Below, piece by piece: positions 1 through 64,000 of a stretch of 64,000 bases of DNA. Origin of the DNA: Planococcus sp. SK3692. Its GTDB lineage: Bacteria > Bacillota > Bacilli > Bacillales_A > Planococcaceae. The notes beneath the pieces were generated by a model, which searched no databases, was not told the DNA's origin, and worked only from the letters and a program-made list of their open reading frames with translations. The stretch is from assembly GCF_028890485.2 (NCBI RefSeq), contig NZ_JARCHV010000002.1:434001-498000 (forward strand), given 5' to 3'. Positions within the stretch are counted from its first letter, which is position 1. Each line of letters opens with the position of its first letter. The position numbers and the translations under genes were made by a program.

Positions 1-573
1 GCAGACGAAGAACGGCGCAAATACGTCGACATACTGGACCGGAAATCAGAGCGGTTGAAAGTCCTTATCGAAGATTTGTTCGAAGTCTCAAAAATGGCAA
101 GCGGAAACGCAGAATTGACAAAACAGCGCTTGGATATGAAACAACTGGTCACACAAGCTTTGGCGGAGCATGAGGAAGCTGTGGTAGAAGCGGAACTCGA
201 TGTCCGTATCACAGCGCCGGATCAACCTGTGTATGCGGCGGTGGATGGCCAGAAGTGGTGGCGGCTTCTAGATAATTTGATCTTGAATGCCACCAAGTAT
301 TCATTGCCGGGGAGCCGTGTCTATATTGGGCTGACACAAGGAGCCGGTGAACTGGCCATGACGATGAAAAATGTCACGCGCTATGAGCTGGGCGATAACA
401 CCGAAGAATTGCTCGAGCGCTTTAAACGCGGAGATACTGCGCGCAAGACGCAAGGCTCAGGGCTCGGACTTGCTATCGCCCAGTCCATCGTGGATCTTCA
501 TGGCGGGCAGATGAAATTGGAGGTGGACGGAGATTTATTCAAAGTAACCGTCCTGTTGCCGAATCAGCAATAA
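1..573 (+). CDS. Sensor histidine kinase, C-terminal part (5' end outside window)
   Basis: The frame is open from base 1, so the gene begins upstream of the window; the visible 190 residues are the C-terminus. They hold the end of a HisKA dimerisation helix (residues ~1-35) and a HATPase_c domain: an N box around residue 92 (NLILNATKYS) and a G2 box around residue 151 (GSGLGLAIAQ). These bind ATP for autophosphorylation of the upstream histidine, which is not visible. The input domain and the partner response regulator lie outside the window, so the stimulus cannot be inferred. A terminator follows directly. Confidence 0.9.
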   Translation, partial: ADEERRKYVDILDRKSERLKVLIEDLFEVSKMASGNAELTKQRLDMKQLVTQALAEHEEAVVEAELDVRITAPDQPVYAAVDGQKWWRLLDNLILNATKYSLPGSRVYIGLTQGAGELAMTMKNVTRYELGDNTEELLERFKRGDTARKTQGSGLGLAIAQSIVDLHGGQMKLEVDGDLFKVTVLLPNQQ

Positions 574-585
574 ACGAATAAACAA

Positions 586-621
586 AAAAACCGCCGATGG
601 GAATCCCGCTGGCGGTTTTTT
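586..621 (+). terminator. Rho-independent terminator after the histidine kinase
   Basis: Stem CCGCC (591-595) pairs with GGCGG (611-615), with further imperfect pairing inside, followed by a T run. It separates the kinase gene from the channel gene. Confidence 0.85.
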
Positions 622-760
622 GACAAGCTCAGGCGAATCTACATTATCATTTAAAAAATATATTAGGATTGGGGACGGAATGGCGCCACATTGCGTTTAG
701 GAAAAAATATAAGGGGGGATACTAAAAATGAACCATTAAATTGTAAAGGAGATGACACAT

Positions 761-2011
761 TTGAATGATGTAACCAATTCATTCCAGAATGTCGGGAATA
801 CGATCATCAATTACATCCCGAACATTCTCGGTGCCCTGTTATTGCTTGTTGTCGCGTGGCTTGTCGCTACGATCGTCAAAGCGATTTTCTCGAAAGGGTT
901 GAAAAAACTCGGTGCTGACAACGCCATGGTGAAAGGCCATATGGCCAAGACAAAGGAAGATGCGGATGACAAACTGGACTCTATCGGAAAAATTCTTTAT
1001 TATTTGATTTTCATCCTGTTTATTCCAAGTGTATTGCAAGCGCTCGACATGCATAATGTCGCCCAGCCAATCTCGAACATGATGGACAAGTTCCTGGCAT
1101 TCCTGCCGAACCTGTTCATGGCGCTCCTGATCTTGGTCATTGGCTACTTTATCGCGAAGTTTGTCAAAAAATTAGTGGAAAGTTTATTGGCCACGATGAA
1201 CATCGACAAATGGTTCAATAAAATGACCAATAAATCGGGTACGAACGAGCGGGTGGCTCCAAGCGATCAAAACACGCTCGCTAAAGTGTTGGCGAATGTA
1301 GTCTTTGTCATCGTACTGATCCCGATCGTAACGGTAGCGCTTGAAACTTTGAACATCGAATCGATTTCACAACCGATCGTATCGATGCTCAACCAAGTGC
1401 TGGGCATGATCCCGAACATCTTTGTCGGCATCATTCTCATCCTTGCCGGTGTCTTCATTGCCAAATTTGTTGCAGACTTACTAATTGGACTATTGAACGG
1501 CACAGGGATCAACCGCTTCTCTTCGTATTTGAACCCTGACAAGAACAAAGAGCCATCGTTTGATATCGCCCAGATTATCGGTAAAGTTGTCCAGGCGATC
1601 ATCATCATCTTCTTCGTGGTCGAAGCCATGAATGTCTTGAAACTCGATGTCTTGAATTCCATCGGCAGTGCCATCATCGCGTACTTGCCGCTATTGATCA
1701 GCTCGTTGATCATCCTTGGGCTTGGGCTCATCGGAGGCAGCATGCTCGGGAATTATGTCACGCGCTCTTCGGGCAATAGATTGTTCGGCGGCATCGTAAA
1801 ATATGCGATCTTCATCATTGCGATTTTCATGACGCTCGACCAACTGAACTTCGCTTCGAACATTGTCAACTTGGCCTTCCTGTTCATCATTGCAGGCCTT
1901 GCAGTTGCTTTCGCCATCGCATTCGGAATTGGCGGCCGCGACTTTGCGAAAAACCAATTGGCTAAAATGGAAAAGAAATTGAAAGAAGAAGACAATAAAC
2001 CGAATATGTAA
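761..2011 (+). CDS. Mechanosensitive-channel-like membrane protein with conserved TM-helix repeats
   Basis: This is a multi-pass membrane protein of about 416 residues. It contains four related segments, each starting near Pro-Asn followed by a long hydrophobic helix and a short amphipathic stretch (for example PNILGALLLLVVAWLVATIV, then LPNLFMALLILVIGYF, IPNIFVGIILILAGVF and LPLLISSLIILGLG). This is the pattern of the conserved TM helix repeat proteins placed with MscS-type channels, so a role in osmotic or mechanical gating is likely but unproven. The start is taken as TTG 761, nine bases after AAAGGAG; the ATG at 752 directly abuts that ribosome binding site and is less likely. It is monocistronic, with a terminator at each end. 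Confidence 0.85.
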   Translation: MNDVTNSFQNVGNTIINYIPNILGALLLLVVAWLVATIVKAIFSKGLKKLGADNAMVKGHMAKTKEDADDKLDSIGKILYYLIFILFIPSVLQALDMHNVAQPISNMMDKFLAFLPNLFMALLILVIGYFIAKFVKKLVESLLATMNIDKWFNKMTNKSGTNERVAPSDQNTLAKVLANVVFVIVLIPIVTVALETLNIESISQPIVSMLNQVLGMIPNIFVGIILILAGVFIAKFVADLLIGLLNGTGINRFSSYLNPDKNKEPSFDIAQIIGKVVQAIIIIFFVVEAMNVLKLDVLNSIGSAIIAYLPLLISSLIILGLGLIGGSMLGNYVTRSSGNRLFGGIVKYAIFIIAIFMTLDQLNFASNIVNLAFLFIIAGLAVAFAIAFGIGGRDFAKNQLAKMEKKLKEEDNKPNM

Positions 2012-2021
2012 GTCATCTTCA

Positions 2022-2057
2022 GCTGCGCCTGGCATATGCCTAGGCGTAGTTTTTTTT
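2022..2057 (+). terminator. Terminator after the channel gene
   Basis: CTGCGCCTGG and CCTAGGCGTAG form an imperfect stem followed by nine T residues. The rest of the 2.06-2.33 kb gap is AT-rich and no gene is seen in it. Confidence 0.8.
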
Positions 2058-2331
2058 GTGAGTTCCTTTAGTAATAGATGAATACAAAATGAAAGTTTTA
2101 CACTTGAATGAATAATTAAACGTCGTTATGCATGAAATTTATTGGGGATATTCTTTTTTAGTTTGAATCAAATGTATATTTGTATAGCGAATGCCTGACT
2201 GTTGAACCGCTATTTTAACACCCTTTGTACAATCAATAGAGGGATAAATAGCTTAAGTGATAGACCTTATAAACAGAAAAGTAGTTCAAAAAGGTTATTT
2301 ATATAATTGTTTAAATTTTAAAAAAATTCAG

Positions 2332-2361
2332 TTGACTATCATTTATGCAAGCGGTTACAAT
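2332..2361 (+). promoter_or_regulatory. Promoter with an overlapping CcpA (Cre) site for the short-chain acid operon
   Basis: A -35 box TTGACT (2332-2337) and a -10 box TACAAT (2356-2361) are separated by 18 bp. Bases 2345-2360 (ATGCAAGCGGTTACAA) fit the Bacillus Cre consensus WTGNAANCGNWWNCAW at every defined position and cover the spacer and -10 box. Binding there would repress transcription when preferred sugars are present, as is known for acetate-utilisation genes in Bacillus. Confidence 0.8.
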
Positions 2362-2412
2362 CAAGGGAGTTATTACGAAACTAAATTTTAAAGGGGGATT
2401 GCGTGCATAAAA

Positions 2413-2430
2413 ACTGAGCGAACGCTCAGT
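2413..2430 (+). promoter_or_regulatory. Perfect 18-bp palindrome, probable TetR-type operator
   Basis: ACTGAGCGAACGCTCAGT has two perfect 8-bp arms around AA. It lies about 50 bp downstream of the predicted start of transcription and 47 bp before the DUF485 start codon. The form is typical of TetR-family operators, some of which respond to acyl-CoA in Bacillales; the regulator itself is not in the window. Confidence 0.6.
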
Positions 2431-2476
2431 CTGCGATGTATGAAGAGAGAAATTACACAATTTGGAGGGGAAACTC

Positions 2477-2746
2477 ATGAAAGCGTACAAAAAAGAAGTC
2501 CAATTTACGATTTGGATGACGGCAGCGTTTATTCTAGTGGGGAATGTCGGCTTGATCTTTTCTATTTTTCCGGTCGACGCTATGTTATTCGGCTTTCCGG
2601 TTATGTACATCGTTCCTATTTTAATGGGCTGGTTTGGCGTTTTCCTGCTGACGCTTGTGGCCGGGAAAATCGGCAACCGAATTGACGATGAGATTGAAAG
2701 AGAAAACGATGCGCTCGGCCATGCCGACGAAGCAAAGGAAGTGTAA
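2477..2746 (+). CDS. DUF485 small membrane protein (YjcH-like)
   Basis: An 89-residue protein with two hydrophobic helices (about residues 14-36 and 45-70) and charged ends matches the DUF485 family. In E. coli the homologue YjcH is encoded between acs and the acetate permease actP, and DUF485 proteins generally sit beside an SSS-type symporter, exactly as here. It is probably a partner of the symporter, although its molecular role is not established. The start is ATG 2477 preceded by GGAGGGG. Only three bases separate its stop codon from the next gene. Confidence 0.88.
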   Translation: MKAYKKEVQFTIWMTAAFILVGNVGLIFSIFPVDAMLFGFPVMYIVPILMGWFGVFLLTLVAGKIGNRIDDEIERENDALGHADEAKEV

Positions 2747-2749
2747 GCG

Positions 2750-4396
2750 ATGGAGCAGAACTGGCAGCTGGATAATCCAATTCTTGGACTCGTGGTCGTA
2801 GGTGCGACATTCGTCTTGTTCTATATCGTCGGTTTTATTTCGAACCGCCAAAGCAAATCGGCCAAGGAACTATATGTCGGCGGATCTAACGTTGGAGCAA
2901 TTACCAATGGTTTGGCGATGGCCGCTACATACATGAGTTTGGCAACATTTTTAGGCATTACCGCTCTTATTTTGCAATTGCAGGTTCCTTTTATCATGTT
3001 ATGGATTCAACTGATCTTGGCAATTCCGTTGATTACGATTATTTACGGAACGAGTTTGCGGCGCATGGGTGCGTTCTCGCCGACTCATTTCATCCGTGAC
3101 CGCTACGGCACAACGGCTTCCATCATCGCTGCATTGTTCATGATTCTGGTTTCGATTATGTATGCCCTTGGCCAGATGATTGGCATCGCGATTACGTTTG
3201 AGACATTGCTTGGCATCCCGTATATCACAGGATTGTTCATCTTCGGGATCTTGATTGTCGGATACATCACAATCGGTGGAATGGCCGGGGCGACGAATAA
3301 CGCCGCTATCCAGATGGTAATCATCGCCTTGATGTTCATCGTTCCGCTTGCGGCGATCATGAAAGCGATCGGCGCTTCAGGCTGGTATTTCCCGCCATTG
3401 CTTTATTCCGATATGGTGCCGGCCATGATGGATGCTTTGCCGACATTCTTCGATTACCAATTCTCGCCGAAATGGTATTTCTCCATCATCCCAGCACTGA
3501 CAATCGGGGCACTCGGTTTGCCTCACTTGGCGATGCGTGTCTATACGGCTTCGTCGCTAAAAAGTGCGCGTTCTGCGATGGTGTGGTTCGCGTTTATTCT
3601 CGGCTTGGTCTTCTCGGCGACCTATGCCATGGGCTTTGTCGGCGTCTTTGCAACGACTACGCAAGGCGTGACGATTTCCGATGCAGATGCCGACAAATTA
3701 ACGATCATTTTGAATATGGTTTACAACCCGGAATGGGTAACGGCGCTTGTTATTGCCGGGGCAATTTCTGCAGGCCTTTCGACATTGAGTGGAAACTTGC
3801 TGGCGATCGGCGCGTTGATCTCACAAGACATCATCTCGACATTGAAACCGAACATCTCACAGCGCTTGAACTTGCGCATCGGGTTTATCGCGATTTTTGC
3901 AGGAGGGATTGCGAGTATCTTGCTTGCGATTAACCCGCCCGCTTTCCTTGTAGTGAGTATTCTTTGGGCATTCGGTTTGGCAGGTGTCACCAATGCGCCG
4001 CTGATCATTGTCGGCGTCTGGTGGAAAGAAGCGAATAAATTCGGCGCGATCGCAGCGTCTGTTGTCGGTGGGGCGCTCTATATTATCGTATCGCCATTCG
4101 TGTTCCCGAGCATCGTATTGACAGGACATGGGGTAACAGACGGCATGGGGCTGTCCGGTGCGATGCTTGCTGTACCTGTGAGCTTTATTTTGCTGATCGT
4201 CGTTTCTTATATCACCAATCGTATTCCGGCTCTTTCCGGAAAATTGACGAAGCAAGCCGATATCGAATTGATCGAGCGCATCCATGGCTGGAAAGATATC
4301 AAAGCTTACCGTTATAACAGCACGCTCGGCGCCGGCATCACGGTCGTCGTTTCTGCAGCTGTCGCAATTTGGGCATTAATGCCTTGGGGAATGTAA
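2750..4396 (+). CDS. Sodium:solute symporter, acetate/short-chain acid type (ActP-like)
   Basis: A 548-residue integral membrane protein with about 13 hydrophobic segments belongs to the SSS family with a LeuT-like fold. The early conserved stretch AMAATYMSLATFLG is typical of the ActP branch. It presumably couples inward sodium movement to uptake of acetate or another short-chain carboxylate. The assignment leans on the upstream DUF485 gene and the downstream acyl-CoA synthetase, which would trap the acid as its CoA ester. It has the usual family length, and its stop codon is followed directly by the next reading frame. Confidence 0.88.
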   Translation: MEQNWQLDNPILGLVVVGATFVLFYIVGFISNRQSKSAKELYVGGSNVGAITNGLAMAATYMSLATFLGITALILQLQVPFIMLWIQLILAIPLITIIYGTSLRRMGAFSPTHFIRDRYGTTASIIAALFMILVSIMYALGQMIGIAITFETLLGIPYITGLFIFGILIVGYITIGGMAGATNNAAIQMVIIALMFIVPLAAIMKAIGASGWYFPPLLYSDMVPAMMDALPTFFDYQFSPKWYFSIIPALTIGALGLPHLAMRVYTASSLKSARSAMVWFAFILGLVFSATYAMGFVGVFATTTQGVTISDADADKLTIILNMVYNPEWVTALVIAGAISAGLSTLSGNLLAIGALISQDIISTLKPNISQRLNLRIGFIAIFAGGIASILLAINPPAFLVVSILWAFGLAGVTNAPLIIVGVWWKEANKFGAIAASVVGGALYIIVSPFVFPSIVLTGHGVTDGMGLSGAMLAVPVSFILLIVVSYITNRIPALSGKLTKQADIELIERIHGWKDIKAYRYNSTLGAGITVVVSAAVAIWALMPWGM

Positions 4397-4417
4397 ATGG
4401 CAAAGGGGGTGGCAAAG

Positions 4418-4963
4418 TTGGTTGGAAAAATGATAAGCCTGAATGATCCATCTTACCGGTCATTCCTGGAACTACCAAAAACCGAAACGGTAAGCCGGAT
4501 ATTGCTGCTTATCGTGGGTCTGGGCTACGGCGCGATTTCAATCGCGTCGCAAGCCTCATACATAAGCAGTTTTGATTCTGCCTTATTGCAGAATATTCTT
4601 GTGCCGTCAATCTTCATCATTTTTGGGATCTTGACGGCGTTCATCACCAAAGTCGGCATGGCAGCACTGTTATGGGCGGGCTCCAAAGCATTCGGTGGGA
4701 CAGCGAAATATCGCGCCATCAGCTTGGTGACACCGGTTGCGTTACTGCCAGGATTGCTTGGCGCTCCTCAGTTAGCCGGTCTTGGCGATGGCGCTTTTTG
4801 GGTGAATCTTTTGATGATCATCGGTGTAATGTGGATGTATCTGGTCAGTGTGAAGATCATTCAGGCTGTACAAGGATTCAACGCCCCGAAAGCGTATTTG
4901 TCTGCCGGAATGGCATTTCTGTTTCTGGCAAGTGTCTATTATTTGGTCATTCCTGCAAGTTGA
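4418..4963 (+). CDS. Yip1-like integral membrane protein of unknown function
   Basis: About 181 residues with roughly five hydrophobic segments after a short soluble N-terminus containing DPSYRSFLELP. The arrangement resembles Yip1-domain proteins, but I recognise the family only loosely. TTG 4418 is preferred because AAAGGGGGT lies eight to nine bases before it; the in-frame ATG at 4397 directly follows the symporter stop codon. It lies inside the uptake operon between symporter and synthetase, so it may assist or stabilise the transporter; that is inference. Confidence 0.6.
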   Translation: MVGKMISLNDPSYRSFLELPKTETVSRILLLIVGLGYGAISIASQASYISSFDSALLQNILVPSIFIIFGILTAFITKVGMAALLWAGSKAFGGTAKYRAISLVTPVALLPGLLGAPQLAGLGDGAFWVNLLMIIGVMWMYLVSVKIIQAVQGFNAPKAYLSAGMAFLFLASVYYLVIPAS

Positions 4964-4984
4964 ATAAGAAGAGGAGGAAATTAG

Positions 4985-6556
4985 ATGAACGTCGAACAAT
5001 TGATTGCACCTGAACAATACAATATTACGTCTGAATTGGAAGCATATAAACAAGATGCCGAGCGGGTTGCGGTGCGCTGGTTTAATGCAGACAAACGCCG
5101 CATCGAACTTTCTTATCAAGAGCTTTTTTCTAAAATGAACCAGTATGCGCAAGCGTTTATGAAACTAGGGCTCGAAAAAGGAGATCGCGTCTTGATCATC
5201 TTGCCGCGGATTCCGGAAGCGTATATTACGTACTTGGCCTGCTTGCGTGCGGGGCTTGTCGCGATTCCGTGTTCTGAAATGCTGCGCAAAAAAGATTTGA
5301 GCTACCGTATGGAACATTCCGGTGCAAAAGCGATTATCGCACATTATAAAACGACAGCCGAAACGAATTCCATTGAAGAGAAATACGCGGCACTGGATAA
5401 TAAATTGATTGTCGGCGGCACCGAACCTGGCTGGCAGTCGCTGGAACAACTGGCTGCTGGAGAATCAGAAGAATTTGAAGCGGTCGATACGAACCGTGAA
5501 GACATGGCGTTTCTTTCGTATACCTCTGGAACGACCGGCAATCCAAAAGGCGTCGTTCATGTCCATGGATGGGGCTACGCTCACGTCCGGACGGCTGCGA
5601 CTGAGTGGCTCGGCGTGCAAAGCGGAGACATCGTTTGGGCAACGGCAGCTCCAGGCTGGCAGAAGTGGATTTGGAGCCCATTCCTTTCAACAATCACGCT
5701 CGGGGCGACAGCACTTGTCTATAACGGTGCTTTCGATGCGCTGAAATATTTGGATATCCTGAAAGAAGAGAAAGTCAATGTGCTGTGCTGCACGCCGACT
5801 GAATATCGCATCATGGCAAAAGTCGAAAACTTGAACGACTATAAATTGCCTCATCTGCGCAGTGCAGTTTCTGCTGGAGAGCCGCTCAACCGCCAAGTGA
5901 TTGATGCTTTCCAGGAAGCTTTCCAATTGAACGTGCGCGATGGCTACGGACAGACGGAAAATACCTTGCTTGTATGTATTTTGCAGAATATGGACATGAA
6001 ACCCGGTTCGATGGGCAAGCCGACCCCAGGAAATCCGGTTGAGATTATCAATGAACACGGACAGCCCGCGGCGCCTGGAGAAGTTGGCGACATCGCCGTA
6101 CACAAAAGTTGTCCAGCGCTGTTCCGGGAATATTACCGTGACCCCGAACGGACAAAATCTTCTTTCCGCGGCGATTGGTATTTGACCGGCGACCAGGCTT
6201 CACGCGATGAAGACGGCTATTTCTGGTTTGAAGGCCGCAGCGACGACATCATCATTTCTTCTGGCTATACAATCGGGCCGTTTGAAGTGGAAGATGCGCT
6301 CATGAAGCATCCATCCGTACAGGAATGCGCAGTCGTAGCAGCGCCGGATGAAATCCGCGGCAATATTGTCAAAGCGTTTGTCGTATTGAGAGATGGGGGC
6401 AAACCGGACGAAGCAATGGTCAAGGAATTGCAGGATCATGTCAAAGGCATTACTGCACCTTATAAATACCCGCGTGTTATTGAATTTTTGACGGAGCTCC
6501 CGAAAACGACCTCCGGAAAAATCCGTCGAGTGGAATTGCGTAAGATGAACGCTTAA
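4985..6556 (+). CDS. Acyl-CoA synthetase, AMP-forming (MbcS/medium-chain type)
   Basis: This 523-residue adenylate-forming enzyme would activate a carboxylic acid with ATP to an acyl-AMP and then to acyl-CoA. It carries the phosphate-binding loop TSGTTGNPKG (residues 180-189), the YGQTE motif (321-325), a TGD-type nucleotide motif followed by the hinge region, and the C-terminal catalytic lysine in SGKIRR (Lys512). It is shorter than acetyl-CoA synthetase AcsA (about 570 residues) and closest in layout to B. subtilis YtcI/MbcS, so branched or medium short-chain acids may be preferred. It is the last gene of the operon; the ribosome site AGGAGG is strong. Confidence 0.88.
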   Translation: MNVEQLIAPEQYNITSELEAYKQDAERVAVRWFNADKRRIELSYQELFSKMNQYAQAFMKLGLEKGDRVLIILPRIPEAYITYLACLRAGLVAIPCSEMLRKKDLSYRMEHSGAKAIIAHYKTTAETNSIEEKYAALDNKLIVGGTEPGWQSLEQLAAGESEEFEAVDTNREDMAFLSYTSGTTGNPKGVVHVHGWGYAHVRTAATEWLGVQSGDIVWATAAPGWQKWIWSPFLSTITLGATALVYNGAFDALKYLDILKEEKVNVLCCTPTEYRIMAKVENLNDYKLPHLRSAVSAGEPLNRQVIDAFQEAFQLNVRDGYGQTENTLLVCILQNMDMKPGSMGKPTPGNPVEIINEHGQPAAPGEVGDIAVHKSCPALFREYYRDPERTKSSFRGDWYLTGDQASRDEDGYFWFEGRSDDIIISSGYTIGPFEVEDALMKHPSVQECAVVAAPDEIRGNIVKAFVVLRDGGKPDEAMVKELQDHVKGITAPYKYPRVIEFLTELPKTTSGKIRRVELRKMNA

Positions 6557-6562
6557 CAAGCA

Positions 6563-6593
6563 AGCCGCGCTGAAACAAGCGCGGCTTTTTTTT
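6563..6593 (+). terminator. Terminator of the short-chain acid operon
   Basis: AGCCGCGCT and AGCGCGGCT form a perfect stem around a short loop, followed by nine T residues. Confidence 0.92.
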
Positions 6594-6683
6594 GCTGTTT
6601 AAAATCATGCACTTTAGTTAATATATATAGGTAGACGGACGTGAAAGAAGAATGGGAGTCCGGGCGTTAAGAGGGGGCTTCCT

Positions 6684-7295
6684 GTGGAACAGTGGATTAT
6701 TTCAATTATGGACAATTATGGTTATTTCGGGATATTCCTGCTGATGTTGCTGGAGAACGTGTTTCCGCCAGTGCCATCAGAAGTAGTGCTGACAGCTGGC
6801 GGATTTATGACATCGACTACCAGCCTCACCGTGTGGGGAGTCATCCTATCAGCTACGGCAGGGTCTATTGCCGGAGCTGTCATGCTCTATGGACTCGGGC
6901 TTCTGTTGGACGTGGAGCGGGTGGAACAGATCATCGACAAACATGGCAATTGGCTGCGCTTGAAAAAAGCAGATCTCTACAAAGCGGATCGCTGGTTTGA
7001 CCGTTTCGGCGTGTTTGCCGTATTTATCGGGCGGCTGATTCCGCTTGTCCGCAGCCTTATATCCATTCCAGCGGGCATGTCCAATATGAAATTCGTTTTA
7101 TTTTTGGCTTTTACGACAGCCGGTACTTTGATCTGGAATACGGTGCTCGTCTATATCGGGCAGGCGGTCGGAGAGAACCGGGAGGAAATCCTGGAGCAAT
7201 TGGGCATTTATTCGAATGTTGTCTATGTCTTGCTGTTTGCCGGTGCCATCATCGGATTATGGCTGTTTAAGAAAAGGCGCAGTGCAGGGCGGTAA
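6684..7295 (+). CDS. DedA family membrane protein
   Basis: A 203-residue protein starting at GTG, with GAGGGGG eight bases upstream. It carries the DedA signature ENVFPPVPSEVVLTAGG near the N-terminus and the conserved F.GRLIPLVRSLISIPAG block near residues 115-135, followed by C-terminal hydrophobic helices. DedA proteins act in membrane phospholipid (undecaprenyl phosphate or phosphatidylethanolamine) translocation and proton-motive-force homeostasis. It has the family's usual length and no obvious functional partner among its neighbours. Confidence 0.9.
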   Translation: MEQWIISIMDNYGYFGIFLLMLLENVFPPVPSEVVLTAGGFMTSTTSLTVWGVILSATAGSIAGAVMLYGLGLLLDVERVEQIIDKHGNWLRLKKADLYKADRWFDRFGVFAVFIGRLIPLVRSLISIPAGMSNMKFVLFLAFTTAGTLIWNTVLVYIGQAVGENREEILEQLGIYSNVVYVLLFAGAIIGLWLFKKRRSAGR

Positions 7296-7343
7296 GTCTT
7301 TTATGGATAGGAACGTTATTCAAGAGAAGGGTGGAGGAGTTTC

Positions 7344-8294
7344 ATGAAACCGATTTTATTCATTACCCAGCAATTGCCGAAAGAGGCAGTAGCGGATTTG
7401 CACGATGTCTACGAAGTGCGCATGTGGCCGGAAGAAGAACGCAATGCGCCGCGTGAAAAATTGCTAGAAGAAGCGAAGGAGGCGAAGGCACTGTGGACAA
7501 TGCTCGGCGATGAAATCGATCGTGAGCTGTTCGAGTCGGCGCCGAACTTGAAAATCGTCGTGAATTTGGCAGTTGGTTATAATAATATCGATCTCGATGC
7601 AGCGAGAGAGCATAAAGTGATCGTCACGAATACACCCGATGTTTTGACTGAAACAACGGCTGACTTAACATTTGCACTCATGCTGGCCACCGCACGCCGC
7701 TTGATCGAAGCGGAAAAAACGGTGCGAAACGGTGAATGGCAAGCATGGACGCCGATGGGATTGACGGGTCAAAATGTGAACGGCGCCACTCTTGGCATTG
7801 TCGGCATGGGGCGCATAGGGGAAGCGGTATGCATGCGCGCACAAGGCTTCAATATGGAAGTCATCTATCATAACCGGACACGCAGAAGCTTGGAAGAAGC
7901 GCAGTATGCCGAACTGGATGATTTATTGAAGCGCTCCGACTTTGTTGTGATCCTGGCTCCGCTGACCGAACAAACGAAAGGCATGATTGGCGAGCGTGAG
8001 TTGTCCTTAATGAAAGATACTGCGATTCTCATCAATTGTGGCAGAGGCGGAATTGTCGATGAACAAGCACTGTATGAAGCGCTGAAGAGTAAATCGATTT
8101 GGGGAGCTGGCCTCGATGTGTTTGAACAAGAGCCGCTGCCACTGGACCACCCGCTTCAAACGCTCAACAATTTGACGGTCACGCCGCATATCGGAAGCGC
8201 AACGGTGCAGACGCGCTATGCGATGATGCAACTGAACAAAGAAGCGCTGCAAGCGTGCGCAAACAGCAAACCCGTCAAGAACCGAGTTTGCTGA
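7344..8294 (+). CDS. D-2-hydroxyacid dehydrogenase (glycerate/glyoxylate reductase type)
   Basis: This 316-residue NAD(P)-dependent dehydrogenase would interconvert 2-oxo acids such as hydroxypyruvate or glyoxylate with D-2-hydroxy acids. It has the Rossmann motif GIVGMGRIG (from Gly151), the NCGRGGIVDE block holding the catalytic arginine region, and the catalytic histidine in TPHIGSAT (His282). Length and order fit the GyaR/GhrB group. It is preceded by a good GGAGG site 48 bp after dedA and may be cotranscribed with it. The exact substrate cannot be read from sequence. Confidence 0.9.
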   Translation: MKPILFITQQLPKEAVADLHDVYEVRMWPEEERNAPREKLLEEAKEAKALWTMLGDEIDRELFESAPNLKIVVNLAVGYNNIDLDAAREHKVIVTNTPDVLTETTADLTFALMLATARRLIEAEKTVRNGEWQAWTPMGLTGQNVNGATLGIVGMGRIGEAVCMRAQGFNMEVIYHNRTRRSLEEAQYAELDDLLKRSDFVVILAPLTEQTKGMIGERELSLMKDTAILINCGRGGIVDEQALYEALKSKSIWGAGLDVFEQEPLPLDHPLQTLNNLTVTPHIGSATVQTRYAMMQLNKEALQACANSKPVKNRVC

Positions 8295-8299
8295 GACAT

Positions 8300-8327
8300 C
8301 AGTCCCGTAAAGCGGGGCTGTTTTTTT
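8300..8327 (+). terminator. Terminator after the hydroxyacid dehydrogenase
   Basis: AGTCCCG and CGGGGCT pair around TAAAG, followed by a run of seven T residues after a G. Confidence 0.85.
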
Positions 8328-8447
8328 ATATGTCATTAGCGAAGAGCGTTAAGGGAAGTTGAATTTTTTCGCACGGTGGGGTAAAATAGGCTAGGTTTTT
8401 CCTGTGTCAAAGGGACGGGCCAAATCGAAAATCAGGAGGTATGATTC

Positions 8448-9407
8448 ATGCAAAATCATACACATAATGTCTTATTGTACTATCTATACACACCGATCGA
8501 AAATCCGGAAGAGTTCGCAGCTGAGCATTTGGCAGCTTGTAAGGAACTTGAGTTGAAAGGCCGCATCCTCGTATCTGACGAAGGAATCAACGGTACCTGC
8601 TCCGGAACGATCGAGCAAACGGAACAATACATGGAGATGTTAAAGAGCGATCCGCGTTTTGCTGACATCGTCTTTAAAATTGACGAAGCGGATGGCCATG
8701 CTTTCAAAAAAATGCACGTCCGTGCAAAAAAAGAAATCGTCCACCTTGGACTTGAAGAAGATATCAACCCAAATGAATTGACCGGCAATTATTTGGAGCC
8801 GGCAGAATTTTATAGATTGATGCAAGACCAAGATACAGTCGTTATCGATGCACGCAATGACTACGAATACGACTTGGGCCATTTCCGTGGTGCGGTGCGT
8901 CCAGACGTCGAGACCTTCCGTGATTTGCCGGAATGGATTCAGGAAAACAAAGAGCAATTCGAAGGCAAGAAAATCCTGACGTATTGCACAGGCGGAATCC
9001 GCTGTGAAAAATTCTCAGGATGGCTTAAGCGCGAAGGCTTTGAAGACGTCAACCAATTGCACGGAGGCATCGTCACCTATGGCAAAGACCCGGAAGTGCA
9101 AGGGAAACTATGGGATGGCCAATTGTACGTCTTTGACGAGCGGATTGCGGTGCCTGTCAACCAGGTCGAGCATACCATTGTCGGAAAAGACCACTTTACC
9201 GGCGAACCGTGTGAGCGTTACGTCAACTGTGCAAACCCGGAATGCAACGCGAAAATCTTGTCTTCTGAAGAAAACGAGCACAAATATATGCGCTCTTGTT
9301 CGGATGAATGCCGCGAGCATCCGCGCAACCGTTATGCTTTTGAGCATGGGTTGACCGGCGAAGAAGTAAAACAGCGCCTGGATGCATTAAAAGAAACTGC
9401 ACAATAA
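8448..9407 (+). CDS. trhO: Oxygen-dependent tRNA uridine(34) hydroxylase (rhodanese family)
   Basis: The 319-residue protein has an N-terminal acylphosphatase-like domain (about 1-95), a rhodanese domain with catalytic Cys180 in CTGGIRCE, and a C-terminal cysteine-rich zinc-binding region (CANPECN and CSDECR). This is the TrhO/YceA architecture; the family makes 5-hydroxyuridine at position 34 of tRNA using molecular oxygen. It is monocistronic between two terminators and has an AGGAGG ribosome site eight bases upstream. Confidence 0.93.
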
Positions 9408-9417
9408 GCAATCGAAA

Positions 9418-9453
9418 AAGCCTGAACGGAGATTCCCGTTCAGGCTTTTTTTA
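9418..9453 (+). terminator. Bidirectional terminator between trhO and the converging microprotein gene
   Basis: AAAGCCTGAACGG and CCGTTCAGGCTTT form a long perfect stem, with A and T runs on both sides so that it can stop transcription from either direction. Confidence 0.92.
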
Positions 9454-9457
9454 TGGA

Positions 9458-9586
9458 TCAATTTTCGAGTTCTTCAGCACAATCGTGGCAAATCAATTCG
9501 CCATCGATATAGACGCCGTCCAAAAATCCGTCGCGGCAATAGACATCTTTACCGCAATTGCTGCAAGGGCCAATGAGTTCACGCAT
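9458..9586 (-). CDS. 42-residue zinc-ribbon microprotein
   Basis: A reading frame too short for ordinary gene calls encodes a 42-residue acidic protein starting MRELIGPCSNCGKDVYC and ending in an ICHDCAEELEN tail. The CxxC...CxxC spacing (PCSNCG and CHDC) looks like a single treble-clef or zinc-ribbon knuckle. Its ATG lies inside the last codons of the MerR gene: the two overlap by eight bases (ATGCGTGA), which implies translational coupling. It ends two bases before the shared terminator. I do not recognise the family; a metal- or redox-sensing accessory to the regulator is conceivable. Confidence 0.65.
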   Translation of the reverse strand: MRELIGPCSNCGKDVYCRDGFLDGVYIDGELICHDCAEELEN

Positions 9587-10373
9587 GCTGTAAGGCATTC
9601 GCGTGCACGTGCATCGCGTCTTTCAGATAGTCGGATAAACCGTCGCCGTGCTGGTCGATGGTCCGTGAAAAGCGGCTATCGTTTGCATAAAGATTGGCCA
9701 AATTGCGGAACATATTCGGCGTGCATTCATAGAAGCGGTCAAGCAGATGGTAATATGCGGCCATTTCCTTCTGCACTTCAGCCGCGTCAGCCGGCAATTG
9801 CATAAGGCTTGCGACGGTGCTGTAGATGCGGTTCGCTTCCCGGTCGATTTCTTCCAGGTTCTCGGCTTCTTTCTGCGGCTTTGCGGATTCCGGCTCTGAA
9901 GTTTCCAGCACAGAAGTCTCTTCCTTGATATTTTCAAGATCGTCTTTGACGGAAACTTCAATTTCGGGCTTCTGGTATAAGTCAATGCGATCCGGTGTAT
10001 GGCGGATGGAGAATGCGGAAAATCGCTGTTCGTTGCTTAAGGGTTCACCGGATGAAAACTCATTTTGTGCTGTACGTGCGTTGTCAATCAACTGTTCAAT
10101 GCGGAATTTTTTCTGTTCAAGCAACTCGATATGGCGTGCCATAGCATATTCTGCATCGTAACCATTTTTTATGATTTCCTGGATCTTCTTCAATGAAAAT
10201 CCGAGTTCTTTAAGGAATAGGATGTGCTGCAGCAACTTCAAGTCGTCGTCGCTGTAATAGCGGTATCGGTTCGATCCTTTATTGCTCGGTTTCATTAAAT
10301 CGATGCTGTCGTAATGGTGCAGCGTCCGTACGCTGACGCCTGCGATTTTTGCCACTTCTTGTACTTTGTACAT
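9579..10373 (-). CDS. MerR family regulator with TipAS-like effector domain
   Basis: 264 residues. The N-terminal MerR winged helix (about 1-70: VQEVAKIAGVSVRTLHHYD) is followed by a coiled-coil dimerisation helix, an acidic linker rich in Glu, Pro and Ser (about 145-185), and a C-terminal all-helical domain like TipAS, which in TipAL/Mta binds drugs or other ligands. ATG 10373 is chosen because AGAGGTGAT precedes it by the right distance; the in-frame GTG at 10382 is part of that ribosome site. It probably represses or activates its own promoter and stands divergent from the aldehyde dehydrogenase operon. Confidence 0.87.
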   Translation of the reverse strand: MYKVQEVAKIAGVSVRTLHHYDSIDLMKPSNKGSNRYRYYSDDDLKLLQHILFLKELGFSLKKIQEIIKNGYDAEYAMARHIELLEQKKFRIEQLIDNARTAQNEFSSGEPLSNEQRFSAFSIRHTPDRIDLYQKPEIEVSVKDDLENIKEETSVLETSEPESAKPQKEAENLEEIDREANRIYSTVASLMQLPADAAEVQKEMAAYYHLLDRFYECTPNMFRNLANLYANDSRFSRTIDQHGDGLSDYLKDAMHVHANALQHA

Positions 10374-10393
10374 TTCAATCACCTCTACTCTTG

Positions 10394-10422
10394 ATTAGAC
10401 TATGACGAATGGTCAGTGTCAA
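10394..10422 (-). promoter_or_regulatory. Promoter of the MerR gene with a dyad operator in the spacer
   Basis: Read on the minus strand, -35 TTGACA (10417-10422) and -10 TCTAAT (10394-10399) are 17 bp apart. The spacer region holds an imperfect dyad GACACTGAC/GTCATAGTC (10398-10420), the usual place for a MerR-type operator, so autoregulation is likely. Confidence 0.65.
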
Positions 10423-10539
10423 CCGTTTCCGGGGAATTTTATTGCAAATGCGCCGGAATATGACCGACTTTGCAAAGTTATGGAAGGAAGTTAGGAAAGC
10501 TTGTAGGAGTTTTCTGTTTTGTAGGGAATAGAGTAAATA

Positions 10540-10555
10540 GTGGAAGCGTTTACAT
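10540..10555 (+). promoter_or_regulatory. CcpA (Cre) site ahead of the lysine-degradation operon
   Basis: GTGGAAGCGTTTACAT matches the Cre consensus WTGNAANCGNWWNCAW at all positions except the first. It lies 24 bp before the aldehyde dehydrogenase start codon, where bound CcpA would block transcription. Confidence 0.7.
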
Positions 10556-10578
10556 TTATTGCGGAAAGGGGTAATTCG

Positions 10579-12060
10579 ATGAAACTGACGAATTTTGTAA
10601 ATGGGGAGTTCCAGCAGGAGGCAGGTGCTGATTTTGTGCCTGTCGTCAACCCGGCAACAGGCGAAGAGTTGGCAGCGGTACAGCGGTCAACTGCCGAAGA
10701 CGTAGAGCAAGCGGTAAAAGCAGCCAAAGTAGCCCAGAAAAAATGGGCACTTGTCCCGGCACCGAAACGCGCGGATTATCTATATGAAATCGGGCGTTTG
10801 ATGAAAGAAAGAAAAGAGCAGCTCGCGTCGGTGCTGACAAAAGAAATGGGGAAAGTGATTGAAGAAGGCCGTGGCGAAGTTCAGGAAGGCATCGATATGG
10901 CATTCTACATGGCAGGTGAAGGCAGAAGGTTATTTGGCGAGACGACGCCTTCGGAACTGGCGGATAAATTCGCGATGAGTGTCCGTGCGCCGATCGGTGT
11001 TGTCGGGCTCATCACTCCGTGGAATTTTCCGGTGGCAATCGCCACATGGAAATCTTTCCCGGCGATCGTGGCGGGCAATACATTCATCTGGAAACCGGCG
11101 ACTGAAACGCCGATGATGGCTTATGAAATGGCCAAGATCTTCAAGGAAGCGGGGTTGCCGGATGGTGTCGCGAATATCGTTTTCGGTTCCGGTTCAGAAG
11201 TCGGGACGGCGATGATCGAGCACCGTGATGTCCGGGTCATTTCGTTTACGGGCTCGACGGATACAGGACGTAAAGTGGCGGAACTCGGCGGGCGCCATTT
11301 GAAGAAAGTATCGCTTGAGATGGGCGGAAAAAACGCGGTCATCGTCATGGACGATGCGGATTTGGACCTCGCAGTCGACGGCATTCTTTGGAGCGCATTC
11401 GGCACAGCTGGACAGCGCTGCACCGCTTGCAGCCGTGTCATTGTCCATCGGGATGTCAAAGAACAGCTGCAGCAGCGCTTGCTCGAAAAGATGGACAAAT
11501 TGACAATTGGGGACGGTATGGATGAATCCGTTAAAATCGGACCGGTTATCAATAAGAAAGCACTGGAAAAAATCCATTCCTATATTGAAATCGGAAAAAA
11601 AGAAGGCGCAGAACTCGTCAGGGGAGGCGAAATTTTAACGGGCGGCCATTACGGTCAAGGCAACTATTACGCACCGACATTGTTTGCGGGCGTCACCCCG
11701 GAAATGCGCATCGCTCAGGAAGAAATTTTTGGGCCGGTCATTTCCTTGATTGAAGTTGCAAATTTCGAAGAAGCGATTGAAGTGAACAACGGTGTTATTT
11801 ACGGCTTGTCGAGCTCAATTTTCACCGCGGATGTCAACCGGGCATTCAAAGCGCAGCGCGATCTTGATACCGGAATCGTCTACATCAATGCCGGAACGAC
11901 AGGGGCTGAAATCCATTTGCCGTTCGGCGGCACGAAAGGCACTGGTAATGGCCACCGCGATTCAGGCGTTGCGGCGCTCGACGTCTTTACCGAATGGAAA
12001 AGCGTCTATGTGGATTTCAGCGGCAAATTGCAACGGGCACAGATCGACAACGAAGCATAA
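10579..12060 (+). CDS. NAD(P)-dependent aldehyde dehydrogenase (possible 2-aminoadipate semialdehyde type)
   Basis: 493 residues of the ALDH superfamily. Visible are the cofactor-binding segment [11 protein letters not shown], the general base Glu in LEMGGKNA, and the catalytic cysteine in GQRCTA (Cys281). It oxidises an aldehyde to an acid. Placed upstream of a lysine 6-dehydrogenase-like gene, its likely substrate is 2-aminoadipate 6-semialdehyde (in equilibrium with piperideine-6-carboxylate), but it also resembles ketoglutarate semialdehyde dehydrogenases. The start is ATG 10579 (GGAAAGGGG upstream); a GTG at 10540 falls inside the Cre box and is not the start. Confidence 0.85.
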
Positions 12061-12074
12061 AGGGGGCGGCGGAG

Positions 12075-13241
12075 ATGAAATTTGCGGTACTCGGAGCTGG
12101 ATTGATGGGAAAACAAGCAGCGCGTGATTTACTTCGCAACGAGCAGGTGGAGAAGGTGATTCTGGCGGACCGGACAACGGAAAAAGCAGATGCGTTCCGA
12201 CTGCAATTGGACGATCCCCGGCTTGAAATCGCCACGATGGATGCAAGCCGTGATGATGAACTAAAGCAAGTCATCTCACAGGCAGATGTCGTGATCAATG
12301 CGCTGTTCTATACCTTCAATGAGAAAGTAGCAGAAATCGCGATTGAATGCGGGGTACATTCTGTCGACCTCGGCGGGCATATCGGGGGTGCGACGGATAA
12401 GGTGCTCGCCATGCATGAGCAAGCGTTGAGCCAAGGGGTGACCGTCATTCCCGATCTCGGTGTTGCGCCAGGGATGATCAATATTTTAACCGGCTATGGA
12501 GCGAGCCAATTGGACGAGGTCGAATCGATTCGTATTTATGTCGGGGGCATACCGCTCCATCCGGAACCGCCGCTCGAATACAAACATGTTTTCTCGCTCG
12601 AAGGCGTTTTCGACCATTACACCGATCCGTCGCACGTCATCCGTGGTGGTGAACTGGAAGAAGTCGAATCGCTATCGGAAATCGAGCCGATCGTGTTCGA
12701 AGGATTCAATGAGTTGGAAGCATTCCATACTTCAGGCGGCACATCGACCTTGACGAAGACGTATTGCGATGTGGATTCACTGGAATACAAAACGATCCGC
12801 TACCGAGGGCATGCCGAAAAGTTCCGTTTGCTCGTCGAACTGGGCTTGACGGATCGTGAAGGAAAAGTGACTGCAGGCGGCCATGAAGTGTCACTTCGCG
12901 AAGTATTGCTGAAAGTGCTCGAGCCGATTACAGAACTCGGCGACGAGAAAGATGCCGTGCTTTTGCGCGTCACGGTTTCCGGCGTGAAAGACCAAGAGGA
13001 ATGCACATACCGATATGAAATGGTAACCATTCGCGATGAATCAACTGGTGTCACTGCGATGGCGCAGGCCACGGCCTACAGCATTTCTGTTGTGGCACAG
13101 ATGATTGCCGATGGGCGCATTCAAAAACGCGGTGTCTATCCACCGGAGCAAGTGGTGCCGGGTGCTGAATACATCGCGGAAATGAAACGGCGCGGCGTAA
13201 ACATTGAAGAAACGGTACAACGGGCAACGCATCATAATTAA
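12075..13241 (+). CDS. Lysine 6-dehydrogenase-like protein (saccharopine dehydrogenase family)
   Basis: 388 residues. The N-terminal Rossmann motif [13 protein letters not shown] is followed by [21 protein letters not shown] and [20 protein letters not shown]. These blocks match, from memory, the lysine 6-dehydrogenase of Geobacillus, which deaminates the epsilon-amino group of lysine with NAD to give 2-aminoadipate semialdehyde. The start ATG 12075 has AGGGGG eight bases upstream and lies 14 bp after the aldehyde dehydrogenase stop. A different saccharopine-dehydrogenase-like specificity is possible. Confidence 0.8.
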
Positions 13242-13257
13242 CAAGGAGGAAAACGGC

Positions 13258-14448
13258 ATGGATTTTGAATACAGCGAAGAGCAAGAGATGCTGCGCAAAA
13301 CCGTCCGGAAGTTTGTCGATGATGAAATAATGCCGCATATAAAAGACTGGGATACCGAGGGACATTTTCCTGAATCGATTTGGCAGCGCTTGGCCGACCT
13401 TGGGCTTATGGGCGTATGCATACCAGAAGCATACGGCGGAAGCGGCATGGATTATAATTCACTGGCCATCGTCTGTGAAGAACTGGAGCGCGGCGATACC
13501 ACGTTCCGCACGGCTGTTTCAGTCCATACCGGCTTGAATTCACTATCGCTTCTGCAATGGGGCACTGAAGAACAAAAGCAACAATTTTTAGTTCCTCAAG
13601 CGAAAGGCGAAAAAATCGGTGCGTTTGGTTTGACCGAACCAGGAGCCGGCTCGGACGTGGCGGCGCTTTCGACGACAGCTAAACGCGACGGGGATGACTA
13701 CGTGCTAAATGGCCAGAAAACATGGATTTCTCTATGCGACCAGGCGGACCATTTCCTCGTTTTCGCCTATCTCGATAAACAGCAATCACATAAAGGAATC
13801 AGCGCTTTTATCGTAGAACGTGACCGCGAAGGCTTTTCGTCCAAAGCGATCAAAGGAAAATACGGCATACGGGCCGGCAATACAGGCGAATTGTTCATGG
13901 AAGATCTGCGTATTCCAGCGAGCAACCGGCTCGGAGAAGAAGGCGAAGGATTCAAGATTGCGATGGCCTCGCTCGACAACGGACGTTTTACAGTCGCTGC
14001 CGGCGCATGCGGCTTGATGATGGCTTGCTTGGAAGCGAGCCTGAATTATTGCAAGGCGCGCACGACTTTCGGCAAGCCGATCGGTGAACATCAGCTGGTG
14101 CAGCAAATGCTCGCCAATATGGAAGCTGGATATCAAATGAGCCGTTTGCTTGTCTACCGGGCGGGTGAAATGAAAAACAGCGGCAAGCGCAATACGCGGG
14201 AAACTTCGCTCGCCAAATGGCAGGCATGCAATTTCGCCAATAAAGCGGCGGACGACGCGGTGCAAATCCACGGCGCATACGGCTATTCTGACGATTATCC
14301 GGTTGCCCGCTATTTGCGTAATTCCAAAGCACCGGTCATTTATGAAGGTACACGAGAAATCCATACGATTATGCAGGCAGATTATGTGCTCGGAAAGCGG
14401 CAAGATAAAGAATTGAATCGCATGCTGCCTGCCTGGCCATTCGAGTAA
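13258..14448 (+). CDS. Acyl-CoA dehydrogenase (FAD-dependent)
   Basis: 396 residues with the acyl-CoA dehydrogenase layout: N-terminal helical domain, the central FAD-contact block FGLTEPGAGSDVAAL, the tryptophan-serine segment KTWISLCDQADHF, and the C-terminal catalytic glutamate in YEGTREIH (Glu363). It removes two hydrogens from an acyl-CoA. As third gene of the operon it could be the glutaryl-CoA step of lysine breakdown, but its substrate is not determinable by eye and a short-chain acyl-CoA is an alternative. The start has a strong AAGGAGG site 17 bp after the previous stop. Confidence 0.87.
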   Translation: MDFEYSEEQEMLRKTVRKFVDDEIMPHIKDWDTEGHFPESIWQRLADLGLMGVCIPEAYGGSGMDYNSLAIVCEELERGDTTFRTAVSVHTGLNSLSLLQWGTEEQKQQFLVPQAKGEKIGAFGLTEPGAGSDVAALSTTAKRDGDDYVLNGQKTWISLCDQADHFLVFAYLDKQQSHKGISAFIVERDREGFSSKAIKGKYGIRAGNTGELFMEDLRIPASNRLGEEGEGFKIAMASLDNGRFTVAAGACGLMMACLEASLNYCKARTTFGKPIGEHQLVQQMLANMEAGYQMSRLLVYRAGEMKNSGKRNTRETSLAKWQACNFANKAADDAVQIHGAYGYSDDYPVARYLRNSKAPVIYEGTREIHTIMQADYVLGKRQDKELNRMLPAWPFE

Positions 14449-14478
14449 CGCCGGAAATCCACTTTTTTTAGCGCAACT

Positions 14479-14506
14479 AAAAAAGAACGGGCATAGCGCC
14501 CGCTCC
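14479..14506 (-). terminator. Terminator for the lipid kinase gene
   Basis: On the minus strand GAGCGGGC pairs with GCCCGTTC, followed by six T residues. It lies beyond the facing terminator of the plus-strand operon. Confidence 0.75.
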
Positions 14507-14511
14507 TTCGA

Positions 14512-14538
14512 CTGCCGGCCAACATCCGGCAGTTTTTT
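14512..14538 (+). terminator. Terminator of the lysine-degradation operon
   Basis: CTGCCGG pairs perfectly with CCGGCAG, followed by six T residues. Its 3' end overlaps the stop codon of the converging lipid kinase gene. Confidence 0.88.
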
Positions 14539-15448
14539 ATGTGAAAATATCTTCTTCGTTCGGCACAAGCAAATTGAGTTTTCCTGGGTGGACCCGGATC
14601 GAGGCTGGCGTCTTCATATAGATTTCGCCGTCCGTGTCGATATCCATCGGAGCGTCTGTTCGAATGTCGATTTCTCGCCCCTGTAGATGGATGATGTGCT
14701 CGAGATCTTCTGCAGTAAGATCCGGTTTGGACAATGAAAACCATTCGCGTATGGCGGCGAACGACGAACTTTGGATAATGAAAACGTCCAAGAGCCCATC
14801 GGCTGGGTCGATGCTTTGCATCGGGAATAAGTGAGTACCGATGGATTTGCCGTTCATCGCCAAAACCAAAACGGCTTCTTCTTCGTATGCTCGCCCATCA
14901 ATCGTCAGCGATACATGAAACGGTTCTGCTTGCCTCATCGTCTGCATCGCGCTCATGAAATAGCTGAGCTTGCCATAGCGTTCCTTCAGGTCGGGATCGA
15001 TATTGAAGGACGCGTCTGTGATTAAGCCAATGCCGGCAAAGTTCAGGAACGTCCCTTCATTGATGGTCGCTGAGTCGACTTGCTGTACTCTGCCTTGGCT
15101 TAAGCTTCTTGCTGCCTCGTCCAGGTACAAAGGGATATTCATCGTGCGCGCAAAATCGTTGCACGTCCCGCTCGGCAAAATTCCGAGTGGCGGCGGATTG
15201 TCGATTGAGCTGAGTGCGTGAGCAGCCAAATGGACTGTGCCGTCGCCGCCTGCAACAAATATTGCGTCGGCGCGTTCTGCGGCAGAGCGACAGACCGATT
15301 CCAGTTCTTCCGGGGAATCGGTCTTGATCAGTTCCAGTGTCTTTGAAGCTGCGGCGAGTTGCGGTACGGCCAAGCCCATAACCGCATCAAGCGTGGACGC
15401 ACCTGCCTCTGCATTATACAATAATACGGAATGCGTGAATCCGGCCAT
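14537..15448 (-). CDS. Diacylglycerol kinase family lipid kinase (YegS/BmrU type)
   Basis: 303 residues. The nucleotide-binding motif VAGGDGTVHLAAHAL and the following LPSGTCNDFARTMNIP block are the hallmarks of the DAGK catalytic domain; the C-terminal half forms the beta-sandwich typical of YegS-like kinases. It would phosphorylate diacylglycerol or a related lipid with ATP at the membrane. ATG 15448 is chosen (GGAGG eight bases upstream) over the ATG 15 bases earlier, which overlaps that ribosome site. Confidence 0.88.
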   Translation of the reverse strand: MAGFTHSVLLYNAEAGASTLDAVMGLAVPQLAAASKTLELIKTDSPEELESVCRSAAERADAIFVAGGDGTVHLAAHALSSIDNPPPLGILPSGTCNDFARTMNIPLYLDEAARSLSQGRVQQVDSATINEGTFLNFAGIGLITDASFNIDPDLKERYGKLSYFMSAMQTMRQAEPFHVSLTIDGRAYEEEAVLVLAMNGKSIGTHLFPMQSIDPADGLLDVFIIQSSSFAAIREWFSLSKPDLTAEDLEHIIHLQGREIDIRTDAPMDIDTDGEIYMKTPASIRVHPGKLNLLVPNEEDIFT

Positions 15449-15542
15449 GCGTAAGTCCTCCATTCTTCATCATTACTCAACCATTCCACTAATGAAGGGG
15501 CAGTAAACGCATCCGCCAAATTCCGTAAAAAGGAGTGCTCAC

Positions 15543-16721
15543 ATGACGAAAAAAGTATATTACGACGATCCGTATGTAAAGGAATTAAAAGTGCAAGTGG
15601 CCGAATCAGCAAATGATGAAAGAGGGCAGTATGCAGTTCTTGACCAGACCTGCTTTTATCCGGAAGGGGGCGGGCAGCCAGCAGATTATGGAATGATCGG
15701 AGCGGCTGCAGTGCAAGATGTCCAAAATTTTGACGGGGAAATCCGCCATTACCTGGACCGCAAGCTAAAGCATGGCGAATACAAGGCAGTGCTCGATTGG
15801 CACAGAAGATGGGACCATATGCAGCAGCATGCCGGGCAGCATCTTTTGAGCGCGTTGTTAGAAGATCGCCACGGCTTCAAGACTACCAGTTTCCATCTCG
15901 GCCAAGAGCGGGTGTCGATCGATTTGCACCAAGCATCCATCAGCCGGGAAACCTTGCGGCAAGTGGAACTAGAAGCCAATCGTATCATTAGCCGGCATTT
16001 GCCAATCCGTACGCAGTTTGTAAATGAACAACAGCTTGAGACATTGCATCTCCGCAAGCCGCCCGCTGTCACGGGCGACATCCGCCTGGTGGAAATGGAA
16101 GGCATCGATTTAAATGCCTGCGGCGGCACGCATCCGGACAATACAGCGGGAATCGGGCTGTTGAAAATTATCGGCACGGAAAAAGCGAAAGGCGGCACAC
16201 GGCTTTATTTTCTTTGCGGAGAGCGAGCGCTCGAACATTTTGGCAAGTTGAGCGACACGAGCGATGTATTGGTCGGAAAGTTGAATGCCCCGCTTGCAGA
16301 GCTGGTGCAGGCTGCGGATGTGCTATTGTCAGAGAAAATGGCGGCTGATAAGGAAATCACGGAGCTAAAAAAACATGTGCTGTTGGCAGAGGCGAAAGCG
16401 TTAGCGCCGGAAGAAGGCGTCTTGGTCCGGAATTTCAGCGACCGGCCGGTCAAAGAACTGCAGCAGTTAGCGCGCCTGGCCACTGAACACTACCCGTCTG
16501 TCTGCTTGTTGTTTGCTTCCCAGGCACAAGGCAGCATTCGGTTGGTGTGCGCTAAGGGCAATGAATCTTCCGCCGACATGAGAGAGAGCTTGAAACGCTT
16601 GCTCCAAGAAACGGACGGCAAGGGAGGCGGAACCGCTGCACTTGCGCAAGGCGGCGGCAATACACAAGAGCCGTTCGAACGCTTCCAGGAAATTTTCACC
16701 GAAATTCATGCGAATGGCTGA
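15543..16721 (+). CDS. Alanyl-tRNA editing protein AlaX-L type
   Basis: 392 residues related to the editing half of alanyl-tRNA synthetase. Zinc ligands are visible as HAGQH (His96, His100) and CGGTH (Cys193, His197), followed by a coiled-coil and a C-terminal DHHA1-like domain with glycine-rich GKGGGTAALAQGGG. These proteins remove serine or glycine wrongly attached to tRNA-Ala. The aminoacylation core is absent, so it is a free-standing editor and not a truncated synthetase. AAAGGAG precedes the ATG. Confidence 0.9.
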   Translation: MTKKVYYDDPYVKELKVQVAESANDERGQYAVLDQTCFYPEGGGQPADYGMIGAAAVQDVQNFDGEIRHYLDRKLKHGEYKAVLDWHRRWDHMQQHAGQHLLSALLEDRHGFKTTSFHLGQERVSIDLHQASISRETLRQVELEANRIISRHLPIRTQFVNEQQLETLHLRKPPAVTGDIRLVEMEGIDLNACGGTHPDNTAGIGLLKIIGTEKAKGGTRLYFLCGERALEHFGKLSDTSDVLVGKLNAPLAELVQAADVLLSEKMAADKEITELKKHVLLAEAKALAPEEGVLVRNFSDRPVKELQQLARLATEHYPSVCLLFASQAQGSIRLVCAKGNESSADMRESLKRLLQETDGKGGGTAALAQGGGNTQEPFERFQEIFTEIHANG

Positions 16722-16792
16722 ACACGTGCTGTAACTTTTTGGAGACGTAAAAGGTCTAATGGGTAAATGGCGCGGGAAAGGTCGTGGTGATC

Positions 16793-18931
16793 ATGAAATG
16801 GAGTAGAGCCTGGTGGATAGCGGCGATTCTCTTGGTGTTTTCAGGTATAGCTTTTATTGTGCTGACGGAAAATATAGCCATCAGCGGGTCCTCCACAGCT
16901 CTCTCGGAATCTGGCTGGCGGGCGAATTTCTCAGCGCCGCTCGATGCGGATGCGGTTGAAAAAGGCGCCATATACTTGACGGATGCAGATGGCCAAAAGC
17001 TTGACCTCGGTATGCGCTTGGCGAATGGCGGGCGGACGCTGGAAGTTCCGGACATCGCTAGCGGAGACTATACGCTTCATGTCACCAAAGCCGCCTTATC
17101 AAGCAGTTTTTTGAAAACCCTGTCGACAAACCAACTCGAGTTCACGATACAAGATGAAGTCCAGAGCCTAGCCGGAGAAGAGGAGTTGCGTACTTATTTT
17201 ACGCGATTGCTAAAGCTACAAAAAGATAATCCGTTTTACCGCGGTTTCGGTGAAGGGGTAGAGGAAGCAGAAGACAGTGCATCAGGTGAAGCCGGCGGAA
17301 TGGGAGGCGGCGAGCATTCGACCACGAATAATCAGGTGGAAGGCATCGATGAAGGGGATATTGTACAGACAGATGGCGATTATTTATATTCTGTCAGCGA
17401 GTCGCGCGTGGCGATTTCCGATATCCGGAACCCGGAAAATATGAAACTTGCAGCCGTCTTGGAGTTTGACGGGGAAACGTATCCAGAGAAATTATTTTTA
17501 TCGGACGTTACGCTGACTGTCATATCAAGCCGCTTTTCGCTTATGGAAACCGAATCGGATATGGAAATGGAGAGTTTCATGCCTTATTCCGGCATTACCG
17601 TGATTTCCCTCTACGATGTCTCGACACCCGAAAATCCTAAGCTAATCCGTGAATTTGGCAATGAAGGCTCATTTAACAATGCGCGGCTGTCAAACGGCAT
17701 CCTGCATTATGTCAGCAACGTGTTTCCGAATTACTGGATATTGGAGGAGCAGCCGGATATCGAACTGCGGCCAAGGCTATTCGATTCGGCACAAGGCGGT
17801 GAGCTTGAACCTTTGCCTTATGAAGATCTGACCATTTTGCCAGGAACAATGGAAGGGAGCTATAGCGTCATCACTTCCGTTAATTTGGATGCGCCTGCGT
17901 CAAACGAAATTTCCACCAAAGGCTTTTTGGGCGGCAATGAACAAATGTACATGAACGAACAGCATCTTTATTTGACGGCTTCCGCTTTCGAGACGGCAGA
18001 AGGGGAGTTTGAAGACAATGCGCTTTGGGTGCCGCAACAAGCGGATACGGAAATTTTCAAATTTGTCTTGGACGGAATCTCCGTGGAATTCATCGCTTCG
18101 GTTCGCGTGCAAGGTTCTTTGTTGAATCAGTTTTCGATGGATGAATTCGAAGGCCATTTCCGTTTGGCAACAACAGAAGGAGTCGCTTGGGCGCCGGATT
18201 CCGAACCGAAAAACCATCTGTTCATTTTGAACGAACAATTGGAACAGGTCGGTTCGGTGGAAGGCTTGGTGCCGGGTGAACGCATCTATTCGGTCCGCTT
18301 TATCGGCAGTAAAGCCTATATGGTGACCTTCCGCGAGACCGATCCGCTGTTTGCGATCGATGTCTCAGATCCAGCCGCACCAGAAGTACAGGGTGAGTTG
18401 AAAATTCCTGGATTTTCAAATTACTTACATCCACTTGATGACAAGCATTTGATCGGTTTCGGCTATGATACAAAAATTGAGCCGGTCAAGGGTGGCGGAG
18501 AGCCGCGCATCGTAACCGGCGGCATGAAAATCTCATTATTCGATGTCAGCGATATGGACAATCCTAAAGAAACCGATACGGAAATCATTGGCGGGCCTGG
18601 GACCTATTCTGCTTTGCAATACGACCACAAAGCGCTATTCCGCCATGAACAGCAGAGCTTATTTGGTTTTCCAGTATCGATCTATGAAGGCGATGGCATG
18701 GAGTATATTGAATTTCAGGCAGAAGGGGCTTTAGTTTACTCGATCACGCCTGAAGGAATTGAGCTATCAGCTGATCTGACTCAAGCATCCGACCAGCCTT
18801 ATGAAGACTGGAATACATCGGTCCAGCGGCTAGCTTATGCAAAAGATGCTTTGTATCTAGTGGCGAATGCGCAAGTTCGAAGCTACCGCTTGTCCGATTT
18901 TGAACCACTTGGCACATTGCCGCTGCAATAA
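16793..18931 (+). CDS. Membrane-anchored beta-propeller protein with SbsA-like Ig domain
   Basis: 712 residues. An N-terminal hydrophobic helix (about 8-28) is an export signal or anchor. Residues about 35-110 resemble the SbsA/Big_5 Ig-like domain. The rest carries the COG4880-type secreted beta-propeller signature, including NQVEGIDEGDIVQTDGDYLY (about residues 180-200). The role is unknown; surface location is inferred. ATG 16793 is preferred to the in-frame GTG 16784. A terminator follows. Confidence 0.8.
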   Translation: MKWSRAWWIAAILLVFSGIAFIVLTENIAISGSSTALSESGWRANFSAPLDADAVEKGAIYLTDADGQKLDLGMRLANGGRTLEVPDIASGDYTLHVTKAALSSSFLKTLSTNQLEFTIQDEVQSLAGEEELRTYFTRLLKLQKDNPFYRGFGEGVEEAEDSASGEAGGMGGGEHSTTNNQVEGIDEGDIVQTDGDYLYSVSESRVAISDIRNPENMKLAAVLEFDGETYPEKLFLSDVTLTVISSRFSLMETESDMEMESFMPYSGITVISLYDVSTPENPKLIREFGNEGSFNNARLSNGILHYVSNVFPNYWILEEQPDIELRPRLFDSAQGGELEPLPYEDLTILPGTMEGSYSVITSVNLDAPASNEISTKGFLGGNEQMYMNEQHLYLTASAFETAEGEFEDNALWVPQQADTEIFKFVLDGISVEFIASVRVQGSLLNQFSMDEFEGHFRLATTEGVAWAPDSEPKNHLFILNEQLEQVGSVEGLVPGERIYSVRFIGSKAYMVTFRETDPLFAIDVSDPAAPEVQGELKIPGFSNYLHPLDDKHLIGFGYDTKIEPVKGGGEPRIVTGGMKISLFDVSDMDNPKETDTEIIGGPGTYSALQYDHKALFRHEQQSLFGFPVSIYEGDGMEYIEFQAEGALVYSITPEGIELSADLTQASDQPYEDWNTSVQRLAYAKDALYLVANAQVRSYRLSDFEPLGTLPLQ

Positions 18932-18943
18932 ACACCATGATAG

Positions 18944-18976
18944 GAGCGGATCCCTGTTAATAGAGATCCGCTCTTT
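18944..18976 (+). terminator. Terminator after the beta-propeller gene
   Basis: GAGCGGATC and GATCCGCTC form a perfect 9-bp stem, followed by TTTAT; the T run is short. Confidence 0.75.
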
Positions 18977-19037
18977 ATCGTTTCTGGACTGGGCAGGATG
19001 AAAATACACGTTTGTACTTACAGAAAGAGGGAATAAC

Positions 19038-19055
19038 AAAAAATATTCTGATATT
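19038..19055 (+). promoter_or_regulatory. 18-nt leader motif shared with the metalloprotease gene
   Basis: AAAAAATATTCTGATATT ends 20 bases before the alcohol dehydrogenase ATG. The identical 18 bases occur at 52754-52771, ending 21 bases before the metalloprotease ATG. The 3' part is an imperfect dyad (AATAT/ATATT). Function unknown; it could be an operator or part of a promoter. Confidence 0.5.
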
Positions 19056-19075
19056 AAAAACGGGAGGGAAAAAAC

Positions 19076-20215
19076 ATGAAGGCAGTAACGTTTCAAGGAA
19101 CGAAAGACATGCAAGTCAAAGAAGTCAAAGACCCGGAACTCCAAAAACGTGATGACATCATCGTGAAAATAACTTCCACCGCCATTTGCGGAACAGATTT
19201 GCACATCTATCAAGGGGCGTTGCCTACTACCAAAAACACCGTCATTGGCCACGAACCGATGGGCATTGTAGAAGAAGCAGGCCCGGACGTTACCAAGGTG
19301 AAAAAAGGCGACCGAATCGTGCTTCCGTTTAATATAAGCTGCGGGCATTGCTTCTACTGCTCTCACGAAATGGAAAGCCAGTGCGACAACTCAAATGGCA
19401 ACCCCCATTTTGATACGGGCGCCTATTTCGGCTTGACCGAACGCTATGGCGATTATTCAGGCGGGCAGGCTGAATACTTGCGCGTTCCGTATGCCAATTT
19501 CATGCCATTGGTCATCCCGGAATCTTCTGAACTCGAAGATGAACAGGTCTTGTTCTTGTCGGACGTTCTGCCGACAGCCTGGTGGAGCGTTGAGAACGCA
19601 GGCGTCAAAGAAGGCGATACGGTTGTCGTTCTTGGCTGCGGGCCAATCGGGCTCATGACCCAGAAGTTTGCCTGGATGAAAGGGGCAGCGCGGGTTATTG
19701 CGGTCGATGAATTGCCGTACCGGATGAAAAAAGCGAAAAAAATGAACAATGTGGAAATCGTCGACTTTAGCCAGCACGACAACACGGGAGCGTTGATCCA
19801 TGAAATCACCAAAGGCGGCGCACGGGTCGTCATTGATTGCGTAGGGATGGACGGCAAGAAATCGGCGTCGGAAGCCGTTCAGCAAAAGCTGATGCTGCAA
19901 GGCGGGACGCTGAGCGCGATCGATATCGCGAAAGATGCAGTCAGTAAGTTCGGGACCATCCAATTGACGGGCGTCTACGGAATGACTTACAATCAATTCC
20001 CGCTCGGCAATCTGTTTGAACGCAATGTGACGATGAAGATGGGGCAAGCACCGGTCATCCATTTGATGCCGATGCTCCTCGACAAAATTGAAAAAGGCGA
20101 GTTCGACCCGCGTGAGATCATTTCACACATCGTGCCGCTCGAACAGGCGAGTGAAGCATACCGGATTTTCAATGACCACGAAGATGAATGCACCAAAGTC
20201 ATTTTAAAACCATAA
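19076..20215 (+). CDS. Zinc-dependent alcohol dehydrogenase (MDR family)
   Basis: 379 residues of the medium-chain dehydrogenase family. The catalytic-zinc region ICGTDLH and GHEPMGIVEE is followed by a structural-zinc cluster CGHCFYCSHEMESQC and the NAD-binding motif VLGCGPIGLMTQKF. The extended insert with NGNPHFDTG is typical of formaldehyde dehydrogenase-like MDR enzymes, so oxidation of a small alcohol or aldehyde adduct is possible. GGGAGGG lies upstream of the ATG. It is monocistronic. Confidence 0.9.
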   Translation: MKAVTFQGTKDMQVKEVKDPELQKRDDIIVKITSTAICGTDLHIYQGALPTTKNTVIGHEPMGIVEEAGPDVTKVKKGDRIVLPFNISCGHCFYCSHEMESQCDNSNGNPHFDTGAYFGLTERYGDYSGGQAEYLRVPYANFMPLVIPESSELEDEQVLFLSDVLPTAWWSVENAGVKEGDTVVVLGCGPIGLMTQKFAWMKGAARVIAVDELPYRMKKAKKMNNVEIVDFSQHDNTGALIHEITKGGARVVIDCVGMDGKKSASEAVQQKLMLQGGTLSAIDIAKDAVSKFGTIQLTGVYGMTYNQFPLGNLFERNVTMKMGQAPVIHLMPMLLDKIEKGEFDPREIISHIVPLEQASEAYRIFNDHEDECTKVILKP

Positions 20216-20226
20216 CAAATGCCGAT

Positions 20227-20258
20227 GAAACGCTCCGGTTACCGGAGCGTTTTAATTT
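20227..20258 (+). terminator. Terminator after the alcohol dehydrogenase
   Basis: AAACGCTCCGGT and ACCGGAGCGTTT form a perfect stem, followed by a T-rich stretch. Confidence 0.88.
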
Positions 20259-20307
20259 TGCCTTGCCTGCGGTATGATGGTACAGAAGAAAAAAGGGGGG
20301 AGACCAG

Positions 20308-21063
20308 ATGGCCGAAATATCGGAAGTCAGAAGAGAACTCGCGCTGGATTGTTTTCTATTGGCTGGAAAAGTCATGATGGAAAGCGGCGCGGAAACCTAC
20401 CGGGTGGAAGATACGATGATCCGGATGGCGGTTTCGCAGAATATGATGGATTCCCATTGCTTTGTGACTCCAGCGGGCATTATGTTTTCCCCGAGCAATG
20501 ACTTGCCGACGCGCTTTGTACGCATTCATGGGCGCCGTACCGACCTCGAACGTGTGGCGCGTGTCAATGCCGTCTCGAGACGTCTCGTAGCGGGCCAGCT
20601 GACTTTGCAGCAGGCGTATGAAGAAATGACGGAAATTGAAAAAAACCATTACTTATTCCCTTTGTGGCTGCAAGTATTCGCAGCTGCAGTTGCCAGTGCC
20701 TGCTTCCTGATTTTGATGGGCGGAGGCTGGGCGGACATTCCGTTCGCTTTTCTCATCGGAGGAATCGGCTTTTATATTGTGGAAATGGTACTCGTGAAAA
20801 CGAGGGTCAAGTTTTTTGCAGAATTCATTGGAGCGGTCGCCATCGGTACTTTAGCGGTGCTCGTTGTAAATAGTGGATTCGGCAACGATCCCGATACGAT
20901 CATCATCGGCTCGGTCATGCCGCTCGTGCCTGGCTTGCTGATCACCAATGCAGTCCGTGATATGATGGCGGGCCATTTTGTATCGGGATTATCGATGGGC
21001 GCAGAAGCTTTTTTGACGGCATTCGCTATCGGGGCGGGCATCGCCATCGTATTGTCATTTTAA
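20308..21063 (+). CDS. Threonine/serine exporter, ThrE N-terminal-half protein
   Basis: 251 residues. A soluble N-terminal region (about 1-115) with AETYRVEDTMIRMA is followed by about five hydrophobic helices, one with the PLVPGLLITNAVRDM motif. This is the ThrE (PF06738) half; the companion half is the next gene. Split pairs of this kind (like E. coli YjjP/YjjB) together form an amino- or dicarboxylic-acid exporter. Substrate is not determinable here. The ribosome site GGGGGGAG is strong. Confidence 0.88.
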   Translation: MAEISEVRRELALDCFLLAGKVMMESGAETYRVEDTMIRMAVSQNMMDSHCFVTPAGIMFSPSNDLPTRFVRIHGRRTDLERVARVNAVSRRLVAGQLTLQQAYEEMTEIEKNHYLFPLWLQVFAAAVASACFLILMGGGWADIPFAFLIGGIGFYIVEMVLVKTRVKFFAEFIGAVAIGTLAVLVVNSGFGNDPDTIIIGSVMPLVPGLLITNAVRDMMAGHFVSGLSMGAEAFLTAFAIGAGIAIVLSF

Positions 21064-21075
21064 GGAGGAGATCGA

Positions 21076-21543
21076 ATGAACTGGCCTTTGGAGGCATTTC
21101 TAAGTTTTTTGGCAGCCGGCGCATTCGGCATCATTTTCAATATCCCAAAGAAGACACTCATCAGCTGTGGCCTTGTCGGGATGAGCGGCTGGCTTGTCTA
21201 CCGGAGCTATTTCCTCATGTTTGATGATCCGATTCAAGCAACTTTCGCCGGCGCCTTCATTGTCGCGATCGTTGCACACATCTTGGCGAAAACATTTAAA
21301 ATGCCCATGATCATTTTCAGTGTCGCCGGCATCATCCCGCTTGTTCCCGGAAGCCGTGCATACAATGCAATGCGCAATATCGTGGAGAACGATTACATGG
21401 AAGCGGTCGATTTCGCTGTACAGGCATTGATGATTTCAGGCGCTATCGCCATGGGATTGGTATTCGCAGAAGTGCTCATGCAATTGTATTTTAAGTATCA
21501 GGCTAGACGGACACAGAAAAAAATGGGCTTCACCCAGGAATGA
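21076..21543 (+). CDS. Threonine/serine exporter, ThrE C-terminal-half protein
   Basis: 155 residues with four to five hydrophobic helices and the motif IIPLVPGSRAYNAMRNI, which mirrors the PLVPGLLITNAVRDM motif of the upstream partner. It matches the ThrE_2 family. It starts 12 bp after the first half with AGGAGGAG upstream, so the two are cotranscribed and probably form one heteromeric exporter. Confidence 0.87.
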   Translation: MNWPLEAFLSFLAAGAFGIIFNIPKKTLISCGLVGMSGWLVYRSYFLMFDDPIQATFAGAFIVAIVAHILAKTFKMPMIIFSVAGIIPLVPGSRAYNAMRNIVENDYMEAVDFAVQALMISGAIAMGLVFAEVLMQLYFKYQARRTQKKMGFTQE

Positions 21544-21557
21544 TTGATGAAACAACA

Positions 21558-21588
21558 GGCTGCCAGCTTTACGGGCAGTCTTTTTTTG
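21558..21588 (+). terminator. Terminator of the ThrE pair
   Basis: GGCTGCC and GGGCAGTC pair imperfectly around AGCTTTAC, followed by seven T residues. Confidence 0.8.
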
Positions 21589-21639
21589 TGAGAATAATGT
21601 ATGCCAAGATCTGACAATAACGCCTCAATCTTCTACTAA

Positions 21640-21890
21640 CCCCGGGAAGCGATTCCCCCACTAGCCGGCAACTAGTAAAGAAGCAGATCCATTTAAACAA
21701 GCAACAATCAATGAATTATAACAGCTGCCGAGCGCCCAGGGTGAGCCGACGCAGTAGGAGAAAAGCTGCACCCAATAATCGTATGAACCGGCTTGCTCAA
21801 CTTTCGCTACGCTCAAGCATCGCAGATGAATTGGCTCAATTTACTTTCGCCAATTCATTGTTGCCAAAGGCCAACCCAAAGCAGGGCAGC
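21640..21890 (+). repeat. Structured intergenic repeat, copy I (expanded inner arm)
   Basis: This shares the flank CCCGGGAAGCGATTCCCCC and the core of the copy at 40598-40766. An outer helix GCTGCC (21724-21729) with GGCAGC (21885-21890) and a second helix GGGTGAGCC (21739-21747) with GGCCAACCC (21869-21877) are intact, but the compact terminal hairpin of other copies is replaced by about 120 bases with their own stems. It fills the gap between converging genes. Open frames crossing it have no ribosome site or recognisable product. Confidence 0.7.
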
Positions 21891-21948
21891 GGATATCAAT
21901 ACGAGGACGGCGTATGACAACATCTGTTATTCGAAAATCCGAACACAA

Positions 21949-21987
21949 TAAAAACCCCCAGACCGCGGAATTTCCGCAACCTGGGGT
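21949..21987 (-). terminator. Terminator of the GGDEF-EAL gene
   Basis: On the minus strand CCCCAG...TGCGGAAATTCCGCG...CTGGGG is a long nested stem followed by GTTTTTATT. Confidence 0.88.
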
Positions 21988-21994
21988 AGAGAGA

Positions 21995-24001
21995 TTATTT
22001 TAGCCATTTCTCGAGTTCCTGGGCGCTCATCGGGTGGCTGATGATGTAGCCTTGGATGCTATTGCAATCCATCGCCCGAAGGAGTTCAAGCTGTTCATTC
22101 GTTTCCACCCCTTCAGCGGTCACTTGAAAATCAAGCGACTTGCCGAACTGGATCATGCCGTTAATCATTTTCTGCATTTTTTCCTGCTTTGTGATCGACT
22201 GGATAATGGCTCGGTCAATTTTCAATGAGGAAATCGGCAATAACAGCATGTAACGGAAAGATGCATAGCCTGTTCCGAAATCATCGAGTGCAAATTGTAC
22301 GCCTTGCTGGTTCAAGCGGTTCATTTGTTGCATGATCGGCCGTTCCGCTTCTGCTTCAAGCGCGAACTTCTCGGTGATCTCGATCATCAAGGAATGCGGA
22401 TCGCAATTATTTGCTTTCATTTGCTCGATCAACATGCTCGCCATGTCCTTATCGCGGAATTCGCGGATAGAGGAGTTGATGCTAATGCGCAAATTGATTC
22501 CTTTTGCTTTCCACTCTTTCAATTGCACGCAGGCGGTCTCCAGAACGAAACTGCCGATCTCATGGATCATGCCATTTTCTTCCGCAATCGGAATGAGTTC
22601 ATCAGGCGTCACAATGCCGATTTCATCATCATTCCAGCGGACCAGCGCTTCTACGCTTTCGACATTGCCAGTCGAGAGATTCACTTGCGGCTGATACAAC
22701 AATTGCAAGTTTTTTCGATCCAAAGCATGGACAAGCCGCTTCTCAATAAGCGCTTTCCGGTTCAGGCGTTCGTGGTCGTCTGCTGTCAAAGTAGAAATGG
22801 CGCTGCCGCCGCGGTCTTTGACTTTCTTGATTGTTGCATATGAAGCTTTGATCAAGTGTACGAAGCTTTGCTGGTCTTCCGGATATTTCGTAATGGCGCC
22901 GCTGACTGTCAAAGGAACTGCTGTGCCCCCGATATAAATCGGGTGCTGCTGCAAATAAGGCAGGAAGCCCTCGATGAACCAGTTCGGCAATGGCGTGATC
23001 AACGCAAATTCATGAAGCCCGGCGCGCGTAATCAAGGAATCCGAGAAATACATGCGCAAGCGCTTCGTGAACTCGATCAGCAATTCATTTTCCGTATCGG
23101 TATCCGATACATCACGTAAAGTGTAAAACCGGTCGATATCAAGGAACAGGAAAGAGAAATGACGGCCTTCTTTTATATGTTCCGCAACGGCTTGTTCAAG
23201 GCGGTGGCGATTTTCGAGCCCCGTAATCGGGTCGATAAAAGCGATTTCCTCGAGGTGCTTTTGGGCATGCTTTGTTTCCGTGATGTCTTTTTCAAGGAAG
23301 ATATAATACGCATCTTCTTCTGACAATTGCATCGGAATCGCCGTCAAGTCGACCCAGTACGTTTCACCGTCTTTTGTTGCTTTCTTTGCTTCGCCGTTCC
23401 ATACGTGCCCATCTTTCAAGCTTTCCAGGATCGAATCGACAAACTCAATGTCTTCTTCGCTGTCATGGAACATTTGCCATACCGGTTTGCCGAGTACACG
23501 TTTAGGGGTCCATTTGCTGAGCTTTAGGAAATGGGGATTCGCGTAAGTGACAAGAAACTCCTGATCGAAATAAGTCATCATGAACGAATCATCCAGCCCG
23601 TGGCGCAGATGGCTTAATTCTCTTGCTGCTGACTCTGCGCTTACGCTATCATCGATCTCATAGATGGTCAGAAGGAAACGCTCGCCATGCGATGTGAACG
23701 CTTTCGTGACAACCGTAGAATAGCTTTGCCCGCCGCTGCCAAGGCCGATTTCCATATTTTCGAACCGTACCGGATCTGTGCTTTCCAATAGCATGTCCCA
23801 TGGTTGCTTGTGGAAAGCGGCTTGCTCTGGATTCATATAGGAAAAGGGTTGGCCTTTAGCGCTCTCTGTATTTAGTTGAAAGATGCGTTCGGCGTGCCCG
23901 TTGAACCAAGTGATGAGTCCTTCTTGATCAAAAATGATGATGGGGAAGGGAATATGGTTATATGCTAGGGTTTGTGCCAAAAAATCCTGCTTTTCACTCA
24001 T
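21995..24001 (-). CDS. PAS-PAS-GGDEF(degenerate)-EAL cyclic-di-GMP phosphodiesterase
   Basis: 668 residues. Two PAS sensor domains (about 5-125 and 130-250) are followed by a GGDEF domain (about 255-400) whose active-site motif has become AGLHEF (327-332), so cyclase activity is unlikely. The EAL domain (about 415-668) keeps EAL (451-453), Asn509, Glu541/Glu544, the DDFGTGYAS loop (573-581) and Lys594, as expected for an active phosphodiesterase that hydrolyses c-di-GMP. No transmembrane segment is seen, so it is cytosolic. AAGGAG precedes the ATG. It is monocistronic. Confidence 0.92.
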   Translation of the reverse strand: MSEKQDFLAQTLAYNHIPFPIIIFDQEGLITWFNGHAERIFQLNTESAKGQPFSYMNPEQAAFHKQPWDMLLESTDPVRFENMEIGLGSGGQSYSTVVTKAFTSHGERFLLTIYEIDDSVSAESAARELSHLRHGLDDSFMMTYFDQEFLVTYANPHFLKLSKWTPKRVLGKPVWQMFHDSEEDIEFVDSILESLKDGHVWNGEAKKATKDGETYWVDLTAIPMQLSEEDAYYIFLEKDITETKHAQKHLEEIAFIDPITGLENRHRLEQAVAEHIKEGRHFSFLFLDIDRFYTLRDVSDTDTENELLIEFTKRLRMYFSDSLITRAGLHEFALITPLPNWFIEGFLPYLQQHPIYIGGTAVPLTVSGAITKYPEDQQSFVHLIKASYATIKKVKDRGGSAISTLTADDHERLNRKALIEKRLVHALDRKNLQLLYQPQVNLSTGNVESVEALVRWNDDEIGIVTPDELIPIAEENGMIHEIGSFVLETACVQLKEWKAKGINLRISINSSIREFRDKDMASMLIEQMKANNCDPHSLMIEITEKFALEAEAERPIMQQMNRLNQQGVQFALDDFGTGYASFRYMLLLPISSLKIDRAIIQSITKQEKMQKMINGMIQFGKSLDFQVTAEGVETNEQLELLRAMDCNSIQGYIISHPMSAQELEKWLK

Positions 24002-24121
24002 TAACTGACGCTCCTTAACCGTTTTATACTTTCATTATAAAGAAGAAAAGGTCTTTCGTCACCACTTTACAAAAATATAATACGGGAATTTTAGCACAGA
24101 AAAGCTATTGTCCTTTTTTAG

Positions 24122-24135
24122 TCTCTCATGAGAGA
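24122..24135. promoter_or_regulatory. 14-bp palindrome in the divergent region
   Basis: TCTCTCATGAGAGA is a perfect palindrome between the c-di-GMP phosphodiesterase gene and the EamA gene, which are transcribed away from each other. A regulator bound here could affect both. No regulator gene is adjacent. Confidence 0.4.
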
Positions 24136-24267
24136 ATAGGCATGATTCGATTGAAAATTGAGGGAATCGATAAATTTGTCCCGATTTTAAGGGTTTAAAC
24201 TGATAATCAAAGTTGATTTAGCCAATTCGTCATGGGTTGTATTTGTTATGCGGAAGGAGTGGGACGA

Positions 24268-25179
24268 ATGGAACGTCTAAAAGGGGTATCGATGATATTG
24301 ATAGGGGCGATGCTTTGGGGAGCCACCGGACCGCTCATGGAATGGACACTTGATGTTTACCCGATTTCTGTGCCATTTCTGCTGACCATCCGTCTTATTG
24401 TCGCTGGCATCGTACTGTTGCTGTTTTTGAAAATGAAAAAGGTCCAGGTGACGTCAATTTTCCGGCAAAAGATATGGACGCGTCCCTTATTGATCTTTTC
24501 AGTGGCGGGCATGCTCGGTGTCCAATACAGTTTCGTCGCAGCGATCGATACGAGCAATGCTGTCTTTGCGACATTGATGCAGTTTCTTGCACCTGTTTAT
24601 GTCATCGTCTTCATTTCCTTGCGCCTTCGCAAATGGCCGCCGGTCTATCAAGTGCTCGGCATGCTAGGTACGCTCGCCGGCTTGTTTTTATTGTTGACGG
24701 ACGGGCGCTTGGATTCCCTGGTCATTAGCGGCGAAGCGCTGTTTTGGGGAGTTCTTGTCGGCTTGGCGTTCACGTTCTATACCCTTTATCCTGCCAGGTT
24801 GATGCAAGAATGGGGCGTCTTGCTCGTTGTCGGCTGGTCGATGCTGTTCGGAGGAATTTTTCTTGGGCTCATCAATCCGATTTTCCTGTCAAACGAATGG
24901 GGGCTATTGGCAGATCCAACACTCATTTTGGCGATCATCGCAATCATAGTGGTCGGTACGATGGCGTTTGTGCTGTTCCTTAGCAGCATGCGATTCATCT
25001 CGCCAGTGGAAACGAGCATTTTATCAGCAATGGAGCCGTTGACAGCGATGGTCATCTCACTAGTCTGGTTCGGCCATTTTCTATCTCCGTTGCAAATCGG
25101 CGGTGCCTTGCTGATGTTGGTATTCGTCACTTGGTTATCGTTTGCCGGCGATAAAAAGCCTATCAAAGAAAATTTGTGA
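24268..25179 (+). CDS. EamA family (DMT superfamily) transporter
   Basis: 303 residues with ten hydrophobic helices in two repeats of five, the EamA/RhaT layout. The end of each repeat is conserved (LAPVYVIVFISLRL in the first and AMEPLTAMVISLVWFG in the second). These carriers export metabolites or amino acids; the substrate cannot be told. ATG 24268 is chosen because GGAAGGAGT lies eight bases upstream; an ATG at 24232 lacks a ribosome site. Confidence 0.88.
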   Translation: MERLKGVSMILIGAMLWGATGPLMEWTLDVYPISVPFLLTIRLIVAGIVLLLFLKMKKVQVTSIFRQKIWTRPLLIFSVAGMLGVQYSFVAAIDTSNAVFATLMQFLAPVYVIVFISLRLRKWPPVYQVLGMLGTLAGLFLLLTDGRLDSLVISGEALFWGVLVGLAFTFYTLYPARLMQEWGVLLVVGWSMLFGGIFLGLINPIFLSNEWGLLADPTLILAIIAIIVVGTMAFVLFLSSMRFISPVETSILSAMEPLTAMVISLVWFGHFLSPLQIGGALLMLVFVTWLSFAGDKKPIKENL

Positions 25180-25184
25180 GTAGG

Positions 25185-25213
25185 GGCAAGCAGCAAAATG
25201 CTGCTTGCCTTTC
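25185..25213 (+). terminator. Terminator after the EamA gene
   Basis: GGCAAGCAGC and GCTGCTTGCC form a perfect 10-bp stem with a five-base loop, followed by a short T run. Confidence 0.8.
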
Positions 25214-25344
25214 CCGTTCTCGAATATGAAAATTGTTGTTTCAATGCATGACAAAAAAAGGGATATCCCTACCTGATATCTGAAAATTATGGCATACTAG
25301 TTTTAAATAAAGTTCGAGTTTCGAAATGTTCAGGAGGCACCATT

Positions 25345-27069
25345 ATGAAAACTGTTTTCTCTTATACCAAACCCTATTCCTTCCTGATAGGTGTTGCGCT
25401 GTTCCTGATGCTCTTGGAGTTGGTTGTCGAACTCCTGCAGCCTTTGGTCATTGCGAGCATCATCGATGACGGCATCGTAGTTGGAGACCAGGACACGATC
25501 ATTCGCCTGGGGCTTGTGCTTATGGGCTTATCATTGATTGGCTTTTTATCAGGAGTTGTCAATTCGTATTTCGCTTCCCATGCATCCCACAGCTTTTCGT
25601 TTGACGTAAGAAGGGCAGTCTATGAGCGTGTCCAGTCATTCTCGCTTGCGATGTTCAATAAGTTTCCGGCATCAGGCCTCATCACACGGCTGACAAGCGA
25701 TATCCAGATGATTCAGCAAGTGCTGTACATGGGTTTGCGCATCATGCTGCGCGCACCGCTGATAGTTATTGGCAGCATCGTCATGGCGTTTGTCGTCAAT
25801 GCGCAACTGGCAGTTTATTTGGTCATTGTCTTCCCGATTTTACTGGTGTTTTTATACGTTATGGTGAGAAAAGGCGTGGTTTATTTCAGCTTTGTGCAGC
25901 GTCGGCTTGATAAAGTCAACCGTATGGTGCAGGAAAACCTGCAAGCGGTCCGGCTGATCAAAGCATATTTGCGCGGCAAGTATGAAGCGAATCGCTTCTC
26001 GGAAGTGGCGGGCGCGCTCAAGACCGATACGGTCAAAGCGTTTCGCATCATGGAAATTATTTTGCCGATTCTGCTATTTGGCATGAACGTCTCGCTGCTG
26101 GCAGTTATTTGGTTCGGTGCTTTTGGAATCCAGAGCGGTGAGGCGCAAATCGGTGAATTGGTCGCCATCGTCAATTACGCAATGCGTATGACCGGTGCAT
26201 TTTCAATGTTCTCATTCATTATCATGGCCTTTGCGCGTGCCAAAGCATCTTCTGACCGTATCGAAGAAGTCCTTTTGGCGGATGATGGCGGCAAGGCAGT
26301 AGACGGGGCGACTGTGCCGCTCAGAGAAGGCTCCGTGCGTTTTGACGATGTTTCTTTTGCGTATCCAGGTACTTCACGAAGAGTGCTTCAACACATCAGC
26401 TTCGAGCTGGTGCCGCGTGAAAAGCTAGCCATTATGGGCGCTACGGGATCTGGAAAGACCTCGCTATTGCAGCTGATTCCGAGATTCTACGAAGCGACAG
26501 AAGGAAGCGTATCCGTCCACGGCCGAGATGTCCGTGAGTGGGACCTTCAGGAATTGCGCAAGACGATCGGGCTCGTGCCGCAGCAATCGATGCTCTTTAC
26601 CGGCAGCATTTCCAATAATCTGTCGTGGGGCAAAGAACAGGCAGCGCTTTGGGAATTGCAGGGAGCTGCGGAAAAAGCCCAAATTGATGAAACGGTCCAG
26701 CGCTTTCCAAAAGGCTATGAAACGCGCGTCGGCCAAAAAGGCGTCAATTTATCCGGCGGCCAGAAGCAGCGCTTGTCGATCGCACGGGCATTGGTCCGTA
26801 AACCATCGATTTTGATTCTCGATGACAGCACGAGTGCGCTTGATGTGAAAACCGAATCTGCCTTGTGGGCGGAGCTTGACAAAGAACAAGCGACGACACT
26901 CTTGGTGACGCAGAAAGTGCGCACGGCGATGCGCGCAGACCGCATCCTGCTATTGGAGGACGGCGTCGCGTCAGCTTATGGCACACACGATGAACTATTG
27001 AATATGTCTCCTTTGTATCGTGAGATCGCACAGTCCCAACAAGCAGAGGAGGTGGATGAATATGTTTAA
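25345..27069 (+). CDS. ABC exporter subunit with degenerate ATPase site (YheI/BmrC-like)
   Basis: 574 residues: a six-helix transmembrane domain (about 1-310), then a nucleotide-binding domain with Walker A GATGSGKTS (Gly365-, Lys371), signature LSGGQKQR and Walker B ILILDD. At the catalytic glutamate position there is aspartate (Asp494), and the switch histidine is glutamine (Gln523). This is the pattern of the non-catalytic half in heterodimeric exporters such as BmrCD. It overlaps the next gene by eight bases, so the two are made together and form an efflux pump for drugs or lipids. Confidence 0.9.
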   Translation: MKTVFSYTKPYSFLIGVALFLMLLELVVELLQPLVIASIIDDGIVVGDQDTIIRLGLVLMGLSLIGFLSGVVNSYFASHASHSFSFDVRRAVYERVQSFSLAMFNKFPASGLITRLTSDIQMIQQVLYMGLRIMLRAPLIVIGSIVMAFVVNAQLAVYLVIVFPILLVFLYVMVRKGVVYFSFVQRRLDKVNRMVQENLQAVRLIKAYLRGKYEANRFSEVAGALKTDTVKAFRIMEIILPILLFGMNVSLLAVIWFGAFGIQSGEAQIGELVAIVNYAMRMTGAFSMFSFIIMAFARAKASSDRIEEVLLADDGGKAVDGATVPLREGSVRFDDVSFAYPGTSRRVLQHISFELVPREKLAIMGATGSGKTSLLQLIPRFYEATEGSVSVHGRDVREWDLQELRKTIGLVPQQSMLFTGSISNNLSWGKEQAALWELQGAAEKAQIDETVQRFPKGYETRVGQKGVNLSGGQKQRLSIARALVRKPSILILDDSTSALDVKTESALWAELDKEQATTLLVTQKVRTAMRADRILLLEDGVASAYGTHDELLNMSPLYREIAQSQQAEEVDEYV

Positions 27070-28885
27070 CGCAATCCGCCGGCCTTTTGGCTACGAGCCG
27101 GTATTGACGAAGGAAGATTTGAAAAAATCACCGGATAAGAAAAATGAACGCGCAAAAAACTGGAAATCGACCTTGTTGCGGATCTGGAAGCTGGTGGACG
27201 AACAGCGCACACTACTGATCATCGTCTTGGCGCTTGTATTCGTCAGTTCCGCAATGGCATTGCTCGGGCCATTTTTGATCGGTTATATCATTGATACGTA
27301 TATTGTGCCGGGAGCATTCGAAGGAATGGGCTTGATCATCGGTTGGCTGGTCGTGGTCTATGTGCTCCATTCGGTGACTCTCTACTTGCAAAACTACTGG
27401 ATGGTCGGCATTGCCCAACAAGTCATCTATCAAATGCGGGCGGGATTGTTTGGCCATTTTCAGCGTTTGCCGGTGTCGTTTTTCGATAAACGCCAGCACG
27501 GAGAATTGATGAGCCGCATGACCAACGATATCGAGAACGTTTCATCGACACTCAATACCTCGTTTATACAAGTGTTTTCAAGTATTTTGACACTGGTCGG
27601 GACGGCGGTAGTCATGGTGTTTCTCAGCCCGATTCTCACCGTATTGACGTTCATCATCATTCCAATTATGTATTGGTCCGTTCGCTGGATCACAAAACGT
27701 ACGGGTCGTTTGTATAAAGAACAGCAAAAAGCGGTTGGGGATCTGAACGGCATGATTGAAGAAACCATTTCTGGCCAAAAGATCGTCAAAGCCTTTTCCC
27801 AGGAAGATCGAGTCATGGATGAGTTCCTAGTCAAAAGCGAACGCCTCCGCCGCACCGGTTTCTGGGCTTGGACCTATGCCGGATTCATCCCAAAAGTGAT
27901 GAACTTCCTCAACAACGGCAGTTTTGCGATCGTGGCGGGTGTCGGCGGATTGCTTGCTCTGAACGGCTCGGTCACAATCGGCGTGATTGTTATCTTCACC
28001 GAGTATTCCCGCCAGTTCACGCGGCCATTGAACGATTTGGCCAACCAATTCAATACGGTGCTGTCGGCCATTGCAGGAGCTGAACGTGTCTTCGCCATCA
28101 TGGACGAAGCAGAAGAAGCCGATGATACAAAACATAACGCCGAAAAGCGGCTTGAAGGAAAAGTTGAATTCGATAATGTGTCTTTTAAATACGAAGGCGC
28201 CGAAGAGGAATGGACCATTCGCAATTTGAGCTTTACGGTGGAAACTGGGCAAACGGCGGCTTTCGTCGGGGCGACAGGTGCCGGCAAAACGACGGTCATG
28301 CAGCTATTGGCAAGATTTTACGATGTCGATGAAGGCGAGATCCGCATCGACGGCACGCCAATCGGGGCGATGCCGCGCGAGACTTTGCGCAAGCAAATTG
28401 CGTTCGTCTTGCAGGATCCGTTCCTGTTCGAAGCGTCGGTTAGCGACAACATCCGCTACGGCAAGCTTGATGCAAGCGACGAGGAAGTGTTGGAAGCAGC
28501 GAAACAAGCCAACGCGCATGACTTCATCTCCAAACTGCCGGAAGGCTACGACACGGTGCTGTCTGGCGACGGTTCGATGATCAGTCAAGGGCAGAAGCAA
28601 TTGTTGTCGATTGCACGGGCGCTAATCGCCGATCCGGTCATTTTGCTGCTCGACGAGGCGACGAGTTCGATCGACACCGTGACGGAGCTGAAAATTCAGG
28701 AAGCGCTCGAACGGCTTATGGAAGGGCGCACGAGTTTTGTTATCGCCCATCGGTTGAATACAGTGAGAAAAGCGGACTTTGTCTATGTCATGGAACTCGG
28801 CAAACTGGTCGAATCAGGCAGCCAGGACGAATTGCTGAAAAAAGAGGGCTTGTATGCGACGATGCTCGCAGATGCCAAATTATAA
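27062..28885 (+). CDS. ABC exporter subunit with canonical ATPase site (YheH/BmrD-like)
   Basis: 607 residues, with a soluble N-terminal extension of about 45 residues before the six-helix domain. The nucleotide-binding domain has Walker A GATGAGKTT (Lys409), signature ISQGQKQL, Walker B with catalytic Glu532 and switch His563. It complements the degenerate upstream subunit. The start ATG 27062 lies inside the upstream gene's last codons, with GGAGG nine bases before it; the open frame continuing further upstream is a shadow. Its signature has Gln in place of the second glycine, normal for this asymmetric class. Confidence 0.9.
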   Translation: MFNAIRRPFGYEPVLTKEDLKKSPDKKNERAKNWKSTLLRIWKLVDEQRTLLIIVLALVFVSSAMALLGPFLIGYIIDTYIVPGAFEGMGLIIGWLVVVYVLHSVTLYLQNYWMVGIAQQVIYQMRAGLFGHFQRLPVSFFDKRQHGELMSRMTNDIENVSSTLNTSFIQVFSSILTLVGTAVVMVFLSPILTVLTFIIIPIMYWSVRWITKRTGRLYKEQQKAVGDLNGMIEETISGQKIVKAFSQEDRVMDEFLVKSERLRRTGFWAWTYAGFIPKVMNFLNNGSFAIVAGVGGLLALNGSVTIGVIVIFTEYSRQFTRPLNDLANQFNTVLSAIAGAERVFAIMDEAEEADDTKHNAEKRLEGKVEFDNVSFKYEGAEEEWTIRNLSFTVETGQTAAFVGATGAGKTTVMQLLARFYDVDEGEIRIDGTPIGAMPRETLRKQIAFVLQDPFLFEASVSDNIRYGKLDASDEEVLEAAKQANAHDFISKLPEGYDTVLSGDGSMISQGQKQLLSIARALIADPVILLLDEATSSIDTVTELKIQEALERLMEGRTSFVIAHRLNTVRKADFVYVMELGKLVESGSQDELLKKEGLYATMLADAKL

Positions 28886-28891
28886 TGAATT

Positions 28892-28931
28892 AAAGCACGA
28901 GGTGGAGAAGAGTCTGCCTTGTGCTTTTCTT
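28892..28931 (+). terminator. Terminator of the ABC exporter operon
   Basis: AAAGCACGAGG (28892-28902) pairs with CCTTGTGCTTT (28917-28927) with one G-T pair, followed by TCTTAT. Confidence 0.7.
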
Positions 28932-29028
28932 ATGGAAAAGAACAGGCAATGGAAGAAGCCTTAATTTCTGGAATCAGGTGGCGGGCTTTGCTGTGGGCGG
29001 TTATGATAAGAAGAAAAAGGAAGGCGGG

Positions 29029-29883
29029 ATGGAAATGGAATTATCCCTGTCGATTGCGTCGTTTCCGCTGGATGCGGAGACTGCGGGGGAAATGGAACGG
29101 CTGATTTCCGGTGAACCGGATGAGTGCCGAACTTTGCTGCACAATGAATTATGGCAAAAACCGTTTGCAAAAGGATTTGCAGTGCTTGCTTACACCGATA
29201 GCGGAGAGTTGGTCGGCTGTGCGGCTGCAGGCGATTTGGTCGGCTTGCACCATTATGAATGGTCGGCATTTGTCGCACAGGATTACCGCCGGCTTGGGCT
29301 GGCAACGGCCTTGGCTGATGGCGTGCGGCATTCTCTCGAACAGCGCGGGGCAGAAAGCGTACTTGCGGCATTTATGGAGCATAGCGCATCGGATAGCTGG
29401 CTAGAGGGCCTTGGCTATCATCGTTCTTTCCAAGAATTGCAGTTTGAAGCGGATCCTCTTCCTGCTTATGAACTCGGAGAGGGAGTAGAGATTGCTGCGT
29501 ACGAAGAAAAGCATTTGGAAGAATTGGCGAATCTTTTGCGCGCGGCATTTGATGAATCTGTTCTTCCGGTGCTTGAGCACAATCTGGAAGATTCGGCACG
29601 CAATGTCTATTTGATGCGGCACGAAGGCAAGCTCGTGGCGACGGCTACATTGAGCAGCGAAGACCAGGCCTTATGGGTGACGGCGCTTGCCGTGTCGCCG
29701 GATACCCAGCGGTCAGGCCATGGCCAAGCATTTTTGAAGTGGGCGCGGCAGTTAGCGCATCAGAAAAAAATGGCTCGCGTGCTGGTCGAAGTGGAAACTG
29801 ACAATGTGGCGCGCCCGGTTTATGAAAAGGCGGGCTTTACAAAATTATCAACCATTTCCTATTGGCAGCCCGCATCGCAATAA
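29029..29883 (+). CDS. GNAT family acetyltransferase with two tandem GNAT domains
   Basis: 284 residues. The first GNAT-like unit spans about 1-145 (acyl-CoA loop around QDYRRLGLATALAD) and the second about 150-284 (VSPDTQRSGHGQAFLKWAR). Tandem GNAT proteins usually acetylate small amines or antibiotics, with one unit catalytic and the other structural; which one is not evident. ATG 29029 follows AAGGAAGGCGGG. The frame is open to 28921, but that stretch lies in the terminator of the preceding operon. Confidence 0.83.
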   Translation: MEMELSLSIASFPLDAETAGEMERLISGEPDECRTLLHNELWQKPFAKGFAVLAYTDSGELVGCAAAGDLVGLHHYEWSAFVAQDYRRLGLATALADGVRHSLEQRGAESVLAAFMEHSASDSWLEGLGYHRSFQELQFEADPLPAYELGEGVEIAAYEEKHLEELANLLRAAFDESVLPVLEHNLEDSARNVYLMRHEGKLVATATLSSEDQALWVTALAVSPDTQRSGHGQAFLKWARQLAHQKKMARVLVEVETDNVARPVYEKAGFTKLSTISYWQPASQ

Positions 29884-29916
29884 AAAGCCGCCCAGCGGTG
29901 AATCCACTGGACAGCT
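29882..29916 (-). terminator. Terminator between the GNAT and lipoprotein genes
   Basis: On the minus strand AGC, CCAGTGG / CCGCTGG and GCT form a stem followed by TTTTTATT. The plus strand has a weaker T run, so it may work both ways. Confidence 0.65.
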
Positions 29917-29928
29917 ATGTTTTAAGGC

Positions 29929-30447
29929 TTATTGGTTTGTTTGTTCATAATTTTTATCGGAGCCATCTGCATAGTCTACTTCAATTTCGATTTTCTTGAA
30001 GCCAGAGTCAATGCCAAAAGCTTCAACGACTTGGCTGATGACTTCATCGTCCGGCGTATCAGGTGTCAAGTTCAACTGGGACAAACCTTGTTCCATTTCA
30101 TTGAAAGCGTCATCGCCCGTCAGGTCAACGCCGTCAATTTTGTTCTCATATTCTGCCTCTACCTGGCCACGTTCTTCTTCGTAGCTAAGGTCTAGTGCAT
30201 CATCCTGGTCAGGCATGTCGACATCAACAGACAAATCAGTGAATCCGTATGTTTCACCATCCGCAGTTCCTTCGGTTCCGCCGCTTGGAGAAGCATCTTC
30301 AGTCGACTCTGCTTCCGGTGCTGGCGTTTCTTCAGCGGCCTCATCTGTGACAGGCTGGGTGACTTCCTCGTCATCACCGCAAGCTGCCAGGGCAAGTACA
30401 GAAGACATGATAAGGGCAGGGAAAATCAATTTTTTGTTTTTTGTCAT
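29929..30447 (-). CDS. YusW-like lipoprotein
   Basis: 172 residues. A signal peptide ends in a lipobox LALAAC (Cys at about 23), followed by an acidic low-complexity linker rich in Glu, Ala and Pro (about 25-65). The C-terminal domain (about 68-172, from YGFTDLSVDVDMPDQ onward) resembles the YusW family. The mature protein would be attached to the outer face of the membrane. Function unknown. It stands divergent from the tryptophan dioxygenase gene. Confidence 0.82.
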   Translation of the reverse strand: MTKNKKLIFPALIMSSVLALAACGDDEEVTQPVTDEAAEETPAPEAESTEDASPSGGTEGTADGETYGFTDLSVDVDMPDQDDALDLSYEEERGQVEAEYENKIDGVDLTGDDAFNEMEQGLSQLNLTPDTPDDEVISQVVEAFGIDSGFKKIEIEVDYADGSDKNYEQTNQ

Positions 30448-30531
30448 AACATAAAACTCCCTTTCAATTTTTACTATTTACCGTTCTATTCCCGAAATTA
30501 TGGGAAGTAAGCAATGAAAAATGTAAAAAAG

Positions 30532-30543
30532 TATCGTACGATA
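30532..30543. promoter_or_regulatory. 12-bp palindrome upstream of tryptophan dioxygenase
   Basis: TATCGTACGATA is a perfect palindrome 51 bp before the proposed kynA start codon and between the divergent lipoprotein and kynA genes. It may be an operator; no regulator gene is adjacent. Confidence 0.4.
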
Positions 30544-30594
30544 GAAATCACTAGCAGAGTCGAGCACAAGCTGAGCTTGAATGGAGCCATTGAA

Positions 30595-31449
30595 ATGGAC
30601 AAATACAAAAACGGGCAGAACATCGCCGCTGCAAACGAACAGAATATCCGCACGGATTTCAAGGAAAGCATGACTTACGGTGATTATTTGCATCTCGACA
30701 AGCTTTTGTCTGCACAAGACGGTGTCAGCGGACACCACGATGAATCGCTTTTCATCATCATCCATCAAGTATCTGAACTATGGATGAAGCTGATCTTGCA
30801 TGAGTTGTCGGCGGCCATCCGCCATATCGAAGCAGATGATCTGCAGCCGGCATTCAAACAATTGGCGCGTGTATCGCGTATTCAGTCGCAGATTATCCAA
30901 GGCTGGGATGTGCTGTCGACTTTGACGCCTGCTGAATATTTAGAGTTCCGGGATGACCTCGGCAATGCGAGCGGCTTTCAGTCCTATCAGTACCGCATGA
31001 TCGAATTCGCGCTCGGCTACAAAACGAAGCATGTCTTGAGTATTTACGAAAAAGACCCGGCCTTGCATGAGCAATTAACACAAGCGTTCCACGCGCCGGG
31101 CTTGTATGATGCCGCCATCCAAAAATTGGCGCGCAGCGGATTCAAAATCGACGAAAGCTTACTATCGCGCGATGTCAGTACTGTATATGAACCGAATGAC
31201 AGCGTCCGGGAAGCATGGAAGGAAATTTACCGCAACGTCGATGAGCACTGGGAACTGTATCAATTGGCGGAGAAATTGGTCGATATTGAAGATTGGCTGC
31301 AGCAATGGCGTTTCCGCCACATGAAGACGGTCGAACGGATCATCGGCTTCAAACAAGGCACAGGCGGATCGTCCGGCGTCAATTATTTGAAGAAAGTATT
31401 GGATCAATATTTCTTCCCGGAACTTTGGCAAATCCGGACAGACGTCTAA
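30595..31449 (+). CDS. kynA: Tryptophan 2,3-dioxygenase
   Basis: 284 residues. The heme dioxygenase motifs are present: [13 protein letters not shown] near the N-terminus, [19 protein letters not shown] with the heme-pocket histidine, [14 protein letters not shown] containing the proximal histidine, and [13 protein letters not shown] at the substrate site. It opens the indole ring of L-tryptophan with oxygen, giving N-formylkynurenine. ATG 30595 fits the usual family length; the earlier ATG at 30514 would add 27 unlike residues. No other kynurenine-pathway gene is in the window. Confidence 0.92.
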
Positions 31450-31463
31450 AAGGAGGCTGGCTT

Positions 31464-32171
31464 ATGGAGATTTTTGCGCATCGCGGAAGTTCGGGCACAC
31501 ATCCGGAAAATACGCTGCCTGCTTTTATGGAAGCGGCAGCCCTGCCAGTTCACGGGGTAGAACTGGATGTCCATTTATCGAAAGACGGGGAGCTTGTCGT
31601 CATTCACGATGAAAAAGTGAACCGTACCACCAATGGCAAAGCTTATGTGAAAGACTTGTCACTTGCCGAGTTGAAACAACTGGATGCCGGAAGCTGGAAA
31701 GCGGGCGAATGGGCCGGGACGGCGATTCCGACATTGGCTGAAGTTTTCAATGTGTTTAAAGATACCCCTCATGTACTGAATGTTGAGCTCAAAACGGATA
31801 TATTTCCGTATTCGGGTGCTGTGGAAAAAGTGGTGAGACTTGCAGCACGGCAAGGTATGGAGAAGAGGCTTATCATTTCTTCATTCAACCATCCGGATGT
31901 GAAATTGGCAGTACATAGCCATCACGTGGCAGGGGCGATTTTGGCTTCCAATATTTTAGTGGATATGTCCGCTTATGCAGAGACAGTCGGGATAAAGCGG
32001 CTTCATTTGTCCTTGCCGTATGCGCTTCGGCACGGTGCCGAACTGATCGAAAAAGGCTGTGAGATCTATGTCTATACGGTCAACCGGCTGGACTACGCCG
32101 AGCAATTACAACAGATCGGCGTCTCGGGCATCTTCACGGATTATCCGCAAAAAATGCTGGAGGAATTGTGA
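31464..32171 (+). CDS. Glycerophosphodiester phosphodiesterase
   Basis: 235 residues of the GDPD TIM-barrel family. The N-terminal FAHRGSSGTHPENTLPAF holds the catalytic HR and the ENT metal site; VELDVHLSKDGELVVIHDE gives the next metal ligands and catalytic His. It hydrolyses glycerophosphodiesters to glycerol-3-phosphate and an alcohol. No signal peptide is seen, so it is cytosolic. ATG 31464 follows AAAGGAGG, 14 bp after kynA, implying cotranscription although no metabolic link is obvious. Confidence 0.9.
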   Translation: MEIFAHRGSSGTHPENTLPAFMEAAALPVHGVELDVHLSKDGELVVIHDEKVNRTTNGKAYVKDLSLAELKQLDAGSWKAGEWAGTAIPTLAEVFNVFKDTPHVLNVELKTDIFPYSGAVEKVVRLAARQGMEKRLIISSFNHPDVKLAVHSHHVAGAILASNILVDMSAYAETVGIKRLHLSLPYALRHGAELIEKGCEIYVYTVNRLDYAEQLQQIGVSGIFTDYPQKMLEEL

Positions 32172-32335
32172 TGAAGCGAGTTGGGGTGATGATCTGGCTG
32201 CTTGCAGTACTCATGGTGGGAGTCGTCGGTGCTACAGGCTGGCCGCTCCTCGCAGGATTAATCCTGTTGCCAATCTTTTTCATCGGAAAGCCATGGCATA
32301 GGAGCTTTACGAAGAACACAGCCGACCGCAAATAG
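32171..32335 (+). CDS. 54-residue membrane microprotein
   Basis: A short frame overlaps the GDPD stop codon by one base (TGATG), which suggests translational coupling. It encodes MKRVGVMIWLLAVLMVGVVG followed by a second hydrophobic stretch (about 25-41) and a basic tail. Two short transmembrane helices are likely. It ends just before the shared terminator. I do not recognise it; conservation next to GDPD in relatives would support it. Confidence 0.55.
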   Translation: MKRVGVMIWLLAVLMVGVVGATGWPLLAGLILLPIFFIGKPWHRSFTKNTADRK

Positions 32336-32383
32336 AAAACCGCCCGATGGATGTCAAATCGACATCCATCGGGCGGTTTTTTA
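32336..32383. terminator. Strong bidirectional terminator
   Basis: AAACCGCCCGATGGATGTC and GACATCCATCGGGCGGTTT are perfect complements around a five-base loop, with A and T runs on either side. It serves the GDPD operon and the converging DUF2804 gene. Confidence 0.93.
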
Positions 32384-32393
32384 TCTGAAAAAA

Positions 32394-33413
32394 TTACCAC
32401 TTGGCATAATGTTCTTCTGCAGAGCCGAGCAATTGGTGGATTTTGACTTTCTTGCCATCTGCATAGCGGACATAGCCATTGTAATACCCGAACAATTGAT
32501 GAACTTCCGATTTCACAAGGCGCGCGTCGGATTTCGAGACCCGCTCGTAAAAAGGCGTGAACGTCAATTTGACATCATCGGTCAGCTTGGTGTGGATCAG
32601 CCAGGGCTTTTTAAAATCATCGTCATCGTAGCGGAAAATGACATCCTCGCTGATTTTGGTCATGCGGCCATTGACGAAAAAGGCATTTTCCGTCATTCCT
32701 GTGCCGTCGGTCCATTTGCCGCCAAAATTCAAGCCGATTACTTTCCCGAGCGACCGTTGCGAAGCCATGCCCCAGTTCCATACGGCCTCACGCGGCCAGA
32801 TGCCCCGTCCGTAGTCTAAAACTGAAAAGCTATCCATTTCATCGAATTCATAACGCTTTGGCCCGATTTGAACAATACCGGTTGTCGGCAAGGCGTGGTG
32901 CTTAGCGGTGAATTGGAAGGTCTGGCGGTTCCAGGGAATGACGACATTCAAGGATTCCATTTCCTGTGGATGGGCAATCGTTAGCGAAGCATGCAATTTT
33001 TCCCCTTCAAAATCAGGGACAGTTACAGCTAAACGCGTCTTGCCGTCTTCATATGTCGAATGGATCGACATCTCGGAATTGTGGAAAAGTGAACTGTCCA
33101 ACACGCTGGCGGATAGACGCAAGTTCCTGGAATACGGCACCATGACCGTTTTCTCGAAAAAGCGCTGCGTTTCGTAATTCAGAAAATAAACAAAGCAGAC
33201 AGCGGCATAATCCAAATGGCAGATTGTGGCTGAAAAAACAATCTCGTCACCGAATACGCACCAGTAGTTCCATTTTTTCTTGCGCAGGAAATTGCCTTTC
33301 AAATTGCATTCTACAAGCGGCTTTTTGGCATAGCCGATGGCGTTGGGATTCAATTGGCCTTTGGCATCACATAATTTAACGTGTTCTGTAAGTTCCCGTT
33401 CCACATGTTGCAT
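32394..33413 (-). CDS. DUF2804 domain protein
   Basis: 339 residues matching the DUF2804 family as I recognise it: an early LCDAKGQLNPNAIGYAKKPL segment, then the conserved LDYGRGIWPREAVWNWGMAS and GLNFGGKWTDGTGMTENAFF blocks. No signal peptide or membrane helix is seen. The fold and function are not established; similarity to lipocalin-like proteins has been suggested for the family. ATG 33413 follows TGAGGTGG; the GTG at 33422 overlaps it. Confidence 0.8.
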   Translation of the reverse strand: MQHVERELTEHVKLCDAKGQLNPNAIGYAKKPLVECNLKGNFLRKKKWNYWCVFGDEIVFSATICHLDYAAVCFVYFLNYETQRFFEKTVMVPYSRNLRLSASVLDSSLFHNSEMSIHSTYEDGKTRLAVTVPDFEGEKLHASLTIAHPQEMESLNVVIPWNRQTFQFTAKHHALPTTGIVQIGPKRYEFDEMDSFSVLDYGRGIWPREAVWNWGMASQRSLGKVIGLNFGGKWTDGTGMTENAFFVNGRMTKISEDVIFRYDDDDFKKPWLIHTKLTDDVKLTFTPFYERVSKSDARLVKSEVHQLFGYYNGYVRYADGKKVKIHQLLGSAEEHYAKW

Positions 33414-33512
33414 CGAATCCACCTCACTGTCTTTATATGCCCTTATTGTATCAGAAATTCCCGTGTTTTCCCGGAAAAATACTGTAAGATAGGCACAAAG
33501 ACTAGCGTTTTA

Positions 33513-34379
33513 TTATACGCTTGCAGGTGGACGTCTCCACATAAAGGCCAAGGTGCCTTCTCCTGCATGGACGGCTAGAGATGAACTCAAGTTGCCGATT
33601 AGTACTTCCGCTTCAGGTGCGAACTTCAAAAGTTCAGTTTTTAACTCTTCGGCCTGTTCAGGAATATGGCCGTGCATGATTTGGAAGTAATGGATGCCAT
33701 ATTGCTCGTGGTCTGCCTTGGCACGTTCGAGCAAATACGCTAATGCTTTCTTATGGGAACGTACCTTGTCGATCGGCTCCAACTCGCCTTTCTCAGTAAG
33801 CTGGACAATCGGCTTGATCTTCAAGACACTGCCGATATAGTACTGGGCACCGCTCATTCGGCCGCCTTTATACAATTGGCTCAAATTCCCGATCAGGATA
33901 AAATTACGGAAATCTTTCGTTTCTTTCTCGAGGCGCTGGGTGATTTCTTCTGCAGATAAGCCTTGTTCCTGAAGTTCCAGGCCGCGATCAAGAAGTCCGG
34001 ATAAGCCATATGATAAAGCGAGTGAATCGACGGTATATACCTTGAAATCTGTCATCTCAGCACCTGTCATGGAAGAAGCGATCGTGCCACTTAGCTTGGC
34101 CGATGCATGGACCGCGATGGCGCATTCGTATTCCTCTTTCAGCTTTTCATAAAGTTCCGCAAACTTTCCTGCAGAAGGCTGGGAAGTTTTCGGGAAATCC
34201 TTCGAGCTTTTCATGCGTGCATAGAGTTCGTCGTTCGACAAATCGATGCCATCATCGATAAACTCTTCCGACCCGAAATGAATATTCAACGGGACGATAT
34301 AAACGTCGGGATGCGCTTTAAATCGTTCTGTAACATATCCAGTTGTATCCATGATCCACGCAATTGGCTTTTTCATCAT
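33513..34379 (-). CDS. DegV family protein (fatty-acid binding)
   Basis: 288 residues with the DegV layout: N-terminal IAWIMDTTGYVTERF, then VYIVPLNIHFGSEEF, a TSQPSAGKFAELYE segment at the lipid-binding cleft and a C-terminal alpha/beta half. DegV/FakB proteins bind fatty acids and present them to the kinase FakA for incorporation into phospholipid. PlsY, which uses acyl-phosphate, lies next upstream on the same strand, in keeping with such a role. Serine and threonine lipid-contact residues are present. Confidence 0.9.
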   Translation of the reverse strand: MMKKPIAWIMDTTGYVTERFKAHPDVYIVPLNIHFGSEEFIDDGIDLSNDELYARMKSSKDFPKTSQPSAGKFAELYEKLKEEYECAIAVHASAKLSGTIASSMTGAEMTDFKVYTVDSLALSYGLSGLLDRGLELQEQGLSAEEITQRLEKETKDFRNFILIGNLSQLYKGGRMSGAQYYIGSVLKIKPIVQLTEKGELEPIDKVRSHKKALAYLLERAKADHEQYGIHYFQIMHGHIPEQAEELKTELLKFAPEAEVLIGNLSSSLAVHAGEGTLAFMWRRPPASV

Positions 34380-34478
34380 AAAACCCCTATCTATTGAGTA
34401 TTTTGAATAATAAAACTATAACATGGATAATAATATGGTCCTAGCTTTGTCGAATAAAAAACTGCAATGATAGGACAT

Positions 34479-35054
34479 TCAGGCTTTAGTGGAGGGAAAC
34501 CGGGTTTCCATCGAAACTTTAATATCTGCTTGGTGGCGAATTACAATAATAATAATGGCCAGAAACAGCGGCCAGACAACAGATTGCACTTGAAATGCGA
34601 AGGCCACGGCAAAAAAGGCGCTGAAGCCTGCGAGCATCGACAAAGTGGCGCTTTTCAACCATGGATAGAAAGCGAATGACAAGACAATCATCGCTAAAAA
34701 TAAATCGGGCGTCAGCCAAAAGGCGACCCCAGCAAAGGTTGAGATTCCTTTTCCGCCGCGGCCTTTTCGCCATAGCGGATAAATATGCCCGACGACTGAA
34801 AGCAATCCGGCGACAGCGACGGACCATAGAGGAAATTCAAGCCATAGGCCTGTCCAAATGATAGCGGAACCTTTCAAAAAATCACCGAGAAACACCAATA
34901 AGGAAGCTCTGCGCCCAATTACAGCCAGGGCATTGCGGGCACCGGGATTTCCGCTGCCTGAAGCAGTCAAATCTACACCTTTCAATTTCCCTATCCACAA
35001 GGCGGTCAAAACCGTACCAAATAAATAACTACCGATCCAATACAAAACAACCAT
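34479..35054 (-). CDS. plsY: Glycerol-3-phosphate acyltransferase (acyl-phosphate dependent), PlsY family
   Basis: 191 residues, about five transmembrane helices. The three PlsY motifs are visible: SGSGNPGARN (acyl-phosphate and glycerol-3-phosphate site), GDFLKGSA and KGRGGKGIST. It transfers an acyl group from acyl-phosphate to glycerol-3-phosphate, the first step of phospholipid synthesis. The usual GATN is GARN here, so a paralogue with somewhat altered specificity is possible; whether another plsY exists elsewhere is unknown. GGAGGG precedes the ATG. Confidence 0.88.
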   Translation of the reverse strand: MVVLYWIGSYLFGTVLTALWIGKLKGVDLTASGSGNPGARNALAVIGRRASLLVFLGDFLKGSAIIWTGLWLEFPLWSVAVAGLLSVVGHIYPLWRKGRGGKGISTFAGVAFWLTPDLFLAMIVLSFAFYPWLKSATLSMLAGFSAFFAVAFAFQVQSVVWPLFLAIIIIVIRHQADIKVSMETRFPSTKA

Positions 35055-35093
35055 CTTATCCCTCCAGCAACTAAATGCAATTTCATAAAAATA

Positions 35094-35123
35094 ATAGCCT
35101 CCCCAAATCGGGGGAGGCTATGA
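35094..35123 (-). terminator. Terminator of the M20 dipeptidase gene
   Basis: ATAGCCTCCCCC and GGGGAGGCTAT form a stem around a short AT loop, followed on the minus strand by TATTTTT. Confidence 0.88.
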
Positions 35124-35126
35124 AAA

Positions 35127-36506
35127 TTATTGGTCCAGTGTTGATGCTTCGAACAAGTAATCGCTGATGACACGGAGCCCTTTGTCGAAGTTCTCCAAAT
35201 GGAAATGCTCATTCGGGGCGTGGAAATTTTCAGACGCAAGCCCGAAGCCCATCAAGACGACAGGCAATCCGAGAATTTCATCGAACGCGGCGACAATCGG
35301 GATCGATCCACCCATGCGCGTGAAGGCAGTCGGCACTTGATATACTTTTTCATAGGAGCGGCCTGCTGCCTGGATGGCTGGATGATCGTATGGCGTCAGG
35401 AACGGTTTGCCTTTATCGAATTCTGTGATGTCGACTGTGACACCTGCTGGCTTATGCGTTTCAACATGCGCTTTCAGCTTGGCGATGATGTCATCCGGAT
35501 CTTGGTCTGGAACAAGTCGGCAAGTGATTTTGGAGCTGGCTTCTGCAGGCAACACGGTCTTGATGCCTTCTCCGGAAAATCCGCCGGTGATGCCATTGAC
35601 TTCGAGCGTCGGGCGGATCCATGTGCGCTCGACGAACGAGTAGCCTTTCTCGCCGAAATCTTCTGAGATGCCAATTGCCTGCTTTTCATTTTCCAAATCG
35701 AAATCCAGTGCGGCGAATTCTGCGCGTTCTTCGTCCGAGACAGGACGCACATCGTCATAGAAACCTTCCACTTGGATGACCCCTTCTTTGTCGCGGAACG
35801 ATTCAAGGATTTCCACAATGGCGTGCAGCGGGTTTTGGACAGCGCCACCGTATAGGCCAGAGTGCAAGTCGCCTTTAGGGCCGTTGACGTCGATTTGGAT
35901 GCCGGCAAGACCGCGCAGCCCGTAGCAGACAGCTGGGCGCCCTGGGCCTTGCATGCCGGTGTCTGAGATGACGATGATATCTGCAGCGAGTTTTTCTTTA
36001 TTGTCTTCAACGTATTTCGGCAGGCTCGGGCTGCCGATCTCTTCTTCACCTTCTAGGATGAACTTGATGTTGACAGGAAGTTCGCCGTTCAACTGAAGAA
36101 GTGCTTCTACCGCTTTTACATGCATAAATACTTGGCCTTTATCGTCGCTTGCGCCGCGTGCATACAATTTATTGTCGCGCACATGCGGATCGAACGGCGG
36201 TGTTTCCCACAAATGGAGCGGATCGACCGGCTGGACATCGTAATGGCCGTATACAAGAATCGTCGGTTTGCCCTCGGCATGGAGCCAGTCGGCGTAGACC
36301 ACTGGATGGCCGTCGGTTTCATCGATGCTGGCATTTTCGAGCCCGGCTTTCGTCAATGATTTGATCAGCCATTCGGCGCCTTTTTGCATATCGGCTTTAT
36401 GTTCGGAAAGGGAGCTGACCGATGGAATGCGCAAAAAACTTTTCAATTCTTCGAGATGTGCCTGGCGGTGATCTTTGAAGTATTTATCGATTTTAGTGGC
36501 GTTCAT
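35127..36506 (-). CDS. M20 family dipeptidase (CNDP-like)
   Basis: 459 residues. The metallopeptidase metal-site motifs are GHYDVQPVDP (zinc-binding His and Asp region), the catalytic EGEEEIGSPS and a C-terminal NFHAPNEHFHLEN with the last histidine ligand. An internal dimerisation/lid domain occupies about 215-370. It would hydrolyse dipeptides in the cytosol using two zinc or manganese ions. The ATG has a near-standard ribosome site. It lies divergent from the CNNM/CorC gene. Confidence 0.9.
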   Translation of the reverse strand: MNATKIDKYFKDHRQAHLEELKSFLRIPSVSSLSEHKADMQKGAEWLIKSLTKAGLENASIDETDGHPVVYADWLHAEGKPTILVYGHYDVQPVDPLHLWETPPFDPHVRDNKLYARGASDDKGQVFMHVKAVEALLQLNGELPVNIKFILEGEEEIGSPSLPKYVEDNKEKLAADIIVISDTGMQGPGRPAVCYGLRGLAGIQIDVNGPKGDLHSGLYGGAVQNPLHAIVEILESFRDKEGVIQVEGFYDDVRPVSDEERAEFAALDFDLENEKQAIGISEDFGEKGYSFVERTWIRPTLEVNGITGGFSGEGIKTVLPAEASSKITCRLVPDQDPDDIIAKLKAHVETHKPAGVTVDITEFDKGKPFLTPYDHPAIQAAGRSYEKVYQVPTAFTRMGGSIPIVAAFDEILGLPVVLMGFGLASENFHAPNEHFHLENFDKGLRVISDYLFEASTLDQ

Positions 36507-36656
36507 GAAATCCCTACTTTCCAGTATTTTTAGTATGTGGAAATTATAGCATAGCTAAGTTGTCCTTTTCGACAAGAGGAAAATTGCTGTGGTATTATGG
36601 ATAATACGGAAACAGATCGAAAAAATTTGATATGCATATTACTGGAGGAAGTAAAT

Positions 36657-37931
36657 TTGTTTATAGCATTAGGATTATTTTTAATGATGTCGTTTTTCCT
36701 GTCGGGAAGCGAAACGGCACTCACGGCAGTTAATAGGATGAAGGTCCATCTTCGCGCGGAGCAGGGGGATGTCAAAGCCCAGAAGCTCGAGAAATTAATC
36801 GCGAAGCCGGACCGAATGATTACGACTATTTTGATCGGTAATAATATTGCGAACATCATGCTGCCAACACTCGTCACGACTATCGCCATTACTAGAGGAT
36901 GGGAGGTAGGGGTGGCGACAGCCATTTTGACAATTGTGCTCATTATTTTCGGAGAAGTGTTGCCTAAGACTATTGCTGCAACTTTCTCAGACAAAATCGC
37001 CTACATTGTGGCACCTGTCATATCGTTCCTGGTTGTGATTTTAAAACCGCTTACTTGGTTGCTCGCCCAGTTTACGAATATCTTCATCCGCATCATTTCC
37101 AAAGGCAGTGTCAAAGAAGCGACGATGACCAAAGAAGAGCTGCGCACGATGGTCGATATTGCGTCGACGGAAGGGACCTTCGAAGCCGATGAGTCGGAAC
37201 GCATTAAAGGCGTGCTCGATTTCCCGCATAAGGACGTGTCGGATGTCATGTCGACCCACCGCACGGACACGGTCGGCATTTCCATAGAGATGACCTACGA
37301 AGAAGTCCGCGACTTGATCCTGGACTCTTCATATACGCGTTATCCTGTATACGAAGAAAGTATGGATAATGTCGTTGGGTTGTTCTATTCCAAAAAACTC
37401 ATCGAATGGTCGATGAACCCGAACTTGACTTTGACAGAACTGATGGATGACAATCCATTATTCGTCGTGCAATCGGTGAGCGTCGAAAAAGTGTTCAAAT
37501 TGATGATGGCGAAGAAAAAGCATATGGCTGTCATCTTGGACGAATACGGTGGAACGCTCGGGATTGTGACGCACGAAGACATCATCGAGGAAATGATCGG
37601 CCAGGACATTGAAGACGAAACGGATGCCGAAGACGAGGAATTAGTCTTCGGTATTAACGACAGCCAATTGTCTTGCCACGGCCGCTTGGAAATTGAAGAT
37701 GTCAATGAAATGTTCGAAGTCGAAGTGCCGGAAGACCATGACACGATTGCCGGATTTGTCATGCAGCAACTTGGCCATGTGCCGGAAGTCGGCGAAGAAT
37801 TCACTTACGAAAACTTGCACGTAGTCGTCAATGAAATGGATAGAAACCGCATTGAACGATTGACGATCACAAAACTAATTGAGCCTGAAGAACAGGAAAC
37901 AATTAGCGAAAATGCAGGCAAAAGACAATAA
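36657..37931 (+). CDS. CNNM/CorC-type membrane protein (DUF21, CBS pair, CorC_HlyC)
   Basis: 424 residues. The N-terminal DUF21 transmembrane domain (about 1-180) starts FIALGLFLMMSFFLSGSETA, followed by two CBS domains (about 200-320) and a C-terminal CorC_HlyC domain (about 335-415). This family moves or senses magnesium and cobalt. TTG 36657 is nine bases after GGAGG; the frame open to 36597 has no ribosome site. A promoter would lie in the 90 bp shared with the divergent dipeptidase. Confidence 0.9.
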   Translation: MFIALGLFLMMSFFLSGSETALTAVNRMKVHLRAEQGDVKAQKLEKLIAKPDRMITTILIGNNIANIMLPTLVTTIAITRGWEVGVATAILTIVLIIFGEVLPKTIAATFSDKIAYIVAPVISFLVVILKPLTWLLAQFTNIFIRIISKGSVKEATMTKEELRTMVDIASTEGTFEADESERIKGVLDFPHKDVSDVMSTHRTDTVGISIEMTYEEVRDLILDSSYTRYPVYEESMDNVVGLFYSKKLIEWSMNPNLTLTELMDDNPLFVVQSVSVEKVFKLMMAKKKHMAVILDEYGGTLGIVTHEDIIEEMIGQDIEDETDAEDEELVFGINDSQLSCHGRLEIEDVNEMFEVEVPEDHDTIAGFVMQQLGHVPEVGEEFTYENLHVVVNEMDRNRIERLTITKLIEPEEQETISENAGKRQ

Positions 37932-37936
37932 GCGAA

Positions 37937-37968
37937 AGTCGTCCAGAGTGTGGGGCGGCTTTTTTTGT
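37937..37968 (+). terminator. Terminator after the CNNM/CorC gene
   Basis: AGTCGTCC and GGGCGGCT pair with G-T pairs around a GTG loop, followed by seven T residues. Confidence 0.78.
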
Positions 37969-38071
37969 TTCTTACAACATTGTAAGGAGACTGAAAGAGG
38001 GAACGATAGAGCGTAAGCCTAAACTCGGGCACAATAAGGGCATAAGAGATCACCGGACGGAGGTAACACCG

Positions 38072-38608
38072 ATGGAAGAGCTATATGCCGAATATAACCG
38101 CTACATCTATCATTTATGCCTGAAACTTACCCGCAACAAAGCCGAAGCTGAAGACTTGATGCAGGAAGTATGGCTGAAAGTAGTACGCTATGAATCATCA
38201 ATCGCCGAAGTCGACCACGCCAAAGCTTGGTTGACGACCATTTGCATGAATACATTCCGCGACCGCTATCGCAAAAACGTGCGCCGCAGCAAACATATTG
38301 CCAATCAGCCGGAAGGGCTCGACGTCTCGTTGCTGGATTTGATCCCAACCGATGAGACCGGGACTGCCGAATTATTGGAAAAACAAGATGTCTCTGTCAT
38401 GATTCGCCACAAGATCTCGGAACTGGATGCGATTTACCGGACGACGATCGTTTACTTTTACGTCCACCAGTATTCACTCGTTGAAATTGCTGAGACGATG
38501 AAAGTATCGATCGGTACAGTGAAATCCCGACTGCACCGAGGCAAACAGCGCCTGAAAGACATGCTTATGGAAGATGTCAGAACCCGCGAATACGTCGTAA
38601 TTGCTTAA
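38072..38608 (+). CDS. Sigma-70 family (ECF-type) sigma factor
   Basis: 178 residues: region 2 (about 5-70, with EAEDLMQEVWLKVVRY for core binding and -10 recognition) and region 4 helix-turn-helix (about 115-165, with SLVEIAETMKVSIGTVKSRLHRGKQRLK). There is no region 3, as in extracytoplasmic-function sigma factors. No anti-sigma gene follows; the next gene encodes a membrane PLD enzyme after a terminator, so how its activity is controlled is unclear. GGAGGT lies upstream of the ATG. Confidence 0.88.
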   Translation: MEELYAEYNRYIYHLCLKLTRNKAEAEDLMQEVWLKVVRYESSIAEVDHAKAWLTTICMNTFRDRYRKNVRRSKHIANQPEGLDVSLLDLIPTDETGTAELLEKQDVSVMIRHKISELDAIYRTTIVYFYVHQYSLVEIAETMKVSIGTVKSRLHRGKQRLKDMLMEDVRTREYVVIA

Positions 38609-38617
38609 TATTCTCTA

Positions 38618-38647
38618 AGCCCCGACCATTAATTGGTTGGGGTTTTA
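38618..38647 (+). terminator. Terminator after the sigma factor gene
   Basis: AAGCCCCGACCA and TGGTTGGGGTT form a stem around TTAAT with a short T run. Confidence 0.8.
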
Positions 38648-38718
38648 ATATGGAAAATAATAACTGATATTTTTCTATAGCGCTTCCGCTTATAATGAAG
38701 CAAAGGAGCGGGGACTTA

Positions 38719-40167
38719 ATGAAAAAAATCAAGAGTTACAGCAAGCGTCGGCGTATCATCATGGGCGTCGTAGGAGTACTTGCCGCGATGTACATAATTG
38801 TCATTATTTGGCATACTTTTAAACCTTTACCGGAAGGCGTTTCGTTTGCCGGAGATTTACATAGTGCCGAGCAAGTGGAGATGATTTATGATCTGAGCTA
38901 TGCACAGGATAAGAAAGGCACAGATTTGGAGAGCGAGTTGCGGATCTTCGATGAAATTCATGAACTGATCGATGAAGCAGAAGAATTTCTCGTACTCGAT
39001 TTGTTCCTATTCGACACTTACAATGATACGGAGACGGCCTATCCAGCAGTTGCGGAACGTTTGGCTGATCATTTAATCGAGAAAAAGAAAGAAAATCCCG
39101 ATTTTCCAATCTATTTCATCACCGACCCGCTGAATATCGGATATGGTTCCTATGAAAGCTTGCTGCTAGAAACCTTGGAAGCGGAAGGGGTTGAAGTGAT
39201 TATCACCGACCTCGACAAATTACGCGATTCGATGCCACTGTATTCAGGGCTTTACCGGGTGATTTTCCAATGGTTCGATAACGACGGGGAAGGGTGGATT
39301 GCAAATGCCATGTCGGGCGAAGCGCCTGACATGACGCTTTCTTCTTACATGAAGTTGATGAATATCAAAGCGAATCACGGCAAAACTGTCGTTTCAGAGC
39401 AGGAAGCAATCATTAGTTCAGCTAATCCGCATGATGCAAGTGGCCTTCACGGCAATATGGCGTTTCGTGTCAGTGGCCCGGTACTGGATGATATCCTAGA
39501 GGCTGAAGAAGCAGTTTCGAAACTATCCGGCGGTCCCGATCTTCCGAGAGCAGAAATGCCCGAGCAAGCGGGCGAGTACGAAGTGCAGTATGTCACGGAG
39601 CGGAAAATATTGGAGGCTCTTTTGAAGTATATGGACAATACGGAGAAAGGCGATAGCATCCAAATGGCCATGTTTTATTTATCCGAGACCAGTGTCGTCA
39701 ACAGTTTAATAGAAGCATCGAATCGCGGCGTGGAAGTGCAGCTTGTTCTCGATCCAAACGAAAATGCATTCGGCAATGAAAAAACCGGTTTGCCGAATCG
39801 ACCGGCGGTGAATGGCATGGTGGATTCAGCGAGCGATTCCTTGGAAGTCCGCTGGTATAACCCGGTGGTTGGGCAATTCCATACAAAAACCGTCATGATT
39901 CAAAGTGGTGAAGAAACGGTCATTCTAGGCGGTTCCGCCAATATGACCGAGCGTACGCTGATGGATTATAACCTGGAGGCGGACATCCTCATCAAAGCGC
40001 CGACAGACAGCAAATTGGTGGGCGAACTAGATACGTATTTTGACCGTCTGTGGAATAACGAAGACGCTCTGTACACACTCGAACTGGAAGAATTCCAAGA
40101 CGAATTCACTTTCTGGCAGCGCGGCATCTACAATTTCCAAAAGCTCTTCAAGCTGACGACTTATTGA
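38719..40167 (+). CDS. Phospholipase D-like enzyme (cardiolipin synthase family)
   Basis: 482 residues: an N-terminal basic segment and one membrane helix (about 10-32), then two PLD halves. HKD-like motifs are HGKTVVSE (His220, Lys222) and HTKTVMIQ (His388, Lys390); the usual aspartate is Glu227 in one and Gln395 in the other. Histidines and lysines for the phosphohistidine mechanism remain, so transphosphatidylation or hydrolysis is still plausible. ATG 38719 follows AAAGGAG; the upstream ATG overlaps the promoter -10 (TATAAT at 38690). A TAAG microsatellite begins four bases after the stop. Confidence 0.82.
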   Translation: MKKIKSYSKRRRIIMGVVGVLAAMYIIVIIWHTFKPLPEGVSFAGDLHSAEQVEMIYDLSYAQDKKGTDLESELRIFDEIHELIDEAEEFLVLDLFLFDTYNDTETAYPAVAERLADHLIEKKKENPDFPIYFITDPLNIGYGSYESLLLETLEAEGVEVIITDLDKLRDSMPLYSGLYRVIFQWFDNDGEGWIANAMSGEAPDMTLSSYMKLMNIKANHGKTVVSEQEAIISSANPHDASGLHGNMAFRVSGPVLDDILEAEEAVSKLSGGPDLPRAEMPEQAGEYEVQYVTERKILEALLKYMDNTEKGDSIQMAMFYLSETSVVNSLIEASNRGVEVQLVLDPNENAFGNEKTGLPNRPAVNGMVDSASDSLEVRWYNPVVGQFHTKTVMIQSGEETVILGGSANMTERTLMDYNLEADILIKAPTDSKLVGELDTYFDRLWNNEDALYTLELEEFQDEFTFWQRGIYNFQKLFKLTTY

Positions 40168-40170
40168 AGT

Positions 40171-40271
<101 letters not shown>

Positions 40272-40312
40272 AATATGAGAAACATAGTGAGTATAAATAG
40301 CTTGCGCTATTC

Positions 40313-40450
40313 GACTGCGTTACAGGGGCACGCTTGCCGGGGGGCGGGTGTTGAGCCAATGTGCCAAAGTGCATGGCACATTTGTCTCGCCAGCCCGCTC
40401 GGTCCCCCAGGCGTCGGCCCCTTCCACTCCGTCTCTATGTTTAGATTGGA
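40313..40450 (+). repeat. Bacillales-type intergenic repeat with G-rich/C-rich arms, copy 1
   Basis: The left arm GACTGCGTTACAGGGGCAC and right arm CTCGGTCCCCCAGGCGTC match the element at 58311-58557. Between them AATGTGCCA and TGGCACATT form a perfect hairpin. The arm sequences resemble, from memory, dispersed intergenic repeats common in Bacillales. No coding frame is credible. Confidence 0.7.
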
Positions 40451-40597
40451 ATAAAGTTTCTTTTGTCCACTCAATAGAAAGTGAGTAAATGCGTCACCTT
40501 TTGTAGCTTATATCGTTTGCATCAAAGAGAATGAAATTTTTAGCCCCAAACTTCTAACAAGATATTTGGCTCGAGCACCACATGACCAGATGCTGCA

Positions 40598-40766
40598 TCC
40601 CGGGAAGCGATTCCCCCGCTAGCTGGAAACGTATATAGAAGCAGCTGATTAAACACACTTGATTCAATGAAATCTCTAAGCCGCTGAGCGCCCAAGGTGA
40701 GCCGACGCAATAAGACAAGTGGTTTTCTTGGCTTATTGCAAAAGGCCAACCCAAAGCCAGGCGGCG
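40598..40766 (+). repeat. Structured intergenic repeat, copy II
   Basis: Outer helix GCCGCTG (40680-40686) with CAGGCGGC (40758-40765, one bulged G); second helix GGTGAGCC (40696-40703) with GGCCAACC (40744-40751) containing a GA/CA internal loop; terminal hairpin GCAATAAG-A-CAAG with CTTG-G-CTTATTGC (40707-40739) and a seven-base loop. The same fold with different bases appears at 58.7-59.2 kb. It lies between converging genes; the rest of the 40.45-40.88 kb gap shows no gene. Confidence 0.8.
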
Positions 40767-40882
40767 AATAGGGAGATGAAGCAAAAATAGAATGTGAGAA
40801 AGATTCCACAATCAAACTCTCGCTCTCTTTTTCTACTACTCATTCGCGCAGCGTTTCTCATGAGCTGTTCATATTCAATGAA

Positions 40883-40925
40883 AAACCCCGCTGCACACAA
40901 ATTTTATGTGTGCAGCGGGGTTTTG
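40883..40925 (-). terminator. Terminator of the ABC-F gene
   Basis: AAACCCCGCTGCACACA and TGTGTGCAGCGGGGTTT form a perfect stem around an AT-rich loop; T runs on both strands allow either direction. Confidence 0.92.
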
Positions 40926-40927
40926 GT

Positions 40928-42493
40928 TTATTGTTCGGTTTGCTTGCCGGCTTCTATCCATTCCTCGACGTTCCACACTTTCGTGGCAAGACCGTCGTAG
41001 AAATCCGGTTCGTGGCTGACAAGAACGATTGTGCCTTTGTAAGCCTGCATGGCGCGCTTAAGTTCAGCTTTTGCGTCGATGTCCAAGTGGTTCGTCGGCT
41101 CATCGAAAATGAGCCAATTGCTTTCTTCCAGCATCAATTTGCACAAGCGCACTTTCGCTTGTTCGCCACCGCTCAATTGGTTCATCGGGCGGCCGATATG
41201 TTCGCTCTTCAATCCAGTGCGGGCAAGGGCGCCGCGTACCTGGCCCTGATCCATCGAAGGATAAGCATCCCAGATTTCATCAATCGGGCGGTGCGTCGGT
41301 GCTTTGACTTCTTGTTCGAAATAGCTAGGCGTCAAGTATTCCCCGCGGATGACGTCTCCGTCGAGCGGCTTGATCTTGCCGAGTATCGTTTTGAGCAAAG
41401 TCGATTTCCCGACGCCGTTCATGCCGACAAGCGCGATTTTTTCGCCGCGTTCGATCATGAACGTCAATGGCGGCAACAAGGGCTTGTCATAGCCGATGCG
41501 AAGCGCTTCTGCTTCAACGACGTAGCGGCTAGGGCTGCGCGTTTCTTTGAAGGCAAATTGCGGTTTGGCTGCCATTTCCGGTTTTTCGATACGATCCATG
41601 CGATCCAATTGTTTCTGGCGGGATTTCGCGCGTCCAGTTGTCGAAGCACGCGCTTTGTTTTTCGCGATGAAGGTCTCGGTTTTTTTGATCATGTCTTCTT
41701 GCTTTTCGTAGGCGTCCAGATGCTGCTTTTTCGCCAATTCCGCAAGCTCGATGAATTTTTCGTAAGAGGCGGTATAGCGGTTCAGGCGGGAGAATTCCAA
41801 GTGGAAAATAACGCCTGTCACCGAACTCATGAATTCCGTATCGTGTGAAATGAGCAGGAACGCATGCGGATAGTTTTTCAAGTAATTGACGAGCCACTGG
41901 ATATGTTCTTCATCCAGATAGTTAGTCGGCTCATCCAGCAATAGCACTTTCGGTTTTTCCAGCAATAGTTTAGCTAGTAGCAGCTTGGTTCTCTGTCCGC
42001 CGGAAAGCGATTCGACGTTGCGCTCAAGGCCGATAGCATCGAGTCCAAGGCCGCGAGCGATTTCTTCTACTTTAACATCCAATGTATAGAAATCACCGGC
42101 ATCGAGTGCATCTTGCACTTCAGCCATCTGTTCAAGCAATGTTTCGAGCTGTTCCGCGTCAGCTTCGCCCATCTTCATGGCGATGTCGTTCAATTCTTTC
42201 TCTTTTTCATAAAGCGGCAAGAAGGCATCCTGTAAAGTTTGGCGGATGGTACGTCCCGGTGCCAGCTGTGTGTGCTGGTCCAAATAACCGTAATGGGTCT
42301 TTGGCTGCCATTCGACTCTGCCCGCGTCGTAAATTTGCTTGCCTGTCAAAATATTCATCAATGTCGATTTTCCGACGCCGTTAGCCCCGACTAACCCAAC
42401 ATGTTCCCCTTCGACTAGACGAAACGAAATGCCATTGAATAAAGTACGGTCCCCGAACGTATGGCTCAGGTTTTCTACTGTTAATAAACTCAT
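40928..42493 (-). CDS. ABC-F family ATPase (YfmM-like)
   Basis: 521 residues: two ATP-binding cassettes in one chain with no membrane helices. Cassette 1 has Walker A GANGVGKST, signature LSGGQ and LLLDEPTNYLD; cassette 2 has GMNGVGKST, LSGGEQAK and IFDEPTNHLD. Between them is a charged coiled linker (about 235-310) typical of ABC-F translation factors, which bind the ribosomal E site and release stalled ribosomes or protect against antibiotics. It most resembles B. subtilis YfmM by N-terminal sequence. Antibiotic-resistance function cannot be claimed. Confidence 0.9.
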   Translation of the reverse strand: MSLLTVENLSHTFGDRTLFNGISFRLVEGEHVGLVGANGVGKSTLMNILTGKQIYDAGRVEWQPKTHYGYLDQHTQLAPGRTIRQTLQDAFLPLYEKEKELNDIAMKMGEADAEQLETLLEQMAEVQDALDAGDFYTLDVKVEEIARGLGLDAIGLERNVESLSGGQRTKLLLAKLLLEKPKVLLLDEPTNYLDEEHIQWLVNYLKNYPHAFLLISHDTEFMSSVTGVIFHLEFSRLNRYTASYEKFIELAELAKKQHLDAYEKQEDMIKKTETFIAKNKARASTTGRAKSRQKQLDRMDRIEKPEMAAKPQFAFKETRSPSRYVVEAEALRIGYDKPLLPPLTFMIERGEKIALVGMNGVGKSTLLKTILGKIKPLDGDVIRGEYLTPSYFEQEVKAPTHRPIDEIWDAYPSMDQGQVRGALARTGLKSEHIGRPMNQLSGGEQAKVRLCKLMLEESNWLIFDEPTNHLDIDAKAELKRAMQAYKGTIVLVSHEPDFYDGLATKVWNVEEWIEAGKQTEQ

Positions 42494-42514
42494 GTATATG
42501 TTCCTCCACTTTCC

Positions 42515-42545
42515 ATAAAAAAAACCGCGGTTAAAGTTCCGCGAG
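42515..42545 (-). terminator. Terminator of the SE1832 gene
   Basis: On the minus strand CTCGCGG pairs with CCGCGG around the stop codon, followed by eight T residues. It overlaps the last codons of the gene. Confidence 0.82.
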
Positions 42546-42713
42546 TTTTTTGTTTAATTCCGCAAGACGCTGTTCCATTTTTTCAAGCCGTTCTTCGGCT
42601 TTGTCGACCATTTTCGTGTGGCCGGTTGTTTCCAGTTTTTCAATATCACCCTGTTGGCGTACGTAATCGCTCTTCAGTTCGGCGATGGCGTATTCGATTT
42701 CCTGCTTGTTCAA
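42531..42713 (-). CDS. SE1832 family small coiled-coil protein
   Basis: 60 residues starting NKQEIEYAIAELKSDYVRQQ, highly charged, with heptad-like leucines to the C-terminus (LEKMEQRLAELNKKLAEL). It matches the short SE1832 family of Bacillota, of unknown function. TTG 42713 is preferred, with AGGGTGAT six bases before it; the GTG at 42722 lies in that ribosome site. It is followed by its own terminator, then by the ABC-F gene on the same strand. Confidence 0.8.
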   Translation of the reverse strand: MNKQEIEYAIAELKSDYVRQQGDIEKLETTGHTKMVDKAEERLEKMEQRLAELNKKLAEL

Positions 42714-42858
42714 CAAAATCACCCTAGTTTTTCTCTGTATTATATCACAAATAGAGAAAATTTAAATCGATACGCCCGGCTTCTCGCTTTCATTGCACAC
42801 GGCAACTCCTTTATAATAACAAAAAATGAAAAGGAAGTGAGATGCCATCGACAGTTTA

Positions 42859-44694
42859 TTGTTTGATCTTATGTTAATTATTTTCCTCGGCGTTCTGTCG
42901 CAATGGATCGCCTGGCGTCTCCGCCTTCCTGCGATTGTGTTGATGTCGATTGCCGGATTATTGATTGGCCCGATATTCGCCGTGATTTCCCCGGAAGAAA
43001 GTTTCGGGGATTTATTCCGGCCGCTTGTATCGCTTGCTGTTGCCATCATCTTGTTTGAAGGCAGCTTAAACTTGAATTTCAAGGAGATCCGCGGCTTCAA
43101 TAAGCCAGTGTGGCGAATCGTCACATTCGGCGCTTTGCTTGCCTGGGCGGGAGGCACCTTGGCTTCGCATTATGTCGCGGGACTTTCGTGGGCCGTGTCA
43201 TTTGTTATCGGCGGCTTGTTCATCGTGACAGGGCCGACCGTCATCATGCCGCTGCTTCGACAAGCCAAACTGAAAGCCCGGCCTGCAGCTCTATTGAAAT
43301 GGGAAGGCATCATCGTCGACCCGTTCGGTGCGTTATTGGCTTTGTTTGCATTCCAATTTGTACTATTTGCAGAAGGCGATGTAACGGCCGCTGCATTCGG
43401 CTTATTCTTCCTAGCGGCGCTATTTGCTACTGTACTCGGTGCAGCTGCAGGACTTGGAATGGGCTGGATGTTCGAGCGCGGCCAAATTCCAGAATTTCTG
43501 AAATCGCCGATGGTGTTCGGCGTGGTGCTGTTGACCTTTGTTATCTCGGACATCGTGATGCACGAAACCGGTTTGCTTGCGGTAACAGCCATGGGAATGG
43601 TCATGGCCAATATGAACATCAGCTCCATCAACGATATGCGGCATTTCAAGGAGACAATGTCCATTCTGTTGATTTCGAGTGTGTTCTTAATGTTGACAGC
43701 GTCACTCAGCATGGATGTGCTGTTTGAAATTTTTAACTGGTCCATTATTTCGTTTGTGTTGGTCATGTTGTTTGTGGTCCGGCCGTTATCTATTTGGATA
43801 TCGACCATCGGCACCGACTTAAGCTGGCAGGAAAAGGCCTTGGTCGGATGGATTGCGCCTCGTGGGATTGTGGCATTGACCGTATCCGGTTATTTTGCCA
43901 GCGTCTTGTTGGATTCCGGGTTTGAAGATGCGGAGCTTTTGACCGCGTTGACTTTCGCGCTCGTGTTCTCTACGGTAGTGGCGCATGGATTTTCCATTAC
44001 ATGGGTCGGCCGCAAATTGGGCTTGGCTTCAGCGGAAGAACCAGGAATTATCATCATCGGAGCGAGCAGGTTCACGACGGCGATGGCGAAAGCCCTTTAC
44101 GATATGGATAAGAACGTGTTGCTTGTCGACGATTCCTGGGGCCGTTTGCAAAAAGCGCGCCAGATCGGCATCAAGACTTATGTCGGGAATATTCTTTCCG
44201 AGCATACAGAATACGAAGTGGATTTAACGCCTTATGAGAAAATGATCGTCGCTTCAGAGACGGATTCGTTCAATGCGCTTGTCGTCAATAACTTCGTGCC
44301 GGAAATGGGGCGCATCAATTTGTTCCAGACGGCACTTCACCAAGGAGACCCGGCCGATTTCCACTCCTCGTTGAGCGGGCGGATCCTCTTCACTGAAGAT
44401 TGGAACATTCACGTGCTCGATGAAAAGGAAGAACAAGGCTACGCCATTCGTTCCACGAAATTGACGGAGCGTTTCACTTATGAAGAATTCAATAAGAAGT
44501 GGTCAGCCAATACGATTCCGTTATTTATTGAAACGGCACAAGGAAACATTGAGTTCTTCACTTCCGATAAAGTGCTGGAGCCGAAGCAAGGCGATACCGT
44601 TATTAGCTTCACGGGGCCGGAGCGCGATTCCGACCGCATCCAGGAGCGCCTGGAAACCAAACGCATTAAAAAGGGTTCTCAGACTAAAGAATGA
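42859..44694 (+). CDS. Cation:proton antiporter with TrkA-type regulatory domains (NhaP/CPA1)
   Basis: 611 residues: about 12 transmembrane helices (1-395), then a TrkA-N/Rossmann domain (about 395-510, IIIIGASRFTTAMAKALYD) and a C-terminal RCK_C-like region (about 540-600). It would exchange sodium or potassium for protons, gated by a nucleotide. The only standard in-frame start is TTG 42859, about 18 bases from AAGGAAGTGAG; an ATC at 42847 is better spaced and would add MDSL. An in-frame stop at 42838 rules out longer forms. Confidence 0.87.
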   Translation: MFDLMLIIFLGVLSQWIAWRLRLPAIVLMSIAGLLIGPIFAVISPEESFGDLFRPLVSLAVAIILFEGSLNLNFKEIRGFNKPVWRIVTFGALLAWAGGTLASHYVAGLSWAVSFVIGGLFIVTGPTVIMPLLRQAKLKARPAALLKWEGIIVDPFGALLALFAFQFVLFAEGDVTAAAFGLFFLAALFATVLGAAAGLGMGWMFERGQIPEFLKSPMVFGVVLLTFVISDIVMHETGLLAVTAMGMVMANMNISSINDMRHFKETMSILLISSVFLMLTASLSMDVLFEIFNWSIISFVLVMLFVVRPLSIWISTIGTDLSWQEKALVGWIAPRGIVALTVSGYFASVLLDSGFEDAELLTALTFALVFSTVVAHGFSITWVGRKLGLASAEEPGIIIIGASRFTTAMAKALYDMDKNVLLVDDSWGRLQKARQIGIKTYVGNILSEHTEYEVDLTPYEKMIVASETDSFNALVVNNFVPEMGRINLFQTALHQGDPADFHSSLSGRILFTEDWNIHVLDEKEEQGYAIRSTKLTERFTYEEFNKKWSANTIPLFIETAQGNIEFFTSDKVLEPKQGDTVISFTGPERDSDRIQERLETKRIKKGSQTKE

Positions 44695-44847
44695 AATCTT
44701 TCTTTATAAGCCCTATCGATACGCACGCGGAATGTGTCTTTGCTATGATAAATAATAGCTGCAGCATACACTGCACCAGATCAATCAATAGGAAAAGGCA
44801 GTGGAAACCGCTGCCCGCTTATACGTAGTCAAGGAGGATTCAGGATC

Positions 44848-45417
44848 ATGAAGATTTTATTAGTGGATGGAACGATACTGGGGCGCAAGACCGGCGCTGT
44901 ATTGGAACAGGTCAAAGTCTATCTCGAGCGGGAGAATCCGGAGATGGAATTAAGCATTTTGAACATGAGCGAATATGAGCATCAATTCGTGGATGGCCGC
45001 CCTAACGCGGAATACAATGACAGCATGCGTGAAATGGTGCAGCGTTTTGAAGAAGCGGACGGATATATCATCGCCTCGCCGATTTTCCAAGGCTCGATTC
45101 CAGGCGTCTTGAAAAATGCATTCGATATGCTGCACCCAAGGACGATGCGCTACAAACCGGTTTCAATTGTCGCAAACGGCGGCACGTATCAGCATCACTT
45201 GGTCATCGAGAATCAGCTGAAACCCATTCTTGATTATTTCCGCTGCCTCGTGACACCGAACTATGTCTATACGCATACAAGCCATTTCGATGACACGAAC
45301 GCCATCATTAATGATGATGTCCATGACCGCCTGCGCGAACTAGCTCGCGTATTTGTACAATACGCAGAGATGAGCACGCATCTTTCAAAAGAAACACTCG
45401 ATATCGACGACCATTAA
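44848..45417 (+). CDS. NADPH-dependent FMN reductase-like flavoprotein
   Basis: 189 residues with a flavodoxin-like fold: an N-terminal ILLVDGTILGRKTGAV loop, the FMN phosphate-binding site replaced in part, and the conserved SPIFQGSIPGVLKNAFD segment that holds the flavin ring. It reduces FMN or a quinone-like substrate with NAD(P)H. AAGGAGG precedes the ATG. The 150 bp before it contain a hairpin GGCAG/CTGCC without a T run and no obvious gene. Confidence 0.85.
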   Translation: MKILLVDGTILGRKTGAVLEQVKVYLERENPEMELSILNMSEYEHQFVDGRPNAEYNDSMREMVQRFEEADGYIIASPIFQGSIPGVLKNAFDMLHPRTMRYKPVSIVANGGTYQHHLVIENQLKPILDYFRCLVTPNYVYTHTSHFDDTNAIINDDVHDRLRELARVFVQYAEMSTHLSKETLDIDDH

Positions 45418-45447
45418 AAAAAACCTCCCTCGGGAGGTTTTTTTCGG
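45416..45447 (+). terminator. Terminator of the FMN reductase gene; left flank of the inserted element
   Basis: CCTCCCTCGGGAGG is flanked by A and T runs. A 32-base near-identical copy (one base change in the loop, one indel-like shift in the T runs) sits at 45684-45715 beyond the element. Confidence 0.93.
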
Positions 45448-45683
45448 AGTGTTGAAGAAGTCTATAATCTTCTATAACTGAAAAGAGTGTGACACTATTC
45501 AACATTAAAAAAACAACACATTATCTCAGTATTTGGAGAAGCGTTTGCTCGACTCCTGCGGGAATAGCGGGTTTGAGAGACCCCGCAGACCGCGATAGCG
45601 GGCGAGGAGGCTCGATTCCCGCCCGCGGAAAGCGAGCGATAAGCTTCGGAAAATACGACTTCTCACCTTTCTCGACAGCCTGG
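45448..45683 (+). mobile_element. MITE-like element, copy A (236 bp)
   Basis: It starts AGTGTTGAAGAAGTCT and ends in CTCGACAGCCTGG; the ends are imperfect inverted repeats. Its middle (TCGACTCCTGCGGGAATAGC to CGCGGAAAGCGAGCG) shares long stretches with the element at 63316-63626 and, from memory, resembles a dispersed repeat of Bacillales. It has no transposase. It is bordered by duplicated terminator hairpins, so a non-autonomous transposable element that duplicates a long target is likely. Confidence 0.7.
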
Positions 45684-45715
45684 AAAAAAACCTCCCTTGG
45701 GAGGTTTTTTTTCGG
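45684..45715 (+). terminator. Duplicated terminator hairpin, right flank of element A
   Basis: CCTCCCTTGGGAGG between A and T runs copies the hairpin at 45416-45447. No gene ends here, so it is read best as a target duplication. Confidence 0.85.
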
Positions 45716-45825
45716 CCGGAAAGGACAAACGAATAGGAATGAGTTGCCGGCAGTTCGATGTGCTACCTCCACAAGAACGGGGAGAAGATGCTATACTAGA
45801 CGCTGTAGAAAAGGGGTTTTAGCTT

Positions 45826-47985
45826 ATGAAATCAGTAGTTCTTGCAGAAAAGCCGTCCGTTGCGCGCGATATTGCGCGAGTGCTCGGATGCTCTCAAAAA
45901 GGAAATGGTTTTTTAGAAGGCAAACAATATATCGTCACGTGGGCACTCGGCCATTTAGTGACGCATGCACAGCCGGAACAATACAATAACGACTTGAAGG
46001 AATGGAAGATGGAAAGCCTGCCGATTCTTCCGGAGCCGTTCAAATTAGTACCGATCAAACAGACCATGAAGCAATACAATGCAGTCAAAGCGCAGCTGAA
46101 CCGCGGCGATGTGAAAGAAGTCATTATCGCGACTGATGCCGGACGTGAAGGGGAACTGGTCGCCCGCTGGATTTTGGAACAAGCGAAAGTCAATAAACCC
46201 GTGAAGCGGCTATGGATTTCCTCTGTTACCGATAAAGCGATCAAAGACGGTTTCCAAAACCTGAAAGATGGCAAAGCGTATGAAAACCTGTTCCAGGCAG
46301 CGGTCGCCCGCGCCGAAGCCGACTGGGTTGTCGGAATCAACGCAACGCGTGCACTGACCGTGAAGCATAATGCCCAATTGTCGACAGGGCGCGTGCAGAC
46401 GCCGACTTTGGCAATGATCGCACAGCGTGAACAGGACATCCGGAATTTCCAGCCGAAGCCTTTTTACGGTCTTCAGGCAATCAGCGACAACGCCTCGTTC
46501 ACTTGGACGGACGGGAAATCGCAGCAGAGTTTTGACAAAGACCGCATCGACCGTTTATTCGCTAAGCTCGATACGGCGAATAAAGGCAAAGTGACGGACG
46601 TCAAAATCACTCCAAAAAAACAGCCGGCGCCGCCATTGTTCGATTTGACGGAACTTCAAAAAGAAGCCTATAAACGCTATAGCTGGTCTGCCAAAGATAC
46701 GCTCAATACTTTGCAGAACCTTTATGAGCGCTATAAGATCGTCACTTATCCGCGGACGGACTCGAAGCATTTGACGAGTGATATGAAAGATATCTTAAAA
46801 GAGCACATCAAAGCGGTGCGGGTCGGGGAATACCACTCGCTTGCGAACACGGCATTGAAAAGTGCAGGCGTTCCGCAAAAAGGCGTCATTGACGATGCGA
46901 AAGTGTCGGACCATCACGCCATTATCCCGACGGAAGAAACGCCGATGCTTCACGAGCTCAGCGATAAGGAATACAAACTCTATGATATGATCGTCCGCCG
47001 CTTCCTCGCCGTCTTCCTGCCGCAGCACGAATACGACCGGACGACGGTTACGCTCGATGTCTCCGGTGAAACGTTCCAAGCGAAAGGCAACACGATCCGC
47101 AACGAAGGTTGGAAGCGTGTCTATAACGATGCTGACGAAGAAGGCGAGTCGACTTTGCCGCCATTCGAACAAGGACAAGTGGTCGAATTGAAAGGCATTA
47201 CCTTGACCGAAGGCAAAACCAAGCCTCCTGCATTCTTCAATGAAGGCACTTTGCTTGGGGCAATGGAAAACCCGGCGCAATTCATGGCAGGGGAATCGAA
47301 AGCGCTGATTCAGACGCTCGGTGAAACCGGGGGCCTTGGAACTGTCGCCACACGTGCCGATATTATCGATAAATTGTTCAACAGCTTTTTAATTGAGAAA
47401 AAAGGCAAGGATTTGACGATTACGTCGAAAGGGCGACAGCTATTGGAACTCGTCCCGGAAGATTTGAAATCCCCGAAATTGACGGCGGATTGGGAAACGC
47501 AATTGACCAAAATCGCCAAAGGCCAGTTAAAGAAAGAGCAGTTCATGAAAGAAATGGTCGCGTTCTCGAAAAAGTCGGTAGCTGAAATCAAATCGAGCGA
47601 CAAGAAATTCAAGCACGATAACATCACCGGCAAAATGTGCCCAGACTGCGGCAAGCCGCTTCTTGAAGTGAATGGCAAACGCGGCAAAATGCACGTGTGC
47701 CAGGACCGGGAATGCGGCTTCAAGAAAAACGTCTCGATGCAGACGAACGCACGCTGCCCAAATTGCCATAAGCGCATGGACATGGTTGGCGACGGCGACA
47801 ATAAAATGTTCGTCTGCAAATGCGGACACCGTGAAAAACTATCAGCATTTGAAAAACGCAAAAAAGCAGGACAATCAAAAGCGAACAAGAAAGATGTTAA
47901 TAAGTATTTGAAGAAGCAAGACGAGCCGCCGCAAAACACGGCGATGGCAGATGCCTTGAAGAAACTGCTCGAGCAAAACGACTGA
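45826..47985 (+). CDS. topB: DNA topoisomerase III
   Basis: 719 residues of type IA topoisomerase. The N-terminal Toprim domain has EKPSVARDIARVLG and TDAGREGELVARWI with metal-binding Asp and Glu; the active-site tyrosine is Tyr308 in TYPRTDS; the C-terminus has zinc-ribbon pairs CPDCGK...CQDREC and CPNCHK...CKCG. It nicks one strand covalently to relax or decatenate DNA, usually with a RecQ helicase. Length is normal for Bacillus TopB. A -10 like TATACT (45791) lies upstream. Confidence 0.95.
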   Translation: MKSVVLAEKPSVARDIARVLGCSQKGNGFLEGKQYIVTWALGHLVTHAQPEQYNNDLKEWKMESLPILPEPFKLVPIKQTMKQYNAVKAQLNRGDVKEVIIATDAGREGELVARWILEQAKVNKPVKRLWISSVTDKAIKDGFQNLKDGKAYENLFQAAVARAEADWVVGINATRALTVKHNAQLSTGRVQTPTLAMIAQREQDIRNFQPKPFYGLQAISDNASFTWTDGKSQQSFDKDRIDRLFAKLDTANKGKVTDVKITPKKQPAPPLFDLTELQKEAYKRYSWSAKDTLNTLQNLYERYKIVTYPRTDSKHLTSDMKDILKEHIKAVRVGEYHSLANTALKSAGVPQKGVIDDAKVSDHHAIIPTEETPMLHELSDKEYKLYDMIVRRFLAVFLPQHEYDRTTVTLDVSGETFQAKGNTIRNEGWKRVYNDADEEGESTLPPFEQGQVVELKGITLTEGKTKPPAFFNEGTLLGAMENPAQFMAGESKALIQTLGETGGLGTVATRADIIDKLFNSFLIEKKGKDLTITSKGRQLLELVPEDLKSPKLTADWETQLTKIAKGQLKKEQFMKEMVAFSKKSVAEIKSSDKKFKHDNITGKMCPDCGKPLLEVNGKRGKMHVCQDRECGFKKNVSMQTNARCPNCHKRMDMVGDGDNKMFVCKCGHREKLSAFEKRKKAGQSKANKKDVNKYLKKQDEPPQNTAMADALKKLLEQND

Positions 47986-47999
47986 CAGGAGGGGGCAAG

Positions 48000-48488
48000 G
48001 TGGCGAAAAAAGCAGCAAAAACCAACGCCGCACGCATATTGGACCGTGAAAAAATCGATTATGAGCCATTGCAGTACAGCACCGATGACGGAAAAATCGA
48101 TGGAGTATCGGTCGCGGCGAAAATCGGGGCACCTGTAGAAACCGTCTATAAGACGCTTGTTGCAGCCGGTTCTTCGAAGGACCATTACGTGTTTCTCGTG
48201 CCGGTCGCATTGGAACTGGATTTAAAATTAGCCGCAAAAGCCTGTGGCGAAAAGAAAATCGAGATGGTGCCGGTGAAAGAGATTTTACCGCTTACGGGTT
48301 ACGTGCGCGGAGGCTGTTCCCCGTTCGGCATGAAAAAGCCGTTCAGGACATTCGTCGCCCAACAAGCCTCCCAGTTGAATGAAATCATCGTTTCTGCCGG
48401 AAAGGTCGGGGCACAGTTGAAACTGGCACCGGAAGATTTACTGAAAGCAACACAAGGTGAGTTTGCGGAATTGACGGCGAAGCTGTAG
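48000..48488 (+). CDS. ybaK: Cys-tRNA(Pro)/Cys-tRNA(Cys) deacylase YbaK family
   Basis: 162 residues of the YbaK/ProX editing domain, with the catalytic lysine in VAAKIGAPVETVYKTLVA, the RGGCSPFGMKK loop at the substrate site and a terminal acidic helix. It removes cysteine wrongly attached to tRNA-Pro. GTG start, with AGGAGGGGG seven bases before, 14 bp after topB, so probably cotranscribed with it. Confidence 0.9.
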   Translation: MAKKAAKTNAARILDREKIDYEPLQYSTDDGKIDGVSVAAKIGAPVETVYKTLVAAGSSKDHYVFLVPVALELDLKLAAKACGEKKIEMVPVKEILPLTGYVRGGCSPFGMKKPFRTFVAQQASQLNEIIVSAGKVGAQLKLAPEDLLKATQGEFAELTAKL

Positions 48489-48543
48489 GTGTTTCCTGTC
48501 CGCTGCTTCTGCGTATGGGATTCAGAAGAAAGAAGGATAAAGA

Positions 48544-49188
48544 ATGAAAGTATCTATGTATTACAGATGGCTGTTTTTCCTGGCGGGCATGATGTTGCTC
48601 GGACTCGGGATCTCGATGACCATCAAAGGCTATCGTCTTGGCATCGGGCCATGGGACGTTTTGCATGTCGGTTTATATGAAAACTTCGGACTAACCATCG
48701 GTACTTGGTCGATCATTGCGGGGTTTACATTAATCAGCACTACGTCCCTCGTGCGCAGAAAATGGCCGCAGTTCGGAACGTGGCTTAACATGCTATTGAT
48801 TGGTTTGTTTATCGATTTTTTCAATTTCCTTCTCCCCGATATCCATTCGCTAATCGGGCAAATCCTGATTTTTATAGCGGGAATCTTCGTGATGGGCTAT
48901 GGTGTCGGCATGTACGTGTCGCCTAAAATGGGCGCCGGCCCACGGGATGACCTGATGCTGATCTTGGTCCAGAAAACAGGATTCAGCGTCAGCACGATCC
49001 GCACATCGATTGAAGTGATTGTTGCGCTTCTTGGTTGGATGCTCGGCGGGCCTGTCGGAATCGGCACCGTGGTGAGTGCTTTATTGATCGGGAGGATTGT
49101 GCAAAAATCACTTGTGCAATGTGAATCTTTGTTGAAATGGCTCATTTTGAGACATCAAAAAGACGTACCGCCGATTTTAAAAATATGA
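48544..49188 (+). CDS. YczE/YitT-like membrane protein
   Basis: 214 residues with five to six transmembrane helices. Conserved blocks are RLGIGPWDVLHVGL near residue 36 and SPKMGAGPRDDLMLIL near 126, a repeated motif typical of the YczE/YyaS/YitT group. The molecular function of these proteins is not settled; YczE is needed for surfactin production in B. subtilis. A weak AAGGAT precedes the ATG. Confidence 0.85.
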   Translation: MKVSMYYRWLFFLAGMMLLGLGISMTIKGYRLGIGPWDVLHVGLYENFGLTIGTWSIIAGFTLISTTSLVRRKWPQFGTWLNMLLIGLFIDFFNFLLPDIHSLIGQILIFIAGIFVMGYGVGMYVSPKMGAGPRDDLMLILVQKTGFSVSTIRTSIEVIVALLGWMLGGPVGIGTVVSALLIGRIVQKSLVQCESLLKWLILRHQKDVPPILKI

Positions 49189-49193
49189 AGTGA

Positions 49194-49224
49194 AAAGGCC
49201 TGGCGCATGCTGGGCCTTTTTTGT
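49194..49224 (+). terminator. Terminator after the topB-ybaK-YczE group
   Basis: AAGGCCTGGC and GCTGGGCCTT pair with one mismatch, followed by six T residues. Confidence 0.82.
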
Positions 49225-49257
49225 GTGGAATTGACGGCATGCAGGAAAACCTGGCAG

Positions 49258-49311
49258 TTGAACTAGACAATAGCATATGTTATAAATAAAACCAAGTAAC
49301 ATTATTGGTTT
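49258..49311 (+). promoter_or_regulatory. Promoter and dyad operator of the sulfur-recycling operon
   Basis: -35 TTGAAC (49258-49263) and -10 TATAAA (49281-49286) are 17 bp apart. Directly downstream AAACCAA (49289-49295) and TTGGTTT (49305-49311) form a 7-bp inverted repeat with a nine-base spacer. The position fits a repressor; in B. subtilis the equivalent operon is controlled by CymR, but I cannot show that this is a CymR box. Confidence 0.6.
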
Positions 49312-49347
49312 AGTTTAAATAACATCGAAGAGAGCGAGAGTGCCGAT

Positions 49348-49983
49348 ATGGGAAGAGAATTTGTTGAGATATTTGATGAATGGGTGCACACATATGATGA
49401 CTCGGTAAGTGGGCATGATCCGGAATATAAAGCAGTTTTCGAAAATTACCAGGAGATTCTATCGGCGGTCGCGAAGAAAGCTAAGGGGCCAGTCGTGGAA
49501 TTTGGCGTCGGCACGGGCAATTTAACTTCAGCACTTCTACAAGAAGGACACACGGTAACAGGCATCGAGCCGAATGGCGCCATGCGAAACGTAGCCGCGC
49601 AAAAATTTCCTGAGCTCGATATAATGGATGGGGACTTTTTGGCATTTGATTTGCCCCAAAAGCCGAACAGCTTCGTCAGCAGTTATGCCTTCCATCATCT
49701 GACAGATGAAGAAAAAGCCCAGGCAATTCAGCAGTATGCTGAGCTATTGCCTTCGGGTGGGAAAGTCGTCTTTGCCGATACCGTATTCGAGTCAGTTGAG
49801 GCAAAAATGGGGCGGATTGTTTACGAAGAAGCGGAAGGCCATGCGAATCTTGTCGAGGACCTGAAGCGCGAACATTATACGACTGTCCCTGTATTGGAAA
49901 TGATTTTTCAGGAACATGGATTTGACGTTCTATTCACACGCTTAAATGATTATGTATTTTTGATCGATGCGACTAAAAGATGA
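49348..49983 (+). CDS. Class I SAM-dependent methyltransferase (YrrT-like)
   Basis: 211 residues. The SAM-binding motif [15 protein letters not shown] is followed by an acidic [12 protein letters not shown] loop and a motif IV region [23 protein letters not shown]. In B. subtilis the yrrT methyltransferase begins the yrrT-mtnN-mccA-mccB operon; this gene occupies the same place. Its substrate is unknown; the product S-adenosylhomocysteine would feed the recycling genes that follow. Its stop is 13 bp before luxS. Confidence 0.85.
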
Positions 49984-49996
49984 GAGGGAGATTCCA

Positions 49997-50470
49997 ATGA
50001 AAAAAATGAATGTAGAAAGCTTTAACCTAGACCATACAAAAGTAGCAGCACCTTATGTCCGCCTGGCCGGTGAAAAAACAGGTTCAAACGGCGACACCAT
50101 CAAAAAATACGATATCCGTTTCAAGCAGCCGAACAAAGAGCACATGGATATGCCAGGGCTTCATTCACTTGAACACATGATGGCTGAGCATAGCCGCAAC
50201 CATTCAGATCAAATCATCGACATCGGGCCGATGGGCTGCCAAACAGGCTTTTACTTGTCAGTTATCAACCACGATGACTATGAAGACATCTTGCGCATTC
50301 TCGAAGCGACTTTGACGGACGTCATTGCGGCAGACGAAGTACCAGCATGCAACGAAGTTCAATGCGGCTGGGCAGCAAGCCACAGCCTAGAAGGCGCACA
50401 TGAGCTGGCTAAAGAAATGCTCGCGAAAAAAGACGAATGGCGCCAAGTGTTCAAAGAAGAAACTGCATAA
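49997..50470 (+). CDS. luxS: S-ribosylhomocysteine lyase (LuxS)
   Basis: 157 residues. Metal ligands are His56 and His60 in HSLEH and Cys123 in VQCGWA; the catalytic cysteine is in GCQTGFYL (about Cys81). It splits S-ribosylhomocysteine into homocysteine and the autoinducer-2 precursor DPD. ATG 49997 follows AGAGGGAG. In B. subtilis luxS lies elsewhere and mtnN occupies this slot, so the operon here is built differently; mtnN must be encoded elsewhere. Confidence 0.95.
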
Positions 50471-50481
50471 GGGGAATGGTC

Positions 50482-52547
<2,066 letters not shown>

Positions 52548-52556
52548 ATGTTAAAG

Positions 52557-52582
52557 AAGCGGGCAGCTGCCCGCTTTTTTTA
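52557..52582 (+). terminator. Terminator of the sulfur operon
   Basis: The perfect 18-bp palindrome AGCGGGCAGCTGCCCGCT (52559-52576) is followed by seven T residues. The same 18 bases occur at 54915-54932 after the protease gene. Confidence 0.9.
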
Positions 52583-52753
52583 ATGGAGTTCTATAGATTT
52601 TAATAAAATTAAAAGACTGGTAAATCAGAATATTAATATAATTTACCCATTGAATATACGTCTTAGATGTAACCAATATCCTGTATTTCGGGTAGCGAAA
52701 TAAATAGTTTACCCTATTCTGCAAGAACGAAAGAAGTGGTAATCTTTAGAAAG

Positions 52754-52771
52754 AAAAAATATTCTGATATT
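52754..52771 (+). promoter_or_regulatory. 18-nt leader motif shared with the alcohol dehydrogenase gene
   Basis: AAAAAATATTCTGATATT is identical to 19038-19055. An inverted 11-base match, ATCAGAATATT, lies at 52624-52634, so a pair of sites may flank the protease promoter. Confidence 0.5.
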
Positions 52772-52792
52772 TCTGGAAGGAGATACATATTC

Positions 52793-54904
52793 ATGAAAAA
52801 AAGCAAGTGGTTCCCTATACTATCAGCGAGCGCATTGGCGCTTTCCCTTTATTCCCCTGCAGCAAGTGCTGCACCGGTTGAGGAGCTGCCATCACTCGGC
52901 GCTTGGGATGAGGATCGCTACGGCGAACGCATCGATATCGACCAAGAGCTGAATCGCCTGACAAATGACGAGGCGTTCCAAAAAGAAGCCGAGCAACGTA
53001 TTAAAGATCAAGCTGGTGAATTGAATGATGAATCAGCAGACGGTGAAGAAAATGCTGCGGCAAGTGAGCATTTCACTGAAGATCACGGCACGAAGTTGTT
53101 CTTGGATCGTAATTTGTCATTTAAAGAATTTACGCTTCGCAGCATTGGCGATAATGTAGAAATTTGGGTCGCGAATGACTTAGCATACGGCCCGGATAAC
53201 CCAAAACCAGCTGACATCGTTACGCAAGCGCAAGTGGATAAATTGAAGGCTGAATTTGACAGCAATATCTATCCAGTCGCAACCGACTTCTTCGGAACAC
53301 CGAATTCACACGACGGCTCGAAATCACCGCTTCCTGGCATGGTTGGCCTACCAGAAGGTTATTATGAAGGGTCCGATAAGGTAATCATGCTCGTCGATAA
53401 CGTCCAAGACGAAGGCTGGAACAATCCGTCTTATCCGTTCTTCGTAGCCGGCTTCTTTTGGCAGACGCTTGAAAACTACACGGACCGCAATATCATCACA
53501 ATCGATACCAATTCATGGGAAACGCGTTTGGAGAGCACATTCTTCGGCACGACCATCCACGAGCTTCAACATTTAATCCAAGCCGATAACGACGGCGCAG
53601 AAGAAACATGGGTCAACGAAGGCATGTCGACATTCTCTGAATTCCTCGGCGGCTATGGCCACGGCGAAGGATCGATCAACTTCTATTTGGACCACCCAGA
53701 AAACTCACTCGTCAACTGGGATGAGCACGGATCAGCAGCAACTGGTCCTGAAACGATCGCAGATTACGGACAGGTCTATCTGTTCACGCTTTATATGTAC
53801 GACAAGTTCGGTAAGGAGTTCATCCGTGAAATCGCTACTGACGGAAACACTCAAGGCATCGCAAGCATCGATAAAGTATTGGAAGACTACGGCACAAACA
53901 AAACATTCACTGAACTATACCAAGACTTTATGACGGCTTTGACTTTGGATGATGACACGGTCAGCAAGGATTACAAATTCGACAGCATCGATTTGCGTGA
54001 ACTGCCAGTCGGTGACGGCGTACGCGGCAAGACCGTCGACTTCGAGAAAGCGAAAACCTTTGAAAAAGAAGGCGTTCCGGCATGGGGCGGCGACTTTAAG
54101 GAATTCGACTTGGACCGCACAGTGCGCGGCATGAAGTTCGACGGTGTGGACTTCCTGCCATTGCAATGGGACACGGTCGCCAATCCGCTTGACGCTTCCG
54201 AGCAAGTGCTTCATGCAAACAATGGCGACGAAGCAGACCAAGCCTTGATCTTCGGGGCAACGGTTCCAGCTGAAAACCCGACCTTGAGCTTCGAGCATTA
54301 TTACAATATCGAAGAGCAATGGGATTTCGCAGCAGTCCAAGTGTCGACGGATAACGGCGAAACGTGGAAATCACTCGAGAACGAAAACACGCGTTCCGAT
54401 GTAGTGGAAGAAGGCTACCCGACGATCAAAGAGAACTTGCCTGGCTTCACAGGCGAGAAAACGAATTGGTCTACAGAAACATTCGATTTGGCTGAATACG
54501 CAGGACAAGACGTATTGGTGTCATTCCGCAACATGACGGACTGGGGTTCTAACGAAGCAGGCTGGTTCGTGAAGAACATCGAACTTGGCGGCTTCACGGC
54601 AGATGGAACGTCGACAGAGCCATTCCAATCACTTGGCCAGTTGAAAGGCGAGTATGTCGACTTTACAACGACATTCATCCAAACGAAGAAAAATGGCAAA
54701 CAGCGTGTATTCAATGTCGATCCATACAATGTAACGGAAAAAGAAGCGCTCGACTTGCAGCAAGTGCTGCGTGAAGGCAATTTGAAAATGATCACTTCTT
54801 ATGCAGCAGCGCCAGACCAAAAAGAGGCGAAAGAATTCACGTACGAAGTACTGTACAAAGAAGATAAAAGCAAAGGCAAAGGAAAAGGCAACAACAAGAA
54901 ATAA
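52793..54904 (+). CDS. Secreted zinc metalloprotease with InhA-like C-terminal domain
   Basis: 703 residues. A classical signal peptide (about 1-26, cleavage near ASA-AP) leads to an acidic pro-like segment (about 30-85), then a catalytic domain with HELQH (His256, Glu257, His260) and Glu276 in TWVNEG as probable third zinc ligand. About 420-610 resemble the beta-rich domain of immune inhibitor A. The C-terminus ends in a Lys-Gly-Asn tail. M6/M30-like secreted protease is the best call. ATG 52793 follows GGAAGGAG; the frame open to 52736 crosses the leader. Confidence 0.85.
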   Translation: MKKSKWFPILSASALALSLYSPAASAAPVEELPSLGAWDEDRYGERIDIDQELNRLTNDEAFQKEAEQRIKDQAGELNDESADGEENAAASEHFTEDHGTKLFLDRNLSFKEFTLRSIGDNVEIWVANDLAYGPDNPKPADIVTQAQVDKLKAEFDSNIYPVATDFFGTPNSHDGSKSPLPGMVGLPEGYYEGSDKVIMLVDNVQDEGWNNPSYPFFVAGFFWQTLENYTDRNIITIDTNSWETRLESTFFGTTIHELQHLIQADNDGAEETWVNEGMSTFSEFLGGYGHGEGSINFYLDHPENSLVNWDEHGSAATGPETIADYGQVYLFTLYMYDKFGKEFIREIATDGNTQGIASIDKVLEDYGTNKTFTELYQDFMTALTLDDDTVSKDYKFDSIDLRELPVGDGVRGKTVDFEKAKTFEKEGVPAWGGDFKEFDLDRTVRGMKFDGVDFLPLQWDTVANPLDASEQVLHANNGDEADQALIFGATVPAENPTLSFEHYYNIEEQWDFAAVQVSTDNGETWKSLENENTRSDVVEEGYPTIKENLPGFTGEKTNWSTETFDLAEYAGQDVLVSFRNMTDWGSNEAGWFVKNIELGGFTADGTSTEPFQSLGQLKGEYVDFTTTFIQTKKNGKQRVFNVDPYNVTEKEALDLQQVLREGNLKMITSYAAAPDQKEAKEFTYEVLYKEDKSKGKGKGNNKK

Positions 54905-54910
54905 GTAATT

Positions 54911-54940
54911 AAAGAGCGGGCAGCTGCCCGCTCTTTTTTT
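54911..54940 (+). terminator. Terminator of the metalloprotease gene
   Basis: GAGCGGGCAGCTGCCCGCTC is a perfect palindrome followed by seven T residues; its 18-base core equals the terminator preceding the gene. Confidence 0.92.
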
Positions 54941-54992
54941 GCTGCATTTTTATTGCTGTATCCATCGTTACAGCAATGCGAGGCGTAAACAC

Positions 54993-55050
54993 TTGTATAT
55001 ATAGTACAGTGGGTGTACTATATAAAACAAATAAGTACAGGGGGTATACT
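54993..55050 (+). promoter_or_regulatory. Promoter with two palindromic operators for the MarR/Pip operon
   Basis: -35 TTGTAT (54993-54998) and -10 TACTAT (55016-55021) are 17 bp apart. TAGTACAGTGGGTGTACTA (55002-55020) is a perfect 7-5-7 palindrome covering the spacer and -10 box. A second site AGTACAGGGGGTATACT (55034-55050) lies 31 bp downstream, about three helical turns, and overlaps the ribosome site. The adjacent MarR protein is the likely binder. Confidence 0.75.
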
Positions 55051-55051
55051 A

Positions 55052-55510
55052 ATGTCTCAAGAATTATTCACGGCCTATTCGAAATTCAGTGAAGCCATTT
55101 TGGAAGTGAATGCATATGTAGCGAATGTATTCACTACTCATGAAGAGTTAAAAGCCTATTCTCCACAACAATTGCAGACTTTAAGGATAATCAAAAAAAA
55201 TCCAGCTATTTCCCAAAGTGAAATAGCGGATATTCAGGGTGTCTTTAAAACGGCTATCTCCAACCGGATCAAGAAGTTAGAGCAAGATGGCTTGATTGCC
55301 ATCCTAACTAATCAGGATTTACGCAAAAAAGCCATTTCAATTACTCAAAAAGGAACGGACTTATTGATGGTTAGCGAGACAGTCATTTTTGAAAATCTAA
55401 ATGATTTGCTGGCTGAACGCTTTACAAGCGATGAAATCATACAGTTCACCAGTCAATTAGACGAAATAGTTAATTTCTTGAGAACGGAAAAGGACGGCGA
55501 CAAACAATGA
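55052..55510 (+). CDS. MarR family transcriptional regulator
   Basis: 152 residues. A winged helix occupies about 40-100 (SQSEIADIQGVFKTAISNRIKKLEQDGLI then DLRKKAISITQKG as the wing), with flanking dimerisation helices. It is probably an autorepressor acting at the two upstream palindromes and released by a small ligand. ATG 55052 follows AGGGGGT; the ATG at 55013 lies inside the first operator. Its stop overlaps the start of the YhgE/Pip gene by four bases (ATGA). Confidence 0.9.
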   Translation: MSQELFTAYSKFSEAILEVNAYVANVFTTHEELKAYSPQQLQTLRIIKKNPAISQSEIADIQGVFKTAISNRIKKLEQDGLIAILTNQDLRKKAISITQKGTDLLMVSETVIFENLNDLLAERFTSDEIIQFTSQLDEIVNFLRTEKDGDKQ

Positions 55511-56967
55511 TTCATGAACTGAAAACGGTGTTCTCGAAAAAAATGCTGATTATCTCGCTAATAGCCGTCATGTTTTTACCGGTTATCTACAGCGCCTCGT
55601 TTTTGACCTCTATGTGGGATCCATATGGAAAAACGGAAGATCTTCCAATTGCGGTCGTCAATGAAGATCAAGCAGCTGAACTGGGAGAAGAAAGCATTCG
55701 AATCAGTGAGGAGATTGTAGACGAGCTAAAGGCCAGTAATGATTTTGAATGGCATTTTGTCGAAAGTGATGACGCCCATGCAGGCGTGGTCAAAGGAGAT
55801 TATTATGCTTCCATTACGTTGCCTGAAGACTTTTCGAGCAATGCATCCTCGCTTTTGACGGATGAGCCGAAAGAAATGGCTTTGAATGTGGAGACCAATC
55901 CAGGCTATAGTTACTCTGGCAAATCGATTGCGGACCAAAGCGTCTTGGCCGTGGAAACGGCAGTGGCTTCAGAAGTCCGGGAATTGTATACCGAAAAAGT
56001 ATTTGAAACGGTAAACGATATGAATGCCGGTTATAAAGAAGCTTCGTCTGGAGCCAGCCAACTGACGGACGGCTCGGACCGATTGGCCGCATCTGCAGAG
56101 CAGTTAGGAAAAGGGATGGAAACCCTTGCCGGCCAAGCACCTCCACCGCTTGCAGCAGAGCTCGCCAAACTAATCGAAGGAAACAAGCAGATAAACCAAG
56201 GTATCAATGAGCTGGGCGACGGGTCGGAAAATTTAAGTGAAGAGCTAACAGCAGCCTCGGAAGAAGTTTCATCTTATGCGTTTGAAACAGAAAATGCGCA
56301 ACTCATCAGTGAGCCGATAAAGGTAAATAAAGAAACAGTAACGGAAGTGGAAAACTATGGCCAGAGTTTTGCGCCTTACATTATTGCGCTCAGCCTGTTT
56401 GTCGGGGCTATCGCTTTTTCCACGATCTATCCTTTCCGGACACGTGACCGTGAATCGGCTACACTGCTTATTTGGTGGGGCAGTAAACTATCGGTCATAT
56501 TGGCACAAGGGACGTTCCAGGCCGCTTTATTGGCTGTGTTCATCTTGAAAGTATTGGATATACCTGTAGAAAATCTAGGATCTTTCCTGCTGATTCTCTT
56601 TGTGATTTCGAATACGTGGGTGCTCATCTTGTCCTTTTTGGTTGCTGCATTCGATAAAGTAGGAAACTTCTTAGGGATCTTGCTGCTGGTTCTGCAGCTT
56701 GGTGCCAGTGAAGGAACATTCCCGATCCAATTGACAAATGGTTTCTTCCAAGCCGTCCATCCATATTCCCCGATGACATATGCCATCAAAGCATTGAGGG
56801 AGTCGATTTTCGGCTTTGAAGGAAATGTCCCGTTTGAACAAGCATTGTGGATTCTTGTGGCTATTTTATCAGGGATGATTCTGCTATTAGGCGCCGTTTA
56901 TTACTACCGGTTCCAGAAGGAATTGAAAACTGCATCTGAATTAGCAAAAAGAGGAGCGGCCATTTAA
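55507..56967 (+). CDS. YhgE/Pip family membrane protein (short form)
   Basis: 486 residues. One N-terminal helix (about 13-33) leads to a large extracellular domain with the Pip motif [18 protein letters not shown], followed by a helix-rich region (about 175-260) and six C-terminal membrane helices (about 280-480) like ABC-2 permeases. B. subtilis YhgE is about 775 residues, so the extracellular helical part is much reduced here. Relatives act in phage infection, secretion or efflux; no ATPase is adjacent. Control by the MarR protein suggests an efflux or envelope-stress role. Confidence 0.85.
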
Positions 56968-56980
56968 GGTCCGCTTTTTC
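56953..56980 (+). terminator. Terminator of the MarR/Pip operon
   Basis: AGCGGCC and GGTCCGCT pair with one bulged T around ATTTAA, followed by TTTTTC. It overlaps the stop codon. Confidence 0.75.
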
Positions 56981-57044
56981 TTTTGGAAAAAATCCCGGTG
57001 TGATAAGATGGAGTCAGAATTTGTTTTTTGAAAGGAAGAGGACT

Positions 57045-58235
57045 TTGTCGAAAAAATTAGATGCGTTTTTGGAAGAAAACTTAACGGAATTGAAAGATCA
57101 AGGCCTATATAATGAGATCGATCCGGTAGAAGGCCCGAACGGAGCGATGATTAAAATCGGCGGCAAGGACCTGATCAACTTGTCATCAAACAACTACTTG
57201 GGGCTTGCAACAGATGAAGATTTGAAGAAAGTAGCGATTCAAGCGATCGAAAAATACGGAGTCGGCGCTGGTGCTGTCCGTACGATTAACGGGACGCTCG
57301 ACCTTCACGTGCAATTGGAAGAGAAATTGGCTGAGTTCAAAGGAACAGAAGCAGCGATTTCATTCCAATCCGGCTTCAACTGCAATATGGCGGCAATTTC
57401 TGCAGTCATGGACAAAAACGATGCCATCCTGTCTGATCAATTGAATCATGCATCGATCATCGACGGCTGCCGTTTGTCGAAAGCGAAAATCATCGCATTC
57501 AAACACTCCGACATGGAAGACCTTCGCCAGAAAGCGAAAGAAGCAACTGAATCCGGCCAGTACAATAAAGTAATGGTCATCACGGACGGCGTCTTCTCAA
57601 TGGACGGCGATATTGCGAAGCTTCCGGAAATCGTGGAAATCGCAAAAGAGTTCGACTTGATCACATACGTTGATGACGCACACGGTTCAGGCGTCACGGG
57701 CAAAGGGAAAGGCACTGTGAAGCATTTCGGCTTGGAAAAAGAAGTCGATATGCAAATGGGCACACTTTCAAAAGCAGTCGGCGTTGTCGGCGGTTATGTT
57801 GCCGGCAAGAAAAATCTGATCGATTGGCTGCGCGTGCGCTCGCGTCCATTCCTATTCTCGACAGCGGTAACGCCAGGGGACGTGGCAGCGACAACGGCTG
57901 CGGTCCAAAAAATCATCGATTCGACAGAACTTCACGACAAATTGTGGAACAACGGCGATTATTTGAAGAAGGGCTTGAAAGAGCTTGGCTTTGATATCGG
58001 CGATTCCGCGACACCGATCACGCCATGCATCATCGGCGACGAAAAATTGACTCAGCAATTCTCAAAACGCTTGTTTGAAGAAGGCGTCTACGCGAAATCG
58101 ATCGTCTTCCCGACGGTTCCACGCGGCACTGGCCGTGTGCGCAATATGCCAACAGCAGCACATACGAAAGAAATGCTCGACGAAGCGATCGAGATCTACG
58201 CAAAAGTCGGCAAAGAACTGAACGTCATCAAGTAA
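57045..58235 (+). CDS. kbl: Glycine C-acetyltransferase (2-amino-3-ketobutyrate CoA ligase)
   Basis: 396 residues of the alpha-oxoamine synthase family (PLP fold type I). Visible are [19 protein letters not shown] and the PLP-binding Lys243 in [11 protein letters not shown]. It converts 2-amino-3-ketobutyrate and CoA to glycine and acetyl-CoA in threonine breakdown. TTG 57045 follows AAAGGAAGAGG; the upstream open frame to 57000 overlaps the promoter. The usual partner tdh is not adjacent; related enzymes such as 8-amino-7-oxononanoate synthase are less likely in the absence of bio genes. Confidence 0.9.
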
Positions 58236-58239
58236 CACG

Positions 58240-58277
58240 AAACCCGCACAGCTCATTGAGTTGTGCGGGTTTTTTCT
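58240..58277 (+). terminator. Terminator of kbl
   Basis: AACCCGCACAGCTCA and TGAGTTGTGCGGGTT form a near-perfect stem followed by six T residues. Confidence 0.92.
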
Positions 58278-58310
58278 TTGTGCTGTTGAATAAGAAATGT
58301 GAGGAGTGTA

Positions 58311-58557
58311 GACTGCGCTCCAGGGGGCACGCTTGGGGCTCGCAGGATGCGAGTCATGCAGTTGATGCGACAGGACGTCGCGTTTTCAACTGCCCGGGGA
58401 TGGGCGGGTGCCCCGCCAATGTGCCAATGAAAAAACCTGCGACATATCTGCAAACAGATATGTCGCAAATGAATAAGCTCAGCTCCCCTTCACTTATTCA
58501 TTCGCTCGGTCCCCCAGGAGTCAGCCATTTCCGCTCCGTCTCTAGTTTTAGAATGGA
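58311..58557 (+). repeat. Bacillales-type intergenic repeat with G-rich/C-rich arms, copy 2
   Basis: Arms GACTGCGCTCCAGGGGGCAC and CTCGGTCCCCCAGGAGTC match those at 40313-40450, but the interior is longer and holds different hairpins: GCAGTTGA with TCAACTGC, and TGCGACATATCTG with CAGATATGTCGCA (58436-58466, perfect 13 bp). The open frame across it is not a gene. Confidence 0.75.
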
Positions 58558-58639
58558 AAAGAATTCTTCCTGTACTGATACAAGTGTGAAGAGCTTTGGA
58601 TAGGTTCGTAAGTTCAAAGGAATAGTCGGTGAAGAATCA

Positions 58640-59300
58640 CTATCAATGTCGAGTTCAACTGAGCGTCTTCCATCAGTAGATGATTTAGAACAAAAAAGAT
58701 ACTTTCTCGCAGGAAACATTCAGTGAAATCGAAAAGCCGAACCGCGCTAACGGGCGAGCCGGAGCAATGAGACAAGCGTTCTTCTTGGCTCATTGCGGGA
58801 GGCCAGCCCAAAGCGGGAGGCGGCTAGTTCGTGATGAAATGTTCAATAGATAATACATCTCGCTCCCAAGTCCAACTAAGCGTCCCCATCAGCGGATGAA
58901 ATCAATTAACAGCCACACTTCCTCGCACATAACATCCAATGAAATCGAAAAGCCGAACCGCGCTAACGGGCGAGCCGGAGCAATGAGACAAGTGTTCTTC
59001 TTGGCTCATTGTGGGAGGCATGCCCAAAGCGGGAGGCGACTGCTTCGTGATGAAAAGATCGACAAACCATTCGTCTCACTCACAAGTCTAAATAAGTATC
59101 ATCCACCAGCGGATGAACATATGAAAAAGAGTTACTTCATCACCCGAAAAATCCAATGAAATCGAAAAGCCGAACCGCGCTAACGGGCGAGCCGAAGCAA
59201 TAAGACGAGCATTCTTCTCGGCTTATTGCGAGAGGCCAGCCCAAAGCGGTAGGCGCTTGCCAAAAGATGAAACAATAAACAATGAACAATCCATCTCGCT
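58640..59300 (+). repeat. Tandem array of three structured repeat units (216-217-bp period)
   Basis: The conserved core starting GAAATCGAAAAGCCGAACCG recurs at 58725, 58941 and 59158. Each core has helix P2, GGGCGAGCC with GGCCAGCCC (58752-58760 with 58801-58809 in unit 1), and hairpin P3, GCAATGAG-A-CAAG with CTTG-G-CTCATTGC (58764-58796). Unit 3 changes P3 to GCAATAAG-A-CGAG with CTCG-G-CTTATTGC: two compensatory changes. Loops are all seven bases. Spacers between cores are less conserved. It lies between the converging kbl and M20 genes and no credible gene is seen in it. Confidence 0.88.
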
Positions 59301-59344
59301 CACTTGCCCCACTAGCTCGCCTATTCCTCGTTCCGGTTAGCTTA

Positions 59345-59386
59345 CAATAAAATCCCCCTCCAGCGATCGGCTGAAGGGGGATTTGC
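59345..59386 (-). terminator. Terminator of the M20 hydrolase gene
   Basis: ATCCCCCTTCAGCC and GCTGGAGGGGGAT form a stem around GATC, followed on the minus strand by TTTTATT. Confidence 0.9.
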
Positions 59387-59414
59387 TTTATTATTTGGCA
59401 GAATCGGTTTCTGC

Positions 59415-60590
59415 TTACTGGGCGTTGAAATAGATGGAAGCAAATACTTTTGCCGTCGTGTTCATTGCGTCTTCGTTAAAGTCGAAGTTTTCATGATGGT
59501 GCGGATAGACGCGAGTTTCGTCATTCATTTTCGCGCCGACAAAAAAGTAAGCGCCAGGTTTCGCTTGCGTGTAATAGGCGAAATCCTCGACCGGCATGAT
59601 TGGGTCGATATCGATGACATTGTCTTCACCGACGACAGGGCGAGCGGAAGTGCGGACAATTTCTGCCGCTTCCGGGTGGTTCCACAGCGAGTCGTAGCCG
59701 GTCTCGACAATCACTTCTGCGCGTGCGCCCATGGCAGCGGCAACGTTTTCAGAGACTCCGCGCACGCGTTCACTGGCGAGCTTGCGCAGTTCCGGATCGA
59801 ACACGCGGATCGTGCCTTCCATGACCGCTTTGCTTGGGATGACATTGTCAGCGTCGCCCGCATGGAATTTACCGATCGATACAACGAGTTCTTTCAGTGG
59901 GTCTGCATTGCGGCTGACAATCGATTGCAGTGCGACCATGATGTGGCTCGCAGTTAAGATCGGGTCGATGCCGGTATGTGGTTCTGCACCGTGGGTTCCG
60001 GAGCCGTACACATTGATTTTAATGGCGTCTTCAGAAGCTTGCAAGTAGCCATCGCGAAGATAGACTTTGCCGGATTCCATTTTGCTTTGGAGATGTGCAC
60101 CAAATACGAGATCGACGCCATCGAGGCAACCGTCTTCAATCATTGCGCGCGCACCGCCTGGTGATAATTCTTCGCCGAATTGGTGTATCAGCACAATGGT
60201 ACCTGGGAGTTCGTCTTTGATCGCCATCATTGCTTTCGCAAAGCCGAGAAGGCCGGCAGTATGGCCGTCGTGGCCGCAAGCATGCATAACACCTGGAACC
60301 GTCGATTTATAAGAAACTTCTTTTTGATCGTCGATCGGAAGCGCGTCAAAGTCAGCGCGAAAAGCAATTGTCTTGCCGGGTTTGCCGCCACGAATCGTGC
60401 CGACGACACCACGGCCGCCGACGCCTCGTCGTACTTCAACACCCATTTCCTCTAATCGATCTGCGATATAAGCAGGCGTTTCTACTTCCTGATGGGATAG
60501 CTCGGGATGCATATGGAGATAGCGGCGAATGTCCACCATTTCCTCTTGTAAGGAATCAATCAATGCATCGGTTTGTTTTAATAAGCTCAT
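59415..60590 (-). CDS. M20 family amidohydrolase/aminoacylase
   Basis: 391 residues. Metal-site motifs are CGHDGHTAGLLG, the catalytic glutamate in HQFGEELSPGGA, VFGAHLQSKMESG and a C-terminal HHENFDFNEDAM. The form is that of N-acyl-amino-acid hydrolases and diaminopimelate deacetylase-like enzymes, which release amino acids from amide conjugates. It is transcribed away from the epimerase-transporter pair, suggesting a shared amino-acid-conjugate or dipeptide pathway. AAAGGAG precedes the ATG. Confidence 0.9.
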   Translation of the reverse strand: MSLLKQTDALIDSLQEEMVDIRRYLHMHPELSHQEVETPAYIADRLEEMGVEVRRGVGGRGVVGTIRGGKPGKTIAFRADFDALPIDDQKEVSYKSTVPGVMHACGHDGHTAGLLGFAKAMMAIKDELPGTIVLIHQFGEELSPGGARAMIEDGCLDGVDLVFGAHLQSKMESGKVYLRDGYLQASEDAIKINVYGSGTHGAEPHTGIDPILTASHIMVALQSIVSRNADPLKELVVSIGKFHAGDADNVIPSKAVMEGTIRVFDPELRKLASERVRGVSENVAAAMGARAEVIVETGYDSLWNHPEAAEIVRTSARPVVGEDNVIDIDPIMPVEDFAYYTQAKPGAYFFVGAKMNDETRVYPHHHENFDFNEDAMNTTAKVFASIYFNAQ

Positions 60591-60740
60591 GAATAATAAA
60601 CTCCTTTATCCTACAAAAATTTTAAACACACAATAATGCTATTATACGCTGTGTTGCAGCAAGCATCAAAATTATTGCGCTATTACAAAAGCTTTTATAG
60701 TATAATCATACAATACAACTAATAAATTGGGGGCTTCATT

Positions 60741-61865
60741 ATGAAAATCACTCAAGCACGATTGCATGCAGTGCGCTTTCCTTTGCATGAACCATTTATC
60801 ATCTCCTATGCGACCTATCCAGATATGCCGTCTTTGATTCTTGAACTGGAAACGGATAACGGCTTGGTCGGGTACGGGGAGGCGGTACCGGATGAACATG
60901 TGACAGGCGAGTATTTTACAGCGAGTTATGAAGTGCTGAAGGAACTATTTTTGCCGGCGGTCATCGGCATGAATCCGTTTGATATTGAAGCGATCCATCA
61001 TAAGATGAACGGAATCCTGGCGGGCAACCCGGCAGCGAAAGCCGCAGTCGATATCGCTTGCTACGACTTGATGGGCAAAGCTTCAGGCCAACCGGTCTAT
61101 AATTTGCTTGGTGGACAGTCGAAAGAACATTTATCCTATCCGCGCGTGTTGAGCATCGAATCGCCTAAAATCATGGCGGAAAAAGCGCAACAGGCCGTTG
61201 AAGCGGGCTATGGTTCGTTGAAATTGAAAGTTGGGGCAGGTAATGCACAATTGGATGTGGACCGAATTTTAGCGGTACGCGAAAAAGTCGGCCCGGATAT
61301 GCCGATTCGTGTCGATGTCAACCAAGGCTGGAAATCGGTCGGGACAGCGGTTGCGGCCATCCGCCAGCTGGAATCGGCAGGTCTCAGCTGGATCGAACAG
61401 CCAATTCGCATGGGAGATATCCGCGGTTTGGCGGAAGTACGTCAAAAAACGGCAGTGCCGATCATGGCGGACGAAACGGTGCAGTCGATGGAAGATTTGC
61501 TCGAAATCATCCGTCTCGATGCGGCTGATGTGATCAACATCAAATTGATGAAATGCGGTGGGATTTTCCACGCAGTGCAAATGGCGAAAACGGCGGAAGC
61601 GGCAGGGATGTTGTGCCAGATCGGTTCCATGGTGGAATCATCCGTTGCCTCAAGTGCCGGCTATCACGCGGCGATGTCGCGAATCAATATCGAAAGTACG
61701 GAACTGACAGGTCCACTCTTATTCAGTGAAGAAATCGGAGACTTGAAATACGAGCATCCCCATGTGCTCTTGAGCGGCAAACCCGGGCTTGGCATTGAGG
61801 TTGATCCTGAGAAGTTGAAGAAATTGACGGGCACATCTTGTACAGTAGGGGGCGATCTTGCATGA
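60741..61865 (+). CDS. Dipeptide epimerase (enolase superfamily)
   Basis: 374 residues. The catalytic KxK motif is LKLKVG (Lys161, Lys163); metal ligands are Asp192, Glu219 and Asp244, and the second catalytic lysine is Lys268 in NIKLMKCGG. This set defines the muconate-lactonising subgroup of the enolase superfamily, and the spacing fits L-Ala-D/L-Glu-type dipeptide epimerases. Substrate specificity needs biochemical proof; N-succinylamino acid racemase/OSB synthase is an alternative. A -10 TATAAT (60701-60706) precedes it. Its stop overlaps the next start (ATGA). Confidence 0.87.
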   Translation: MKITQARLHAVRFPLHEPFIISYATYPDMPSLILELETDNGLVGYGEAVPDEHVTGEYFTASYEVLKELFLPAVIGMNPFDIEAIHHKMNGILAGNPAAKAAVDIACYDLMGKASGQPVYNLLGGQSKEHLSYPRVLSIESPKIMAEKAQQAVEAGYGSLKLKVGAGNAQLDVDRILAVREKVGPDMPIRVDVNQGWKSVGTAVAAIRQLESAGLSWIEQPIRMGDIRGLAEVRQKTAVPIMADETVQSMEDLLEIIRLDAADVINIKLMKCGGIFHAVQMAKTAEAAGMLCQIGSMVESSVASSAGYHAAMSRINIESTELTGPLLFSEEIGDLKYEHPHVLLSGKPGLGIEVDPEKLKKLTGTSCTVGGDLA

Positions 61866-63274
61866 CGGCTAAACCCCAAAAAATCAAAAAAGGCGGAGAC
61901 AAAATCCCGCATACATATGCGATTTTATTTTTGATCATGATCGCAGCAATGGTTGCTTCGTATTTGATTCCAGCAGGACAATACGAGCGGGAGGAAGTGG
62001 ACGGGCGTACAGTCGTCATCGACAATTCCTTTGCGGAAGTGGAACAAAGCCCGGTCGGATTCTTTGAATTGTTCAAAGCGATTCCCACAGGGATGTCCGA
62101 AGCTTCAAGCATCATCTTCTATATTTTCCTAGTCGGCGGCGCATTCGGCATTATCCGTGCGACGGGCGCGATCGAATCCGGAATCGCGAAAGTGGTCGAT
62201 AAGCTCGAGAAGCGCGAAAAGTTTTTGATCCCCATTATTATGATCCTGTTTTCGGTACTCGGTGCCACAATCGGAATGGCGGAGGAAGTTATCATCTTCG
62301 TGCCGATCGGCATTGCCGTGGCACGGGCAATCGGCTTTGACGCCATGACCGGAACTGCGATGGTGTCACTCGGTGCAGCGTCCGGTTTTATCGGCGGTAT
62401 GCTCAATCCGTTTACGGTCGGGATTGCACAAGGCATTGCGGAATTGCAGATTTTCTCTGGAATCGGCTTCCGCTTCGGTGCGTATATCTTCTTCCTGAGC
62501 TTTGCAATTTGGTACGTCATGCGCTATGCGGCGAAAGTGAAAAAAGACCCGACGCAAAGTGTTATCTATGAAATCGAGAAACGTGCCCAGAAATCCTCGA
62601 CAAAAGATCAGGCGGAAGCGCTCGGTGCGTTCAACTGGCGCCACGGTATGGTATTCGTGTTCCTAGCAGTCGGCCTTGGCATCAATGTCTACGGTGTATT
62701 TGAATGGGGCTGGTATTTGACGGAACTTGCCGCCTCATTTGTGATTATCGGTTTTGCGGCAGGGCTCGTCGGAAACTTGGGCGTCAATCGAATGTTCGAC
62801 GCCTTTGTTGACGGCATGAAATTGGTCGTCTTCGGTGCGTTGATCGTCGGGTTTGCCCGTGCGATTCTGGTCATCATGGAGCAGGGCGTCATCATGGATA
62901 CGATGATCCACGGCTTATCAAGTGTTATTAGCGGCTTGCCAAATGCCTTGACCGTTATCGGCATGTTCTTCACACAAGTTGTGATCAATTTCTTTATCCC
63001 TTCCGGAAGCGGCCAGGCGGCAACGACAATGCCGATCATGACGCCTTTATCGGATCTATTGTCCATTGAGCGTCAAGTGGCAGTGCTCGCGTATCAATAC
63101 GGAGACGGCATCACCAATTCCATCATTCCGACATCCGCTGCGTTAATGGGTTATTTGGCAGTAGCGGGCATCCCTTATGAAAAATGGGTGAAATTCGTCT
63201 GGAAACTGGTCGTTGGCTGGCTGTTCATTGCGCTCGTCGCACTCGTCATCGCTGTCTTAATCGGCGTTTCATGA
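61862..63274 (+). CDS. YfcC family transporter (C4-dicarboxylate/amino-acid carrier-like)
   Basis: 470 residues with about 12 hydrophobic helices. The early IPAGQYEREEVDGRTVVIDN loop, the GGAFGIIRATGAIESGI block and FIPSGSGQAATTMPIMTPLSD are typical of YfcC/AbgT-related carriers. It probably imports the dipeptide or amino-acid derivative handled by the upstream epimerase and the divergent hydrolase. The ATG at 61862 overlaps the epimerase stop by four bases, so the two are translationally coupled. Confidence 0.88.
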   Translation: MTAKPQKIKKGGDKIPHTYAILFLIMIAAMVASYLIPAGQYEREEVDGRTVVIDNSFAEVEQSPVGFFELFKAIPTGMSEASSIIFYIFLVGGAFGIIRATGAIESGIAKVVDKLEKREKFLIPIIMILFSVLGATIGMAEEVIIFVPIGIAVARAIGFDAMTGTAMVSLGAASGFIGGMLNPFTVGIAQGIAELQIFSGIGFRFGAYIFFLSFAIWYVMRYAAKVKKDPTQSVIYEIEKRAQKSSTKDQAEALGAFNWRHGMVFVFLAVGLGINVYGVFEWGWYLTELAASFVIIGFAAGLVGNLGVNRMFDAFVDGMKLVVFGALIVGFARAILVIMEQGVIMDTMIHGLSSVISGLPNALTVIGMFFTQVVINFFIPSGSGQAATTMPIMTPLSDLLSIERQVAVLAYQYGDGITNSIIPTSAALMGYLAVAGIPYEKWVKFVWKLVVGWLFIALVALVIAVLIGVS

Positions 63275-63280
63275 ATACAA

Positions 63281-63315
63281 AAAAATCTCCAGTACTAAAT
63301 ATACTGGGGATTTTC
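63281..63315 (+). terminator. Terminator of the YfcC gene; left flank of element B
   Basis: ATCTCCAGTA and TACTGGGGAT pair around CTAAATA, followed by TTTTC. A 35-base relative (29 of 35 identical) lies at 63627-63661. Confidence 0.88.
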
Positions 63316-63626
63316 AGAGTGTTGAAGAAGTCTGTTAGACAGATATTAAATTAAAAGCTGACGATCTTTTCGACATTCAAAAATCAATGACTTATTCAAG
63401 TATTTGGAGAAGTGTTTGCTCGACTCCTGTGGGACTAGCGGGTTTGAGAGACCCCGCAGTGAATGATTAAGCGAAGCATCGCTGAGCCTAATCAATTGCG
63501 ACGCATCTGCTATGCAGATGTGAGAGCACACGGTTTTCGCAGCGAACGAGGAGGCTCGATTCCCGCCCCACGGAAAGCGAGCAATAAACTTCAGAAAATA
63601 CAACTACTTTACTTTCTCGACAATCT
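63316..63626 (+). mobile_element. MITE-like element, copy B (311 bp)
   Basis: It starts AGAGTGTTGAAGAAGTCTG and ends TTTCTCGACAATCT; the ends are imperfect inverted repeats (10 of 14 positions). It shares AGTATTTGGAGAAG, GTTTGCTCGACTCCTG, GCGGGTTTGAGAGACCCC and CGAGGAGGCTCGATTCCCGC with copy A, plus an extra internal arm of about 75 bases. No coding capacity. Confidence 0.7.
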
Positions 63627-63661
63627 AAAAATCCCCAGCGCTATATGCACTGGGGATTTTC
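63627..63661 (-). terminator. Terminator of the amino-acid ABC gene; right flank of element B
   Basis: CCCCAGCGC and GCACTGGGG pair, with A and T runs on both sides. It serves the converging minus-strand gene and resembles the hairpin at 63281-63315. Confidence 0.85.
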
Positions 63662-63666
63662 TTTGT

Positions 63667-64000
63667 TCAAATGGTGTCCGTGTCTTGAATTAAATTCAAG
63701 AAGCGTTTCGTGCGTTCTTCTTGTGGGCGATTGAACACCTCGTCCGGTGTGCCGCGTTCAACAATCCGTCCGCTGTCCATGAACAATACTTCATCAGCTG
63801 CGCCTTTTGCAAAACGCATTTCATGGGTGACGACGACCATTGTCATGCCTTCTTGCGCCAAGTCTTTCATGACTTGCAGCACTTCGCCGACAAGTTCAGG
63901 GTCGAGTGCGGAAGTTGGTTCATCGAACAGCATGACTTTTGGTTCGAGCGCGAGCGCGCGGGCAATGCCGACGCGCTGTTGCTGGCCGCCAGACAACTGA
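63667..64000 (-). CDS. Polar amino-acid ABC transporter ATPase (GlnQ-like), partial
   Basis: Only the C-terminal ~111 residues are visible; the 5' end lies beyond base 64000. They include the ABC signature [17 protein letters not shown], Walker [15 protein letters not shown], and the switch histidine in VVTHEM, followed by [14 protein letters not shown], a C-terminus typical of polar-amino-acid uptake ATPases. Its permease and binding protein should lie further along the minus strand outside the window. Confidence 0.9.

Follow-up and report, generated by a model that had tools for sequence, protein, structure and literature searches.

A tandem array in Planococcus sp. SK3692, best read as a MITE-derived structured repeat amplified in place

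What kind of element is repeated in tandem between two convergent genes of Planococcus sp. SK3692 is the question raised by positions 58640-59300 of the window, as we call the whole 64,000-nt stretch of DNA analyzed. An initial annotation had described there a three-unit array at 216-217-bp spacing and offered three options: an uncharacterised structured RNA, a regulatory element or a mobile hairpin element. We found three head-to-tail units of ~216 nt, each with a rod of ~92 nt, and a profile search matched three copies, 216 and then 217 nt apart (Table 1). The rod combines P1 and P2 with a long hairpin, P3, which carries an A/G mismatch and an internal loop rich in purines. From the outside inwards, the core has an outer helix, then GGGC/GCCC (P2; other copies have GGGT/ACCC), a 2x2 loop, GCC/GGC, the 3x4 loop with its purines (GAN/NRRA), P3 and the terminal loop. 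All three copies have the P3 shape first reported, with 8+4 pairs, A opposite G and seven bases in the loop, and the two P3 pairs said to be altered on both sides between units do distinguish copies 1-2 from copy 3. In copy 2, moreover, the base of P3 holds a G-U (TTGT), and GGCATGCCC is shifted. The longest ORF wholly within the array, considering ORFs of at least 50 aa, encodes 87 aa. The upstream gene we take to be kbl, coding for glycine C-acetyltransferase. A helix closing the whole unit (AGCGA/TCGCT) was considered and dropped, as its middle pair is C-A in 14/47 and 6/18 units and T-A in just 2/47 and 1/18.

Table 1. Coordinates of the array, its surroundings and the other copies in the window.
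Feature	Coordinates	Strand	Evidence
Degenerate copy, P3 split by ~96 nt	21708-21897	+	Two nhmmer pieces; R2 27.7 bits; sequence
Single copy, type B, whole	40664-40770	+	nhmmer 4e-30; R2 63.5 bits
Gene upstream of array	57000-58235	+	Pfam aminotransferase class I/II
Terminator-like inverted repeats beside array	58240-58272 and 59350-59384		
Bacillaceae-1 RNA (RF01690), known dispersed hairpin element	58339-58394	-	Rfam gathering match, 40.9 bits
Leader (TTCCGCTCCGTCTCTAGTTTTAGA...), conserved, before first copy of many arrays	58529-58650, ends approximate	+	Eye reading across 45 groups
Unit 1	58651-58866, boundaries approximate	+	211-nt repeat family, spacing 216; common 5'/3' unit parts
Core copy 1	58733-58824	+	R2 83.8 bits; P3 58764-58796; profile match 58720-58829
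Unit 2	58867-59083, boundaries approximate	+	Repeat family; common unit parts
Core copy 2	58949-59040	+	R2 81.6 bits; P3 58980-59012; profile match 58937-59045
Unit 3	59084-59305, boundaries approximate	+	Repeat family; common unit parts
Core copy 3	59166-59257	+	R2 88.8 bits; P3 59197-59229; profile match 59154-59260
Gene downstream of array	59415-60590	-	Pfam peptidase M20, amidohydrolase-like

Repetition by chance is excluded, because a BLASTN search with the array hit 36 other sites of this genome, the best of them at 4e-146, and a covariance model (R1), which the initial annotation had proposed as a check and which we built from the genome's own copies, gave 76 genome matches at E<=0.01 and was positive in Planococcaceae relatives. 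Iterated nhmmer on the loci retrieved gave 56 matches. Beyond the window array the genome holds ~70 copies; its 74 cores fall into 45 groups, two of them weak (L023, plus strand, and L051), of which 25 are single, 14 double, 3 triple and 3 quadruple. Two main types differ in the letters of P1/P2 and in spacing (mostly 214-219 versus 238-249), with single spacings of 200, 232 and 294 also present. The two further copies first pointed out in the window were both recovered, one whole and one with an interrupted P3 (Table 1). The insert in the latter, at 21762-21857, is ~96 nt of other hairpin-like sequence, and the palindromes upstream in loci L057, L061 and L067 contain sequence of similar appearance.

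The fold was examined in two alignments. For the own-genome set we took 48 of the 56 nhmmer matches, the other eight being three partial matches, the split copy in its two halves, an exact duplicate, a copy degenerate at its 5' end and a divergent one. Here 92.8% of cells pair versus 84.5% when shuffled, double changes occur at 15 of 29 pairs, and 113 cells are changed on both sides versus 32.4 in shuffles, none of 500 of which reached 113; with the partner slid by 1-3 columns, 3-16 both-sided cells remain. Further pair types show no excess (34 versus 34.1), and P1 is paired in 82% of cells, no more. The second alignment, of 48 copies from five genera (40 rows picked from 92 plus 8 own-genome rows), gave 94.6% paired cells versus 78.5% shuffled, double changes at 18 of 24 pairs and 176 both-sided cells versus 48.4 (0/500 shuffles), with 15-29 in the slid controls. 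Moreover, we compared this genome with a sister species (G026) over ~400 kb, where aligned blocks are 82-98% identical, most of them 89-96%. In 16 orthologous units, the first ones being taken where copy number differs (the last ones once), 15 double changes keep a pair and 1 loses pairing, whereas slid controls keep 0-3; among single changes 11 lose the pair, 6 keep it and in 3 neither is paired. Orthologous cores diverge by 8.6% (137 of 1602), stems by 5.6% and unpaired positions by 13.4%, versus 16.7% in the leader, 15.8% in the 75 nt upstream and 16.4% in the 60 nt downstream, so that the leader diverges at the spacer rate; in these counts one of the 16 pairs, unaligned in the core, contributes leader letters alone, and the leader stretch of later array units includes the preceding unit. 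Since the covariation counts exceed two kinds of controls and the ortholog comparison agrees, selection to maintain the fold of the ~92-nt rod, which had been argued from the paired changes, is supported. The nearest relative of a unit in the other species sits at the same locus for 29 of 40 units and at another locus for 11, and therefore exchange between loci may be partly behind the preserved pairing.

The same comparison informs on the history of the sites. Twelve of the 13 array loci are common to both species, as is the split copy; the thirteenth is cut away in G026, which has no array site of its own and no new site at the 13 loci (~400 kb). At 7 of the 13, the two species have different numbers of full-length cores. 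For the gap beside kbl we sampled 11 near congeners and 9 of 28 more distant ones. The element lies between the two genes in all 12 close genomes, with 3, 1, 2, 2, 3, 1, 2, 0, 4, 4, 1 and 1 intact cores; where none is intact the unit is present with P3 deleted, and P3-less units also stand beside intact ones (L066, L057). None of the nine more distant congeners has a core in the gap, which measures just 150-225 nt in the eight read out. Sites are shared, no site is particular to G026 and core counts differ; therefore, the insertion is old, and turnover proceeds through gain and loss of whole units. In element-free kbl-amidohydrolase gaps (L068-L076) we also saw rows of ~20-nt pseudo-repeats, each species with its own word (AATACTGTCC, AATACGACCAG, AATATGCTCC).

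The relatives suggest where the rod may come from. In Sporosarcina and some Planococcus species it lies inside elements of ~160-540 nt bounded by terminal inverted repeats (TIRs), CTATATAWGTTGAACWAA. The minimal complete copies, of ~160 nt, consist of inverted repeat, rod and inverted repeat (L356, L358, L366, L375), and one of this length is predicted to fold end to end as one hairpin (DNA fold z -3.3); in larger copies two rods stand in inverted orientation to each other, and a stretch of genome G156 has at least 7 alternating rods in ~205-nt steps. In genome G216, grouped with Sporosarcina, identity between copies at separate loci reaches 94% over 480 nt, as between L336 and L337, which have their ends in common (CTATATATGTTGAA... 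and ...TTCAACATATATAG in G216 copies). With up to 2 mismatches the TIR pattern matched G216 162 times versus once for the reversed control, and 23 facing pairs, 95-818 nt apart, were found among the 100 matches listed. Ends of this type occur in Planococcus congeners as well, for example at both ends in L079. When at least 14 of the 18 letters had to match within 260 nt of a core (shuffled one-side rate 0-1.9%), a TIR flanks at least one side of 11/20 congener cores, 32/43 cores of G216 and G218, and 29/67 cores of named Sporosarcina, Filibacter and Paenisporosarcina loci, and both sides of 6/20, 6/43 and 9/67, respectively. Element ends run into TATATA, and a TA duplication fits some copies, being inseparable from the inverted repeat. 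Complete copies (~160-540 nt) have no coding capacity, and the element is dispersed, both over the 45 groups of this genome and at the kbl gap, occupied in 12/12 near versus 0/9 distant congeners. By its terminal inverted repeats, lack of coding capacity and dispersal, it is a MITE family in the relatives, and the window's clade carries a derivative without detectable ends. Because none of the 47 own cores examined has a TIR, the descent of the window arrays from the MITE rests on the shared rod; directly beside the genome's own first and last copies TIRs show no clear excess over shuffles, and the leader has a small excess in one orientation (11.6% versus 1.6%, 14 of 20 letters).

We also looked for an autonomous partner. 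TIR pairs 0.9-3.5 kb apart gave 12 rows in 376 sequences, and Pfam found no transposase in the largest ORF of each of 10 of these rows (all except L093 and a repeat of L350); ORFs were also listed for 3 of 20 TIR loci, and an autonomous transposon with CTATATAWGTTGAACWAA ends was not seen in this partial search. A fragment of an IS3-like transposase (HTH_21, rve) lies at L358:1535-1948 (minus strand), ~0.5 kb from a minimal copy in G216, near one TIR and not between two.

A second hairpin accompanies the arrays. Bacillaceae-1 RNA has 17 matches in the genome, 16 of them above the cut-off; 12 of the 17 lie 234-333 nt upstream of an array and one overlaps an array, all of them antisense. In Sporosarcina, a 71-bit match (L363:1151-1217) is located between the inverted repeats of the present family, where, as we read the locus, Bacillaceae-1 would stand in for the interior of the rod. 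Both hairpins seem to travel in one vehicle, and the L363 match suggests that mobile elements carry the RF01690 family too. The array cores are not matched by RF01690, and, as the initial annotation had supposed when it knew of no named RNA and asked for a comparison with Rfam, no Rfam family covers the core at cut-off in the window, in the array with permissive limits or in the relatives.

All 40 sampled congeners have the element. With R1 it was found in 34 of 151 genomes of a family sample, and with a broader model (R2) in 100 of 261 genomes and 6 of 19 genera of the order; 20 of 398 genomes of a class sample were positive, all belonging to the family of the present genome (the share of this sample outside that family is not given). 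The family, order and class scans scored 10-25 candidates per genome, and copy numbers from them are lower bounds. A pattern scan of named genomes returned, among the matches listed (80 of 117), Planococcus/Planomicrobium, Sporosarcina, Filibacter and Paenisporosarcina, along with records named Arthrobacter beigongshangensis, which are probably misnamed, and one Fibrobacteria bin, unconfirmed by the model. The window array had no BLASTN match in plasmids and phages, and the pattern none in viral contigs.

Taken together, the best reading of the array is a MITE-derived structured repeat that has been locally amplified. More fully, we consider it likely, with a probability of roughly 0.75, that the element belongs to the interspersed repeats of Planococcaceae, being non-coding and non-autonomous, and that it descends from a MITE, with a fold-selected rod of ~92 nt as its interior. 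The observation that started this work was right and understated, and its interpretation is partly supported: the mobile hairpin element gains from the TIRs of the relatives and from the kbl gap, with 12 near congeners set against 9 distant ones, and the regulatory element is weakened by neighbours without a fixed relation to the arrays. A transposase acting in trans would once have moved the element, and copies would since have been gained and lost by recombination or slippage between units of ~216 or ~246 nt. The fold may be kept because the element would act as one strand in folded form; as the loops are conserved and G-U is in modest excess, we take RNA to be likelier than DNA. Such an RNA could be a read-through product or a transcript of its own, bound or processed by a host factor that would recognise the conserved internal loops.

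Genomic position bears on this choice. Among the 37 arrays (of 43 examined) whose neighbours could both be called by simple ORF rules, 14 are arranged (+,+), 10 lie between convergent, 9 between (-,-) and 4 between divergent genes. A cis-regulatory RNA or riboswitch is disfavoured, as the 37 arrays have no fixed position upstream of related genes; insertions that are tolerated, or units with weak transcription, would suit the position data, which single out no regulator. The leading strand carries 31/43 arrays in genome G009 and 33/44 in our own (from 71 of 76 R1 matches, omitting five weak or partial ones), versus 210/294 ORF-called genes. Against 50% the two biases give p 0.005 and 0.001, which are not independent; the share equals that of genes, and a replication-polarised element was dropped. 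With the G009 origin set at coordinate 1 from GC skew, 39/43 arrays fall in the origin-proximal 60% (KS p 2e-4). No array was seen at 1.56-2.33 Mb of that chromosome, around and beyond the terminus. As for the folded strand, each of the three cores in the window array is more stably folded than its dinucleotide shuffles, with z -3.5 to -4.8 on the plus and -3.8 to -4.1 on the minus strand, and copy 1 with its flanks reaches -2.5 on plus and -4.8 on minus; predicted fold energies do not decide between the strands. G-U exceeds A-C by 33:21 (p 0.13) and by 22:9 in a wider set, and orientation alternates in Sporosarcina arrays. The strand evidence is weak and partly contradictory, with a transcribed structured RNA as a candidate.

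These data leave room, at odds that we would put well short of even, for an element that works at the level of DNA, in which the rod would form where the DNA is single-stranded or extruded and would bind a protein of replication, recombination or the nucleoid. We know of no protein that binds the rod. The origin-proximal location, the leading-strand bias against 50%, the similar folding of both strands and the inverted rod pairs of Sporosarcina are all consistent with it, but the strand bias does not exceed the one shown by genes, and conserved internal loops and G-U tolerance look more RNA-like. Somewhat more doubtful are stand-alone structured ncRNA genes, transcribed from their own leaders and with a cellular function, to which the MITE context elsewhere would be secondary. 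They would account for a fold conserved in TIR-less arrays at shared positions, for arrays on the leading strand as often as genes and for G-U exceeding A-C; however, a leader that diverges at the spacer rate, the alternating orientation in Sporosarcina, and loci with 0-4 copies, some with P3 deleted, argue against them, the last against a need for any single copy.

A REP/BIME-like repeat mobilised by a RAYT (Y1 transposase) is very improbable. Hairpins in tandem and alternating layout recall such repeats, and the genome does have one Y1 gene (207 aa, PF01797), but the short repeat found on either side of that gene, TGTCCCTGTGCAYSACACAATT, is a different one, no core lies within its 3.3-kb locus (one gene, one genome), and our element, with its inverted repeats, greatly exceeds a REP in length. 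The Y1 gene itself, RAYT-like and standing alone at G000:C5:794464-794799 (L175), has inverted copies of TGTCCCTGTGCAYSACACAATT, a separate REP-like repeat, on its two sides. Finally, neutral sequence with recent tandem duplication and a chance hairpin would suit the rapid change in copy number and can be dismissed, given compensatory changes far above both controls and identical pairs conserved across genera.

Within the MITE-derived reading, a further step, which we hold to be rather unlikely, is that the former MITE has been domesticated at ~45 sites in the window's clade, having lost its ends and mobility and taken on a host function, with a chassis that swaps rod and Bacillaceae-1.

Repeat families with structure in bacteria are usually written off as debris. 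The present one can be traced from elements bounded by inverted repeats to arrays in tandem at shared positions, and its copies and species are numerous enough to ask why the fold persists. For Bacillaceae-1 RNA, an Rfam family of unknown function, there is now a mobile-element context, and the covariance model is now usable for annotating Planococcaceae genomes.

Among the top-ranked results of literature searches on Planococcus, Planococcaceae and Sporosarcina repeats or RNAs, Bacillaceae-1, bcr1 and BOX, we recognised nothing as this element. The likenesses below are drawn to the parts of each source available to us. The Sporosarcina arrays, with alternating inverted hairpins at regular spacing, resemble REP/BIME repeats with RAYTs, from which the family differs in size, in its terminal inverted repeats and in having no RAYT association here (PMC2817692). 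Like Bacillaceae-1 RNA, it is a dispersed hairpin RNA candidate of the same bacteria (PMC2864571), its cores being unmatched by RF01690. The STAXI motif is likewise tandem and structured, with RNA and single-stranded DNA both under debate; STAXI, however, consists of pseudoknot repeats near DNA-handling genes, whereas we found a rod and no gene association (PMC2864571). The bcr1-bcr18 repeats of the Bacillus cereus group, a different host group, are interspersed and intergenic, some of them MITE-like and some structure-conserving, and 84/165 and 62/155 copies are described as part of a transcript (PMC3446304). BOX elements of Streptococcus pneumoniae, built as boxA-boxB(n)-boxC, are also intergenic non-coding repeats with predicted RNA stem-loops and a module that may be absent or repeated, and share the leading-strand and convergent-gene bias and the slow current insertion (PMC3049150). 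Unlike in BOX, as described there, the repeated module is here a unit of ~216-246 nt with a covarying rod of ~92 nt, and the arrays of this genome have no detectable terminal inverted repeats. Likened by description and not by sequence, the anatomy of the element would appear to work like that of BOX and of the MITE-type bcr repeats (PMC3049150, PMC3446304).
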